Source: Gammaproteobacteria bacterium HGW-Gammaproteobacteria-1
GTDB lineage: Bacteria > Pseudomonadota > Gammaproteobacteria > Thiohalomonadales > Thiohalomonadaceae
Assembly: GCA_002840095.1 (NCBI GenBank)
Contig: PGZL01000003.1
Coordinates: forward strand, 124,001-188,000
Reading direction: 5' to 3'
DNA length: 64,000 nucleotides
Positions 1 through 64,000 of this stretch are shown piece after piece. A program made the translations under genes and the position numbers. The notes beneath the pieces were generated by a model, which was not told where the DNA came from, ran no database searches, and was given only the letters and a program-made list of their open reading frames with translations. Every line of letters starts with the position of its first letter. Positions within the stretch are counted from its first letter, which is position 1.

Positions 1-1
1 G

Positions 2-463
2 CGCAAGGTGGAGTCCATCCGCCACGCCCTGGTGCTGCTGGGGCAGAAGAACATCCGCATCTGGCTCAACCTGATCGCGCTGTCCCAGTTGCAGGACAAA
101 AGCCTCGAGCTGATGGTGACCACGCTCACCCGCGCCAAGATGTGCGAGCTCATCGCTGTGGCCCGCAGCCAGGAGATGGAGAAGGACAAGTACTTCCTGG
201 CCGGCCTGTTTTCGTCCCTGGACGCCTTCGTCGATCTGCCGCTGGAGGAAATCATCGACTCGATTTCCCTGGCCGACGATATCGTGGCCGGAATCACCCG
301 CCGCAGCGGCCCCCTGGGCGAAGTGCTGAACATGGTGTTGCGCGCCGAGCGCGGCGATTGGAAGGGGATGAATCTGCTGGGCCTGAGCGCCGGCCAGATC
401 ACCGACTCCTATCTGGAATCCATCAGCTGGGCTGGGGGTATGACGCAGCTGCTGGCAGACTGA
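2..463 (+). CDS. HDOD-domain signalling protein, C-terminal part
   Basis: This open frame enters from the left edge and ends with TGA at 463, so only the last 153 residues or so are visible. The segment begins with a pattern typical of the HDOD (HD-related output) helical domain: an Ile/Arg/His-containing helix, the LLG turn, then the IRIWLNL helix and a Lys-Met-Cys-Glu-Leu region. In the family this domain is often fused behind an EAL domain in c-di-GMP-linked proteins of the YuxH/CdgJ type. Whether an EAL domain lies upstream cannot be seen. No HD metal-ligand pair is visible, as expected for HDOD. It is separated from the tmRNA terminator by about 85 bases and is convergent with it. HDOD assignment is fairly sure; partner domains and role are unknown. 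Confidence 0.7.
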   Translation, partial: RKVESIRHALVLLGQKNIRIWLNLIALSQLQDKSLELMVTTLTRAKMCELIAVARSQEMEKDKYFLAGLFSSLDAFVDLPLEEIIDSISLADDIVAGITRRSGPLGEVLNMVLRAERGDWKGMNLLGLSAGQITDSYLESISWAGGMTQLLAD

Positions 464-545
464 GGCAGCTCCGCAGCACGAATTCCGGCACGGACGCCGT
501 CCCCACAGCTATGGATCTGGGGAGGTTGAAGCGGTGGAGAGCTGA

Positions 546-573
546 AAACAAAGAGCCCGCATGAAGCGGGCTC
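546..573 (-). terminator. Rho-independent terminator of tmRNA
   Basis: Read on the minus strand, GAGCCCGC (573-566) pairs with GCGGGCTC (560-553) around a 5-base loop. A T-rich tail follows (552-546, TTTGTTT). It lies about 20 bases past the tmRNA CCA end, which is the expected position for ending the ssrA transcript. Confidence 0.8.
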
Positions 574-594
574 GCAGGGTGCTGCTCTTTGATA

Positions 595-956
595 TGGTGG
601 AGGCGGCGGGAATCGAACCCGCGTCCGCAAGTCCTCTGCCATTGGTTCTACATGCTTAGCCACGCCATTAATTTAACCGGCAGCAACCCGACGGGCAGGG
701 CGCACTGACGGCGAGTCCGGTAAGGTTTTAGCGACGCGGCCCCGAACAAACCTTGTCGCGATCCTGTGAGAGTCGACCCCTGATTGCGGACGCACAGGCA
801 CGTATCCGGTCAGAGGGCACCCTACTGGGTTTTAAGCAGCGAGTGCGTAGTTGTCGTCGTTGGCAACTATATGGTTTGCAGCTGGATTTACGAGGTAGTC
901 TGCGCCTCGGCATGCACCTCCGGTTTCGCAACCCACGTCGAAGCCAGGTCGCCCCC
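595..956 (-). ncRNA. ssrA: tmRNA (SsrA)
   Basis: tmRNA rescues ribosomes stalled on broken mRNAs and adds a degradation tag to the nascent chain. It works with SmpB, encoded just upstream on the same strand. The 3' end carries a tRNA-like T-arm (GGTTCGATTCC) and an encoded CCA at 597-595. The 5' GGGGGCG pairs with the 3' CGCCTCC as the acceptor stem, with one G-U pair, and CTGGCTTCGACG is the conserved 5' motif. The tag frame lies at 864-832 on the minus strand and reads ANDDNYALAA followed by TAA. This differs from the E. coli tag (ANDENYALAA) by one acidic residue. Length is 362 nt, normal for one-piece tmRNA. Confidence 0.96.
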
Positions 957-977
957 ATTGATGTCGGAACATTGGAG

Positions 978-1006
978 ATGATAGCGGCAGGAAAGTTCCC
1001 TGTCAC
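978..1006 (-). promoter_or_regulatory. Probable sigma-70 promoter of ssrA
   Basis: On the minus strand GTGACA (1006-1001) and TATCAT (983-978) are 17 bases apart. The -10 element lies 21 bases before the mature tmRNA 5' end. That leaves a short precursor leader, consistent with RNase P processing. Inferred from consensus only. Confidence 0.5.
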
Positions 1007-1025
1007 GGTAAAACGGCGGCAGCCG

Positions 1026-1511
1026 TCAGCGCGAGCTCTTCATCAGGCGCTGTTTCTCGCGCTGCCAGTCGCGGTCGCGCTCGACGTCGCGCTTGTCGTG
1101 GGCCTGCTTGCCCTTGGCAAGCCCCAGCTCGACCTTGCAGGTGCCGCGCTTCCAGTACAGCGACAGGGCGATGAGGGTATAGCCCTTGCGCTCCACGGCG
1201 CCGATGAGCTTGTCCAGTTCCTGGCGGTGCAGCAGCAGCTTGCGGGTGCGCTTGGGATCGGGCACGTAATGGGTGGACACCGTGGGCAGCGGGGTGATCA
1301 GGGCGCCCAGCAGCCAGGCCTCGTTATCCTTGATGATGACGTAGCTGTCCACCAGCTGGACGCGGCCGGCGCGCAGGCTCTTGACCTCCCAGCCTTCCAG
1401 CGCGATGCCGGCCTCCATGCGATCTTCGATGAAGAAGTCGTGGCGCGCCTTTTTGTTGGCGGCGATGGTGCTGGTGCCGGCGCCTTTGGTGGTTGAGCTC
1501 TGTTTCGACAT
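1026..1511 (-). CDS. smpB: SsrA-binding protein SmpB
   Basis: SmpB binds the tRNA-like domain of tmRNA and delivers it to the stalled ribosome in the cytoplasm. The 161-residue product is a normal family length. An N-terminal Ser/Thr-rich tail is followed by the OB-fold core, with the conserved [22 protein letters not shown] stretch (residues 20-41 or so) and the KSLRAGR loop. The C-terminal basic helix ([20 protein letters not shown]) is the part that enters the mRNA channel in known SmpB structures. It lies 69 bases upstream of ssrA on the same strand, so the two partners are adjacent. It is divergent from the sodium symporter gene. Confidence 0.96.
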
Positions 1512-1617
1512 GGGGCGGCATTATACGGGGCTGTCTGGGCGGAAGCGATCGGCATCTGTTGAGGCGCGTGGCGAATTCACCGACAATTGCGCCGATTCGG
1601 GGAAAACGGGGAGAACC

Positions 1618-3006
1618 ATGAAGTCATCGAGGGAGCCCATACACGGTCAGTGGTCGTCGCGCTGGGCCTTCGTACTGGCCGCCACCGGTTCGGCGGTGGG
1701 GCTGGGTAATATCTGGAAATTCCCCTACATCACCGGCGAGAACGGCGGCGGCGCCTTCGTCCTGCTGTACCTGGTGTGCATCGTCCTTATCGGCATCCCC
1801 ATCATGATGGCCGAGATCATGCTCGGCCGCCGCGGCCGGCGCAGCCCCATCAACACCATGCGCCATCTGGCCCAGGAGGAGGGGCGCCACGGCGGGTGGC
1901 GCTATCTGGGCTGGCTGGGCATTCTGTCGGGCTTCCTGATCCTGTCCTATTACAGCGTCATCGCCGGCTGGGCCCTGGCGTACCTGGTACGCACCGCCGG
2001 GGGCGTTTTCACCGGGCTGACCGCGGACGGCGTCAACAACATCTTCTACAGCCTGGTGGCCGACCCGGAGCGGCTGCTGGCCTGGCATACGGTGTTCATG
2101 GTGATGACCATGGTGGTGGTGGCGCGCGGGGTGCGCAGCGGCCTGGAGCGTGCCGTACGCTACCTGATGCCGCTGCTGCTGGTGTTGCTGCTGGTGCTGG
2201 TGGGCTACGCCATGAACACCGGGGCCTTTCAGCAGTCGCTGGTATTCCTGTTCAGTCCGGACTTCAGCAAGCTCACCCCCAACAGCGTGCTGATCGCCAT
2301 GGGCCATGCCTTCTTCACCCTGAGCCTGGGCATGGGCGCGATCATGGTGTACGGCTCCTATCTGCCGCGCCACGTGTCCATCACCCATGCCACCTTCACC
2401 ATCGCCGGCGCCGATACCCTGGTGGCGCTGCTGGCGGGCATGGCCATTTTTCCCATCGTCTTCGCCAACGGCCTGACGCCGGGCGCCGGCCCCGGACTGA
2501 TCTTCCAGACCCTGCCCATCGCCTTCGGTCGCATGCCGGGCGGGGAGTTCTTCGGGGCTCTGTTTTTCCTGCTGCTGATCTTCGCCGCCTGGACTTCGGC
2601 CATTTCCCTCATCGAGCCGCTGGTGGCCTATATGGTGGAGAATATGCGCATGAACCGGGTCATGGCCTCGGCCCTGGCCGGCGGCGTCACCTGGGTGCTG
2701 GGGCTGGGGACCATCTTCTCCTTCAACCTCTGGTCGGGCGAGCGCTACAAACTGTGGGGGCTCACCTTCTTCGACGTGCTCGATTACCTGACGGTCAACA
2801 TCATGCTGCCGCTGGGCGGCCTGTTGATTGCCGTGTTTGCCGTCTGGGCCATGCGGCGGGAGTCGTCCATCAGCGAACTGGGGATAGGCAACGGGCCGTT
2901 TTACCGGGGCTGGCGCTTCGTCGCCCGCTACATTACGCCGGTTGCCGTGCTACTCATCTTCCTGCATGCCATCGGCGTGCTCAAACCGTGGTTGAACCGT
3001 TTGTGA
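1618..3006 (+). CDS. Sodium-dependent transporter, neurotransmitter:sodium symporter (NSS) family
   Basis: This is an inner-membrane Na+-coupled symporter, probably for an amino acid or related solute. The product is 462 residues. TM1 carries the diagnostic GSAVGLGNIWKFPY motif (around residues 22-35), whose unwound region binds Na+ and substrate in LeuT-fold proteins. About eleven further hydrophobic segments follow. I chose the ATG at 1618 because GGGGAG stands six bases upstream and the NSS N-terminus begins right there. The open frame continues upstream over smpB but has no homology there. The stop codon overlaps the GTG start of ratA. The substrate cannot be told from sequence. Confidence 0.88.
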   Translation: MKSSREPIHGQWSSRWAFVLAATGSAVGLGNIWKFPYITGENGGGAFVLLYLVCIVLIGIPIMMAEIMLGRRGRRSPINTMRHLAQEEGRHGGWRYLGWLGILSGFLILSYYSVIAGWALAYLVRTAGGVFTGLTADGVNNIFYSLVADPERLLAWHTVFMVMTMVVVARGVRSGLERAVRYLMPLLLVLLLVLVGYAMNTGAFQQSLVFLFSPDFSKLTPNSVLIAMGHAFFTLSLGMGAIMVYGSYLPRHVSITHATFTIAGADTLVALLAGMAIFPIVFANGLTPGAGPGLIFQTLPIAFGRMPGGEFFGALFFLLLIFAAWTSAISLIEPLVAYMVENMRMNRVMASALAGGVTWVLGLGTIFSFNLWSGERYKLWGLTFFDVLDYLTVNIMLPLGGLLIAVFAVWAMRRESSISELGIGNGPFYRGWRFVARYITPVAVLLIFLHAIGVLKPWLNRL

Positions 3007-3440
3007 CGACGATACATAAAAGCGCGCTGGTGCCCTACAGCAGCAGCCAGATGTTCGCCCTGGTGAACGACATCGACGCCTATGCCAGCTTCCTGCCCTG
3101 GTGCCGCTCCAGCCGTGTGCTGTCGCGCAGCGAGGACGAGGTCAGGGCATCCATCGATATTGCCCACGGCGGGCTGCATAAGTCCTTCACCACGCTGAAC
3201 CGCCTGCAGCAGGACAAGATGATGGAAATGCGGCTGGTGGAAGGACCGTTTCGCCACCTGGAAGGGTACTGGCGCTTCGACATCCTCGGCGAGCAGGCCT
3301 GCAAGGTGTCGCTGGATCTCGATTTCGAGTTCTCCAGTCGCCTGGTCGGCCTGGCCATGGGGCCGATCTTTACCCAAATCGCCAATACTCTGGTTGATTC
3401 GTTCTGCAAACGTGCGCGGGAAGTGTATGGAAAACAATGA
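3003..3440 (+). CDS. ratA: Ribosome-associated START-like protein RatA (toxin-type)
   Basis: RatA (YfjG) is a START/Coq10-like helix-grip protein. In E. coli it binds the 50S subunit and blocks 70S formation; a role like eukaryotic Coq10 (quinone binding) has also been proposed. The 145-residue product shows the hallmark start S-A-L-V-P-Y-S, then LVNDIDAYASFLPWC and the C-terminal amphipathic helix. There is no ATG near the conserved N-terminus. The only fitting start is GTG at 3003, which overlaps the symporter stop (GTGA), so translation is probably coupled. It overlaps ratB by 14 bases, as in many gammaproteobacteria. The protein family is certain; its role as a toxin is not. Confidence 0.9.
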   Translation: MTTIHKSALVPYSSSQMFALVNDIDAYASFLPWCRSSRVLSRSEDEVRASIDIAHGGLHKSFTTLNRLQQDKMMEMRLVEGPFRHLEGYWRFDILGEQACKVSLDLDFEFSSRLVGLAMGPIFTQIANTLVDSFCKRAREVYGKQ

Positions 3441-3756
3441 GCATATTCAGGTTGAGGTGGCTTACGCGCTGCCCGACGTACAGGAGATCGTGACGGTCGA
3501 GGTGGAGGCCGGGGCGACGCTGCGGCAGGCCATCGAGCGTTCCGGCCTGCTGAACCGTTATCCGGAAATCGATCTGGCGGTGAACAAGGTGGGTATCTTC
3601 GGCCGTCTGGCCAAGCAGGACGAGGTTCTGCGGGCGCGGGACCGGGTGGAAATCTATCGCGTTCTCATCGCCGATCCCAAGGAGGTGCGCAAGCAGCGCG
3701 CCGCCGAAGGCAAGCGGATGAAGAAGGGCGGCGGTGACACAGAAGAGGCGGGTTGA
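3427..3756 (+). CDS. ratB: RatB/RnfH family ubiquitin-like protein
   Basis: This 109-residue protein has a beta-grasp (ubiquitin/ThiS-like) fold and is paired with ratA across gammaproteobacteria. Its biochemical role is unknown. Diagnostic segments are VEVAYALPDVQEIVTVEVEAG near the N-terminus and DRVEIYRVLIADPKEVRKQRA near the C-terminus, ending in a basic tail. The ATG at 3427 lies inside the end of ratA (14-base overlap), which implies coupled translation. An upstream ATG at 3394 would add eleven residues not seen in the family. It is convergent with bamE. Confidence 0.92.
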   Translation: MENNEHIQVEVAYALPDVQEIVTVEVEAGATLRQAIERSGLLNRYPEIDLAVNKVGIFGRLAKQDEVLRARDRVEIYRVLIADPKEVRKQRAAEGKRMKKGGGDTEEAG

Positions 3757-3821
3757 AAGCCCTGCTCCGGCATGGAGTATTTTTCTCCGCGGCTTCGCGG
3801 CAGATTGGTTTTCCGGGTGCG

Positions 3822-4157
3822 CTATTGCGCAGTCTTTTCCGGATACTCGGCCGGCGGCACCGCGCCGTGGGTTTCGATGCGGCTCAGGCGCTCGCCGTCG
3901 AAATACAGGGTGGCGCCGTGGCGCACGGTGTCCTCGCGTCCCGGCGTCAGGCTGTAGTAGTAGTCCCAGCGGCTCTGGTGGAAGGGATCGGTGAGCATGG
4001 GCGATCCCATGACGAACAGAATCTGCCGCTTGTCCATGCCTATCTTCAGCTGCGCCAGCTTGTCCTGGGTCACCATATTTCCCTGTTGGATATCGGGCTT
4101 ATAGGCGCAGGCGGAGAGGGCGGCACACAAGGTTAAACAAATGAGAATCTTTTGCAT
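3822..4157 (-). CDS. bamE: Outer membrane assembly lipoprotein BamE
   Basis: BamE (SmpA) is a small outer-membrane lipoprotein of the BAM complex, which inserts beta-barrel proteins. The 111-residue product opens with a short signal peptide and a lipobox (L-S-A-C, Cys17). The SmpA/OmlA core follows: a Gly-Met-x-x-x-x-Val/Ile helix, then V-M-G-S-P, and WDYYYSLTPG in the second strand. The gene is divergent from fur, 65 bases away, the same arrangement as in Pseudomonas and relatives. Confidence 0.93.
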   Translation of the reverse strand: MQKILICLTLCAALSACAYKPDIQQGNMVTQDKLAQLKIGMDKRQILFVMGSPMLTDPFHQSRWDYYYSLTPGREDTVRHGATLYFDGERLSRIETHGAVPPAEYPEKTAQ

Positions 4158-4222
4158 TGTTGTTCAGGGCTGCGTTATCGTTGCCCCATGATACTCCAAG
4201 TCACACTGCGTACGAGAAGGAA

Positions 4223-4648
4223 ATGGATAGTCAGTTTCTGAAAAAGGTGGGGCTGAAGGCGACTCTGCCGCGCATCAAGATTCTGGAAATCCTGGAGTCC
4301 GGCGGCACCGCGCGCCACATGAGCGCCGAAGACGTATACAAGGCCCTGCTGGAACACGGCGAGGACGTGGGGCTGGCCACGGTTTACCGCGTGCTGACCC
4401 AGTTCGAGCAGGCCGGCATCCTCACCCGTCATCACTTCGAGGGCGGCCAGTCGGTGTTCGAGATGGATGAGGGGCGGCACCACGACCACATCCTCTGCAC
4501 CAAATGCGGCCGGGTCGATGAGTTTTTCGATCCCACCATCGAAGAGCGGCAGAAGGCCATTGCCGACAAGTTCGGTTATTCCATGACCGACCACAGCCTG
4601 TACATCTACGGTATCTGCAAGGACTGCCGGAAGAAGGAAAAGGCCTGA
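4223..4648 (+). CDS. fur: Ferric uptake regulator Fur
   Basis: Fur is a dimeric metal-dependent repressor that senses cytoplasmic Fe(II). The 141-residue product has an N-terminal winged helix with LATVYRVLTQFEQAG as recognition helix (residues 51-65). It has the HHDH metal site at 86-89, and the two zinc-binding Cys pairs Cys92/Cys95 and Cys132/Cys135. The ATG at 4223 follows GAAGGAA. A longer frame reaching 4157 has no homology in its first 22 residues. It is divergent from bamE and convergent with recN. Confidence 0.95.
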   Translation: MDSQFLKKVGLKATLPRIKILEILESGGTARHMSAEDVYKALLEHGEDVGLATVYRVLTQFEQAGILTRHHFEGGQSVFEMDEGRHHDHILCTKCGRVDEFFDPTIEERQKAIADKFGYSMTDHSLYIYGICKDCRKKEKA

Positions 4649-4656
4649 GGCAGGGG

Positions 4657-4703
4657 GCGCACCGCGCACCGTTTCCTCGAGACGCTCTTGGTGCGCGGTG
4701 CGC
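4657..4703. repeat. Perfect inverted repeat between fur and recN
   Basis: GCGCACCGCGCACC at 4657-4670 is exactly complementary to GGTGCGCGGTGCGC at 4690-4703, with 19 bases between. No T-run follows on either strand, so it is not a classical terminator, although it sits between convergent genes. The core GCACCGCGCAC recurs as a hairpin at 54179-54205, which suggests a dispersed element. Confidence 0.85.
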
Positions 4704-4715
4704 ACCCTCCGGTGG

Positions 4716-6443
4716 TCAGGCCGGCGCGCCTTTCTTTCGACCCTTGCCCCTCGCACCTCGTTCCTGGCCTTGGGCCTGCGACAGGGACAGCATCTCCCGC
4801 GCATGGGACAGGGTCTGCTCGGTGATGGTCATGCCGCCCAGCATGCGCGCGATTTCCTCCACCCGTTCCTCGGTGCTCAGCGTCTTTACCGCACTGCGGG
4901 TGTTTTCACCCTTGCTCTGCTTGCTTACCTGCAGGTGCTGATGACCCTGGGCCGCGACCTGGGGCTGGTGAGTGACGCACAGCACCTGGCGCTCGCCGCC
5001 CAGGGTGTGCAGCTGCCTGCCCACCATCTCCGCCACGCCGCCGCCGACGCCGACATCCACTTCGTCGAAGATCAGGGTGGGGATGCTGCCGCGGCCGGCG
5101 CTGATGACCTGGATGGCCAGGCTGATGCGTGACAGCTCGCCGCCGGAGGCGACCTTGCTCAGGGGCTTGAGCGGCTGGCCCGGATTGGCGGTGACCAGCA
5201 GTTCCACCCGTTCCATGCCGTGCGGCGCGGGCTCGTCGTTGTCCAGTGCCTCCAGCGCCACCTCGAAGCGGCCGCCCTTCATGCCCAGCTGCGCCATGTT
5301 GGCGCTGACCTGTTCGCCCAGCGTCTTCGCCGCCTTGCCGCGGCCGGCGGAAAGCTGTGCGGCCAGTTTCAGGTAGTCGTCGCGACAGCGCCTGATCTCG
5401 GCCTCCAGGCCGTCGAGGCGCTGGCCGGCCTGTTCCAGCTCCGCCAGTTCGTGTTGCAGCTGTTCCAGCAGGGCCGGCAGCCCGTCTCCCCCGCAACGGT
5501 GTTTGCGCGCCAGTTCCTGCACGGCGGCAAGACGCTGTTCCACCCAGTTGACCCGCTCCGGGTCGAGATCGGCACGATCCAGATAGTGGCGCAATTCGCC
5601 GGCGGCCTCGCGCGCCTGGATGGAGGCGCCTTCCAGCAGTTCGCAGGCACCGGCCAGGGCGGCGTCGATGGTCTGCAGGTCGCGTAGCTCGTTCAGGGTG
5701 CGGCCGAGCAGGCTGACGATGGCCAGTTCATCGCCTTCGTAAAGCAGGTCGAGGGCGCGCTGGGCGCCTTCCTGCAGGCGGCTGGCATTGGCCAGGCGGC
5801 CGTGTTCTTCCTCCAGGGTGTGCAGTTCGTCGGCACTGAGGCCCAGGGCCTCCAGCTCACCCACCTGGTAGCGCAGCAGTTCCAGGCGCGAGTCGCGTTC
5901 GCCGGCGGCGCGGCTCAGGCGTTCCAGCTCCTGTTGCAGTTCGTGCCAGCGGCGGTAGGCGGCGCTTACCTGGTCGACCAGGGGTTGGTGGCCGGCATAG
6001 GCGTCGAGCAGCTGGCGTTGCAGGTCGCGCTTGAGCAGCGACTGGTGGGCGTGCTGGCCGTGGATGTCCACCAGCTGCTCGCCCAGTTCGCGCAGGCTCT
6101 GCACCGGTGCCGGCTGGCCGTTGATATAGCCGCGGGAGCCGCCGTCGGCGCTCACCGTGCGGCGCAGGATGCACTCGCCGTCGAGGTTGAGTTCCCGCTC
6201 TTCCAGCCATTGACCCACGGCGGTCAGTCCGCTGACCTCGAAGGTGGCGCTGATCTCGGCGCGGTCGCAGCCGGCGCGCACGGTGCCGCTGTCGGCGCGA
6301 TCGCCCAGTACCAGGCCCAGGGCGTCGAGCAGGATGGATTTGCCGGCGCCGGTTTCGCCGGTGAGCACGGTCATGCCGGGGACGAACTCCAGTTCCAGGT
6401 GTTCGACCAGGGCGAAATTGCGGATGGCGAGGTGCTTGAGCAT
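4716..6443 (-). CDS. recN: DNA repair protein RecN
   Basis: RecN is an SMC-like ATPase that acts in double-strand break repair on the nucleoid. The 575-residue product has Walker A GETGAGKS at residues 29-36. Long Glu/Leu/Arg-rich coiled-coil arms span roughly 150-370. The signature SGGELSR and Walker B LIFDEVDVGVGG lie in the C-terminal half. The tail is unusually basic (GARGKGRKKG). The start ATG at 6443 matches the family start MLKHLAIRNFAL. LexA control is usual for recN, but I could not recognise a convincing SOS box in the upstream gap, which holds an inverted repeat array. Confidence 0.95.
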   Translation of the reverse strand: MLKHLAIRNFALVEHLELEFVPGMTVLTGETGAGKSILLDALGLVLGDRADSGTVRAGCDRAEISATFEVSGLTAVGQWLEERELNLDGECILRRTVSADGGSRGYINGQPAPVQSLRELGEQLVDIHGQHAHQSLLKRDLQRQLLDAYAGHQPLVDQVSAAYRRWHELQQELERLSRAAGERDSRLELLRYQVGELEALGLSADELHTLEEEHGRLANASRLQEGAQRALDLLYEGDELAIVSLLGRTLNELRDLQTIDAALAGACELLEGASIQAREAAGELRHYLDRADLDPERVNWVEQRLAAVQELARKHRCGGDGLPALLEQLQHELAELEQAGQRLDGLEAEIRRCRDDYLKLAAQLSAGRGKAAKTLGEQVSANMAQLGMKGGRFEVALEALDNDEPAPHGMERVELLVTANPGQPLKPLSKVASGGELSRISLAIQVISAGRGSIPTLIFDEVDVGVGGGVAEMVGRQLHTLGGERQVLCVTHQPQVAAQGHQHLQVSKQSKGENTRSAVKTLSTEERVEEIARMLGGMTITEQTLSHAREMLSLSQAQGQERGARGKGRKKGAPA

Positions 6444-6457
6444 GGGAGTGGAGAACT

Positions 6458-6572
6458 AGTCCGCAAATGAACGCGAATGAACGCGAATGGGTAATTCCAG
6501 TCGGCATATGCAGCTAAGCCGCATACACGCGTCAAGGGATTTATTGGCGTTCTTTGCGTTCATTTGCGGACT
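6458..6572. repeat. Spaced inverted repeat array between recN and nadK
   Basis: The left arm (6458-6490) starts AGTCCGCAAATGAACGC and continues as direct repeats of the 10-mer GAATGAACGC. The right arm (6546-6572) ends GCGTTCATTTGCGGACT, the exact complement of the first 17 bases. About 55 unstructured bases lie between. It fills nearly the whole nadK-recN gap (6444-6587). Its layout matches the other intergenic arrays in the window. Confidence 0.85.
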
Positions 6573-6587
6573 GAATTCTTTGCCAAA

Positions 6588-7457
6588 TCAACCCCAGTTC
6601 AGCTTGTTGCGCAGGATGTGGAAGTGGTCGTGATCCACCGGGTGGATCAGGCGGACCTTGTGCTCGGCCTTGCGCACCCGTACCCGGTCGCCGGCCATCA
6701 GGCCGAAGTTGATCTGGCCGTCGCAGGTGACCTGGGCGTGGGAGTGGCCGGAGCCGCGCACGATGATTTCAATGATATTGCCGCCGTCCACCACGATGGG
6801 GCGGTTGCTCATGGTGTGGGGGCAGATGGGCACCAGCACGATGGCGTTGAGGCAGGGTTGCAGGATCGGGCCGCCGCCGGACAGGGCATAGGCCGTGGAG
6901 CCGGTGGGGGTGGAGACGATCAGGCCGTCGGAGCGCAGGTTGTTTAGAAAGTGGCCGTTGACGTAGGTTTCCGTCTCCAGCATGCGCGCCACGTCCCACT
7001 TGTGCACCACCACGTCGTTGAGGGCGACGCTTTCATTGATGTGTTCGCCGTCGCGCAGCACGGTGCAGTGCAGGAGGAAACGCTCGTCCTCGTTGTACTG
7101 GCCGGCAAGGATTTCGCTCAGCTTCTCCTCCATCTCCGCCGGGGAGACGTCGGTGAGAAAACCGAGGTGGCCCTGGTTGACGCCCACCAGGGCGATATCG
7201 AAGGGTGCGAGGGAGCGGGCGGCGTTGAGCAGGGTGCCGTCACCGCCGACCACGATGGCGAGGTCGCACTCCTGGCCCAGGGTTTCGCGGTTGGCGACGT
7301 TCAGGCCGTGGCCGGTCCACACCTCCGCCGTCGCCTCGTCCAGCATGACCTCGATCTGGCGGGCGGCAAGGTAGTCGGCCAGCACCTTGAGGGTGGCCCC
7401 CACCGTGGGGTCGGCGTACTTGCCGATGATCCCTGCGCGCTTGAAAGTGTCCGCCAT
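6588..7457 (-). CDS. nadK: NAD kinase
   Basis: NAD kinase phosphorylates NAD+ to NADP+ with ATP in the cytosol. The 289-residue product contains the catalytic GGDGT motif at residues 71-75 (Asp73), N-x-L-R-S-D-G, and STPTGSTAYALSGGGPI, all diagnostic of the family. I chose the ATG at 7457 because the protein then begins MADTFKRAGIIGK, as in relatives. The frame is open further upstream, but that would run through the hrcA promoter and CIRCE region. It is divergent from hrcA. Confidence 0.94.
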   Translation of the reverse strand: MADTFKRAGIIGKYADPTVGATLKVLADYLAARQIEVMLDEATAEVWTGHGLNVANRETLGQECDLAIVVGGDGTLLNAARSLAPFDIALVGVNQGHLGFLTDVSPAEMEEKLSEILAGQYNEDERFLLHCTVLRDGEHINESVALNDVVVHKWDVARMLETETYVNGHFLNNLRSDGLIVSTPTGSTAYALSGGGPILQPCLNAIVLVPICPHTMSNRPIVVDGGNIIEIIVRGSGHSHAQVTCDGQINFGLMAGDRVRVRKAEHKVRLIHPVDHDHFHILRNKLNWG

Positions 7458-7527
7458 CGTCGTCTCCGGAAAAATGGCGCTAACGTTAACATGGCGGCCG
7501 TCCTGCGCCAACCGCCGTCCGGCCGCC

Positions 7528-7555
7528 TTGACACCTGTTTCACGGGCTTGATAAT
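7528..7555 (+). promoter_or_regulatory. Sigma-70 promoter of hrcA
   Basis: TTGACA (7528-7533) and GATAAT (7550-7555) are 16 bases apart. Predicted initiation falls at or just before the CIRCE element at 7564-7590, so HrcA bound there would block this promoter. Recognised from consensus and context. Confidence 0.7.
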
Positions 7556-7563
7556 TTGCCCCG

Positions 7564-7590
7564 TTAGCACTCATATAAGAAGAGTGCTAA
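7564..7590 (+). promoter_or_regulatory. CIRCE operator (HrcA binding site)
   Basis: TTAGCACTC, nine bases, GAGTGCTAA is a perfect match to the CIRCE consensus. It lies 36 bases before the hrcA ATG, just downstream of a good sigma-70 promoter. HrcA therefore very likely represses its own gene and any read-through into grpE-dnaK-dnaJ. Confidence 0.97.
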
Positions 7591-7626
7591 GCCGATGGCC
7601 TACCTTCCGACGAAAACGCAGGCGAA

Positions 7627-8676
7627 ATGAGCAAATCCCCCTCCATGGCCGTGTCCGACCGCGCCCAGCAGCTGCTCAAGCTGCTGGTGGAGCGCTATAT
7701 CCGCGAGGGGCAGCCCATCGGTTCGCGCACCCTGGCGCGCGGGCAGGGCCTGGAACTGAGCCCGGCGACCATCCGCAACGTCATGGCCGATCTGGAGGAC
7801 ATGGGGCTGATCAAGGCCCCCCACACCTCGGCAGGGCGCATTCCCACGGTGCAGGGCTACCGCCTGTTCGTGGACAGCCTGCTTACGGTCAAGCCGCTGG
7901 AGCAGAGCGAGGTGCGGGTGCTGCAGGACAAGTTCAGCGGGGCGGTGGATCCCCAGCAGGTCCTGGTGACCGCCTCGTCGCTGCTGTCGGAAATCACCTC
8001 CATGGCCGGGGTGATCATGGTGCCGCGGCGGGAACAGCCGACGGTGCGCCAGGTGGAGTTCATCTCCCTCTCGGGCAACCGGGTGCTGGTGGTGCTGGTG
8101 CTGAACGGCCACGAGGTGCAGAACCGCATGATCCACACCTCGCGCCGCTATTCGCCGGCGGAACTGACCCAGGCGGCCAATTATCTGAACCACGCCCTGT
8201 CCGGCAAGGATTTCAACAAGGTGCGCGACTCCCTGCTGGCGGAAATGCGCGAGACCCAGGAAAGCATCAACCAGTTGATGCTGACCGCCATCGACATGGC
8301 CAACCGCACCTTCCAGGGGGCGGAGGAGGGCGGCGACTACGTCCTCGCCGGGCAGACCAATCTGATGGGCTATGCCGAAATGGCCGATATCGACCGGCTG
8401 CGTCAGCTGTTCGAGGCCTTCAACCGCAAGCGCGACATCCTGCACCTGCTGGATCAGGCGGCCCATGCCCAGGGGGTGCAGATATTCATCGGCGAGGAAT
8501 CCGGTTATGAAGTGCTGGATTCGTGCAGCGTGGTGACCTCGCCGTATGAGGTGGAGGGCGAGGTGGTGGGTGTGCTCGGGGTCATCGGCCCCACGCGCAT
8601 GGCCTATGATCGCCTCATTCCCCTGGTGGATGTCACGGCCAAGCTGCTTGGCGCGGCCTTGAATCAAACCCAATAA
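7627..8676 (+). CDS. hrcA: Heat-inducible transcription repressor HrcA
   Basis: HrcA is a dimeric repressor that binds CIRCE and depends on GroEL for activity. The 349-residue product has an N-terminal winged helix (residues 10-75, with LSPATIRNVMADLEDMGLIK as recognition helix region). GAF-like and insertion domains follow, with the conserved GxxLGVLGVIGPTRM stretch near the C-terminus. The perfect CIRCE site upstream confirms the assignment and predicts autoregulation. The last bases of the gene overlap the -35 part of the sigma-32-like promoter for grpE. Confidence 0.96.
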   Translation: MSKSPSMAVSDRAQQLLKLLVERYIREGQPIGSRTLARGQGLELSPATIRNVMADLEDMGLIKAPHTSAGRIPTVQGYRLFVDSLLTVKPLEQSEVRVLQDKFSGAVDPQQVLVTASSLLSEITSMAGVIMVPRREQPTVRQVEFISLSGNRVLVVLVLNGHEVQNRMIHTSRRYSPAELTQAANYLNHALSGKDFNKVRDSLLAEMRETQESINQLMLTAIDMANRTFQGAEEGGDYVLAGQTNLMGYAEMADIDRLRQLFEAFNRKRDILHLLDQAAHAQGVQIFIGEESGYEVLDSCSVVTSPYEVEGEVVGVLGVIGPTRMAYDRLIPLVDVTAKLLGAALNQTQ

Positions 8677-8685
8677 CCCCATATA
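8658..8685 (+). promoter_or_regulatory. Sigma-32 (heat-shock) promoter of grpE-dnaK
   Basis: CTTGAA (8658-8663), 13 bases, CCCCATATA (8677-8685) fits the sigma-32 consensus CTTGAA N13-14 CCCCATNTA essentially perfectly. The -35 lies inside the end of hrcA and the -10 immediately after its stop codon. It would give heat induction of grpE, dnaK and dnaJ independent of CIRCE. Confidence 0.85.
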
Positions 8686-8764
8686 TCACCGCACATTCAT
8701 CCGCCGGCGGCGGGCGGGTGACTATTTGCAGGATTAATAAAACGAATTTGTCTGGAGTGGGATG

Positions 8765-9319
8765 ATGAGCGAAGAACAAACCAAACCCGATGTCGAAGCG
8801 GCCGTGAATGCGGCGGCCGGACAGGATGGGCCGGCCCCGGAAGTGAGCGAGCTGCATCTGCAGCTGGAGGACGCCCGCAGCAAGGCCGATGAGCACTGGA
8901 ACCAGGTGCTGCGCATGCAGGCGGAACTGGAGAACGGTCGCCGTCGCGCCGAGCGCGACGTGGAAAACGCCCACAAGTATGCGCTGGAGCGCATTGCCGC
9001 CGACCTGTTGCCGGTCAAGGACAGCCTGGAGCTGGCCCTGGCGGCCATCGGCGACGATGCGGCGCTGGATCAGCTGCGCGAAGGTACCGCGCTGACCCTG
9101 AAAATGCTGGGACAGACGATGGAGAAGTACGGCATCAGGGAGATCAATCCCGTGGGCCAGCCGTTCAATCCCGAGCTGCACCAGGCCATGGCCATGCAGG
9201 AGAGCGCCGAGCAGGCGCCCAACAGTGTGCTGGTGGTGATGCAGAAGGGCTACACCCTGAACGAGCGCCTGATCCGTCCGGCGCTGGTCGTGGTGGCCAA
9301 GGCACCCGCCGCGGGCTGA
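8765..9319 (+). CDS. grpE: Nucleotide exchange factor GrpE
   Basis: GrpE releases ADP from DnaK in the chaperone cycle. The 184-residue product has an acidic disordered N-terminus and a long coiled coil (about residues 25-95, [19 protein letters not shown] onward). The C-terminal beta-domain includes [15 protein letters not shown] and [25 protein letters not shown]. Two adjacent ATGs exist (8762 and 8765). GGAG at 8754-8757 is seven bases from the second, which I chose. Expression is expected from the sigma-32-like promoter at 8658-8685. Confidence 0.94.
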
Positions 9320-9323
9320 CGGG

Positions 9324-9352
9324 CTTGAATTCGACCGCAAAGACCCTATTTA
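9324..9352 (+). promoter_or_regulatory. Second sigma-32-like promoter, upstream of dnaK
   Basis: CTTGAA (9324-9329), 14 bases, CCCTATTTA (9344-9352) matches the sigma-32 -10 consensus at all defined positions but one. It sits in the 95-base grpE-dnaK gap and could boost dnaK over grpE. Consensus-based inference. Confidence 0.65.
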
Positions 9353-9414
9353 CCACCTAGATATTGAATCGGCCCGCCGGATGCCGGGCCAGCAGCGAAT
9401 CGGAGAGCAAAAAA

Positions 9415-11331
<1,917 letters not shown>

Positions 11332-11337
<6 letters not shown>

Positions 11338-11440
11338 CAAGTGACAAGTGACAAGTAACAAGCACAAGGGTCGGAGCACGCGCTTCGGCCCTTGTGTCTT
11401 TCTCGAAACTTGTATCTTGCAACCTGTAACTTGGAACTGG
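11332..11440. repeat. Heptad inverted array between dnaK and dnaJ
   Basis: The left arm (11332-11362) is AAGTGAC repeated three times, then AAGTAAC and AAG. The right arm (11407-11440) is five AACTTGN-type heptads in the opposite sense. Between them is a strong 15-bp hairpin (11363-11377 with 11382-11396). The left arm begins inside the dnaK coding end and supplies the stop codon; the right arm ends four bases before the dnaJ ATG. The same array type recurs at carA-carB and before the tetR gene at 57465. Confidence 0.92.
11363..11400 (+). terminator. Hairpin, possible partial terminator between dnaK and dnaJ
   Basis: CACAAGGGTCGGAGC (11363-11377) pairs with GCTTCGGCCCTTGTG (11382-11396) over all 15 positions, allowing G-U pairs, around an ACGC loop. 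TCTTTCTC follows, a weak T-rich tail. It could cut dnaJ expression relative to dnaK, or stabilise the dnaK message. Confidence 0.5.
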
Positions 11441-11444
11441 CTTT

Positions 11445-12584
11445 ATGTCTAAACGCGATTACTACGAAGTGCTGGGCGTGGCGAAGAACGCCACCGAGGC
11501 GGAGATCAAGAAGGCCTTCAAGCGCCTGGCGATGAAGCACCATCCCGATCGCAATCCGGACGACAAGGCGTCGGAGGAAAAATTCAAGGAGGCCAAGGAG
11601 GCCTACGAGATTCTCTCCGATGCGCAGAAGCGCGCCGCCTATGACCAGTTCGGTCACGCCGGCGTCGATCCCGGTGCCGGTGGCGGCGGCGGTTACGGCC
11701 CGGGCGGCGCCAGTTTCTCCGATATCTTCGGCGACGTTTTCGGCGACATCTTCGGCGGAGCCGGTGGCGCCCGGGGCGGCGCCCGCGCCTATCGCGGCAG
11801 CGACCTGCGCTACAACCTGGACCTGTCGCTGGAAGAGGCGGTGATGGGCACCACGGTAAAGATCCGCGTGCCCACCCTGGTGGAATGCGACGAGTGCGGC
11901 GGCAGCGGCGCCAAAAAGGGCACCAGCCCGCAGACCTGCCCCACCTGCCAGGGCCACGGCCAGGTGCGCATGCAACAGGGCTTCTTCTCCTTGCAGCAGG
12001 CCTGCCCGCGTTGTCACGGCAGCGGCAAGATCATCTCCGACCCCTGCGGCAAGTGCCATGGCCAGGGCCGTATCCAGGAACAGAAGACCCTGTCGGTGAA
12101 AGTGCCGGCCGGGGTAGACGAGGGCGATCGTATCCGCCTGGGCGGGGAGGGCGAGGCCGGCCTGCACGGCGGACCGGCGGGCGACCTCTACGTGCAGATA
12201 CACGTGCGTGAGCACCCCATCTTCACCCGCGACGAGAACAACCTCGCCTGCGAGGTGCCCATCAGTTTCGTCACTGCCGCCCTCGGCGGCGAGCTGGATG
12301 TCCCCACTCTGGGCGGCCGGGTCAAGCTGAAGATCCCGGCGGAGACCCAGAGCGGAAAGCTGTTCCGCTTGCGCGGCAAGGGCGTGAAGTCGGTGCGCGG
12401 CGGCGAGGTGGGCGATCTCATCTGCCGGGTGGTGGTGGAAACGCCGGTCAATCTCAGCGGCCGGCAGAAGGAGCTGTTGCAGGAATTCGAGGCCAGCCTG
12501 AACGGTACATCCACCAAGCACAGCCCCAAGGCCACCTCCTGGCTGGACGGCGTGAAGAAATTCTTCGAGGATATGAAACCGTAA
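11445..12584 (+). CDS. dnaJ: Chaperone DnaJ (Hsp40)
   Basis: DnaJ delivers substrates to DnaK and stimulates its ATPase. The 379-residue product has the J domain with HPD at residues 33-35 and a Gly/Phe-rich linker ([22 protein letters not shown]). It has all four zinc-binding repeats ([32 protein letters not shown]), then the C-terminal beta-domains, and is full length. The region upstream of the ATG is the heptad repeat array, leaving only a weak TTGGA ribosome site. It is cotranscribed with grpE-dnaK unless the intervening hairpin stops read-through. Confidence 0.97.
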
Positions 12585-12648
12585 CACCACTGGAAGGCGG
12601 CAGGCGCGCACGGCGCATACCGTGCCGGCAGGGGCGGGAGGAGCGAGT

Positions 12649-13137
12649 ATGAAGAAGAATGCGGGCAAGCCCGTCAGCGCGCGGCGCCGCGCGTTGACTG
12701 CGTTGCTGGCCGTGGCCGGTGCCGCGGTACTGGGGCAGGCACAGGCAGAAGATGAGTTGCGCTTTCCCGGGGAGGACCCTCCCCACAAAATCGTCTACCA
12801 GTTCAACAAGGCCGATCCCGGCTATCAGGACCACGTCATCTTTTCCATCGGCGCGGTGCTGCGCAAATACGGCGACGACGTAAAAATTGTGGTGGTGGCC
12901 TTCGCCGAGGGCATCCACATCCTGGCCAAGAATCCCGGTCGCGAGGTGAAGGAAGAGATACGCCAGCGGGTGGCCTCCCTGGCCCAGTACGGCGTCGAGT
13001 TTCATGCCTGCGGCAACACCCTGACCGCCCTGGGCTGGACCGAGGATGATTTGCTGCCTTTCGCCCAATACGTCGATGCGGGCGCCGCCGACCTGATGGA
13101 ACTGCAGGAGCAGGGCTACGCCTACATCAGCTGGTAG
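12649..13137 (+). CDS. Secreted DsrE/DsrF-like sulfur-relay family protein
   Basis: The 162-residue product has an N-terminal signal peptide (basic residues 1-14 with consecutive Arg12-14, hydrophobic 15-27, cleavage near AQA-ED at 33/34). The mature domain resembles the DsrE/DsrF-like (YchN) fold: IVYQFNKADPGYQDHVIFSIGAV, then VVVAFAEGIHIL, then FHACGNTL with the only cysteine at 121. In the family this Cys can carry persulfide sulfur. The signal sequence places it in the periplasm; the Arg triplet leaves a Tat route possible. The ATG at 12649 follows GGGAGGAG. It stands alone between dnaJ and dapB, and its function here is unknown. Confidence 0.75.
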   Translation: MKKNAGKPVSARRRALTALLAVAGAAVLGQAQAEDELRFPGEDPPHKIVYQFNKADPGYQDHVIFSIGAVLRKYGDDVKIVVVAFAEGIHILAKNPGREVKEEIRQRVASLAQYGVEFHACGNTLTALGWTEDDLLPFAQYVDAGAADLMELQEQGYAYISW

Positions 13138-14025
<888 letters not shown>

Positions 14026-14073
14026 GGCGCACAATAATTGGCACAATAAAGGGGCATTCGATGGGCGCATAAA

Positions 14074-14102
14074 TTGCGTGCCCCCGCGCCATCCGGTACA
14101 AT
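14074..14102 (+). promoter_or_regulatory. Probable carAB promoter
   Basis: TTGCGT (14074-14079) and TACAAT (14097-14102) are separated by 17 bases, giving a leader of about 170 bases before the carA start. Found by consensus; no experimental support. Confidence 0.55.
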
Positions 14103-14210
14103 TCGCTTCCACCTGAACGCCCGGCCTTAGCTGCCTGTCTTGCTCGGTGAGGTCCATGACCTTTCCGACGTGATCGGGCGCGCCGCCCGCGGCCATTCAT
14201 CTGAATCCGA

Positions 14211-14243
14211 GCGGGGAGGGTCCACACAGGGCCCTTCCCGCTT
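14211..14243 (+). promoter_or_regulatory. Leader hairpin upstream of carA, possible attenuator
   Basis: AGCGGGGAGGG (14209-14219) can pair with CCCTTCCCGCT (14232-14242) with a single G-U pair. A short TT and then the carA ribosome site follow. It lies in the roughly 170-base leader between the likely promoter and the TTG start. A regulatory role such as pyrimidine or arginine-linked attenuation is only inferred. Confidence 0.4.
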
Positions 14244-14277
14244 TGCACATATAGACTAGACGTACTTGGAGGCTACC

Positions 14278-15407
<1,130 letters not shown>

Positions 15408-15420
<13 letters not shown>

Positions 15421-15487
15421 CAAGTGGCAAGTGACAAGAGCGAACCTCTTACGACTTGAAACTTGTGACTTGCAACTTGCGACTTAA
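15408..15487. repeat. Heptad inverted array between carA and carB
   Basis: The left arm has heptads AAGTAAC, AAGTGAC, AAGTGGC, AAGTGAC and AAG (15408-15438) and encodes the last codons and stop of carA. The right arm (15453-15487) has GACTTGA, AACTTGT, GACTTGC, AACTTGC and GACTTAA, ending three bases before the carB ATG. Only 14 bases lie between the arms. It is the second of three copies of this array type. Confidence 0.92.
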
Positions 15488-15490
15488 ATC

Positions 15491-18708
<3,218 letters not shown>

Positions 18709-18712
<4 letters not shown>

Positions 18713-19185
18713 GCAAGACACCGATGACCGTGCGTGGCGCCGAGCGCCTGCGCGAGGAACTGAACGAGCTGAAAACCGTGGCCCGGCCGCGGGTGATCGA
18801 GGCCATTGCCGAGGCGCGCGCCCACGGCGACCTGAAGGAAAACGCCGAGTATCACGCCGCCCGCGAGCAGCAGGGATTCATCGAAGGCCGTATCCAGGAG
18901 ATCGAGGGCAAGCTGTCCAATGCCCAGATCGTCGATCCCCTCAGCCTCAATACCGGCGGCAAGGTGGTGTTCGGCGCCACCGTGGTACTGGTGGAAATGG
19001 ATACCGAGGACGAAGTGACCTACCAAATCGTCGGCGAGGATGAGGCCGACATCAAGCAGCGCCGCATCTCCGTCACCTCCCCGGTGGCCCGTGCCCTGAT
19101 CGGCAAGGAAGAAGGGGATATCGCTTCGGTACAGGCCCCCGGTGGTTTGCGCGAGTATGAAATCGTCGAAGTACGGTATGAGTAA
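18709..19185 (+). CDS. greA: Transcription elongation factor GreA
   Basis: GreA rescues backtracked RNA polymerase by stimulating transcript cleavage through the secondary channel. The 158-residue product has the N-terminal coiled coil with the acidic tip (Asp and Glu in [18 protein letters not shown]). The C-terminal FKBP-like domain ends [19 protein letters not shown]. The ATG overlaps the carB stop (ATGA), so translation is coupled. The order carA-carB-greA is widespread in proteobacteria. Confidence 0.97.
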
Positions 19186-19188
19186 CGG

Positions 19189-19254
19189 TTTCGAGTTTCG
19201 GGTTTCGGGTTCCGCTGGCGGAGCCGGTGCCTTCGCAACCCGAAACTAGAAACT
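19189..19254. repeat. TTTCGAG-type inverted array between greA and the DUF4149 gene
   Basis: The left arm has TTTCGAG, TTTCGGG, TTTCGGG (19189-19209). The right arm AACCCGAAACTAGAAACT (19237-19254) is in the opposite sense and ends at the base before the downstream GTG start. A short internal hairpin (TCCGC/GCGGA) lies between. It has the same design as the array at 41489-41586 and the same layout as the AAGTGAC arrays. Confidence 0.85.
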
Positions 19255-19713
19255 GTGTTTACCATCGGCGAACGCCTCCTCCTCACCCTCTGGGTAGGCG
19301 CCCTGTGGGCCATCGGCTATCTGGCGGTACCAATACTGTTTGCGATGCTGGATGACCGCATGCTGGCCGGCCAGCTGGCTGGGCGCATGTTCACCCTGGT
19401 CAGTTTCCTGGGACTGTTCTGCGGCGGCCTGCTGTTGCTGGGCACGCTGTTTCGCCTGGGCAAGGGCGCCCTGCGCAACGGGCGCGCCTGGCTCCTGCTG
19501 GTGATGTTGCTGCTGGTGGCGGTGGGGGAGTTCGGCCTGCAGCCGCTGATGGCGCAGCTGAAGGTGCAGGGGCTGATTGAGGGCAGTGCGCAGGCCGTCC
19601 AATTTGCCCGCCTGCACGGTATCGCTTCCGTTCTCTACCTGATCAACAGCCTGTGTGGCCTGCTGCTGGTTGCAGCGGGGGAGCGTCTGGCAGGGCGGGT
19701 TGGCCCGGCTTGA
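19255..19713 (+). CDS. DUF4149 family membrane protein
   Basis: The 152-residue protein has four predicted membrane helices (about residues 7-29, 47-67, 76-95 and 125-145). It starts GERLLLTLWVGALWAIGYLAVPILF, typical of the DUF4149 family. Its function is unknown. It starts with GTG at 19255, directly after the repeat array, and no strong ribosome site is seen. It is convergent with yhbY, four bases from its end. The family often lies near greA and yhbY/rlmE, as here. Confidence 0.78.
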   Translation: MFTIGERLLLTLWVGALWAIGYLAVPILFAMLDDRMLAGQLAGRMFTLVSFLGLFCGGLLLLGTLFRLGKGALRNGRAWLLLVMLLLVAVGEFGLQPLMAQLKVQGLIEGSAQAVQFARLHGIASVLYLINSLCGLLLVAAGERLAGRVGPA

Positions 19714-19717
19714 TCTC

Positions 19718-20008
19718 TCAGGGCAGTTGCAGGCGCGGTTTTTCGGCGCGGCGGTAGAGTACTGCGATATGGCCGATGGTCTGGACCAGTTCGCCGCCGC
19801 TCTTGTCACACAGTTCGACGACCATGGCCTGGCGCGCCGCGCGATCCTCTCCGTTGACCCGTACCTTGACGAGTTCGTGATGTTCCAGGGTCGTGTCCAG
19901 CTCCTGAACCAGTGCCGGGCTCACGCCCGCGTTGCCGACGATGATTACCGGCTTGAGCGTGTGGGCGAGTTTGCGCAGGTGACGTTTTTGCGCTTGGGTC
20001 AGGGCCAT
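19718..20008 (-). CDS. yhbY: CRS1/YhbY RNA-binding domain protein
   Basis: YhbY is a small single-CRM-domain protein that associates with the pre-50S ribosome. The 96-residue product starts ALTQAQKRHLRKLAH, then has the family hallmark HTLKPVIIVGNAGVSPALVQELD and a KVRV-x-G segment. It is full length. It is divergent from rlmE, another 50S assembly factor, 93 bases away. Confidence 0.94.
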   Translation of the reverse strand: MALTQAQKRHLRKLAHTLKPVIIVGNAGVSPALVQELDTTLEHHELVKVRVNGEDRAARQAMVVELCDKSGGELVQTIGHIAVLYRRAEKPRLQLP

Positions 20009-20101
20009 GATTGACGGATACTCCTGTGAACGGGGCCATAGTGTAGCGCGGAAGCGCCGGCCTGCAAAAATTGTTATTCACGGCATTCTTAAGGTTGGAT
20101 T

Positions 20102-20722
20102 ATGAAGCGCAGCAAAAGCAGCACCCGCTGGCTCAAGGAGCATTTTGACGACATTTACGTGAAGCGGGCCCAGCAGGAGGGGTATCGCTCGCGGGCGGTC
20201 TACAAGCTGCAGGAGATCAACGAAAAGGAGCGCCTGCTCAAGCCGGGCATGACGGTGGTGGATCTGGGCGCCGCCCCCGGGAGCTGGTCGCAGATGGCCG
20301 CCGACATCGTCGGTCCCAAGGGCCGGGTGGTGGCGCTGGACATCCTGCCCATGGACCCGCTGCCCGGGGTGGAGATCGTGGAGGGTGACTTCCGTGAAGA
20401 GGCCGTGCTGGAGCAGCTGCTGGCCCTGATCGGCGAGCGGCCGGTGGACATTGTATTGTCCGACATGGCCCCCAATATCAGCGGTATGAGCTCGGTGGAT
20501 CTGCCCCGCGCCATGTATTTGGTGGAACTGGCGCTGGAGTTGTGCCGCACGGTGCTCAAGCCGGGCGGCGATTTTGTGGTAAAGGTGTTCCAGGGACCCG
20601 GATCGGACCAGTTCGTGCAGGACCTGCGCAAGAGCTTCGGCAAGGTGGCAATCCGCAAGCCGGCGGCGTCGAGGCCGCGTTCGCGCGAGGTTTACATGGT
20701 GGCCAGGAACTATTCTGTATAG
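20102..20722 (+). CDS. rlmE: 23S rRNA 2'-O-ribose U2552 methyltransferase RlmE
   Basis: RlmE (FtsJ/RrmJ) methylates U2552 in the A loop during late 50S assembly. The 206-residue product has the SAM-binding motif [10 protein letters not shown] and the K-D-K-E catalytic set in [30 protein letters not shown] and SREVYMVA. The start [14 protein letters not shown] is typical. It lies 56 bases before ftsH, the conserved ftsJ-ftsH (hfl) pair. Confidence 0.96.
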
Positions 20723-20778
20723 TAACGTACTCTAAACGCGGGCAGGCATAGCGTGCCGAGGCAAGCGGGAGACGCATT

Positions 20779-22692
<1,914 letters not shown>

Positions 22693-22707
22693 TCCGAGAC
22701 TGTTTTG

Positions 22708-22742
22708 ACAAAACGCCCCGCCCAGCGGGGCGTTTTGTTTTC
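22708..22742 (+). terminator. Rho-independent terminator after ftsH
   Basis: ACAAAACGCCCCGC (22708-22721) pairs perfectly with GCGGGGCGTTTTGT (22725-22738) around a 3-base loop, followed by more T residues. The A-rich 5' side could also allow function on the minus strand. Confidence 0.95.
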
Positions 22743-22765
22743 CACATCGCTATAATCCGCTCGCT

Positions 22766-23596
22766 ATGATGCTCGACTGTGCCGGTAAACCCCTCGACCT
22801 GTCCGTGCCCCGCGTGATGGGGATACTGAACGTGACGCCTGACTCCTTTTCCGACGGCGGTCACTTTATCGATGTTGCCGCCGCCGTGACGCGGGCGCGA
22901 ACCATGGTGGAAGAAGGGGCCGCCATCATCGACGTGGGCGGCGAATCGACCCGTCCCGGCGCCGCCGCGGCGACCGTGCAGGAAGAGTTGGATCGCGTGC
23001 TGCCCGTCATCGAGGCGCTGGTGGCGGAGTTGCCCGTCCCGGTGTCGGTGGATACCGGCAAGCCCGAGGTGATGCGGGCGGCAGTGGCCGCCGGGGCCGG
23101 CATGATCAATGACGTCTATGCCTTGCGTCAGCCCGGTGCCCTGGCGGCGGCAGCGGCGCTGGGGGTGCCGGTGTGCCTGATGCACATGCAGGGGGAGCCG
23201 CGTACCATGCAGCAGGCGCCACACTATGACGACGTGGTGGCCGAGGTGGCCGGGTTTCTCGCCCATCGCGTCGCCGCCTGCGAGCAGGCGGGCATCGTTC
23301 GCTCCCGCCTGCTGCTCGATCCGGGCTTCGGCTTCGGCAAGAGCCTGGAGCACAATCTGGCCCTGTTGCGGCACTTGCCCGACCTGCTGGCGCCGGGCCT
23401 GCCGCTGCTGGTGGGCATGTCGCGCAAGAGCATGATCGGCGCCGTGCTGGACACACCGTTGGCGGGCCGGCTGCACGGCAGCGTGGCCGCGGCCACCCTG
23501 GCGGCCTGGCTGGGGGCATCCATCGTGCGCGTGCACGACGTCAAGGCCTCGGCGGACGCCCTCAAAATGGTGGCGGCGGTGCAGGCGGCGGATTGA
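22766..23596 (+). CDS. folP: Dihydropteroate synthase
   Basis: FolP joins 4-aminobenzoate to the pterin diphosphate in folate synthesis and is the sulfonamide target. The 276-residue TIM-barrel product has the signatures MGILNVTPDSFSDGG (residues 18-32), IDVGGESTRPGA, LLLDPGFGFGKS and VGMSRKS. Two adjacent ATGs exist at 22766 and 22769. The folP-glmM order after ftsH matches E. coli and relatives. Confidence 0.96.
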   Translation: MMLDCAGKPLDLSVPRVMGILNVTPDSFSDGGHFIDVAAAVTRARTMVEEGAAIIDVGGESTRPGAAAATVQEELDRVLPVIEALVAELPVPVSVDTGKPEVMRAAVAAGAGMINDVYALRQPGALAAAAALGVPVCLMHMQGEPRTMQQAPHYDDVVAEVAGFLAHRVAACEQAGIVRSRLLLDPGFGFGKSLEHNLALLRHLPDLLAPGLPLLVGMSRKSMIGAVLDTPLAGRLHGSVAAATLAAWLGASIVRVHDVKASADALKMVAAVQAAD

Positions 23597-23610
23597 TGGT
23601 GTTCATAAAA

Positions 23611-23734
23611 CACAGAGCATCCGTCGCAGAGGCGCAGAGGCGCAGAGACACAGAGTTATAAATGATTATCTCTGCGCCTCCGCGTCTGGGAAATATGTTC
23701 CAGACATTTCCAACCGGCTACATCCATGTAGCCG
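23611..23734. repeat. CGCAGAG-type inverted array plus palindromes between folP and glmM
   Basis: The left arm (23611-23655) holds three CGCAGAG units in tandem, flanked by CACAGAG and ACAGAG. The right arm TCTCTGCGCCTCCGCGTCTG (23669-23688) is in the opposite sense. A separate perfect palindrome CGGCTACAT, two bases, ATGTAGCCG lies at 23715-23734. Nothing protein-coding is seen in the 223-base gap. GCAGAGGC-type arrays are common in environmental proteobacterial genomes. Confidence 0.85.
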
Positions 23735-23819
23735 TCCGCGGCAAATGGGTTTTGCATTGAGGTCTTCACGCCTTTGCGGTGAATGAATTTTTGCAGGGAT
23801 AAACGGAAGGACGGAAACC

Positions 23820-25166
23820 ATGGCACGCAAGTATTTCGGCACCGACGGCATCCGCGGCAAAGTGGGCGATTTTCCCATTACGCCGGAATTCATGCTCAAG
23901 CTGGGCTGGGCCGCCGGGCGTGTCCTGTCGCAGGGCAATCACGCGGGCAAGGTGATCATCGGCAAGGACACGCGCATTTCCGGCTATATGTTCGAGTCGG
24001 CGCTGGAGGCCGGCCTGTCGGCGGCGGGGCTGGACATCCGCCTGCTCGGGCCCATGCCGACTCCGGCCATCGCCTACCTGACGCGCACCCTGCGCGCCAC
24101 TGCCGGCATCGTCATCAGCGCCTCGCACAATCCCTATGAAGATAACGGCATCAAGTTTTTCTCCGCTGCCGGCACCAAGCTGCCCGACGAAGTGGAGCTG
24201 GCCATCGAGGCGGCGCTGGACGAGCCGATGACCATGGCGCCGTCGGCGCGCCTGGGCAAGGCGGAGCGCGTGGTGGATGCGGGCGGCCGTTACATCGAGT
24301 TCTGCAAAAGCACCTTTCCCAACACCCTGAGCCTGGCCGGGCTGAAGATCGTGGTGGACTGCGCCAACGGCGCCACCTACTTCGTCGCGCCGCGCGTATT
24401 CCGCGAGCTGGGCGCCGAGGTGGTGAAGATCGGCGCCGAGCCCGACGGCCTCAACATCAACGTCGATTGCGGCTCGACCCATCCGGGCCTGCTGCAACGC
24501 ACGGTGCTGGAGCAGAAGGCCGATCTGGGCATTGCCTTCGACGGTGACGGCGATCGCGTCGTCATGGTGGACCATACCGGGGCCATCGTCGACGGCGACG
24601 AACTGCTGTTCATCATTGCCATGGAGCGTCACCGTCAGGGCGGGCTGGCCGGCGTGGTGGGTACGTTGATGAGCAATCTGGGCATGGAGCACGCCCTGGG
24701 CGCGGCCGGCATCGGTTTCGAGCGGGCCAAGGTGGGCGACCGTTATGTGCTGGAGCGCATGAGCGCCCTGGGCTGGCCCCTGGGCGGCGAATCCTCCGGC
24801 CACATCATCTGCCGCGACTGCACCACCACCGGCGACGGCATCGTCTCCGCCTTGCAGGTGCTGACGGCTCTCGCGCGCAGCGGCCGCAGCCTGCAGGAGC
24901 TCAAGGGCGGCATGAACAAATATCCCCAGACCATGGTGAACGTGCGCCTGCGCCAGCCCTTCGACGTGGCGGGGTCGGCCCTGGTCCAGGAAGCGGTGCG
25001 CGCGGCGGAGACAGCGTTCCAGGGCCGCGGCCGCGTCCTGCTGCGGCCTTCGGGCACCGAACCGGTGGTGCGGGTGATGGCCGAGGGGGAGGATGCGGTG
25101 CTGGTGGAGCGCATCGTTGCCGAGCTGGCCGCCGTGGTGCAGCAGGCGGTACAGGGTTCCAATTGA
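23820..25166 (+). CDS. glmM: Phosphoglucosamine mutase
   Basis: GlmM interconverts glucosamine-6-P and glucosamine-1-P on the way to UDP-GlcNAc. The 448-residue product has the phospho-serine loop with Ser102 in SASHNP. It also has the metal-binding DGDGDR loop, the sugar-binding GGESSGH loop and the phosphate-binding [12 protein letters not shown]. The start [13 protein letters not shown] is the family start, with GGAAGGACGG upstream. Confidence 0.97.
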
Positions 25167-25230
25167 TTTATTGGCGGCCAGCGGGTAAGCTTCCGCGCTG
25201 TTTTTGCACCGAATTCTGGAGGATGGGCTG

Positions 25231-25983
25231 ATGCGACGACCGCTGGTGGCTGGTAACTGGAAAATGAATGGCTCCAGGGCCACTATCAAGGCGCTGTTGG
25301 ACGGCATCAAGCAGGGTATCGGCGGTGTTACCAAGGCGGAAGTCGTGGTGTGTGCCCCCTATATCTACCTCCCGGATGTGGCGGCGCAGCTGGCCGGCAG
25401 TCCTGTCGCCTGGGGTGCGCAGAATCTGAGCACCGAGGCCTCCGGCGCCTTTACCGGCGAGATTGCCGCCTCGATGCTGCAGGATTTCCAGTGCCGTTAC
25501 GTCATCGTCGGCCACTCCGAGCGCCGCGCCCTGTATGGCGAGAGCGATGCGGTGGTGGCGAAGAAATTTGCCGTGGCCCGTGCCGCCGGCCTGGTGCCCA
25601 TCCTGTGCGTGGGTGAGACCCTGGACGAGCGCGAGCAGGGCGTCACCGAGCAGGTGGTGGCCCGCCAGTTGCAGGCGGTGATCGAGCTGGAAGGCATTGC
25701 TGCCCTGGCCGACGGCGTAATCGCCTACGAGCCGGTGTGGGCAATCGGTACCGGCAAGACCGCCAGCCCCGAACAGGCGCAGGACGTCCATGCCTTCATC
25801 CGCCGCAGCCTGGCCGCGGCCGATGGCGCCGTGGCGGACAAGGTGCAGATCCTTTACGGCGGCAGCATGAATGCCGCCAATGCGGCGTCGCTGTTGGCCC
25901 AGGCCGACATCGACGGCGGCCTCATCGGCGGTGCTTCGCTCAAGGCCGAAGACTTTTTGACCATTTGCCGCGCAGCCAACTAA
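25231..25983 (+). CDS. tpiA: Triosephosphate isomerase
   Basis: TpiA interconverts dihydroxyacetone phosphate and glyceraldehyde-3-phosphate. The 250-residue TIM barrel shows Lys11 (AGNWKMNG), catalytic His95 (VGHSERR) and catalytic Glu167 (AYEPVWAIGTG), and the phosphate loop LYGGSMN. I chose the ATG at 25231, eight bases after GGAGG. A frame opening at a TTG at 25204 is less likely. It is followed by secG 21 bases later. Confidence 0.97.
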   Translation: MRRPLVAGNWKMNGSRATIKALLDGIKQGIGGVTKAEVVVCAPYIYLPDVAAQLAGSPVAWGAQNLSTEASGAFTGEIAASMLQDFQCRYVIVGHSERRALYGESDAVVAKKFAVARAAGLVPILCVGETLDEREQGVTEQVVARQLQAVIELEGIAALADGVIAYEPVWAIGTGKTASPEQAQDVHAFIRRSLAAADGAVADKVQILYGGSMNAANAASLLAQADIDGGLIGGASLKAEDFLTICRAAN

Positions 25984-26004
25984 GGCGCGCCGGATAGGAA
26001 TAGT

Positions 26005-26334
26005 ATGCAGACGGTTATCCTGATTGTTCATGTACTGGCGGCGCTCGGCGTCGTAGGCCTGGTGTTGCTGCAGCAGGGCAAGGGTGCCGATGCCGGTGCC
26101 GCCTTCGGCAGCGGTGCCTCGGCAACCGTGTTCGGTGCCCGCGGTTCAGGTTCCTTCCTGACCCGTACCACGGCTATCCTGGCAGCGGTGTTTTTCCTGA
26201 CCAGCCTTTCCCTGGCCTATTTCTCCGGCCGCAGCGCGGCGCCCCAGAGCGTGACGGAAATCGTCGCGCCGGCGGCACCGGCTGATGCTCCGGCGGCGCA
26301 GGATAAGCCGGACCTGCCGGCGCCCAAGCAGTAA
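26005..26334 (+). CDS. secG: Protein translocase subunit SecG
   Basis: SecG is a small inner-membrane subunit of the SecYEG channel. The 109-residue product has two hydrophobic helices (about residues 2-20 and 52-72). The conserved cytoplasmic loop between them contains [18 protein letters not shown]-type sequence. An Ala/Pro-rich C-terminal tail is typical. The arrangement tpiA-secG-tRNA-Leu-nuo is conserved in many gammaproteobacteria. Confidence 0.95.
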
Positions 26335-26347
26335 CACTCCAAGTTTT

Positions 26348-26432
26348 GCGGACGTGGTGGAATTGGTAGACACGCCATCTTGAGGGGGTGGTGGCGCAAG
26401 CCGTGTGGGTTCGAGTCCCACCGTCCGCACCA
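26348..26432 (+). tRNA. tRNA-Leu (GAG)
   Basis: A cloverleaf of 85 bases with the acceptor pair GCGGACG/CGTCCGC, a type II variable arm (GGCGCAAGCCGT region), a GGTTCGAGTCC T-arm and an encoded CCA. The anticodon stem CCATC/GGTGG encloses TTGAGGG, anticodon GAG. It follows secG as leuU does in E. coli. Confidence 0.97.
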
Positions 26433-26436
26433 AATC

Positions 26437-26470
26437 AAAACCCGGTTCAGTGATGAACCGGGTTTTTTTT
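26437..26470 (+). terminator. Rho-independent terminator after tRNA-Leu
   Basis: AAAACCCGGTTCA (26437-26449) pairs with TGAACCGGGTTTT (26454-26466) around GTGA, and the T-run at 26463-26470 follows. It ends the tpiA-secG-tRNA transcript before the nuo promoter region. Confidence 0.97.
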
Positions 26471-26741
26471 CGTCCCTCGTCAAGTTGGCTCGGTGCCTGC
26501 CTTGGTCTGCCGGGAGATTGCAGTCACTGTCATGCGTTCTGGAACGCGGCAGCTTGATTCTGCTGGTGTTGGCGCGCAAGCAATGGTGTGTTTGTGTGTC
26601 CTGAACGTTATGCAGTTACCAATCAGCGACATTTTTGAGTGACTGCAGTTACCTCGCGGTGTCATCAAACACGATATGCCCTAAAAATTTTAATGACTCT
26701 ATAACTTCATGAAACAAAAAGAGAAATGTCATAACTCAAAC
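26471..26741. other. Non-coding region upstream of nuoA with short repeats
   Basis: No gene is supported here. The stretch contains a 9-base inverted repeat GCAGTCACT (26520-26528) / AGTGACTGC (26638-26646). It also has a 10-base direct repeat TGCAGTTACC (26611-26620 and 26644-26653). From about 26655 on it becomes clearly AT-richer than the surrounding genes. It is probably a regulatory region for the nuo operon; no known operator was recognised. Confidence 0.5.
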
Positions 26742-26771
26742 TTGACACCCGATCAGCCACTAGCCTAGACT
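26742..26771 (+). promoter_or_regulatory. Probable nuo operon promoter
   Basis: A perfect TTGACA (26742-26747) is followed after 18 bases by TAGACT (26766-26771). A frame shifted by one gives CTAGAC at 17 bases. It lies within an AT-rich stretch about 95 bases before the nuoA start, giving a long 5' leader. Confidence 0.65.
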
Positions 26772-26864
26772 CCGTGGACTTTATAAATAGCAGAACAACA
26801 TAATTATTTTGTCGGAATTTGCAGGGTATAACGCAAAATTCCGCTTTTGGGAGCGTAGGCAAGC

Positions 26865-27221
26865 ATGCTGGAAAACTACCTGCCGATCCTCATCTTCATG
26901 GTCGTCGGCCTCCTGTTCGGCGCCTTCTTCATTGTCATCGGATTTGCCCTCGGTCCGCGCAAGCCGGATGCGGAAAAACTGTCCACCTACGAGTGCGGTT
27001 TTGAGGCGTTTGAAGATGCACGCATGAAGTTCGATGTGCGCTATTACCTGGTGGCCATACTCTTCATCATTTTCGATCTGGAAATCGCCTTTCTGTTTCC
27101 CTGGGCCGTGGCCCTGCGTGAAATCGGCATGTTCGGCTTTCTGGCCATGATGCTGTTCCTCGGCCTGCTGGTCATCGGTTTCATCTACGAGTGGAAGAAG
27201 GGGGCCCTGCAATGGGAGTAG
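26865..27221 (+). CDS. nuoA: NADH-quinone oxidoreductase subunit A
   Basis: NuoA is a membrane subunit of respiratory complex I near the quinone-site entrance. The 118-residue product has three hydrophobic helices (about 6-28, 60-82 and 88-110). The conserved loop [23 protein letters not shown] lies between helices 1 and 2. The start ATG at 26865 fits the family length. It is the first gene of the 14-gene operon. Confidence 0.97.
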
Positions 27222-27341
27222 CCGTGCGAGCAGGGTGCAGGGGCCCGGCGCACAACGCGGGGATGCAACCGTCGCGAGTCGCGGCATGCCGGCAGCGTGC
27301 ACTATGCGTGTCCATGGGCAGACTTTATAGCGAGGTGCGCT

Positions 27342-27818
27342 GTGGGCATTGAAGGTATCCTGGAAAAGGGCTTCGTCACCACCTCCGCCGACAAGCTGAT
27401 CAACTGGGCCCGCACCGGCTCCATGTGGCCGATGACCTTTGGTCTGGCCTGCTGCGCGGTGGAAATGATGCAGGCCGGCGCCTCGCGCTACGACCTGGAT
27501 CGTTTCGGCATTGTGTTCCGCCCCAGCCCGCGTCAGTCTGACGTGATGATCGTGGCCGGGACCCTGTGCAACAAAATGGCCGCCCCTCTGCGCAAGGTCT
27601 ATGACCAGATGCCGGAGCCGCGCTGGGTCATCTCCATGGGCTCCTGCGCCAATGGCGGCGGTTACTATCACTATTCCTACTCTGTGGTGCGCGGCTGCGA
27701 TCGCATCGTGCCGGTCGACATCTACGTGCCGGGCTGTCCGCCCACGGCGGAGGCGCTCCTGTACGGCATCCTGCAGTTGCAGAACAAGATCCGGCGCACC
27801 AGCACCATAGCCCGATAA
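27342..27818 (+). CDS. nuoB: NADH-quinone oxidoreductase subunit B
   Basis: NuoB carries the terminal iron-sulfur cluster N2 that passes electrons to quinone. The 158-residue product has the four N2 ligands Cys37-Cys38, Cys102 and Cys132 (CC, GSC, PGCPP). I chose GTG at 27342 after GAGGTG: the protein then starts [15 protein letters not shown] as in relatives. An ATG-like frame opening at 27297 adds residues with no homology. A 120-base gap separates it from nuoA, the longest in the operon, with no visible gene or clear structure. Confidence 0.96.
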
Positions 27819-27835
27819 CAGCGAGACAAAGCGGC

Positions 27836-28459
27836 ATGTCTGATTACTATCAGAGTCTTTCATCGCGCGTGCAGCAGCGCCTGCAGGGTCGTATCGGCAG
27901 GTGCGGCGTGGCCCTGGGGGAACTCACCGTCGAGGTGCCCAAGGCGCACCTGCTCGAGGTCTGCCGCGTATTGCGCGACGAGCCGGAGTTTGCCTGCGAG
28001 CAGCTGATCGACCTGTGCGGGCTGGACTATTCCGCGTACGGCAACGGCGGCTGGAGCGGCCCGCGCTATGCGGTGGCCTATCACCTGTTGTCCGTACACC
28101 GCAATCATCGCATCCGCCTCAAGGTATTCACCGACGGCGAAGTGCCGCTGGTGGATTCCGTGGTTTCCATCTGGAGCTCGGCCAACTGGTACGAGCGCGA
28201 GGCCTTCGACCTGTTTGGCATCGTGTTCGAGGGGCATCCGGATCTGCGCCGCATTCTTACCGACTACGGTTTCGTCGGGCACCCGTTCCGCAAGGACTTC
28301 CCGGTCAGCGGCAATGTGGAAATGCGTTACGACCCGGACAAGGGCCGCGTCGTGTACCAGCCGGTCAGCATCGAGCCGCGCGACATGATTCCGCGCGTCA
28401 TCCGCCACGACCATCGCTATGTGACGCCGGAAGTGCCGGTTGCGCAGGGGGGCAAGTAA
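27836..28459 (+). CDS. nuoC: NADH-quinone oxidoreductase subunit C
   Basis: NuoC (30-kDa subunit) is a peripheral-arm subunit packed against NuoD. The 207-residue product contains the family signature [23 protein letters not shown] followed by [15 protein letters not shown]. It is a separate gene here, not fused to nuoD as in E. coli. Confidence 0.96.
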
Positions 28460-28461
28460 CC

Positions 28462-29721
28462 GTGGCCGAGATTCGCAATTTCACCCTGAACTTCGGGCCG
28501 CAGCATCCCGCTGCACACGGCGTGCTGCGTCTGGTCCTGGAAATGGACGGCGAAGTCATCCAGCGCGCCGACCCGCATATCGGCCTGCTGCACCGCGCCA
28601 CGGAAAAGCTGGCCGAACAGCGGCACTATGTACAGAACCTGCCCTATATGGATCGCCTCGACTATGTGTCGATGATGTCCAACGAACATGCCTACTGCAT
28701 GGCCATCGAAAAAATGCTCGGCATCGAGGTGCCGGAACGCGGTCAGTACATCCGCGTGATGTTCGACGAAATCACCCGCATCCTCAATCACCTGCTGTGG
28801 ATCGGCTCGCATGCCCTCGACGTGGGCGCCATGACCATGTTTCTTTACGCCTTCCGCGAGCGTGAGGATTTGATGGATTGCTACGAGGCTGTGTCCGGTG
28901 CGCGTCTGCACGCGGCCTATTACCGTCCGGGCGGCGTCTATCGCGATCTGCCCGATCGCATGCCGAGCTATGACACCAAGGCCACCAAGTGGAACTCGGA
29001 GGCCAGCCTCAAGGTCCGCAACGAAAACCGCCAGGGTTCGCTGCTGGATTTCATCGAGGATTTCACCAATCGCTTCCCCGGCTATGTGGACGAGTACGAA
29101 ACCCTGCTGACCGACAACCGCATCTGGAAGCAGCGTACCGTCGGCATCGGCGTCGTATCGCCGGAACGCGCGCTGCAGATGGGCTTTACCGGTCCGATGT
29201 TGCGCGGTTCGGGCGTGGCCTGGGATCTGCGCAAGAAGCAGCCCTACGAGGTGTACGACAAACTGGCGTTCGACATTCCGGTCGGCAGCAACGGCGACAG
29301 CTATGATCGCTACCTGGTGCGCATCGAGGAATTCCGCCAGTCCAACCGTATCATCAAGCAGTGCGTCAACTGGCTGCGCAAGAACCCCGGCCCGGTAATG
29401 GTGGACGACCACAAGGTGGCGCCGCCGCCGCGTGCTGAAATGAAACAGGACATGGAAGCGTTGATCCACCACTTCAAGCTCTTTTCCGAGGGTATCAGCC
29501 TGCCGGAAGGGGAGGCCTATGCGGCGGTGGAGCATCCCAAGGGCGAGTTCGGCATCTATCTGGTGTCCGACGGCGCCAACAAACCCTATCGCATGAAAAT
29601 CCGTGCCCCCGGTTTCGCCCATCTGTCGGGCCTCGACGAGATGGTGCGCGGCCACATGCTGGCCGACGTGGTCACCGTAATCGGCACGCAGGACATCGTA
29701 TTCGGAGAGATTGACCGCTGA
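28462..29721 (+). CDS. nuoD: NADH-quinone oxidoreductase subunit D
   Basis: NuoD (49-kDa subunit) forms the quinone pocket with NuoB. The 419-residue product has [10 protein letters not shown] near the start (residues 12-21), which contributes the conserved quinone-site His, [10 protein letters not shown], and the C-terminal [12 protein letters not shown]. No ATG fits. GTG at 28462, shortly after GGGGGG, gives the family start [12 protein letters not shown]. It begins three bases after the nuoC stop. Confidence 0.96.
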
Positions 29722-30215
29722 TGGCACAGGCAAACATCGAATTGCTGACGCCGGCCTCGCGTGCCGAGATCGACACCTGGGTCGCCAAGTACCCGGCCGA
29801 ACGCAAGCAGTCGGCCGTGATGGCGGCGCTGCGTATCGCCCAGGATCAGAACGGCGGCTGGCTGACCACTGAGTTGATGGATGCAGTGGCGGCTTATCTG
29901 GGGATCGCCCCCATTGCAGTGTACGAAGTGGCCACCTTCTATTCCATGTACCAGTTGGAGCCGGTGGGCCGCCACAGAATCAACGTCTGCACCAATATTT
30001 CCTGCCTGCTGCGCGGGTCGGAAGAGGTGGTGGACCACCTGCAGAAACGCCTGGGCGTCAAACTGGGCGAAACCACCGCCGACGGGCGCTTTACGCTGAA
30101 GGAAGTCGAGTGCCTCGGTGCCTGCGTCAATGCGCCGGTGGCGCAGATCGCGCGGCAATATTACGAGCAGCTCACCCCTGAGCTTATCGACCGCATCATC
30201 GACGGCCTGGAATAA
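29721..30215 (+). CDS. nuoE: NADH-quinone oxidoreductase subunit E
   Basis: NuoE (24-kDa subunit) holds the 2Fe-2S cluster N1a in the NADH module. The 164-residue product has the ligand pattern Cys90, Cys95, Cys131, Cys135 in a thioredoxin-like fold. The ATG shares one base with the nuoD stop (TGATG). Confidence 0.96.
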   Translation: MAQANIELLTPASRAEIDTWVAKYPAERKQSAVMAALRIAQDQNGGWLTTELMDAVAAYLGIAPIAVYEVATFYSMYQLEPVGRHRINVCTNISCLLRGSEEVVDHLQKRLGVKLGETTADGRFTLKEVECLGACVNAPVAQIARQYYEQLTPELIDRIIDGLE

Positions 30216-30230
30216 GGGGGCGCACTGCAC

Positions 30231-31496
30231 ATGGCCAATGACGTCTGTTTCCGCACCCTGCACCTGGACCAGCCCTGGACGTTGGATAGTTACCGCAGTG
30301 TGGGTGGCTATTCGGTATGGGAAAAAATACTCAAGGAGAAAACCTCTCCCGACAGCATCATCGCCGAGCTGAAGACCTCGGCCCTGCGTGGTCGCGGTGG
30401 TGCCGGTTTCCCCACCGGGCTCAAGTGGAGCTTCATGCCGCGCAACGTCGAAGGCCAGAAATACGTAGTGTGCAACTCCGACGAAGGCGAGCCGGGCACC
30501 TGCAAGGATCGCGACATCCTGCGCTACAACCCGCACCAGCTGGTCGAAGGTATGGCCATCGCCGGCTACACCATCGGCGCCACCAAGGGTTACAACTATA
30601 TCCGCGGTGAATTCTGGGAGCCCTATGAGCGCTTCCAGGCCGCCATCGAGGAAGCCCGCGCCGCCGGCCTGCTGGGCAAGAACATCATGGGTTCGGGCAT
30701 CGATTTCGACATCGACGTCCATCTCGGCGCCGGCGCCTACGTCTGCGGCGAGGAAACCGCATTGCTGGAATCGCTGGAAGGCAAGAAAGGCCAGCCGCGC
30801 TTCAAGCCGCCGTTCCCGGCAAGCTTCGGCCTGTACGGCCGTCCCACCACCATCAACAACACCGAGTCACTGGCGTCGGTGCCGGCGATCCTGCAGCACG
30901 GCGGCCAATGGTTCCTGGAACTGGGCAAGCCCAACAACGGCGGCACCAAGCTGTTTTCCGTTTCCGGTCACGTCAACAAGCCGGGCAACTACGAGGTGCC
31001 CATGGGCCTGCCGTTTGCCGAACTGCTGGAGATGGCCGGCGGCGTATGGAAGGGGCGCAAGCTGAAGGCCGTGATCCCGGGCGGCAGTTCCACCCCGGTG
31101 CTGCCGGCGGAAATCGCCATGGGCATGACCATGGACTACGACTCCATTTCCAAGGCCGGTTCCATGCTCGGTGCCGGTTCGGTCATCGTGATGGACGAAA
31201 CCACCTGCATGGTGAAGGTGCTGGCGCGCCTGTCCCACTTCTATTACGAGGAATCCTGCGGGCAATGCACGCCCTGCCGTGAAGGTACCGGCTGGCTGGC
31301 GCGCATGGTGCACCGCATCGAACACGGTGAGGGACGGCAGGAGGATTTGGACCTGCTGGTGCGTGCCGCCAGCCAGATCGAGGGGCATACCATTTGTGCC
31401 CTCGGTGATGCGGCGGCGATGCCGGTGAAGAGCTTCATCAAGCACTACCGCGACGAATTCCAGTACCACATCGATCACAAGAAGTGCATGGTGTGA
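30231..31496 (+). CDS. nuoF: NADH-quinone oxidoreductase subunit F
   Basis: NuoF (51-kDa subunit) binds NADH and FMN and holds cluster N3. The 421-residue product has the nucleotide/FMN segments [15 protein letters not shown] and [19 protein letters not shown]. The N3 ligands are in [12 protein letters not shown] with a distal Cys in [13 protein letters not shown]. It is full length and lies 15 bases after nuoE. Confidence 0.97.
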
Positions 31497-31503
31497 CACC
31501 AGC

Positions 31504-33894
31504 GTGAGCGACGGCAGAGACATGGTAACTATCGAGATCAACGGCAAACCGGTACAGGCACGGCCAGGCACCATGCTGATCGAGGCCGCCGACGAGGCCG
31601 GCATCACCATCCCGCGCTTCTGCTATCACAAGAAGCTGTCGGTGGCGGCCAGCTGCCGCATGTGTCTGGTGGAGGTGGAGAAGGTGGCCAAGCCGCTGCC
31701 GGCCTGCGCCACGCCGGTGACCGAAGGAATGAAGGTATGGACCCGATCGGCCAAGGCGATTGCCGCACAGCGCAACGTCATGGAGTTCCTGCTTATCAAC
31801 CATCCGCTCGACTGCCCCATTTGCGATCAGGGCGGCGAATGCGATCTGCAGGAAATGGCCGTGGGTTATGGCCGGGACGTATCGCAGTTTCATGAGGGCA
31901 AGCGTGTCGTGGCTTCGCCCGACATCGGCCCGCTGGTCGCCACCGACATGACGCGTTGCATCCATTGCACGCGCTGCGTGCGGTTTGGCGAGGAGATCGC
32001 CGGCCTGACGGAGCTGGGTGCGCCGGGACGCGGCGAGCACATGTATATCAGCACGTATGTGGAGAAATCGCTGTCCTCCGAAGTGTCCGGCAACATCATC
32101 GACCTGTGCCCGGTGGGCGCGCTCACCTCGCGGCCCTACCGCTACACGGCACGGCCGTGGGAGCTGACGGCGCAGGACTCGGTATCTCCGCACGACTGCG
32201 TCGGTGCCAATCTGCGCCTCGATCTGCGTGGCCGCAAGGTGATGCGGGTACGGCCGCGGGAAAACGAGGAGATCAACGAGGTCTGGCTGGCGGACCGCGA
32301 TCGTTTCAGCTATCTGGCAGCCGCTCATGACGAACGCCTGACCGCGCCGCAGGTGAAGCGCGACGGCGTCTGGCAGACCGTGGACTGGAATACGGCGCTG
32401 ACCGCCGCGGCGCAGGGATTGCGCAGCGTGGTGCAGAACCATGGCGCGGCGCAGCTGGGCGCGTTGGCCGGCTATGGCGCGACCACCGAAGAGCTGTACC
32501 TGTTGCAGAAACTGGTGCGCGGCCTCGGCAGCGACAATGTCGATCATCGCCTGCGCCAAATTGATTTCTCGGCGCAGGACGCCATGCCTGCGTTCCCGTG
32601 GCTGGGGCAGGCACTGGCCGATCTGGACAATCTCGATGCCGCGCTGCTGGTCGGTTCCAACGTGCGCAAGGAACAGCCGCTGGTGGCGCTGCGCCTGCGC
32701 AAGGCGGCCCGCGGCGGCGCGCGCCTGATGGCGCTCAATCCGCTCGACTACGATCTCAATTTCCCGCTGGCGGCACGCCGTATCGTCAGCCCGGCGGCCA
32801 TGGTGCAGGAACTCACAGCCGTTGCCCAGGCTCTGTTGGAGCTGGCGGGTGAGGCGGCGCCGGAGGGGTTTGCCGCCCTGGCCGCGGGCGTGGCCGTGCT
32901 GGATGAGCATCGCGCGATTGCGCGCAATCTCAAGGATGCCGCGCAGGCGGCGGTCCTGGTGGGCAATTCCGTCGCCCATCATCCGCAGCAGGGTGCGGTA
33001 CAGATGCTGGCCGGCCTGGTGGCGCGACTCTCCGGTGCGCGTTTCGGCATATTGGCCGAAGGTGGAAACAGCGCCGGTGCCTGGCTGGCCGGTGCCGTGC
33101 CCCACCGTCTTCCCGGCGGCGTAGCGGGCAGCGGTACCGGGCTGGATTGGCGTGGCATGATTGCGGCAGGGCTTAAGGGCTACCTGGTGCTCAATGCCGA
33201 GCCGGAACTGGATTGTATTGAAGGCTCCGCGGCGCAGGCAGCGCTCACCGCTGCCGAATGCGTGGTGGCACTGACGCCTTACGCCACCGACGCCATGCGC
33301 GAGTATGCCGATGTGCTGCTGCCCATTGCGCTGTTCAGTGAAACCTCGGGTACGCTGGTTAACATCGAAGGACGCTGGCAGAGCTTCAGCGGCGCAGCCG
33401 CGGCGCCGGGCGAGGCACGGCCGGGCTGGAAGGTGCTGCGCGTTATGGGCAACCTGTGCGATCTGGACGGTTTCGATTACGACGCACCGGACGAGGTCAG
33501 CCGTGAGCTGGCGGCCGCCTGCAGTGCGGTATTGCCGAGCAGCAAGATGGCCTGGAAGGCGCCGGCACCGGCCTTGCACATGGGCGCGTCCCTGAGCCGC
33601 ATCGTCGACTACCCCATATACAGCGTCGACGGCATCGTGCGCCGCAGCGCGGCCTTGCAGCAGACTCCCGACGCCACCACCGGCGCGGCACGCGTCAACG
33701 CCGCCACGGCGGCGCAGCTGGGCGTGGCCGCTGCGGTACAGGTGCAGGTGATGCAGGGCGGCGGCAGCTGCGTATTGCCGCTGCTGCTGGATGAGCGCGT
33801 ACCCAACGGCTGCGTGCATGTGCCGGCCGGTCTGGCGGCAACGGCCGCGCTGGGGGCCGTGGATGCGGCACTGGAATTGACAGTAGCGCAATGA
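31504..33894 (+). CDS. nuoG: NADH-quinone oxidoreductase subunit G
   Basis: NuoG (75-kDa subunit) carries several iron-sulfur clusters of the peripheral arm. The 796-residue product opens with a ferredoxin-like 2Fe-2S domain (CYHKK, CRMC, C). A His-x3-Cys 4Fe-4S motif (HPLDCPICDQGGECDLQ) and CIHCTRCVRFGEE follow, then the molybdopterin-oxidoreductase-like part without a cofactor role. I chose GTG at 31504 because relatives begin M-S-x(2-4)-VTIEI; ATG at 31522 is the alternative. The C-terminal third is Ala-rich and divergent, as usual. Confidence 0.95.
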   Translation: MSDGRDMVTIEINGKPVQARPGTMLIEAADEAGITIPRFCYHKKLSVAASCRMCLVEVEKVAKPLPACATPVTEGMKVWTRSAKAIAAQRNVMEFLLINHPLDCPICDQGGECDLQEMAVGYGRDVSQFHEGKRVVASPDIGPLVATDMTRCIHCTRCVRFGEEIAGLTELGAPGRGEHMYISTYVEKSLSSEVSGNIIDLCPVGALTSRPYRYTARPWELTAQDSVSPHDCVGANLRLDLRGRKVMRVRPRENEEINEVWLADRDRFSYLAAAHDERLTAPQVKRDGVWQTVDWNTALTAAAQGLRSVVQNHGAAQLGALAGYGATTEELYLLQKLVRGLGSDNVDHRLRQIDFSAQDAMPAFPWLGQALADLDNLDAALLVGSNVRKEQPLVALRLRKAARGGARLMALNPLDYDLNFPLAARRIVSPAAMVQELTAVAQALLELAGEAAPEGFAALAAGVAVLDEHRAIARNLKDAAQAAVLVGNSVAHHPQQGAVQMLAGLVARLSGARFGILAEGGNSAGAWLAGAVPHRLPGGVAGSGTGLDWRGMIAAGLKGYLVLNAEPELDCIEGSAAQAALTAAECVVALTPYATDAMREYADVLLPIALFSETSGTLVNIEGRWQSFSGAAAAPGEARPGWKVLRVMGNLCDLDGFDYDAPDEVSRELAAACSAVLPSSKMAWKAPAPALHMGASLSRIVDYPIYSVDGIVRRSAALQQTPDATTGAARVNAATAAQLGVAAAVQVQVMQGGGSCVLPLLLDERVPNGCVHVPAGLAATAALGAVDAALELTVAQ

Positions 33895-33920
33895 GTATTG
33901 AAGGCGACCGGTAACGACGC

Positions 33921-34988
33921 ATGATCGAAATGCTACAGACATTGGTAATGTGGGGCAGCTGGCCGGCAGGCTTGCAGACGCTGGTCGTGATCATGCTCAA
34001 GATCGTGGCGATCCTGGCGCCGCTGATGCTGGCGGTGGCCTATCTGACCTACGCCGAGCGCAAGATCATCGGTTATATGCAGGTGCGCATCGGTCCCAAC
34101 CGCGTGGGACCGCGTGGCTGGCTGCAGCCCATCGCCGATGCCGTGAAGCTGATCTTCAAGGAAATCATCATCCCCAGCGGCGCGGACAAAAAGGTATTTC
34201 TCATCGCACCCGTATTGTCCATGGCGCCGGCGCTGGCGATGTGGGCGGTTATTCCTTTCAACGACACGTTGGTGCTGGCCGACATCAATGCCAGTCTGCT
34301 GTATGTCCTGGCCATCGGCTCCATGGGTGTCTACGGCGTGATCCTGGCCGGCTGGGCTTCCAATTCCAAGTACGCATTTCTCGGTGCCATGCGTTCGGCA
34401 GCCCAGATGGTGTCATATGAAATCGCCATGGGTTTCGCGCTGGTCGGTGTGCTGATGGCCGCCGGCAGCCTCAATCTGGGTGAAATCGTCCGCGCCCAGG
34501 CCGGCGAGTGGGGGTTGTTCAACTGGTACTGGCTGCCGCTGCTGCCGCTGCTCGGCGTGTATTTCATCTCCGGCGTAGCCGAAACCAACCGTGCCCCCTT
34601 TGACCTGGCCGAGGGCGAGTCGGAGATCGTCGCCGGGTTCCACGTCGACTATTCCGGCACCACCTTCGCGGTGTTTTTCCTGGCCGAATACGCCAATATG
34701 ATCATCATCGGCGTTCTTTCCGCCTTGCTGTTCCTGGGTGGCTGGCTGTCGCCGTTCCAGGGTTGGACCGACTCCTGGTTGGGGCAGCCCAGCCTGTTCT
34801 GGCTGGCGGCCAAGACCTCCATTTTCCTGTTCCTGTTCCTCTGGTTCCGCGCCACCTTCCCGCGTTATCGCTACGACCAGCTGATGCGCCTGGGCTGGAA
34901 GGTATTCATCCCCCTGACCATCGTCTGGCTGGTGCTGATAGGCGTGGCGATCATGGCCGGGCTCGAGCCCTGGTTCGGAAAGGCGTGA
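33921..34988 (+). CDS. nuoH: NADH-quinone oxidoreductase subunit H
   Basis: NuoH (ND1) is the membrane subunit that joins the two arms and lines the quinone channel. The 355-residue product has eight or nine hydrophobic helices and the signatures [21 protein letters not shown] and [20 protein letters not shown]. It is full length. Confidence 0.97.
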
Positions 34989-34998
34989 GGAGACGGCA

Positions 34999-35487
34999 AT
35001 GAAATCACTGATGCGTTTCTTCAAGAGCCTGTTCCTGCTTGAGCTGTTGCGCGGCATGGGCGTTACCGGTCGCTACATGTTCGAGCGCAAGATCACCGTG
35101 CAGTATCCGGAGGAGAGGGCGCCGCTGTCGCCGCGTTTCCGCGGCCTGCATGCCTTGCGCCGCTATCCCAACGGCGAGGAGCGCTGCATCGCCTGCAAGC
35201 TGTGCGAGGTGGTGTGTCCGGCCCTGGCCATTACCATCGAGTCGGCGCCGCGCGACGACGGCAGCCGCCGTACCACGCGCTACGACATTGATCTGACCAA
35301 GTGCATTTTTTGCGGGTTCTGTGAAGAGTCCTGTCCGGTGGACTCCATCGTGGAAACCAATATTTACGAGTACCACGGCGAGCAGCGGGGTGACCTGCTG
35401 ATGACCAAGGACAAGCTGCTGGCGGTAGGTGACAAATACGAACAGCAAATCGCCACCGACCGGGCGGCAGACGCCCGTTACCGCTAA
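34999..35487 (+). CDS. nuoI: NADH-quinone oxidoreductase subunit I
   Basis: NuoI (23-kDa subunit) holds clusters N6a and N6b. The 162-residue product has two complete CxxCxxCxxxCP ferredoxin motifs, Cys63/66/69/73 and Cys102/105/108/112. An N-terminal amphipathic helix is present. Confidence 0.97.
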
Positions 35488-35511
35488 CCAGATTACATAG
35501 AGAATCGTGGC

Positions 35512-36117
35512 ATGACCTTCGAGCAGATTCTGTTTTATGTCTTCGCCGCCATCCTGGTGTTCTCTGCCGGCATGGTGATTTCGGTACGCAACCCCATACA
35601 TGCGATTCTGTTTCTGGTGCTGGCCTTTTTCACCAGTGCGGCCTTGTGGCTGATGCTGGAGGCCGAGTTCCTTGCCATCACCCTGGTGCTGGTTTACGTC
35701 GGCGCGGTGATGGTGTTGTTCCTGTTCGTGGTGATGATGCTGGACCTGAACACTGCTTCGATGCGGGAAGGTTTTGCCCGTTACCTGCCGGTGGGCATCA
35801 CGGTGGCCGTGATGGTCGCCGCGGTGATGGTGTTGGCAGTGGGGCGGCAGCATTTCGGTCTGGAACACGTCTCCTCGCCTGTCGCTCACGGCGCGGATTA
35901 TTCCAATACCCGCGAACTGGGCCTGCTGCTTTACACCACCTATGTCTATCCGTTCGAGATTGCCGCGGTCATCCTGCTGGTCGCGATAGTGGCGGCCATC
36001 GCGTTGACCCTGCGGCAGCGGGGCAGTGCAAAGAGCCAGAATGTGGCGGCACAGGTGGCGGTGCGACGCGACGATCGTGTGCGTCTGGTGCAGATGGACG
36101 CGGAACAGCGCAAGTAA
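35512..36117 (+). CDS. nuoJ: NADH-quinone oxidoreductase subunit J
   Basis: NuoJ (ND6) is a five-helix membrane subunit. The 201-residue product has the conserved helix-3 segment [20 protein letters not shown], whose pi-bulge is linked to coupling in known structures. A basic cytoplasmic tail ends the protein. Confidence 0.95.
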
Positions 36118-36133
36118 GCGAGACCCGAGAAAA

Positions 36134-36439
36134 ATGATTGCACTTTCCGACTACCTGATTCTGGGCGCCATCCTGTTCTGCCTGAGCACGGCAGGGGTAT
36201 TCATCAACCGCAAGAACCTGATCATCCTGCTGATGTGCGTGGAGCTGATGCTGCTGGCGGTGAACATGAACTTCATCGCCTTCTCGCACTTCCTGGGCGA
36301 CAGCGGCGGTCAGGTGTTCGTTTTCTTCATCCTCACGGTAGCGGCGGCGGAAGCGGCCATTGGCCTTGCGATACTGGTCGTGCTGTTCCGCAACCGGCGC
36401 AGCATCAATGTCGCCGACCTGGATAGCCTGAAGGGGTAA
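36134..36439 (+). CDS. nuoK: NADH-quinone oxidoreductase subunit K
   Basis: NuoK (ND4L) is a three-helix membrane subunit. The 101-residue product has the two functionally important membrane Glu residues, in VELMLLAVN (helix 2) and [11 protein letters not shown] (helix 3). The start ATG is at 36134, 17 bases after nuoJ. The frame is open further back inside nuoJ without homology. Confidence 0.96.
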
Positions 36440-36442
36440 GCC

Positions 36443-38473
36443 GTGCTCGATAATCTGCACAATGTGAATATCGCCATCGTCGCCGCACCGCTGCTCGGTG
36501 CCGCAGTGGCAGGACTGTTCGGCGGTGCCATCGGCCGGGCCGGGTCGCATACGGTGACCATCGCAGGCGTCGCCATCGCCTTCCTGCTGTCGCTGGTGAT
36601 GTTCAATCATGTGGTGCTGCAGGATGCCGGCATCGTCACCCACACGCTTTATACCTGGCTGGTGTCCGACGGCATCACCTTCGAGGTCGGCTTCCTGGTG
36701 GACAAGCTGTCGGCCATGATGATGGTGGTGGTCACCTTCGTCTCCCTGATGGTGCATGTCTACACCATCGGCTACATGGCCCACGACGAGGAAAACTGGC
36801 CGGAGGGCAGCGGCGCCGGCAGGAACAGCTATCAGCGCTTCTTCAGCTATATCTCCCTGTTCACCTTCTCCATGCTCATGCTGGTGATGGCCAACAACTT
36901 CATGCAGCTGTTCTTCGGCTGGGAGGCGGTGGGCCTGGTGTCCTACCTGCTCATCGGTTTCTGGCTCAACCGTCCCAGCGCGACCTACGCCAACCTGAAG
37001 GCCTTTCTGGTCAATCGTGTCGGCGACTTCGGTTTCCTGCTCGGCATTGCCGGGGTGCTGATGTACTTCAATACCCTGGATTATGCCGCGGTGTTCAATG
37101 CCGCCGATCTGCACAAGGACCTTACCGTGTCGCTGTGGCCCGGCGCCGAGTGGAGCGTGATGACGGTGATCTGCCTGTTGCTGTTCGTCGGGGCCATGGG
37201 CAAGTCGGCCCAGGTACCGCTGCATGTGTGGCTGCCGGACTCCATGGAGGGTCCGACCCCCATCTCCGCCCTGATCCACGCCGCCACCATGGTCACCGCC
37301 GGTATCTTCATGGTGGCGCGCATGTCGCCGCTGTTCGAGCTGTCGGAGACCGCGCTGTCCTTCGTCATGATCATCGGCGCCATCACCGCATTGTTCATGG
37401 GTTTCCTCGGCATCGTGCAGAACGACATCAAGCGCGTGGTGGCTTATTCCACCCTGTCGCAGCTGGGCTACATGACCGTGGCGCTGGGCGCCTCCGCCTA
37501 TGCCGCCGGCGTGTTCCACCTGATGACCCATGCCTTCTTCAAGGCGCTGCTGTTCCTCGCCGCCGGTTCGGTCATCATTGCCATGCACCATGAGCAGGAC
37601 ATGCGCAGGATGGGCGGTCTGCGCAAATACATGCCGGTCACCTGGATAACCTCGCTCATCGGCTCGCTGGCGTTGATCGGTACGCCGGGTTTTGCCGGCT
37701 TCTTCTCCAAGGACCTGATCATCGAGGCGGTGCATGCCTCGCAGCTGCCCGGGGCCGGTTTCGCCTATTTCTGTGTACTGGCCGGCGTGTTCGTCACCGC
37801 CTTTTACTCCTTCCGCATGTACTTCCTGGTATTCCACGGCAAGGAGCGGTTCCGCGACGCGCACCACGGTCACGCTGCCCACGGCCACCACGGGGTGCAC
37901 GAGCCGCACGAGTCGCCCTGGGTGGTGACCCTGCCGCTCATCGCCCTGGCCATTCCTTCGGTGCTGGCCGGCGGCATGTTCATCACCGACATGGGGTTCG
38001 GCAACTTCTTCGGTGCGGCTGTCCAGGTACTGCCGCAGCACGACGTGCTGGGTGAACTGGCGCGCGACTATCACGGTGCCCTGGGCATGGTGTTGCACGG
38101 CTTGCTCGCCGCCCCGTTCTGGCTGGCCTTGGCCGGCGTCGTCACGGCCTGGCTGCTGTACATGAAGTTCACCCATGTACCGGCGCTGATCCAGGCACGG
38201 CTGCAGTTCGTGCACACCCTACTGGACCAGAAGTACTACGCCGATCGCTTCAATGACTGGTTCTTCGCCGGCGGCAGCCGCGGCGTCGGTCGCCTGCTGT
38301 GGCAATGGGGCGATGTGCGCCTCATCGACGGTCTGCTGGTGAACGGCAGTGCCCGCACCGTCGGCTGGTTGGCCGCGATGGTGCGCCAGGTCCAGTCCGG
38401 CTACCTGTATCACTATGCCTTCGCCATGATCCTGGGCCTGCTGTTGATGTTCGCCCTGTTCGTCATGCTCTGA
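36443..38473 (+). CDS. nuoL: NADH-quinone oxidoreductase subunit L
   Basis: NuoL (ND5) is the distal antiporter-like proton-pumping subunit with the long lateral helix. The 676-residue product has the core LFFGWEAVGLVSYLLIGFW, MGKSAQVPLHVWLPDSMEGPTP and HLMTHAFFKALLFLAAGS segments, plus a His-rich loop (residues about 473-492). GTG at 36443, three bases after nuoK, is the only start that keeps the N-terminal helix. Confidence 0.97.
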   Translation: MLDNLHNVNIAIVAAPLLGAAVAGLFGGAIGRAGSHTVTIAGVAIAFLLSLVMFNHVVLQDAGIVTHTLYTWLVSDGITFEVGFLVDKLSAMMMVVVTFVSLMVHVYTIGYMAHDEENWPEGSGAGRNSYQRFFSYISLFTFSMLMLVMANNFMQLFFGWEAVGLVSYLLIGFWLNRPSATYANLKAFLVNRVGDFGFLLGIAGVLMYFNTLDYAAVFNAADLHKDLTVSLWPGAEWSVMTVICLLLFVGAMGKSAQVPLHVWLPDSMEGPTPISALIHAATMVTAGIFMVARMSPLFELSETALSFVMIIGAITALFMGFLGIVQNDIKRVVAYSTLSQLGYMTVALGASAYAAGVFHLMTHAFFKALLFLAAGSVIIAMHHEQDMRRMGGLRKYMPVTWITSLIGSLALIGTPGFAGFFSKDLIIEAVHASQLPGAGFAYFCVLAGVFVTAFYSFRMYFLVFHGKERFRDAHHGHAAHGHHGVHEPHESPWVVTLPLIALAIPSVLAGGMFITDMGFGNFFGAAVQVLPQHDVLGELARDYHGALGMVLHGLLAAPFWLALAGVVTAWLLYMKFTHVPALIQARLQFVHTLLDQKYYADRFNDWFFAGGSRGVGRLLWQWGDVRLIDGLLVNGSARTVGWLAAMVRQVQSGYLYHYAFAMILGLLLMFALFVML

Positions 38474-38503
38474 TTCGCCGGATAACAAGAAAGGTACGGC
38501 TGC

Positions 38504-40018
38504 ATGTTCGCTGATTTGCCACTGCTCAGTCTGGTCATCTGGACCCCCATCGTCGGCGGCCTGCTGGTATTGGCCGCGGGTAGCCGCAATGCCCTCGACG
38601 CCAGGGTGTTGGCGCTGCTGGTTGCGCTGGCAACCTTCGTTCTGTCCTTGCCGCTGTACAGCGGTTTCGACACCACCACGGCCGCGATGCAGTTCACCGA
38701 GCTGCACCCGTGGATCGCCGCCTGGTCGATCAACTACCACCTCGGCGTGGACGGCATCTCCATGCCCCTGATCCTGCTGACCACGTTCATCAACGTTCTG
38801 GTGGTGATTGCCGGCTGGGAGGTCATCAAGGACAAGCCGGCACAGTACATGGCGGCCTTCCTGATCATGACCGGCCTGATGAACGGCGTCTTCGCCGCCC
38901 TCGACGCGGCCCTGTTCTACGTGTTCTGGGAAGCGATGCTGATCCCGATGTTCATCATCATCGGTGTCTGGGGCGGACCGCGCCGCATCTACGCCACCCT
39001 CAAGTTCTTCCTCTACACCTTCCTCGGTTCGGTGTTCATGCTGGTGGCGCTGATCTGGCTCTATCTGCAGTCGGGCAGCTTCGCCATCCTCGACTTCCAT
39101 GCCATGAAGATCGGCCTGGATGCGCAGGTGCTCATCTTCCTGGCCTTCCTGCTGGCCTTCGCGGTGAAGGTGCCCATGTGGCCGGTGCACACCTGGTTGC
39201 CGGATGCCCACGTCGAGGCGCCTACCGGCGGCTCGGTGGTACTGGCGGCCATCATGCTCAAGCTGGGCACCTACGGTTTCCTGCGCTTTTCCCTGCCCAT
39301 CACGCCGGATGCCAGCCAGCAGCTGGACTGGCTGATGATTGCGCTGTCGCTCATCGCCGTGGTGTATATCGGTTTTGTCGCCCTGGTGCAGCAGGACATG
39401 AAGAAGCTGATTGCCTATTCGTCCATTTCCCACATGGGCTTCGTCACCCTCGGTTTCTTCATCGCCTGGCGCATCGTGGACAATACCGGCAGCATGCAGG
39501 GCGCCGGTATGGGCATTGAAGGTGCCATGGTGCAGATGATTTCCCACGGTTTCATCTCCGCCGCCATGTTCCTCTGCGTCGGTGTGCTGTACGACCGTCT
39601 GCACAGCCGCGAAATCGGCGACTACGGCGGCGTGGCCCACGTCATGCCGCGCTTCGCCGGTTTCATGGTGCTGTTCGCCATGGCCAACGCCGGGCTGCCC
39701 GGCACCTCCGGTTTCGTCGGCGAGTTCATGGTGATCCTGGCAAGCTTCAAGGCCAACTTCTGGTTCGCCTTCCTGGCGGCCACCACCCTGATCCTCGGCG
39801 CCGCCTATACCCTGTGGATGGTGCGGCGCGTGGTCTATGGCCCGGTCGGCAGCGACAAGGTGGCGGCATTGCAGGATATCGGTGCCCGTGAGTTCCTGAT
39901 CCTCGGCGTACTGGCGCTGATGGTATTGGTGTTGGGCCTGTGGCCGGCACCGCTGCTGGATGTGATGCGTCCGACGGTGGAGCACCTGGTGCAGCACATG
40001 GCCGTAACCAAGCTGTAA
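38504..40018 (+). CDS. nuoM: NADH-quinone oxidoreductase subunit M
   Basis: NuoM (ND4) is an antiporter-like proton-pumping subunit. The 504-residue product has YVFWEAMLIPMFIIIGVWGG with the key membrane Glu. The Lys-bearing VKVPMWPVHTWLPDAHVEAPTGGS segment is also present. It is full length with about 14 helices. Confidence 0.97.
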   Translation: MFADLPLLSLVIWTPIVGGLLVLAAGSRNALDARVLALLVALATFVLSLPLYSGFDTTTAAMQFTELHPWIAAWSINYHLGVDGISMPLILLTTFINVLVVIAGWEVIKDKPAQYMAAFLIMTGLMNGVFAALDAALFYVFWEAMLIPMFIIIGVWGGPRRIYATLKFFLYTFLGSVFMLVALIWLYLQSGSFAILDFHAMKIGLDAQVLIFLAFLLAFAVKVPMWPVHTWLPDAHVEAPTGGSVVLAAIMLKLGTYGFLRFSLPITPDASQQLDWLMIALSLIAVVYIGFVALVQQDMKKLIAYSSISHMGFVTLGFFIAWRIVDNTGSMQGAGMGIEGAMVQMISHGFISAAMFLCVGVLYDRLHSREIGDYGGVAHVMPRFAGFMVLFAMANAGLPGTSGFVGEFMVILASFKANFWFAFLAATTLILGAAYTLWMVRRVVYGPVGSDKVAALQDIGAREFLILGVLALMVLVLGLWPAPLLDVMRPTVEHLVQHMAVTKL

Positions 40019-40033
40019 GCGGAGAGACGCTTG

Positions 40034-41473
40034 ATGAGTTTCGCGATGCCCGATTTCATGCCCGCACTGCCGGAGATGTTCCTGCTCGGAATGACCTGTC
40101 TCATTCTGCTGCTCGATCTGTTTCTCACCGAGCGCAGCCGCGTGGTTACCTACCTGCTGGCGCAGTCGACCCTGCTCGGGGCGCTGCTGCTGACGTTTAC
40201 CCTGTATGAAGAAGGGCGCGCGCTTACCTTCCATGACACCTTCGTCATCGATCCCATGGGCTCGGTCCTCAAGGCGGTCATTTACCTGGCGACGTTCCTC
40301 GTGTTCCTGTATGCCAAGGACTATCTGCGCGCGCGCAACATGTTCAAGGGCGAGTTCTACATCCTCGGCCTGTTCGGCGTACTCGGCATGAACATCCTGG
40401 TATCGGCCCATAGCCTGCTCACCATTTATCTGGGACTGGAGCTGCTGTCGCTGTCGATGTACGCCATGGTGGCGTTGCAGCGCGACTCGCTGGCGGCGTC
40501 CGAGGCGGCGATGAAGTATTTCGTGCTGGGGGCCATGGCCTCGGCCATGCTGCTGTACGGCATGTCCATGCTGTACGGCATTACCGGCAGCCTGGACCTG
40601 GGGCACATCAACAGCAGCACCGCGGCCATGGAGGGCAACCAGATGGTGCTGGCCTTCGGCCTGGTGTTCATCGTCGTCGGCGTGGCGTTCAAGCTGGGCG
40701 CCGTGCCGTTCCACATGTGGCTGCCGGACGTGTATCACGGCGCCCCGACCGCCGTGACCCTCTACCTGAGCAGCGCGCCGAAGCTGGCGGCCTTCGCCAT
40801 GATGATGCGCCTGCTGGTGGACGGCCTGGCAGGGTTGCAGGAGCAGTGGGAGGGCATGCTGGTCCTGCTTACGGTATTGTCGCTGGCAGCCGGCAACATC
40901 ATCGCCATCGCCCAGGCCAACCTCAAGCGTATGCTCGCCTATTCGGCCATCTCCCACGTCGGCTTTCTGTTGCTCGGCGTGCTGTCCGGCACCGAGGTCG
41001 GCTATGCCGCGGCGATGTTCTATGTCATCGCCTACGTGATCATGGGACTGGGCGGATTCGGCATGATCGTGCTCATGAGCCGCGCGGGATTCGAGGCGGA
41101 TCGCATTGAAGACTTCAAGGGCTTGAACGAGCGCAGCCCGTGGTTCGCCCTGATGATGCTGATCCTGATGTTCTCCATGGCGGGCGTGCCGCCGTTCCTC
41201 GGCTTCTGGTCCAAGCTGGCCGTCATCCAGGCGGTCATTGCCGTCGACATGCTTTGGCTGGCCGGCGCCGCCGTGGTGTTTTCGGTCATCGGTGCCTTTT
41301 ACTATCTGCGCATCGTCAAGGTCATGTACTTCGACAAGGCGGAACCGGGCCTGCCTGCCATGAGCGCCAGTCTGGACCTGCGGGTGATGCTGAGCGCCAA
41401 CAGTCTGGCCGTACTGGGCCTAGGCCTGTTCCCCGGCGGTCTGCTGGCCCTGTGCGTGGCGACGCTCGCGTAG
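40034..41473 (+). CDS. nuoN: NADH-quinone oxidoreductase subunit N
   Basis: NuoN (ND2) is the third antiporter-like subunit. The 479-residue product has [37 protein letters not shown] and [19 protein letters not shown] at 40031 precedes the ATG at 40034; the ATG is better spaced from GGAGAGA. It is the last nuo gene. A short GC hairpin without a T-run and a repeat array follow. Confidence 0.96.
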
Positions 41474-41488
41474 CGCGGCGTGCCGCGC

Positions 41489-41586
41489 AGTTTCGAGTTT
41501 GAAGTTTCGAGTTTCGAACGGCGCTTCCCTTGACCCGACAGTGCCGATAATCGAAACTCCGGGTCCGAAACTCGAAACTCGAAACT
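41489..41586. repeat. TTTCGAG-type inverted array between nuoN and the DUF2818 gene
   Basis: The left arm (41489-41518) has TTTCGAG, TTTGAAG, TTTCGAG, TTTCGAA. The right arm (41550-41586) has CGAAACT units in the opposite sense, three of them in tandem at the end. It fills the 119-base gap almost to the ATG at 41593. Just before it, GCGCGGC and GCCGCGC (41474-41489) form a tight hairpin. It is the second copy of the type at 19189-19254. Confidence 0.88.
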
Positions 41587-41592
41587 GATCCC

Positions 41593-41901
41593 ATGCTTCC
41601 AGCCCTGTCCCTGATCCTTATCGCCGTTATCGCCGCCAATCTTCCGTGGTTGAGTGACCGCATTCTCCTGCTACGGCCGGCCGGGGAGGGAGGGAAGGGG
41701 GCCTGGTGGCGTTGGCTGGAATGGCTGCTGCTGTATTTCCTGGTTGGAGGACTGGCCCTGGGGCTGGAAAACAAGCTCAACGGCGAAATCTATCCCCAGG
41801 GCTGGGAGTTCTATGCGGTCACCCTCTGCCTATTCCTGGTGTTTTCCCTGCCGGGTTTCATTTATCGCTACGAGTTCAAGCACTTGCTGGAGCGGCGCTG
41901 A
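41593..41901 (+). CDS. DUF2818 family membrane protein
   Basis: The 102-residue protein has three hydrophobic helices (about residues 3-20, 40-58 and 74-90). The WEFYAVTLCLFLVFSLPGFIYRY-type C-terminus is characteristic of DUF2818. The family commonly follows nuoN, mainly in betaproteobacteria, which suggests a link to complex I, but its role is unknown. A repeat array separates it from nuoN, so cotranscription is uncertain. Confidence 0.85.
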   Translation: MLPALSLILIAVIAANLPWLSDRILLLRPAGEGGKGAWWRWLEWLLLYFLVGGLALGLENKLNGEIYPQGWEFYAVTLCLFLVFSLPGFIYRYEFKHLLERR

Positions 41902-41928
41902 TTTTTTGACGTTTCCTCGCCGTCTCGC

Positions 41929-41957
41929 TTGCTATGATTCCGCATGATATGTAAAAT
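41929..41957 (+). promoter_or_regulatory. Probable promoter of tRNA-fMet
   Basis: TTGCTA (41929-41934) and TAAAAT (41952-41957) are 17 bases apart. Predicted initiation is a few bases before the tRNA 5' end at 41972. Consensus-based. Confidence 0.55.
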
Positions 41958-41971
41958 GCGCCTCCATCGAA

Positions 41972-42048
<77 letters not shown>

Positions 42049-42062
42049 ATCGATTTTGATGC

Positions 42063-42089
42063 AAAGGCCCCGGTATCGGGGCTTTTTGT
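42063..42089 (+). terminator. Terminator after tRNA-fMet
   Basis: GGCCCCG (42066-42072) pairs with CGGGGCT (42077-42083) around GTAT, followed by TTTTTGTT. It lies 14 bases after the tRNA CCA end. Confidence 0.88.
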
Positions 42090-42181
42090 TATGGTCGGTA
42101 TGGCGCCTGCTGCGCGGTGCAGCCGCCGGCCGTCCCCGGGTATAACCTGGCGTTTTCAATGGAAAAACGCTCTTGCCGGGG

Positions 42182-42187
42182 TATAAT
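42182..42187 (+). promoter_or_regulatory. Perfect -10 box upstream of rimP
   Basis: TATAAT at 42182-42187 is a perfect -10 element about 50 bases before the rimP start. No strong -35 is visible at 16-18 bases. It could serve as a promoter for the rimP-pnp operon independent of the tRNA transcript. Confidence 0.5.
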
Positions 42188-42200
42188 GAGCGCATTGGAG

Positions 42201-42225
42201 TGGGCCTAGGGCCCATTTTTTATTT
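42201..42225 (+). terminator. Short hairpin with T-run in the rimP leader, possible attenuator
   Basis: TGGGCC (42201-42206), TAG, GGCCCA (42210-42215) is followed by six T and then ATTTT. It is a compact intrinsic terminator shape placed between the perfect -10 box and the rimP ribosome site. It may regulate read-through into the nusA operon. Confidence 0.6.
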
Positions 42226-42238
42226 TCGGGGTTAGCTG

Positions 42239-42694
42239 GTGACGCAGGCAGCAAAGCAATTACAGCAATTGTTGGAGCCCGGGGTGACCGCCCTGGGCTA
42301 CGAACTGCTGGGCATCGAGCACCTGGCGCAGGGGCGCCACTCGGTGTTGCGCCTCTACATCGACAGCCCCGACGGCATCGGCGTCGAGGACTGCGAGCGG
42401 GTCAGCCATCAGGTCAGCGGCGTGCTGGAGGTGGAGGATCCCATCAAGGGCCAGTACACCCTGGAGGTGTCCTCGCCGGGCCTGGATCGGCCGCTGTTCA
42501 AGCCGGAGCACTATGAGCGCTTCGTCGGTGAAGTGGTTTCGCTGCGCCTGGCGCGGCCCCTGGGGGATCGGCGCAGGTTCAAGGGCCGCTTGCTCGCCTT
42601 GCGCGACGGCATGGTGGTAATCGAGCAGGACGGCGTCGAAGTGGCGCTGCCGCTGGAAGATATAGACAAGGCACAGCTGGTGCCGCAGTGGTAA
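42239..42694 (+). CDS. rimP: Ribosome maturation factor RimP
   Basis: RimP assists assembly of the 30S subunit. The 151-residue product has an N-terminal alpha/beta domain with GYELLGIEHLAQGRHSVLRLYID and the S-H-Q-V-S-G-V-L helix, and a C-terminal SH3-like domain (LEVSSPGLDRPL onward). The only start that keeps the N-terminal helix is GTG at 42239, after GGGG. It precedes nusA as in most proteobacteria. Confidence 0.95.
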   Translation: MTQAAKQLQQLLEPGVTALGYELLGIEHLAQGRHSVLRLYIDSPDGIGVEDCERVSHQVSGVLEVEDPIKGQYTLEVSSPGLDRPLFKPEHYERFVGEVVSLRLARPLGDRRRFKGRLLALRDGMVVIEQDGVEVALPLEDIDKAQLVPQW

Positions 42695-42720
42695 GAGTAC
42701 GGGCTCAATAGAGGCGGGAT

Positions 42721-44223
<1,503 letters not shown>

Positions 44224-44240
44224 GGCAGGAGTAACGTTGC

Positions 44241-46850
<2,610 letters not shown>

Positions 46851-46865
46851 TCCGGACCTGAATCA

Positions 46866-47240
46866 ATGGCACGGGAATTCAGTCGCAGCCGGCGTGTGGG
46901 CGAGCAGATGCAGCGCGAGCTGGCGCTGCTCATCCAGCGCGAGCTGAAGGATCCCCGCCTGGGGATGATCACCGTCTCCGGCGTGGAAGTGACGCGTGAC
47001 TTCGCCCATGCCAAGGTGTTCATCACCGTGTTGAGCGACGACGCCGGGCAGGTGGCCCAGTCCCTGGAGGGACTGCGCCACGCCGCCGGATTCCTGCGTC
47101 GCGAGCTGGGCCGCCGCATGCAGCTGCGCACCATTCCCGAATTGCATTTCACCCATGACACTTCCGTTGAACGGGGTTCGCGCCTGTCGGCCCTGATCGA
47201 CCAGGCCGTCGCCGCCGACGGCCCAAAGAAAGACGACTGA
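46866..47240 (+). CDS. rbfA: Ribosome-binding factor A
   Basis: RbfA is a cold-adaptation and 30S maturation factor. The 124-residue KH-like product starts REFSRSRRVGEQMQRELALLIQ and has VTRDFAHAKVFITVL and the R-x-P-E-L-H-F strand. It lies 15 bases after infB and six before truB, the conserved order. Confidence 0.96.
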   Translation: MAREFSRSRRVGEQMQRELALLIQRELKDPRLGMITVSGVEVTRDFAHAKVFITVLSDDAGQVAQSLEGLRHAAGFLRRELGRRMQLRTIPELHFTHDTSVERGSRLSALIDQAVAADGPKKDD

Positions 47241-47246
47241 GGCACA

Positions 47247-48170
47247 ATGACACGTCGCCAGCGCCAGCGGGGCCGTGAGGTCAACGGCATCCTGCTTCTT
47301 GATAAGCCCATCGGCATCACCTCCAACGACGCCTTGCAGCAGGTCAAACGCCTGTATGACGCGCGCAAGGCCGGCCACACCGGCAACCTCGATCCCATGG
47401 CCACCGGCCTGCTGCCGCTGTGCTTCGGCGAAGCCACCAAGGTGTCCGCCTTCCTGCTCGACGCCGACAAGCATTACCGCGGCACCTGCAAGCTGGGCGT
47501 ACGCACCAACACCGGCGACGCCGACGGCGAGGCCATCGAAACCCGCCCGGTGAGCGGCATCACCGAGGAGCGGGTGCGCGAGGTGCTGGCGCAGTTTCAC
47601 GGCGAAATCGAGCAGATCCCCCCCATGCACTCGGCCATCAAGCACCAGGGGCAGCCGCTGTACAAGCTGGCACACCAGGGACTGGAGGTGGAGCGGCAGC
47701 CGCGCCGCATAACCATTTACGAACTGAATCTGGTGCGTTTCGAGGGCGATGAGGTCGAGATCGACGTTCATTGCTCCAAGGGGACCTATATCCGTACCCT
47801 GGCGGAGGATATAGGCGCCGCCCTGGGCTGCGGCGCCCACCTGAACCAGCTGCGCCGCACCCAGGCCGGCCCCTTCGCCGAATCCGGATCGGTGACCCTG
47901 GACCAGCTCAAACAACTGCTGCTGGAAGGCGGGCAGGAGGCCATCGATGCCCTGCTGCTGCCGGTGGAGGACGCCCTGGCCGGCTGGCCGGCGATCAACC
48001 TCAGCGCCAATCTGGCCTACTACGTACGCCAGGGGCAGGCGGTGCAGGTATCCCAGGCGCCCAGCAGCGGCCTGGTGCGCCTGTTCGGCCCCGACGGGGA
48101 TTTCATCGGTGTCGGCCATATCCTGGATGACGGCCGGGTGGGCCCGAAACGGCTGTTCCACGCCGCTTAA
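47247..48170 (+). CDS. truB: tRNA pseudouridine-55 synthase TruB
   Basis: TruB makes pseudouridine 55 in the tRNA T-loop. The 307-residue product has the catalytic Asp49 in GHTGNLDPMATGLL, KHYRGTCKLGV-type sequence, CSKGTYIRTLAEDIG, and a C-terminal PUA-like domain ending with GVGHILDDGRVGPKRLF. Confidence 0.97.
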   Translation: MTRRQRQRGREVNGILLLDKPIGITSNDALQQVKRLYDARKAGHTGNLDPMATGLLPLCFGEATKVSAFLLDADKHYRGTCKLGVRTNTGDADGEAIETRPVSGITEERVREVLAQFHGEIEQIPPMHSAIKHQGQPLYKLAHQGLEVERQPRRITIYELNLVRFEGDEVEIDVHCSKGTYIRTLAEDIGAALGCGAHLNQLRRTQAGPFAESGSVTLDQLKQLLLEGGQEAIDALLLPVEDALAGWPAINLSANLAYYVRQGQAVQVSQAPSSGLVRLFGPDGDFIGVGHILDDGRVGPKRLFHAA

Positions 48171-48184
48171 GTCCGTAATTCTGC

Positions 48185-48214
48185 TTGTTTACTTATCCGG
48201 CGCACGGTTAAAAT
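48185..48214 (+). promoter_or_regulatory. Probable promoter of rpsO
   Basis: TTGTTT (48185-48190) and TAAAAT (48209-48214) are 18 bases apart, 42 bases before the rpsO ATG. In E. coli rpsO has its own promoter between truB and rpsO, which agrees. Confidence 0.55.
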
Positions 48215-48255
48215 ACCGCGCTTGAACCTCACCCCAGTTTTAGGAGTTGTTTTAG

Positions 48256-48525
48256 ATGTCTCTGAACGCCACCCAGAAAGCTGAAATCGTCAAGGATCAC
48301 GGCAAGGCCACGGCCGACACCGGCTCCGCCGAAGTGCAGATCGCCCTGCTGTCCGCCCGCATCGACGACCTGTCCGGCCATTTCAAGGAACACACCCACG
48401 ATCACCACTCGCGCCAGGGTCTGCTGCGCATGGTGAGCAAGCGCCGCAAGCTGCTCGACTACCTGAAGAACAAGGACGTCGAGCGTTACCGCGCCATCGT
48501 TGCCCGCCTCGGCCTGCGTAAGTAA
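48256..48525 (+). CDS. rpsO: 30S ribosomal protein S15
   Basis: S15 binds 16S rRNA early in 30S assembly. The 89-residue product is full length, with [25 protein letters not shown] and [22 protein letters not shown]. The ATG follows TTAGGAG. Confidence 0.98.
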
Positions 48526-48568
48526 TCCACGGCGCCACTCCGGCCCCGCCACCAGAAGGGAATACGAC

Positions 48569-50656
48569 GTGACAGCAGTTGTGAAAGAGTTCAAGTACGG
48601 CGATCAAACCGTTCGTCTGGAAACCGGCGAGATTGCACGACAGGCGTCTGGCGCAGTCATGGTCAGTATGGGCGATACGGTGGTGCTGGTGACCGCGGTG
48701 GCCATTGCGGAAGCCGTGGCAGGTAGGGATTTCTTCCCCCTTACCGTCAATTACCAGGAGCGTACCTACGCTGCCGGCAAGATCCCCGGCGGTTTCTTCC
48801 GCCGCGAGGGCCGTCCGACGGAAAAGGAAACCCTGACCTCCCGCCTGATTGATCGCCCGCTGCGTCCGCTGTTCCCCGAAGGCTTTACCAACGAAGTGCA
48901 GGTCATCGCCACCGTGGTGTCGCTGGATCCCGAAATCGATCCGGATATCGCGTCGATGATTGGTGCCTCCGCCGCCGTGTGTCTGGCCGGCGTGCCGTTC
49001 AAGGGCCCCATCGGTGCCGCCCGCGTCGGTTACAAGGACGGCCAGTACCTGCTCAACCCCTCCCTGACCGCCCTGCAGACCTCGGATCTGGACCTGGTGG
49101 TGGCCGGTACCGAGAATGCCGTGCTGATGGTGGAGTCGGAAGCGCGTGGCCTGTCGGAAGAGGTGATGCTCGGTGCGGTGGTCTACGGCCACGAACAGAT
49201 GCGGACCGTGATCCAGGCCATCCGTGAGCTGGTGAGCGAGGCCAAGGTGGTACCCTGGAACTGGCAGGCACCGCCGGCCGACACCTCCCTGACGTCCCGC
49301 GTTGCTGAACTGGGTGAGGCCGCGTTCAGCGAGGCGTACACGATCAAGGAAAAGCAGGCGCGCTATACCCGCCTGAACGAAATTCGCAGCGACATCATGA
49401 CCCGCCTGACCGGCGAGGGCGCCGAGCCCTGCTTCCCGGGCGAGAAGGTGCGCGTCGCCATCGAGTCCCTCGAATACAACACCGTGCGCGGCAGCATCCT
49501 GTCCGGCAAGCCGCGTATCGACGGCCGCGACACCCGCACCGTACGTCCGATCACCATACGCAACGGCGTACTACCCCGCACCCACGGTTCCGCCCTGTTC
49601 ACCCGCGGCGAAACTCAGGCGCTGGTCGTCGCCACTCTGGGCACCGCCCGCGATGCGCAGGTCATCGACGCCATCGAAGGCGAGCGCAAGGAATCCTTCA
49701 TGCTGCACTACAACTTCCCGCCGTACTGCGTCGGCGAGACCGGCATGGTGGGCAGCCCGAAGCGCCGTGAAATCGGCCACGGCCGTCTGGCCAAGCGCGG
49801 CGTGCATCCCGTGATGCCGACGATGGAAGACTTCCCCTACACCGTACGTGTGGTGTCCGAGATCACCGAGTCCAACGGCTCCAGCTCCATGGCTTCCGTG
49901 TGCGGCACCAGCCTGGCGCTGATGGATGCCGGCGTGCCCATCAAGGCACCGGTTGCCGGCGTGGCCATGGGCCTGATCAAGGAAGGCGACAAGTTTGCCA
50001 TCCTCACCGACATCATGGGCGACGAGGATCACCTCGGCGACATGGATTTCAAGGTTGCCGGTACCGAAGCAGGCGTCAACGCGCTGCAGATGGACATCAA
50101 GATCGACGGCATTACCCGCGAGATCATGGACATCGCCCTGAAGCAGGCCCGTGAGGCCCGTCTGCACATCCTCGGCGAGATGAACAAGGTCATCTCCAAG
50201 CCGCGCGAGCAGATGTCCGACTTCGCACCGCGCTACGAGACCTTCAAGATCAACCCGGACAAGATCCGTGACGTCATCGGCAAGGGCGGCGCCACCATCC
50301 GTGCCCTGACCGAGGAAACCGGCACCAGCATCGACATCAGCGACGACGGCACCGTGAAGATCGCTTCCGTGGACGGCGCCGCCGGCAAGGAAGCCCGTCG
50401 CCGCATCGAGCAGCTGACCGCCGACGTGGAAGTGGGCATGGTTTACGAAGGCCGCGTCGCCAAGCTGATGGACTTCGGTGCCTTCGTCACCATCCTGCCG
50501 GGCAAGGACGGTCTGGTGCACATCTCCCAGATCTCCGACGAGCGCGTCGAGAAGGTGAGCGACAAGCTGGCCGAAGGCGATCTGATCAAGGTAAAGGTAC
50601 TGGAAGTGGACAAGCAGGGCCGCATCCGCCTTTCCATGAAGGCGCTGGCGGAATAA
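48569..50656 (+). CDS. pnp: Polyribonucleotide nucleotidyltransferase (PNPase)
   Basis: PNPase degrades RNA 3' to 5' by phosphorolysis and is part of the degradosome. The 695-residue product has two RNase PH domains (about 10-225 and 320-545, with [16 protein letters not shown] and the [16 protein letters not shown] active-site region). A KH domain ([16 protein letters not shown]) and an S1 domain ([32 protein letters not shown]) follow. No ATG fits the start. GTG at 48569 after AAGGGAA gives the family length. A terminator follows. Confidence 0.97.
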
Positions 50657-50683
50657 GCCGTCGCAGTGACTGTTGTTGCAGAG

Positions 50684-50710
50684 GGGGCCGCAAGGCCCCT
50701 TTTGTTTTTT
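50684..50710 (+). terminator. Rho-independent terminator after pnp
   Basis: GGGGCC (50684-50689) pairs with GGCCCC (50694-50699) around a GCAA loop, followed by TTTTGTTTTTT. It ends the rimP-pnp operon. Confidence 0.95.
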
Positions 50711-50726
50711 GCAGGTGGGTGATTCC

Positions 50727-51269
50727 GTGGACAGGTTCTATCGATTCAGCGATTTTTTTGCACCGCATTTGCGCATGACGCTGGCGCTGATCTGCGGCGC
50801 CCTGACATTGATGCTGGCATCCCACGCCTCACCGGCGGCGGCCATCCCGCTGCTGGCGGCAGCGGCCCTGGTGTGGAACTACATACGCGACGGCGGCGTC
50901 TGGATCGGTTTCCGTGCCTTCCGCCAGGGCAATCTGCGCCGCGTCCGGCGCAGCCTGGAAAGCGTGCGCTGGCCGCACCTGCTGTCCCGCAGCAGCCTGG
51001 CCTATTACCACTGGCTGCGCGGCGTTCTGGAAGCGGCCGATGGCCGCTTGCAGGCGGCACGGGTCCATTTGCTGGTGGCGGCCGCCGGGGCGTTGCGGAC
51101 AGAAAACGATCGCAGCCTGGTGCAGTGTCTGCTGGCGGAACTGGCGCTGCAGGAAGGCAATCGCACCGTTGCCGCCGAGCACGTCGATCTCGCCAATGCC
51201 CTGGCCCACCACGCGGACGTATCACGCATCATCGCCGCACTGCGGCGCCGGCTCGATGGCCAGGGCTGA
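50727..51269 (+). CDS. Membrane protein with helical-repeat domain, function unknown
   Basis: I do not recognise a named family. The 180-residue product has two hydrophobic helices near the N-terminus (about 17-31 and 37-52). An all-helical soluble part of paired Ala/Leu-rich helices follows (about 72-170), for example SLAYYHWLRGVLEAADGRLQ and LVQCLLAELALQEGNRT, resembling TPR-like repeats. GTG at 50727 after AGGTGGG is the chosen start; GTG at 50715 is possible. It overlaps the next gene by 14 bases, so the two probably act together. A TPR lipoprotein gene (nlpI) also follows pnp in E. coli, but no sequence similarity is claimed. Confidence 0.65.
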   Translation: MDRFYRFSDFFAPHLRMTLALICGALTLMLASHASPAAAIPLLAAAALVWNYIRDGGVWIGFRAFRQGNLRRVRRSLESVRWPHLLSRSSLAYYHWLRGVLEAADGRLQAARVHLLVAAAGALRTENDRSLVQCLLAELALQEGNRTVAAEHVDLANALAHHADVSRIIAALRRRLDGQG

Positions 51270-51588
51270 GGCGTGGTGTCGCCGGGACGGCGACAAACTG
51301 ATCCTCTGCGGCGAATTGACGGTGGCGGACATCGACGGCTTTCATGCGGAGATCGACGCGCTCGGCCCGCTGCCTGAATGCTTGTCGCTGGAACTGGCCG
51401 GGTTCGAGATCGGTGACGGCATGGCCGCCGTGGCGGCCGTCGATGCGGTACGCCGGCTGGCGCAGGGACGCCGTCTCGTGCTGCGCAATAGCCCGCAGCT
51501 GCTGGCACACAATCTGTATCGCATCGGCGCCCTGGAGGAGGGCAATCTGCTGGTGGTGGACATGCGCGAGGACGAGCCTTATGGCTAG
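51256..51588 (+). CDS. Small STAS-like domain protein
   Basis: The 110-residue product looks like a single STAS-type domain. A beta strand (KLILCGELTVADIDGF) is followed by LSLELAGFEIGDGMAAVAAVDAV and then RLVLRNSPQLLAHNLYRIG. STAS domains occur in anti-anti-sigma factors and in MlaB-type transport components. The Asp-Ser phosphorylation motif of classical anti-sigma antagonists is not evident (here I-G-D-G-M). The ATG at 51256 lies inside the end of the preceding membrane-protein gene. Function is unknown; the STAS call is moderate. Confidence 0.6.
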   Translation: MARAEAWCRRDGDKLILCGELTVADIDGFHAEIDALGPLPECLSLELAGFEIGDGMAAVAAVDAVRRLAQGRRLVLRNSPQLLAHNLYRIGALEEGNLLVVDMREDEPYG

Positions 51589-51612
51589 TGTGCGGCGGAT
51601 TGCTTGTTTCAA

Positions 51613-51643
51613 CGGAAACGAATTGACTAAAATCAGTTTTCCG
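51613..51643 (+). promoter_or_regulatory. Promoter/operator region upstream of mtnB
   Basis: CGGAAA (51613-51618) and TTTCCG (51638-51643) form an inverted repeat around AATTGACTAAAATCAG-type sequence containing TAAAAT, a possible -10. It is the only non-coding gap ahead of the methionine-salvage genes. The regulator is not known. Confidence 0.35.
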
Positions 51644-51662
51644 TAATGCAGGGGCCGCAGCC

Positions 51663-52301
51663 GTGAGCGCAGTCATTCAAACCGCGGATTTCGATCCGGC
51701 GACTTTACAACTTCATGCCCGTGAATTGGCGGCGGCGGGGCGTTTTCTCCACGAACGCGGCTGGGTGCCGGCCACCAGCGGCAATTTCTCCGCCCGCCTG
51801 TCGGGGCGGCATGCGGCCATCACCGCGTCCGGACGCCACAAGGGGGCGTTGACCGAGCAGGACATCATGGTGGTTGATCTGGACGGACGCGCCGTGGATA
51901 GCGTCCTGCATCCCTCGGCCGAAACCCGGCTGCACACCATGCTGTATCGCCGCTTTCCCGACGTCGGCGCCGTGATGCACACCCATTCGATCAATGCCAC
52001 ACTGCTGTCGCGCCGCAGCGGCAATGCGCTGCAGCTGGAAGGCTACGAACTGCTCAAGGCCTTTCGCGGCATTACGACCCATGAAACCTGTCTTACCGTG
52101 CCGGTGTTCGACAACGATCAGGACATTCCGCGTCTCGCGGCCCAGGTCGATCTTTACCTCGACGCCCACGACGCGGTGCATGGTTATCTGATCCGCGGTC
52201 ACGGCCTTTACACCTGGGGACGCGACGTGGCGGAAACCGTGCGCCACCTGGAAGCGTTCGAATTCCTGTTTCAGTGTGAACTGCAGCAACAGCGAGGATG
52301 A
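51663..52301 (+). CDS. mtnB: Methylthioribulose-1-phosphate dehydratase
   Basis: MtnB dehydrates methylthioribulose-1-phosphate in the methionine salvage pathway that recycles methylthioadenosine. The 212-residue product belongs to the class II aldolase/adducin fold. It has SGNFSARL, the zinc-binding His106 and His108 (MHTHS) and a later His in [13 protein letters not shown]. The start is GTG at 51663; no nearby ATG fits. It is followed by mtnD and mtnC with short or overlapping junctions. Confidence 0.92.
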
Positions 52302-52305
52302 TTGC

Positions 52306-52863
52306 ATGAGCCGTCTGGAGATACGTCGCGCGAACGATGGAGGCGTTGAAGCCGAGTACACCGATTACGCCACTATTGCTGCCTGCCTGGCCGGGCTGGG
52401 TGTGCGTTTCGAGCGCTGGCAGGCAGCGCAGCCGTTGCCCGCCGACGCTGCGCAGGAGACCGTGCTGGCGGCCTACCGGGAACCGGTCGAACGATTGACG
52501 CGCGAATACGGCTTCCAGTCGGTGGATGTCGTGAGCCTGCGTCCCGACCATCCGCAAAAGGCGGAGCTGCGCAACAAGTTCCTGGCCGAGCATGTGCACG
52601 CTGACTTCGAGGTGCGCTTCTTCGTCGACGGCAGCGGCCTGTTCTACCTCCATGCCGGCGACAGCATCTATCTGGTGCTGTGCGAGCAGGGGGACCTGAT
52701 CAGCGTACCGGCCGATACTCCCCATTGGTTCGACATGGGGGAAAATCCGGACTTCAAATGCATCCGCCTGTTCACCGTCGCCGAAGGGTGGGTGGCGCAG
52801 TTCACCGAAAGCGGCATTGCAGAACGATTCCCCAGCTACGACCAGTTTGTGACAGCGGCATGA
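52306..52863 (+). CDS. mtnD: Acireductone dioxygenase
   Basis: MtnD oxidises the acireductone intermediate to 2-keto-4-methylthiobutyrate and formate (Fe form), or off-pathway with Ni. The 185-residue cupin product has the metal ligands His96, His98, Glu102 and His140 in the H-x-H-x3-E motif and TPHWFDMG. The ATG is at 52306, four bases after mtnB; AGGATGATTGC precedes it. It overlaps mtnC by four bases. Confidence 0.95.
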   Translation: MSRLEIRRANDGGVEAEYTDYATIAACLAGLGVRFERWQAAQPLPADAAQETVLAAYREPVERLTREYGFQSVDVVSLRPDHPQKAELRNKFLAEHVHADFEVRFFVDGSGLFYLHAGDSIYLVLCEQGDLISVPADTPHWFDMGENPDFKCIRLFTVAEGWVAQFTESGIAERFPSYDQFVTAA

Positions 52864-53534
52864 TCCGCGCCATCGTCACCGACATCGAAGGCACCACCTC
52901 GGCATTGTCGTTTGTAAAGGATGTTCTGTTTCCCTACGCTGCGCGGAACATGGACGCATTTCTGCGCCGCAACGCGCAGCAGCCGGAAGTGGCGGAACAG
53001 ATCGCGGCGGTGTGCGGTATCGTCGGACGCGAACTCACCCTGGAAGAAGTGAGCGCGCAGTTGCAGGAGTGGATCGCCGCCGATCGCAAGGTTACGCCGC
53101 TCAAGGTATTGCAGGGCATGATCTGGCAGGCGGGCTATGGTAACGGCGACTTCACCGGCCATGTCTACGCCGACGCAGCCGGGCGGCTGCGGGCATGGCA
53201 GCAGGAAGGACTGCGGCTGTATGTGTTTTCCTCCGGTTCGGTACAGGCGCAGAAATTGCTGTTTGCCCATAGCGATCACGGTGATCTTACGCCGTTGTTT
53301 TCCGGCTATTTCGACACCACCTGCGGCAGCAAGCATGATCCGGCGTCTTACCGGTCCATCGCGCAAGCCATCGCGCTGCCGGCGGAGGAAATACTGTTTC
53401 TTTCCGATATGCTTATGGAACTTGATGCGGCGCACGCGGCCGGCATGCATACCTGCATGCTGGTGCGGGACTCGGCCCCCGGATACCTGGGAGGGCATAT
53501 GCAGGCGAAGGATTTTGACGGTATAAAGCCCTGA
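52860..53534 (+). CDS. mtnC: Enolase-phosphatase E1 (acireductone synthase)
   Basis: MtnC is a HAD-family bifunctional enzyme that enolises and dephosphorylates 2,3-diketo-5-methylthiopentyl-1-phosphate, making the MtnD substrate. The 224-residue product has the nucleophile segment VTDIEGTTS (Asp8, Glu10), the second motif FSSGSVQAQ and the acidic motif LFLSDMLMELDAA. It starts with ATG overlapping the mtnD stop (ATGA). mtnA and an MTA phosphorylase or kinase are not in this window. Confidence 0.95.
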   Translation: MIRAIVTDIEGTTSALSFVKDVLFPYAARNMDAFLRRNAQQPEVAEQIAAVCGIVGRELTLEEVSAQLQEWIAADRKVTPLKVLQGMIWQAGYGNGDFTGHVYADAAGRLRAWQQEGLRLYVFSSGSVQAQKLLFAHSDHGDLTPLFSGYFDTTCGSKHDPASYRSIAQAIALPAEEILFLSDMLMELDAAHAAGMHTCMLVRDSAPGYLGGHMQAKDFDGIKP

Positions 53535-53588
53535 TTGGAACAGTCCGTGACGGTGCATCGCTGCACCGGCTACCCAAGGAGGAATGAC

Positions 53589-54167
53589 ATGTCTCTGACA
53601 CCGTCCACCATGCAGGAGTTGGGAACCCCGGCCCCGGATTTCTCGCTGCCCGAGCCGGCCACCGGCGCCACGGTCACCCGCCGGCAGTTTGTCGGCAAGC
53701 CGCTGCTGATCGTGTTTACCTGTAATCATTGTCCTTACGTGAAACACATCGCCGATGCCTTTGCCGAATTTGCCCGCGAGTATCAGGAACACGGCCTGGC
53801 CGTGGTGGCCATCAGCGCCAATGATCCTGCCCATCGCGCCGAGGACGGTCCTCAATTCATGGCGCGGGAAGCGACGGCGCGCGGCAACCCGTTTCCCTAC
53901 CTGTACGATGAGAGCCAGGCGGTGGCCAAGGCCTATCGTGCCGCCTGCACGCCGGATTTTTTCCTGTACGACGCCGATCACCGCCTGGTTTATCGCGGCC
54001 AGTTCGATGACAGCCGGCCCGGCAACACCCTGCCGATCACGGGCGCCGATTTGCGTGATGCGGTCAAGGCGGTTCTGGCCGGAATGCCGGTTCCCGACGA
54101 ACAGCGGCCCAGTATCGGCTGCAACATCAAGTGGAAGCCCGGCAACGAGCCGGACTACTTCGGCTGA
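53589..54167 (+). CDS. Thioredoxin-fold (AhpC/TSA-like) protein
   Basis: The 192-residue protein has a peroxiredoxin/TlpA-like thioredoxin fold: GTPAPDFSLPEPATG at the start, then the redox motif Cys45-Asn-His-Cys48 in FTCNHCPYVKH. The CTPDFFLYDADHRLVYRGQFDDSRPG segment carries the cis-Pro region. No signal peptide is visible, so it is probably cytoplasmic. The ATG at 53589 has a strong AAGGAGG. This group is usually annotated as thioredoxin family protein; its partner is unknown. It follows mtnC by 54 bases and may be cotranscribed. Confidence 0.85.
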   Translation: MSLTPSTMQELGTPAPDFSLPEPATGATVTRRQFVGKPLLIVFTCNHCPYVKHIADAFAEFAREYQEHGLAVVAISANDPAHRAEDGPQFMAREATARGNPFPYLYDESQAVAKAYRAACTPDFFLYDADHRLVYRGQFDDSRPGNTLPITGADLRDAVKAVLAGMPVPDEQRPSIGCNIKWKPGNEPDYFG

Positions 54168-54178
54168 GAATTGATATG

Positions 54179-54205
54179 GCACCGCGCACGCTCAGTGCGC
54201 GGTGC
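54179..54205. repeat. GCACCGCGCAC hairpin after the thioredoxin-fold gene
   Basis: GCACCGCGCAC (54179-54189) and GTGCGCGGTGC (54195-54205) pair perfectly around GCTCA. The same 11 bases form part of the inverted repeat at 4657-4703. No T-run follows. The rest of the 238-base gap up to 54405 shows no gene; it presumably holds the promoter of the c-di-GMP gene. Confidence 0.85.
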
Positions 54206-54405
54206 GCCGCTGTTTGCCGCGCCTTCGTTGCACCCCCACTACCTGTGACGTAGACTCAACCCGGAGAGCGGGTCTGCGAAGTATTCCCACTCCTGCCGGA
54301 TTTGGTGCTGTAACACACGACGTCACCGCACCGGCGATTAAGTGAAGAATAATCAAGAAGCCGGTCGTTATCGCAGGCGTGCGGTATAGCAGTGCAGGTA
54401 CAGTC

Positions 54406-57288
54406 ATGCGTTTGCAGACCAAGTTGCTCGCGGTATTCGGCGTGGTATTTCTCAGCCTCTATCTGGCGGTTGAGTATCACCAGTACCGGGAAAATCGTGC
54501 CGCCATCGTCGAGCAACTGCTCGAGGAGGCCGGGGTTATCGCCGGCACCCTGCAGGCGGTACGGCGGGTCTATCATCACCAGTTCATCATCAGCGGGCTG
54601 CCGGTCAACAAAGATACCGTCGGCTTTCTTCCCGCTCACGCCATGTCGCGAATTTCAGCGGAATTCCTCAATTTTGTCCGTACCGGCCTGCAGTTCAACA
54701 ACGTTTCCGATCGGGCGCGCAATCCGGCGAACGAAGCGGATGCCGTGGAACGGGAGGCCATTGCGTATTTCCGCGCGGAGCCTGCCGCAACGCAGCGCAT
54801 GGTGCCGTTCACGAACGCCGAAGGCCGGAATTTCTATCTGTACGCCAAGCCGCTGCGTATCGAACAGTATTGTCTGCAATGCCACGGCAGGCGGCAGGAC
54901 GCACCATCCAGCATCCAGGATATGTACGATGCCGCGTTCGACTACAAGCTGGGCGAGGTACGCGGCATCCTGAGCATCAAGCTGCCGTCCGACGAGCTGG
55001 AACGGCGCGTGATTGCGCGTCAGTCGCGGGAAATGGGTACCCGGCTGGCGGTGTTCGCCGCGGCGTTTGTGCTGTTGTTTCTGTTGCTCAAGCATGTTGT
55101 GGTGCGGCGGCTGGGCCTGCTCAAGGCGCAGATGGTCAACCTGCGCGGCGGGGACTACGGCGCCCGTGTCATGCTGGACGGCAAGGACGAACTGACGGAG
55201 CTGGCCCACTCCTTCAATACCATGGCAGACGCCATAGCCGACAGCCGCCGGCAGATCGAGCGGGAGCGGGTGTTCTTGCAGACAGTCATCGACGGCGCCC
55301 TCGATCCCATCATGGTGATCGGGGCCGATTATCATGTGCTGATGATGAACCGGGCGGCGCGGCGTTACCTGGATCAGGAGGACACCTTGCCGTTGTTGTG
55401 TCACCAGGTGTCCCACCGCCAGGCGCAGCCCTGCAACGACGACGGCCATCCCTGTCCCCTGGAGGAAGTCCGGCACACCCTCCGCCCGGTGACCATGGTG
55501 CATGAGCACGTGCTGGCGGACGGACGCCGCCGCCTGTTCGAGCTGGAGGCCACTCCGTTGCTGGGGCAGGACGGGGCATTCAAGGGCATCATCGAAACAT
55601 CGCGCGACATTACCGACCGGGTGGGCGCCGAGGAGCGCCTGCGCAAGCTGTCGCAGGCGGTGGAACAGAGCCCGGTATCGGTAATCATCACCGACGTGAG
55701 CGGCGCCATCGAATACGTCAATCCGAAGTTCGAGGAGGTGACCGGTTACGGCCTCGACGAGGTACGCGGTGCCAATCCCCGCGTGCTCAAGAGCGGCCAT
55801 ACCGCGGAAGGCGAGTACCGCCGGCTCTGGGAGACCATACTGCGCGGCGATATCTGGCGCGGCGAATTTCTCAACCGGCGCAAGAACGGCGAACTGTTCT
55901 GGGAATATGCCTCCATTTCCGCCATTCGAAATGCGCAGGGTGAAATCGATCATTTCCTGGCGGTCAAGGAAGACATCACCGTGCGCAAGGGGTATGAAGA
56001 GCGATTGCTGCATCAGGAAAGCTACGACGCCCTGACCGACCTGCCCAACCGTATGCTGGCCTCGGACCGCCTGATCCAGGCCATGATGCGCGCGCGGCGT
56101 GAAGGCCGCAGCGTCGGCGTGGTATCGCTGGATCTCGACAACTTCAAGAACATCAACGACAGCCTGGGGCATGGCAGCGGCGATCAGCTGCTGCTGCAGC
56201 TGGCGCACCGTCTCGTCGCCGCCATGCGCGACGGTGATACCGTGGCCCGCCTCGGCGGCGACGAGTTCCTGATCATTCTGGCCGATCTGGCCACGCCGGA
56301 CGATACCGAACGCGTGCTCGACAAGGTGCGGGCGGTTTTCGAGCGGCCATTCCGGGTCGAAGGCAAGGATATCTACATGACGCCCAGCATCGGTGTGACC
56401 GTGGCGCCGGAGGACAGTGAGGACGTGCACATCCTGCTGCGCAATGCCGATGCCGCCATGCACCGCGCCAAGGAGTTGGGCCGTGACCGGACCCAGTTCT
56501 TTACCACGGAGATGAACGAGCGTGCCTTGAAACGCCTGGAGCTGGAGTCGCAGTTGCGCCATGCCCAGGCGCGGGGCGAGTTGTCCTTGCACTACCAGCC
56601 GCAGGTGGCCGGTGACGACGGGCGGGTGATCGGTGCCGAGGCCCTGCTGCGCTGGAACAGTCCCGTGCTCGGCGCCATCAGCCCCGTGCGCTTCATTCCG
56701 CTGGCCGAGGAGACCGGCCTGATCGTGCCCATCGGGCGCTGGGTGTTGGAAACCGCCTGCCGCGAGGCCGCCGGCTGGCCGCAGCCGTTGCAGGTCAGCG
56801 TGAATGTGTCGTCGCGCCAGTTCCGCGACGGCAATCTGGTGGAGACGGTGGCGCAGGTGCTGGCAGCGACCGGCCTGGAGCCGTCACGCCTGGAGCTGGA
56901 AGTCACCGAAAGCCTGTTGATGGAGGACGTCAGCGGAACCGCCATCGTGCTGGAGCGATTGCAATTGCTCGGGGTGCGTATCGCACTGGACGATTTCGGC
57001 ACCGGTTATTCATCACTGAGCTATCTCAAGCGCTTTCCCTTCGGCGTACTCAAGATCGACCGCAGTTTCGTCAACGACATCATCGACAACCCCGATGATG
57101 GCGCCTTGTGCGAGGCCATCATCCAGATGGCGCACGTGCTCAAGCTGCGGGTCGTCGCCGAGGGTGTGGAAACCGCGGAGCAGCTGGAATACCTGGTCGC
57201 GCGCGGTGTCGACCTGGTGCAGGGGTTTTACTACAGCCGGCCACTGCCGGCCGCGGAGTTCCTGCTCTATCTGGCGGGGTACAAGTGA
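54406..57288 (+). CDS. Heme-c sensor diguanylate cyclase/phosphodiesterase (DUF3365-HAMP-PAS-PAS-GGDEF-EAL)
   Basis: The 960-residue inner-membrane protein probably makes and/or degrades c-di-GMP in response to a periplasmic redox or ligand signal. A membrane helix (about 6-23) is followed by a periplasmic DUF3365/Tll0287-like domain with a heme-c site Cys156-x-x-Cys159-His160. A second helix (about 212-229) leads to HAMP (about 230-285). PAS1 (about 288-405) has a Cys/His cluster (Cys332, His333, Cys343, His348, Cys350), and PAS2 spans about 415-530. GGDEF is intact at 617-621, with an RxxD inhibitory site at 608-611. EAL is at 745-747 with DDFGTG and VVAEGVET kept. Both catalytic domains therefore look active. 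The stop codon is part of an AAGTGAC repeat array. The ligand and net activity are unknown. Confidence 0.9.
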   Translation: MRLQTKLLAVFGVVFLSLYLAVEYHQYRENRAAIVEQLLEEAGVIAGTLQAVRRVYHHQFIISGLPVNKDTVGFLPAHAMSRISAEFLNFVRTGLQFNNVSDRARNPANEADAVEREAIAYFRAEPAATQRMVPFTNAEGRNFYLYAKPLRIEQYCLQCHGRRQDAPSSIQDMYDAAFDYKLGEVRGILSIKLPSDELERRVIARQSREMGTRLAVFAAAFVLLFLLLKHVVVRRLGLLKAQMVNLRGGDYGARVMLDGKDELTELAHSFNTMADAIADSRRQIERERVFLQTVIDGALDPIMVIGADYHVLMMNRAARRYLDQEDTLPLLCHQVSHRQAQPCNDDGHPCPLEEVRHTLRPVTMVHEHVLADGRRRLFELEATPLLGQDGAFKGIIETSRDITDRVGAEERLRKLSQAVEQSPVSVIITDVSGAIEYVNPKFEEVTGYGLDEVRGANPRVLKSGHTAEGEYRRLWETILRGDIWRGEFLNRRKNGELFWEYASISAIRNAQGEIDHFLAVKEDITVRKGYEERLLHQESYDALTDLPNRMLASDRLIQAMMRARREGRSVGVVSLDLDNFKNINDSLGHGSGDQLLLQLAHRLVAAMRDGDTVARLGGDEFLIILADLATPDDTERVLDKVRAVFERPFRVEGKDIYMTPSIGVTVAPEDSEDVHILLRNADAAMHRAKELGRDRTQFFTTEMNERALKRLELESQLRHAQARGELSLHYQPQVAGDDGRVIGAEALLRWNSPVLGAISPVRFIPLAEETGLIVPIGRWVLETACREAAGWPQPLQVSVNVSSRQFRDGNLVETVAQVLAATGLEPSRLELEVTESLLMEDVSGTAIVLERLQLLGVRIALDDFGTGYSSLSYLKRFPFGVLKIDRSFVNDIIDNPDDGALCEAIIQMAHVLKLRVVAEGVETAEQLEYLVARGVDLVQGFYYSRPLPAAEFLLYLAGYK

Positions 57289-57409
57289 CAAGTGGCAAGT
57301 GACAAGTGACAAGTGACAAGTGACAAGTGACAAGAAATTGATATTTGTCTTCCCACTTGTAACTTGCAACTTGGAACTTGCAACTTGGAACTTGCAACTT
57401 GGAACTTGC
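57283..57409. repeat. Heptad inverted array between the c-di-GMP gene and tetR
   Basis: This is the longest copy. The left arm (57283-57334) has seven heptads, AAGTGAC or AAGTGGC, and supplies the upstream stop codon. The right arm (57354-57409) has eight AACTTGN-type heptads, in which the last base alternates C/G as a repeated 14-mer. About 19 bases, AT-rich, lie between. Folded, it would be a long imperfect hairpin. Confidence 0.93.
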
Positions 57410-57435
57410 AACTGCCTCTCTCCCGGCGTAGCCTT

Positions 57436-57459
57436 AAAAGCAATTAACCAATTGCTTTT
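57436..57459 (+). promoter_or_regulatory. Perfect palindrome, likely operator of the TetR regulator
   Basis: AAAAGCAATT (57436-57445), four bases, AATTGCTTTT (57450-57459) is a perfect inverted repeat ending five bases before the tetR ATG. TetR proteins commonly bind such palindromes in their own promoter. No Shine-Dalgarno sequence other than this element is present, so binding would mask the start. Confidence 0.75.
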
Positions 57460-57464
57460 TCGCC

Positions 57465-58052
57465 ATGGGTAAATCACACGACATCCGCCGCCAGGAAATC
57501 GTCGAGGCCACCCTCGATCTGGCTGCCGAACAGGGTCTCAAGAAGCTCACCACTCAGGCCATTGCGGAGCGGGTGGGCATCGCCCAACCCACCATCTTCC
57601 GTCACTTCAAAAGCCGCGACGCCATCTTCGGCGCCGTCATCGGCTGGGTGGCGGAAAACATCTTCCGCGTCCTGGAACAGCTGGAAAGCGAGCAGCTGGC
57701 CGCGGACCAGCGCCTGCGCCGGCTGCTGCAAAGGCAACTGGCCTTTGCCGGCCGCCGCCGCGGCATACCCCGTCTGCTGTTTTCCGATCGCCTGCACGTG
57801 GAATCGCCGGAGCTGAAGGCGGCAGTGCGCGAGATCTACCAGCGCATCATCGCCCGCATCGCCGCGTTGCTGCAGGAAGGCCGGACGCAGGGATGCTTCC
57901 GCAGCGATCTGGACCCGGAGCAGACGGCACTGTTCATCGGTGCCCTGATGCAGGGAACCATCTTGCGCTGGTCGATGATGGATTTCGGGTTTGAGCTGGA
58001 GGACGAAGCGGAGGCGTTGTGGACCTTTCTGTGGCCGACGCTGCGGCCCTAA
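57465..58052 (+). CDS. TetR-family transcriptional regulator of the adjacent exporter
   Basis: The 195-residue protein has the N-terminal TetR helix-turn-helix (residues 28-58, LTTQAIAERVGIAQPTIFRHF) and a helical ligand-binding C-terminus. It is followed by hlyD-ABC-ABC-permease-permease genes, the same set controlled by the TetR repressor CecR (YbiH) in E. coli (ybhGFSR). It probably represses itself, and perhaps the exporter, through the palindrome at 57436-57459. Inducer unknown. Confidence 0.88.
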   Translation: MGKSHDIRRQEIVEATLDLAAEQGLKKLTTQAIAERVGIAQPTIFRHFKSRDAIFGAVIGWVAENIFRVLEQLESEQLAADQRLRRLLQRQLAFAGRRRGIPRLLFSDRLHVESPELKAAVREIYQRIIARIAALLQEGRTQGCFRSDLDPEQTALFIGALMQGTILRWSMMDFGFELEDEAEALWTFLWPTLRP

Positions 58053-58092
58053 ACCGGTATTCCGAATTGCCATCCACGGCAAGAAAGGCAAT

Positions 58093-58145
58093 CCATAGGG
58101 CGGGCTGTGCCCGCCGCGGCACGGCGCCCACGGGGCGCCCTATGG
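58093..58145. repeat. CCATAGGGCG palindromic intergenic element
   Basis: CCATAGGGCG (58093-58102) and CGCCCTATGG (58136-58145) are exact complements. Between them is a GC-rich core that forms smaller hairpins (GGGC/GCCC and GTGCC/GGCAC). It lies in the 142-base gap between tetR and the membrane-fusion gene. It resembles widespread BIME-like elements containing GGGCGGGCTGTGCCCGCC-type cores. Confidence 0.8.
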
Positions 58146-58194
58146 GTGGCCACGATTCTGGAACAGCTGTTTGGCATGCGTCGGGGAGACAGGC

Positions 58195-59190
58195 ATGAGA
58201 AAGCGTTTGCTGATAGCGACTGCCGCAGTGGCGATCATCGCTGTGCTGATAGGCACGGTGCGGACCCTGGTCCTCACCGGCGACGTTGCCGATCCCGGCG
58301 TGGTGGAGGCCTCCGGTACCATCGAAGTGATCGAAGTGCGCATCGCCTTCCGCATGCCGGGCATCCTCGCCGCGCGTCCGTTGCGGGAGGGCGATGGTGT
58401 CAGCAGGGGGCAGCTGGTCGCCGCCCTGGATACCCGTGAGCTGGAAGCGCGCCTGCGGGAAGCGGCGGCCACAGTGGATGTGGCGCGCAGCACCCTGCAG
58501 GATCTGGAAAGCGGCTTTCGCCCGGAGGAGATCGCCCAGGCCGAGGCCGCGGTGCGCGAACTGCAAATCCAGCTGGCCAACCTGCGCGAGCAGGCGCAGC
58601 GCTCCAAGGATATCTATCCCACGGGCGGCGTGAGCAAGGACAAACTGGATGCCGACACCACCGCCGCCAATGCGGCCGCCGCGCGGCTGGCGGCGGCGCA
58701 GGAGCGCCTGAAGCTGGTGCGCGCCGGATACCGCAGCGAGCAGATCGAAGGCGCGCGCGCCCGCGTGGCCCAGGCCGAGGCGGCCGTGGCCACCCTGCGG
58801 GTGCAACTGGAGGACGCCAGCGCGCACGCTCCGGTGGCCGGCGTCATCACCCGCACCCACGCCGAGGTGGGTGAAACCGTCGGTGCCGGCCAGCCGGTCG
58901 CCACCCTGGCGGAACTGGCCCGGCCGCGGCTGCGGGTATACATCCCCGAGAGCGTCATCGGCCGCATCAAGCTGGGCGCCGCGGCAAACGTGATGGTGGA
59001 CGCCTACCCGCAGCGCCTGTTTCCCGGCACGGTGAGTTTCGTTTCGTCCCAGGCGGAGTTCACGCCGAAAAACGTGCAGACCCGCGAAGAGCGCGTGAAG
59101 CAGGTGTTCGCCGTCGACGTGCAGATGGAAAACAACGACGGCACGCTGAAGCCGGGCATGCCCGCCGACGTGGCAATACAGGCACCCTGA
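58195..59190 (+). CDS. HlyD-type membrane-fusion (periplasmic adaptor) protein, YbhG-like
   Basis: The 331-residue protein has an N-terminal membrane anchor (about residues 4-22) and a lipoyl-like segment (VEASGTIEVIEVRIAFRMPG). A long Ala/Glu/Arg-rich coiled-coil hairpin (about 80-205) is followed by a beta-barrel domain (VYIPESVIGRIKLGAAANV). It would link the inner-membrane ABC exporter to an outer-membrane channel not encoded here. The ATG at 58195 follows GGGGAG. It is like YbhG of E. coli in context and layout. Confidence 0.9.
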   Translation: MRKRLLIATAAVAIIAVLIGTVRTLVLTGDVADPGVVEASGTIEVIEVRIAFRMPGILAARPLREGDGVSRGQLVAALDTRELEARLREAAATVDVARSTLQDLESGFRPEEIAQAEAAVRELQIQLANLREQAQRSKDIYPTGGVSKDKLDADTTAANAAAARLAAAQERLKLVRAGYRSEQIEGARARVAQAEAAVATLRVQLEDASAHAPVAGVITRTHAEVGETVGAGQPVATLAELARPRLRVYIPESVIGRIKLGAAANVMVDAYPQRLFPGTVSFVSSQAEFTPKNVQTREERVKQVFAVDVQMENNDGTLKPGMPADVAIQAP

Positions 59191-59211
59191 CGATTGCCGG
59201 CGAAGCCGCTC

Positions 59212-60150
59212 ATGAGTCAGGCCGAACCTGCCGTTTACGCCGAGCGCCTGGGACGTGCCTTTGGTGAGCTATGGGCGGTGCGCGATCTGGATTTGACCAT
59301 CCCGTCCGGAGAGATCTTCGGCCTGGTCGGCCCGGACGGTGCCGGCAAGACCACCACGCTGCGCATGCTTACCGGCGTGCTGGAACCTTCCGCCGGCACG
59401 GCCCGCATTGCCGGTTATTCCGTGCAGGGCGAGGAGGAGGCCATCAAGCAGCGCATTGCCTATATGTCGCAGCGCTTCGGCCTCTACGGCGACCTCAGCG
59501 TGGAGGAGAATCTGAACTTCTACGCCGATCTCTATCATGTGCCGCGCCGTGAGCGCGCCGACAGCATGGAGCGCCTGCTCGGCTTTTCCAACCTGACACC
59601 GTTCCGCCGCCGCCTGGCGCGCGACCTGTCCGGCGGCATGAAACAGAAGCTGGGCCTGGCCTGCGCCCTGATCCACAAACCGCAGGTCCTGTTTCTGGAC
59701 GAGCCCACCAACGGCGTCGATCCGGTGTCGCGGCGCGAGTTCTGGCGCATCCTCTACGGCATGCTGAAGGAAGGGGTGACCATCGTCGTCTCCACCGCCT
59801 ATCTGGACGAGGCCGAACGCTGCAGCCGCGTCGGCCTGCTGCACCACGGCCGCCTGGTCATGTGTGATACGCCGCAACGGCTCAAGGCCGCCCTGCCCGG
59901 GCAGATGTACGAACTGGATACCGCCCACGGCCGTCGGGCGCGGGAGGTGCTGGCGGAGGCGCTGGGGCAACGTCGTGTCGGCCTGTTCGGCGGTCGCGTG
60001 CACCTGGCCGTGACCGACGACGGGGAATTGCAGCAGGCCCTGTCGCTGCTGTCGCGGGAGGAGATCGAACTGCGGGCGACGCGCCGTATCGTGCCCAGCC
60101 TGGAGGACGTATTCATCCATGCCGTGGGTGAGGCGGAGCAGTCCATATGA
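59212..60150 (+). CDS. ABC transporter ATPase, equivalent to YbhF N-terminal half
   Basis: The 312-residue ATPase has Walker A GPDGAGKT at residues 40-47, a Q-loop (SQRFGLYGDL), the canonical signature LSGGMKQK, and Walker B/D-loop LFLDEPTNGVDP. The H-loop His is replaced: the usual V-S-T-H position reads VVSTAYLDEAERC (Ala-Tyr), so hydrolysis may be impaired. I chose ATG 59212; TTG 59194 is an alternative. It overlaps the second ATPase gene by four bases. Confidence 0.92.
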   Translation: MSQAEPAVYAERLGRAFGELWAVRDLDLTIPSGEIFGLVGPDGAGKTTTLRMLTGVLEPSAGTARIAGYSVQGEEEAIKQRIAYMSQRFGLYGDLSVEENLNFYADLYHVPRRERADSMERLLGFSNLTPFRRRLARDLSGGMKQKLGLACALIHKPQVLFLDEPTNGVDPVSRREFWRILYGMLKEGVTIVVSTAYLDEAERCSRVGLLHHGRLVMCDTPQRLKAALPGQMYELDTAHGRRAREVLAEALGQRRVGLFGGRVHLAVTDDGELQQALSLLSREEIELRATRRIVPSLEDVFIHAVGEAEQSI

Positions 60151-61079
60151 ACGCGGTGGTTGCCGTTTCCGGCCTGACCCGGCGCTTCGGCGATTTCGTC
60201 GCCGTGGACAGCCTCGACCTGAATGTGGCGCAGGGACGCATCTTCGGTTTTCTCGGACCCAACGGCTCGGGCAAGTCCACCACCATCCGCATGCTGTGCG
60301 GCCTGTTGCAGCCCAGCAGCGGCAGCGGCCACGTGCTGGGGCTGGACATCATGACCCGCTACGAAGAGATCAAGCGCCGCATCGGTTACATGTCACAGAA
60401 ATTTTCCCTCTACGACGACCTGACTGTGGAGGAGAACATCGATTTCTTCAGCGGCCTGTACGGCGTGGCGCGTGCCCGGCGCGGCGCGCGCAAGGCGTGG
60501 GCGCTGGAGATGGCCGAGCTGGGCGGCATGCGCAATGCGCTGACCGGTTCCCTCGCCGCAGGCTGGAAGCAGCGCCTGGCGCTGGGATGTGCGGTGCTGC
60601 ATGAACCGGACATCCTGTTCCTGGACGAGCCCACGTCGGGCGTCGACCCCCTGGCGCGCCGGCTGTTCTGGGATCTCATCGCCCACATGGCCCATGCCGG
60701 CACCACGGTGTTCGTCACCACCCATTACATGGACGAGGCGGAGTACTGCGACGAGCTGGCACTGATCTACCGCGGCAGGCTGATCGCAGCCGGCGAGCCG
60801 GGCGAGCTCAAGCGCAGCGCCCTGTCGCAACACATAATGGAAGTGCGCGTCGCCCGTCCCTACGATGCCCTCGACGCGGTGGAGCGCTCCGGCCTGGTGC
60901 AGGAGGCGGCGCTGTTCGGCGACACCCTGCACCTCACCGTGGCCGATGCGGCGCAGGCGCGGGCGCAACTGCCGCCCTGGTTCGAGCACAACGGATTTGG
61001 CGACGCCGGCGTGGAGGAGGTCATGCCGACCATGGAGGATGTGTTCGTCGGCCTCATCGAGGCGGAGGACAGGGAATGA
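60147..61079 (+). CDS. ABC transporter ATPase, equivalent to YbhF C-terminal half
   Basis: The 310-residue ATPase has Walker A GPNGSGKS at 37-44, Walker B LFLDEPTSGVDP and an H-loop His in VFVTTHYMDEAEYC. The signature motif is degenerate, LAAGW (136-140) instead of LSGGQ. In the preceding ATPase the signature is normal but the H-loop is altered, so the pair would form one complete and one degenerate ATP site. It starts ATGA-overlapped with its partner and overlaps the permease gene the same way. Confidence 0.92.
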   Translation: MNAVVAVSGLTRRFGDFVAVDSLDLNVAQGRIFGFLGPNGSGKSTTIRMLCGLLQPSSGSGHVLGLDIMTRYEEIKRRIGYMSQKFSLYDDLTVEENIDFFSGLYGVARARRGARKAWALEMAELGGMRNALTGSLAAGWKQRLALGCAVLHEPDILFLDEPTSGVDPLARRLFWDLIAHMAHAGTTVFVTTHYMDEAEYCDELALIYRGRLIAAGEPGELKRSALSQHIMEVRVARPYDALDAVERSGLVQEAALFGDTLHLTVADAAQARAQLPPWFEHNGFGDAGVEEVMPTMEDVFVGLIEAEDRE

Positions 61080-62194
61080 CCTCCTTCTCCTGGCGGCGCC
61101 TGCGTGCCCTGACGCACAAGGAATTCCTGCACATCCGGCGCGATCCGCGCAGCCTGATGATGGCCTTCCTGATGCCGCTGATCCTGCTGGTGCTGTTCGG
61201 CTATGCCATCACCATGGACATCGACAACCTCAACCTGGTGGTGATCGATCACGATCACAGCGCGACCAGCCGCGATTATGTACAGCGCTATACCGCCTCC
61301 GGCTACTTCACCGTCATCGCCGCCGGCGACGACGAGCGTGAAGCCCGCCGCCGGCTCGATGCCGGCGAAGCGGATATCGCCCTGATCATTCCCCGCCACT
61401 TCGCCCGCGACCTCGAACGCGGGCGCACGGTGCCGTTGCAGGCGCTGGCCGACGGTTCCGACGCCAACACCGCTTCCATCGGCCTGGGCTACGCCGAAGG
61501 CATCACCAACCGCTTCAACGCCGATCGGCTGGGCGACATCGCCACGCCCCCGGTCGAGAACCGCCTGCGCGTCTGGTACAACCCGGAACTGAAGAGCCGC
61601 TGGTTCATCATCCCCGGCCTGATTGCGGTAATCATGACCGTCATCACCGCCCTGCTGACCTCGCTCACCGTCTCCCGCGAATGGGAGGCGGGCACCATGG
61701 AACAGCTGATCAGCACGCCGGTGCAGCCGCTGGAACTGATGCTGGGCAAGATGCTGCCGTACTTTCTCATCGGCATCTTCGACATGCTGCTGGTGGTGGC
61801 CATGGCGGTGTGGGTGTTCGGCGTGCCGCTCAACGGCAGCCTGCCCCTGTTGCTGGTCTCCGGCTCGCTGTTTCTGTTCGGCGGCCTGGGCTTCGGCATC
61901 TTCATCTCCACCGTGGCGAAATCACAACTGGTCGCCAGCCAGGCGGCAATGCTCACCACCTTCATCCCGGCCATTCTGCTGTCGGGCTTCATCTACGCCA
62001 TCAACAACATGCCGCTGCCCTTGCAGGTGATTACGCACCTGGTGCAGGCGCGCTATTTCGTCGCCATTCTCAAGGCGATATTCCTCAAGGCGGTGCCGCC
62101 ATACTATCTATGGCAGGAGATGCTGTTCCTGCTGTTGTTCGCCGTCGTCGTGTTCACCGTCGCGGTACGCAAGTTCCGCAAGAAGATCCGCTGA
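61076..62194 (+). CDS. ABC-2 type permease, YbhS-like
   Basis: The 372-residue membrane protein has one N-terminal helix (about residues 25-43), a large periplasmic domain (about 45-175), and five C-terminal helices. The ABC-2 motif VSREWEAGTMEQLISTPVQPLELMLGKMLPY is present. It is paired with the next gene as a heterodimeric channel. The start overlaps the ATPase stop (ATGA). Confidence 0.92.
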   Translation: MTSFSWRRLRALTHKEFLHIRRDPRSLMMAFLMPLILLVLFGYAITMDIDNLNLVVIDHDHSATSRDYVQRYTASGYFTVIAAGDDEREARRRLDAGEADIALIIPRHFARDLERGRTVPLQALADGSDANTASIGLGYAEGITNRFNADRLGDIATPPVENRLRVWYNPELKSRWFIIPGLIAVIMTVITALLTSLTVSREWEAGTMEQLISTPVQPLELMLGKMLPYFLIGIFDMLLVVAMAVWVFGVPLNGSLPLLLVSGSLFLFGGLGFGIFISTVAKSQLVASQAAMLTTFIPAILLSGFIYAINNMPLPLQVITHLVQARYFVAILKAIFLKAVPPYYLWQEMLFLLLFAVVVFTVAVRKFRKKIR

Positions 62195-62201
62195 GGCGCC
62201 T

Positions 62202-63308
62202 ATGTGGAACCGCATCTACCGGATGGTGATCAAAGAGTTCCTGCAGATGCTGCGCGATCCGCGCATGAAGGTCCTGGTGTTCGTCACGCCGGTCATCCAG
62301 CTGATGCTGTTCGGTTATGCCGCCACCACCGACGTCAGTCACATCCGCACCGCCGTGCTCGATCGCGACCGCAGCGCCGACAGCCGCGCACTGGTAGAGG
62401 CCTTTACCGGCTCGGACTATTTTCAGGTGACGGCCCGGGTGGAGAATCCTCGTGCCCTGACCGAGTTGCTGGATCGCGGCGAGGTGACCGTGGCCCTGCA
62501 CATCGAGCGCGGCTTCAGCGACGACCTGCGTAGTGCGCGTACCACGACGGTGCAGGTGCTGGTGGACGGTACCGACTCCAACACCGGGACGCTGGCCATG
62601 AATTATGCCCAGCGCATCATCAACGACTTCGGCCGCCGCCGGCTGGATGTGACGGCGCCGCTGCCCGGCGTCGAACTGCGCAGCCGGGTTTGGTACAACC
62701 CGGACCTGAAGAGCCGCAACTTCAACGTACCGGCGGTGATGGCGCTGATCCTGATGCTCACCTCCCTGCTGCTCACTTCCATGGCGGTGGTGCGGGAACG
62801 GGAGATAGGCACGCTGGAGCAGCTGATGGTGACGCCGATACGGCCGCTGGAGCTGATCCTGGGCAAGACCCTGCCTTTCGTGCTCATCGCCTACGTTCAG
62901 CTGGTGCTGGTGATGGCGGTGTCGCTGTTCTGGTTCAAGGTGCCGCTGGTCGGCAATCCCGTGTTGCTGCTGCTGGGGGCCGGCCTGTACCTGATGTCCA
63001 CCCTGGGTGTGGGACTGTTCATCTCCACCCTGTCGCAGACCCAGCAGCAGGCGCTGATGGCGGCGTTCTTTTTCTTTTTCCCGGCCATCCTGCTGTCCGG
63101 CTTCATGTTCCCCATCGAAAACATGCCCGAGGCGGTGCAGTGGATCACCTATCTCAATCCGCTGCGTTATTTTCTGGTGATCGTGCGCGATGTGTTCCTC
63201 AAGGGGAACGGTTTTGCGGTACTGTGGCCCCAGTACGCCGCGCTGGCGCTGCTCGGCACGACCCTGCTCGGTCTGAGTGCCGCGCGCTTCCACAAGCGCC
63301 TGAGTTAA
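62202..63308 (+). CDS. ABC-2 type permease, YbhR-like
   Basis: The 368-residue protein has the same layout as the preceding permease: an N-terminal helix, a periplasmic domain and five C-terminal helices. The motif VREREIGTLEQLMVTPIRPLELILGKTLPF is present. It follows by seven bases. It is the last gene of the exporter operon; a long hairpin follows. Confidence 0.92.
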   Translation: MWNRIYRMVIKEFLQMLRDPRMKVLVFVTPVIQLMLFGYAATTDVSHIRTAVLDRDRSADSRALVEAFTGSDYFQVTARVENPRALTELLDRGEVTVALHIERGFSDDLRSARTTTVQVLVDGTDSNTGTLAMNYAQRIINDFGRRRLDVTAPLPGVELRSRVWYNPDLKSRNFNVPAVMALILMLTSLLLTSMAVVREREIGTLEQLMVTPIRPLELILGKTLPFVLIAYVQLVLVMAVSLFWFKVPLVGNPVLLLLGAGLYLMSTLGVGLFISTLSQTQQQALMAAFFFFFPAILLSGFMFPIENMPEAVQWITYLNPLRYFLVIVRDVFLKGNGFAVLWPQYAALALLGTTLLGLSAARFHKRLS

Positions 63309-63319
63309 AATGCATGCGG

Positions 63320-63385
63320 TAAACCACGGCGGACACGGAGAAAACCGGTGGTTATTGCAATAACCGGGTTTTTCTCCGTGGTTTA
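63320..63385. repeat. Long inverted repeat after the exporter operon
   Basis: TAAACCACGG and ACACGGAGAAAA (63320-63344) are mirrored by TTTTTCTCCGTGGTTTA (63369-63385). At the centre is the perfect 16-base palindrome GGTTATTGCAATAACC (63350-63365). It is the familiar ACACGGAGAA-type intergenic repeat. It may act as a transcription barrier; the right arm begins with a five-T run. Confidence 0.85.
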
Positions 63386-63457
63386 TGTTGTTCTTGACGG
63401 AGCAGCGGTGGTTCTCCGCCGGCACGGATTGGGTACAATCATCGCAAGGGAGGCGGC

Positions 63458-64000
63458 ATGAAGATCACCTTTTGGGGAGCGGCAAGAGAGGTCACCGGAT
63501 CCTGCTACCTGATAGAGGCGGCCGGAGTCCGTTTCCTGGTCGACTGCGGCATGTTCCAGGGCAGCCGTGAAACCGAAGCGCGCAACCGGCGGCCCTTTCC
63601 CTTCGACCCTGCCCACATCGATTTCGTCCTGCTCACCCACGCCCATATCGACCACAGCGGGCTGCTGCCCAAGCTGGTGCTGGACGGATACCGCGGTCCC
63701 ATCTACACCACCGCAGCCAGCGGCGATCTGCTGCGGGTGATGCTGCCGGACAGCGGACATATCCAGGAGATGGAGGCGGAGCGTGCCCAGCGTCATGCCC
63801 GCAAGGGCGGCAGGAAGCGCGACCCCGAAAACTCTGCACCCATCTATACCGTGGCCGATGCCGAGGCGGCGCTGGAGCAGCTGCAGGCCGTCGCCTATGA
63901 CACCGACGTCACGCCGGCGCCGACGGTACGTTGCCGTTTCCGCGATGCCGGCCATATCCTCGGCTCCGCGATTATCGAGGTGTGGGTCGCGGAAGGCGGC
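63458..64000 (+). CDS. MBL-fold hydrolase, RNA-processing (YSH1/CPSF) type, N-terminal part
   Basis: The frame starts with ATG at 63458 after AGGGAGG and runs off the window after 181 codons. It begins MKITFWGAAREVTGSCYLI, typical of the metallo-beta-lactamase/beta-CASP family of RNases and related hydrolases. The zinc motif H-A-H-I-D-H is at residues 61-66, and DAGHILGSAII (about 167-177) holds a further metal His. Relatives of this type carry a beta-CASP and RNA-specificity domain downstream, not visible here. Substrate unknown. Confidence 0.85.
   Translation, partial: MKITFWGAAREVTGSCYLIEAAGVRFLVDCGMFQGSRETEARNRRPFPFDPAHIDFVLLTHAHIDHSGLLPKLVLDGYRGPIYTTAASGDLLRVMLPDSGHIQEMEAERAQRHARKGGRKRDPENSAPIYTVADAEAALEQLQAVAYDTDVTPAPTVRCRFRDAGHILGSAIIEVWVAEGG

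Follow-up and report, generated by a model that had tools for sequence, protein, structure and literature searches.

A membrane-bound GGDEF-EAL protein that may join a periplasmic c-type heme and a FisR-type cysteine PAS domain to c-di-GMP signaling

We describe a membrane-bound c-di-GMP enzyme from a gammaproteobacterium that appears to have two chemically different inputs: a periplasmic c-type heme that would respond to NO or redox state, and a cytoplasmic PAS domain (PAS1) that would act as a FisR-type thiol site. We put the probability of this reading at roughly 0.55. The protein is encoded in the window, by which we mean the whole stretch of 64,000 nucleotides that was analyzed (Table 1). 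In the mechanism we propose, the Cache domain would bind NO or report redox state and, judging from its family, would signal through the second transmembrane helix and HAMP. On the cytoplasmic side, homology with Cys53, Cys64 and Cys71 of FisR suggests that polysulfide or persulfide would convert Cys332, Cys343 and Cys350 to disulfide or tetrasulfide links. The altered packing of PAS1 would then pass through PAS2 to the GGDEF-EAL pair. With a predicted heme outside and a predicted cysteine switch inside, both joined to enzymes for making and degrading the biofilm signal c-di-GMP, one protein may read NO and sulfur together.

Table 1. Features of the GGDEF-EAL gene and its upstream neighbor, in window coordinates
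Feature	Coordinates	Strand	Basis
AhpC/TSA-type redoxin, 192 aa, directly upstream of the GGDEF-EAL gene	53589..54167	+	Pfam
Whole CDS, sCache_heme-HAMP-PAS1-PAS2-GGDEF-EAL, 960 aa	54406..57288	+	ORF + Pfam
First transmembrane helix, residues ~3-25	54412..54480	+	Hydropathy (predicted)
Periplasmic c-heme Cache domain (PF11845 Tll0287-like, sCache_heme), residues 34-194	54505..54987	+	Pfam E 2.5e-33
Heme-attachment motif CLQCH, residues 156-160 (C156/C159/H160)	54871..54885	+	Sequence motif
Second transmembrane helix, residues ~209-239	55030..55122	+	Hydropathy (predicted)
HAMP linker, residues 229-277	55090..55236	+	Pfam E 2e-9
PAS1, FisR-type Cys3 PAS domain, residues 300-406	55303..55623	+	Pfam PAS_4 + Cys-PAS profile
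Motif C332-x4-H337-x5-C343-x6-C350-P351, proposed sulfane-sulfur switch	55399..55458	+	Conservation
HxH, His366 + His368	55501..55509	+	Kept in 106/115 and 112/115
PAS2, ordinary S-box PAS, residues 415-524	55648..55977	+	Pfam
GGDEF domain, residues 539-695; I-site RDGD 56227-56238, GGDEF 56254-56268	56020..56490	+	Pfam E 5.9e-45
EAL domain, residues 716-946, motifs intact	56551..57243	+	Pfam E 2.1e-74

Results

An earlier sequence-only reading had placed in this open reading frame a periplasmic CxxCH domain, two PAS domains, a GGDEF domain with an inhibitory site and an intact EAL domain, and our domain searches recovered each of them. The ORF starts with ATG at 54406, and the orthologues of two congeners begin their alignment at the same methionine. 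These orthologues are ~82-83% identical to the window protein. A copy was found in three of five genomes screened from the genus, and one of the remaining two is an assembly of 84% completeness. The order redoxin, GGDEF-EAL gene, TetR is the same in both congeners that have an orthologue, and the redoxin is a possible functional partner. Among the neighbors in the window and the congeners, no adjoining sulfur-oxidation gene was recognized. The protein has seven cysteines in total: two at the heme motif, three in PAS1 and two in the EAL domain.

The RDGD I-site (residue 608) lies five residues upstream of the GGDEF motif (residue 617). The best NCBIfam match is the phosphodiesterase DibA, at 577 bits, below the cut-off of 980. 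Because the closest named families for the PAS2-GGDEF-EAL portion include DibA, phosphodiesterase output might dominate in this predicted pair.

By its sequence, the periplasmic part of the protein belongs to the sCache_heme family. It matches PF11845 at 116 bits against a curated cut-off of 24.1 and the Tll0287 structure 5B82 at 6.3e-6, and its CLQCH aligns with CLACH of Tll0287. A PDB search with the heme profile returned Tll0287 and one chance-like cytochrome. C156, C159 and H160 are invariant in an eight-row alignment (A6), and we place the motif in the periplasm because the two hydrophobic stretches flank it. The domain would carry a covalently attached c-type heme; CXXCH is retained in 99% and 99.4% of two sCache_heme datasets (PMC12889525), and the host genome encodes CcmF (8.6e-132).

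This heme most likely binds NO or reports redox state. In the recently described sCache_heme family, one signaling (HAMP-linked) member binds NO and releases it slowly (PMC12889525), and like that member the periplasmic part here has no cysteine besides the CxxCH pair. A stand-alone P. putida sCache_heme releases NO fast even without its axial cysteine (C59A; PMC12889525), so the absence of an axial cysteine alone does not make an NO sensor. NO production by the host is suggested by three cytochrome d1-type genes in its genome.

The Cache domain could instead be a redox sensor like GSU0582 and GSU0935, with PAS1 a general thiol redox switch, so that the protein would read the supply of electron acceptors rather than NO or sulfur. 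GSU0582 and GSU0935 swap a heme ligand with redox state, at -156 and -251 mV (PMC8396549, excerpt), and His78 and Met80 of the Cache domain, kept in three genus members, could serve as distal ligand. Since GSU0582 and GSU0935 also bind NO (same excerpt), the heme evidence does not cleanly split the two readings. We nevertheless consider this account unlikely: the sole HAMP-linked sCache_heme tested in PMC12889525 shows NO-sensor kinetics, PAS1 has a specific Cys pattern, and its sister regulators show linkage to genes for sulfur functions and for cytochrome bd. Overall, NO has better published support than generic redox sensing for signaling-linked heme Caches.

The second input would lie in PAS1. 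Its three cysteines, C332-x10-C343-x6-C350, are present in all 115 related domains scoring at least 76 bits, a cut that was set once scores were visible in a collection gathered by similarity to PAS1. They are also found in 88 of 88 domains outside the profile-building set, the window and its orthologues. The sequence-only reading had proposed a cluster of Cys332, His333, Cys343, His348 and Cys350, to be checked by a family alignment. All five residues are present and the alignment bears out the cysteines, but His333 (25/115) and His348 (22/115) are variable; a metal site made from that residue list was ruled out because these two histidines are not conserved. The alignment instead adds His366/His368 to the conserved set, together with His337 (111/115), a residue that the earlier list did not contain.

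At the level of sequence, the motif match is beyond chance. When 102 candidates from the host genome were scored with the Cys-PAS profile, three places matched (2.1e-47, 4.8e-41 and 2.5e-36) and none else down to 1e-6; PAS2 scored 0.3 bits. A single-sequence fold of PAS1 was poor (pLDDT 47), and the three cysteines were absent from the five alignments viewed of 39 PDB matches to PAS1. That the heme domain is the single working input, with PAS1 reduced to a non-sensing linker retained by descent, is quite improbable: the missing sulfur-oxidation neighbors and the patchy presence of the gene in the genus would fit, but both orthologues preserve all six key residues (PAS identity 77-81%), though the surrounding loop varies.

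PAS1 and the FisR sensory domain have in common cysteine steps of 11 and 7 residues. A C. metallidurans relative, which scores 99 bits against the Cys-PAS profile, has cysteines at 53, 64 and 71; the third cysteine of C. pinatubonensis FisR is likewise Cys71. The C. metallidurans protein is called FisR from its residue numbering and neighborhood; its SQR-like neighbor falls below the family cut-off and outside the cluster of other SQRs. C. pinatubonensis FisR is reported to sense reactive sulfur through three conserved cysteines (PMC9774590, excerpt), and as a sulfane-sulfur sensor it forms a Cys53-Cys64 tetrasulfide link (PMC9495516, excerpt).

Sister regulators are tied to sulfur genes. All 44 picked loci hold a regulator with a Cys3His PAS domain, and in 31 of them genes for SQR (sulfide:quinone reductase), rhodanese, cyd (cytochrome bd) or PhsA-like proteins lie nearby within the fetched stretch. 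The SQR has solved relatives at 6.6e-163. In the host genome, one Cys3-PAS regulator sits beside SQR and another is divergent from cydAB. The link from cysteine to sulfur is not universal: the regulatory cysteines are not conserved in A. baumannii FisR, a protein that is nonetheless required for the sulfide response (PMC7315123, excerpt). Moreover, PAS1 falls in a clade of sensor proteins apart from the sigma-54 regulators (support 100/95), so the ligand could have diverged.

By analogy with FisR, PAS1 is most likely a reactive-sulfur thiol switch and not primarily a metal site. The thiol-rich site that the sequence-only reading set across the membrane from the heme is present as the three cysteines of PAS1, and the disulfide switch it offered as one option fits the relation to FisR. 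It had not made the connection to sulfane-sulfur sensing. Metal binding, the other option it offered, is not supported as the leading one, although the conserved His337, His366 and His368 still allow for it.

On the metal account, the Cys3His group with nearby His366/His368 would bind Zn, Fe or an Fe-S cluster as a structural site or a metal or redox sensor. The three cysteines, His337 and His366/His368 occur together in 105 of 115 domains, and loss of His337 goes with loss of His366 (Fisher p 1e-8 in 128 domains and 0.0013 in the 115 alone, kinship ignored). A cytoplasmic PAS domain with zinc is known from WalK (PMC6624279, excerpt). Against a metal site are the cysteine spacing, which is that of FisR, where polysulfide links between thiols are reported (PMC9495516, excerpt), and the position of Cys3-PAS regulators among sulfur genes. 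The cysteines also outlast His337: 10 of 13 divergent domains retain all three, and only two of those retain His337. We therefore regard a metal site as a minority possibility, no stronger than the redox account. The two chemistries can both hold, since a structural zinc site modified by persulfide is reported for PerR (PMC9952342, excerpt). As a separate observation, His337, His366 and His368 are almost as conserved as the cysteines, a pattern not usually seen where thiols alone do the switching but fitting for a metal site.

Discussion

The window protein shares the sensory domain of FisR but is not a FisR. C. pinatubonensis FisR is a sigma-54 transcription activator, whereas here the Cys3 domain is part of a membrane-bound enzyme of c-di-GMP turnover that lacks the AAA+ sigma-54 interaction domain and the Fis-type HTH and has GGDEF-EAL as output. 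As a broader and more tentative proposal, there may be a family of single-protein coincidence detectors that combine a c-heme in the periplasm, responsive to NO or redox state, with a Cys3His3 sulfane-sulfur switch in the cytoplasm, the two acting together on one of three outputs: GGDEF-EAL, histidine kinase or hybrid histidine kinase. On this view the member in the window would be the first receptor through which sulfane sulfur acts directly on c-di-GMP, and its Cys/His residues might hold a metal to be displaced by polysulfide.

Were this reading correct, c-di-GMP would be under direct control of reactive sulfur, beyond the transcription-factor route of SqrR, and the same protein would also read NO across the membrane. 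Such a protein is a plausible control point between attachment and dispersal in sulfide-oxidizing denitrifiers. The Cys-rich PAS family would also gain a likely ligand class.

How does this protein compare with known systems? E. coli DosP/PdeO has its heme in a cytoplasmic PAS domain and not as a periplasmic c-heme, and to our knowledge it has no Cys3 PAS domain. DosP/PdeO resembles the window protein in pairing heme-based sensing with an EAL phosphodiesterase as output (PMC8846402, excerpt), and its heme is a reported site of H2S action (PMC9918477, excerpt). In Rhodobacter capsulatus SqrR, persulfide sensing is tied to the c-di-GMP level (PMC9143464, excerpt); unlike the window protein, SqrR is a transcription factor with no direct fusion. 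The sCache_heme signaling proteins (for example the P. azotoformans protein of PMC12889525, GSU0582 and GSU0935) have the same periplasmic CXXCH Cache between two transmembrane helices followed by HAMP; unlike for the window protein, the excerpted sources describe no Cys3 PAS in them. GGDEF/EAL fusions of sCache_heme are mentioned in PMC12889525, whose main text contains neither "FisR" nor "sulfide". The separate parts are already known; the combination of heme Cache, Cys3 PAS and c-di-GMP enzyme did not turn up in our searches.

Related architectures that we found are histidine kinases (L214-L222 and L173) and hybrid kinases (L118 and L119), in which a Cys3 PAS comes after a CxxCH domain as in the window protein, with a kinase as output. 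Each of the nine kinases L214-L222 is accompanied by a sigma-54-type response regulator. The periplasmic part of the kinases aligns with the type found in the window protein across a stretch of 62 columns that includes CxxCH (hhalign E 4.3e-9); a Pfam scan of four such kinases and L173 did not call Tll0287-like. On the tree of 115 domains, whose first run had 12 heme rows, with two more labeled from upstream parts, the pairing of heme and Cys-PAS needs three changes. Since the topology test also allows one clade (p-AU 0.393), we do not claim independent origins.

A pattern scan of viral contigs for the Cys spacing gave 0 matches, and plasmid searches for relatives gave 4 and 5 records. A Skermanella plasmid record was set aside (38 bits in all, best domain 13.5). 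Sampling of the class found the Cys-PAS family in 46 of 369 genomes, and all 57 matches there carry the three cysteines. Across the phylum, 35 of 299 sampled genomes have it (<1e-20), and five more have weaker, divergent matches only.

Domain architecture and catalytic motifs

The protein under study is a predicted c-heme Cache-HAMP-PAS1-PAS2-GGDEF-EAL enzyme of c-di-GMP turnover. Its two predicted transmembrane helices place the CxxCH motif in the periplasm by prediction. It contains seven cysteines: C156, C159, C332, C343, C350, C785, and C902. The catalytic residues of the GGDEF and EAL families reside in motifs such as GGDEF, EALLRW, and DDFGTGYSS. We found the GGDEF motif, with an I-site upstream of it, and every one of EALLRW, NVSSRQF, EVTES, DDFGTGYSS, KIDRSF, AEGVET, and QGF. 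Among solved chains, 4rnh, named "Motility regulator", comes nearest. Since the closest NCBIfam family to PAS2-GGDEF-EAL is the phosphodiesterase DibA, a phosphodiesterase output may be weakly favored.

Features of the gene and of the encoded protein
Feature	Position	Basis
Redoxin (AhpC/TSA), upstream neighbor	window 53589-54167	
ORF, 960 residues, free of internal stops	window 54406-57288 (+)	translation
Two tandem arrays, 3' of gene	window 57281-57413	
Transmembrane helix 1	residues ~3-25	hydropathy
Tll0287-like	residues 34-194	Pfam, over cut-off
CxxCH	residues 156-160	
Transmembrane helix 2	residues ~209-239	hydropathy
HAMP	residues 229-277	Pfam, over cut-off
PAS_4 (PAS1)	residues 300-406	Pfam, over cut-off
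PAS (PAS2)	residues 415-524	Pfam, over cut-off
GGDEF	residues 539-695	Pfam, over cut-off
I-site RDGD	residues 608-611	
GGDEF motif	residues 617-621	
EAL	residues 716-946	Pfam, over cut-off

Conservation of the PAS1 cysteines

We built a Cys-PAS profile from 27 PAS1 sequences, the window's own among them. It matched the host genome in three places (2.1e-47, 4.8e-41, and 2.5e-36), with no further Cys-PAS down to 1e-6 among the 102 candidates scored; PAS2 scored 0.3 bits. The host has a dense c-di-GMP network: with the whole protein as query, its 4.2 Mb genome gives 94 matches at E <= 0.001, and GGDEF/EAL enzymes account for many of these.

Across the fetched loci, 139 distinct stretches matched the profile, of which 115 reached at least 76 bits, 13 scored 50-76, and 11 fell below 50, with none between 43 and 22 bits; the 76-bit cut was picked once the scores were known, a few places are counted twice with differing extents, and the counts overstate independence because loci were picked by similarity to PAS1. 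The sequence-only reading had pointed to a cluster of Cys332, His333, Cys343, His348, and Cys350. Its three cysteines are kept in all 115 high-scoring domains; its histidines are not (His333 in 25/115, His348 in 22/115). Other histidines are conserved instead, namely H337 (111/115), H366 (106/115), and H368 (112/115), and all six residues occur together in 105 of the 115. The 88 domains outside the profile set, the window, and its orthologues agree (three cysteines 88/88, H337 87/88, all six 82/88). A divergent group of 13 domains (L130-L142, 50-72 bits) keeps the three cysteines in 10 and these together with H337 in two. Several of these divergent domains have an extra cysteine close by. H337 and H366 tend to be lost together (105/10/2/11, Fisher p 1e-8; 105/6/1/3, p 0.0013, when restricted to the 115 domains), both tests ignoring relatedness.

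Likeness of PAS1 to FisR

Many PAS1 relatives are regulators of ~450 aa with sigma-54 activator motifs; the one scanned, from host locus L110, reads PAS_4 - Sigma54_activat - HTH_8 in Pfam. One relative is encoded on the megaplasmid of Cupriavidus metallidurans CH34 (L170). Counted from the start MDRPTT, it is 441 aa long with its cysteines at positions 53, 64, 71, and 191, and its score against the profile is 99 bits. If the third conserved cysteine of C. pinatubonensis FisR is Cys71, as we take it to be, the FisR cysteines are spaced by steps of 11 and 7 residues, the same as C332-C343-C350. The C. pinatubonensis protein is reported to form a Cys53-Cys64 tetrasulfide with sulfane sulfur (PMC9495516) and to sense reactive sulfur through disulfide and tetrasulfide links of three conserved cysteines (PMC9774590). 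FisR activation is described as proceeding via raised ATPase activity (PMC12170894). However, the link from these cysteines to sulfur is not general in FisR, since the A. baumannii protein lacks them and is still reported to be required for the sulfide response (PMC7315123).

Gene neighborhoods of the sister regulators

We picked 44 loci with contig room, of which the host supplied L110 and L111, plasmids supplied L170 and L171, and 40 came from elsewhere. A Cys3His PAS protein (C332/C343/C350 plus H337) is present in all 44, with a sigma-54 motif by pattern in 43. Neighbor clusters comprise sulfide:quinone reductase (SQR; 15/44), rhodanese (8/44), cytochrome bd (6/44), and a PhsA-like molybdoenzyme (4/44), at least one of which occurs in 31 loci. 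SQR was identified from one member (6.6e-163 to solved sulfide-quinone reductases), rhodanese from one member by Pfam, PhsA from one member by a best NCBIfam match under cut-off, and cyd from L171 (annotation and NCBIfam) and L111 (Pfam). Of the 33 regulator-neighbor pairings, 29 are separated by 29-534 bp and three by 1.0-1.3 kb; the most distant, a rhodanese at L186, is 4.2 kb away. Among the 13 loci lacking these clusters is L170, where one ORF has sulfide:quinone reductase as its best NCBIfam match, below cut-off.

An SQR match occurs in 32 of the 38 genomes searched. When compared by hand, 16 of 33 strong SQR copies (E < 1e-90) have a listed PAS match no more than 1.5 kb away; we estimate that well under 1% of random 10 kb stretches would contain such a copy. 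A Cys3-PAS sigma-54 regulator is divergent from cydAB in the host (L111:7463-8800 and 9189-12046) and in Pseudoalteromonas xiamenensis (L171), and four further loci have one beside cyd genes on the opposite strand. Sulfide-responsive control of cytochrome bd by these regulators is possible; A. baumannii cydAB transcription is reported to rise with sulfide (PMC7315123).

The predicted periplasmic heme domain

The heme domain is a PF11845 member (116 bits against a cut-off of 24.1), and its solved relative found by sequence is Tll0287 (5B82, 6.3e-6; 2.4e-9 with a profile). PF11845-type domains are described as a c-heme Cache family whose CXXCH is retained at 99% in one dataset and 99.4% in another (PMC12889525). 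In the same report, a stand-alone member with an axial cysteine releases NO fast, its C59A change included, and a HAMP-linked member without axial cysteine, which does not form a stable complex with oxygen, releases NO slowly (koff ~6e-4 per s). The periplasmic cysteines of the protein under study are the heme pair only, as in that HAMP-linked member. The absent axial cysteine alone does not decide the ligand of the predicted heme because the C59A protein is still fast (PMC12889525). His58, His78, and Met80 are kept in three genus members and, judging from sequence, could be distal heme ligands; the heme ligands of Geobacter GSU0935 are given as His144 with Met60 or water (PMC8396549).

The host genome encodes CcmF (8.6e-132), and a 10 kb stretch of it (G000:C57:23971-33595) holds three cytochrome d1-type genes, suggestive of a nirS-type denitrification locus. 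With these genes the host could plausibly mature heme c and produce NO. Of four Tll0287-like proteins in the host, only the protein under study is also among the three Cys-PAS places.

Recurrence of the heme-Cys-PAS pairing

Two hybrid kinases (L118, L119) have CxxCH 142 residues N-terminal of the Cys PAS; L118, the one scanned with Pfam, is Tll0287-like (6.4e-21). A family of nine histidine kinases (L214-L222; 624-649 aa), drawn from nine genomes, has both CxxCH and the Cys PAS in every member, although His337 is Tyr in two (L056, L126) and the first cysteine spacer is one residue shorter in another (L102). A member of one response-regulator cluster (one scanned, of sigma-54 type) is close by in all nine, and a DmsA-like cluster (one scanned member, under cut-off) in four. 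A tenth such kinase, in Rhodobacter xanthinilyticus, also has a DmsA-like gene close by. The tree sets 34 rows, those seen being of sensor type, apart from 81 others with 100/95 support; the heme label on 14 rows needs three changes, and a single heme clade is not rejected.

Proposed mechanism and its precedents

We propose that the periplasmic heme, on meeting NO or changing redox state, would alter packing of the HAMP-PAS-PAS stack, that polysulfide at C332/C343/C350 would do so as well, and that the altered packing would shift the GGDEF-EAL balance. In literature searched mostly outside subscription papers, we found neither a direct sulfane-sulfur receptor for c-di-GMP nor a fusion of heme c with a FisR-type domain. 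In a c-di-GMP sensing review (PMC8846402), "sulfur" does not occur and "sulfide" occurs once, within a citation concerning E. coli DosP. Sulfide acting at the DosP heme reportedly activates this protein (PMC9918477), so a sulfide input to c-di-GMP in itself has a precedent. Light-driven c-di-GMP is reported to control zero-valent sulfur production (PMC12172448), the reverse of the direction proposed here.

Genomic context of the gene

The gene is present in three of five genus genomes examined; of the two genomes lacking it, one has a completeness of 84%. The redoxin is directly upstream in three congeners, the host included, and the order redoxin - gene - TetR is common to both congeners with orthologues (~82-83% identity). 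The redoxin could conceivably reduce the predicted PAS1 switch. Of the two congener stretches compared, one gave no mtnBDC match. One of the two short tandem arrays directly 3' of the gene, ACAAGTG x 7.7, overlaps the stop codon; the other is ACTTGGAACTTGCA x 4.2.
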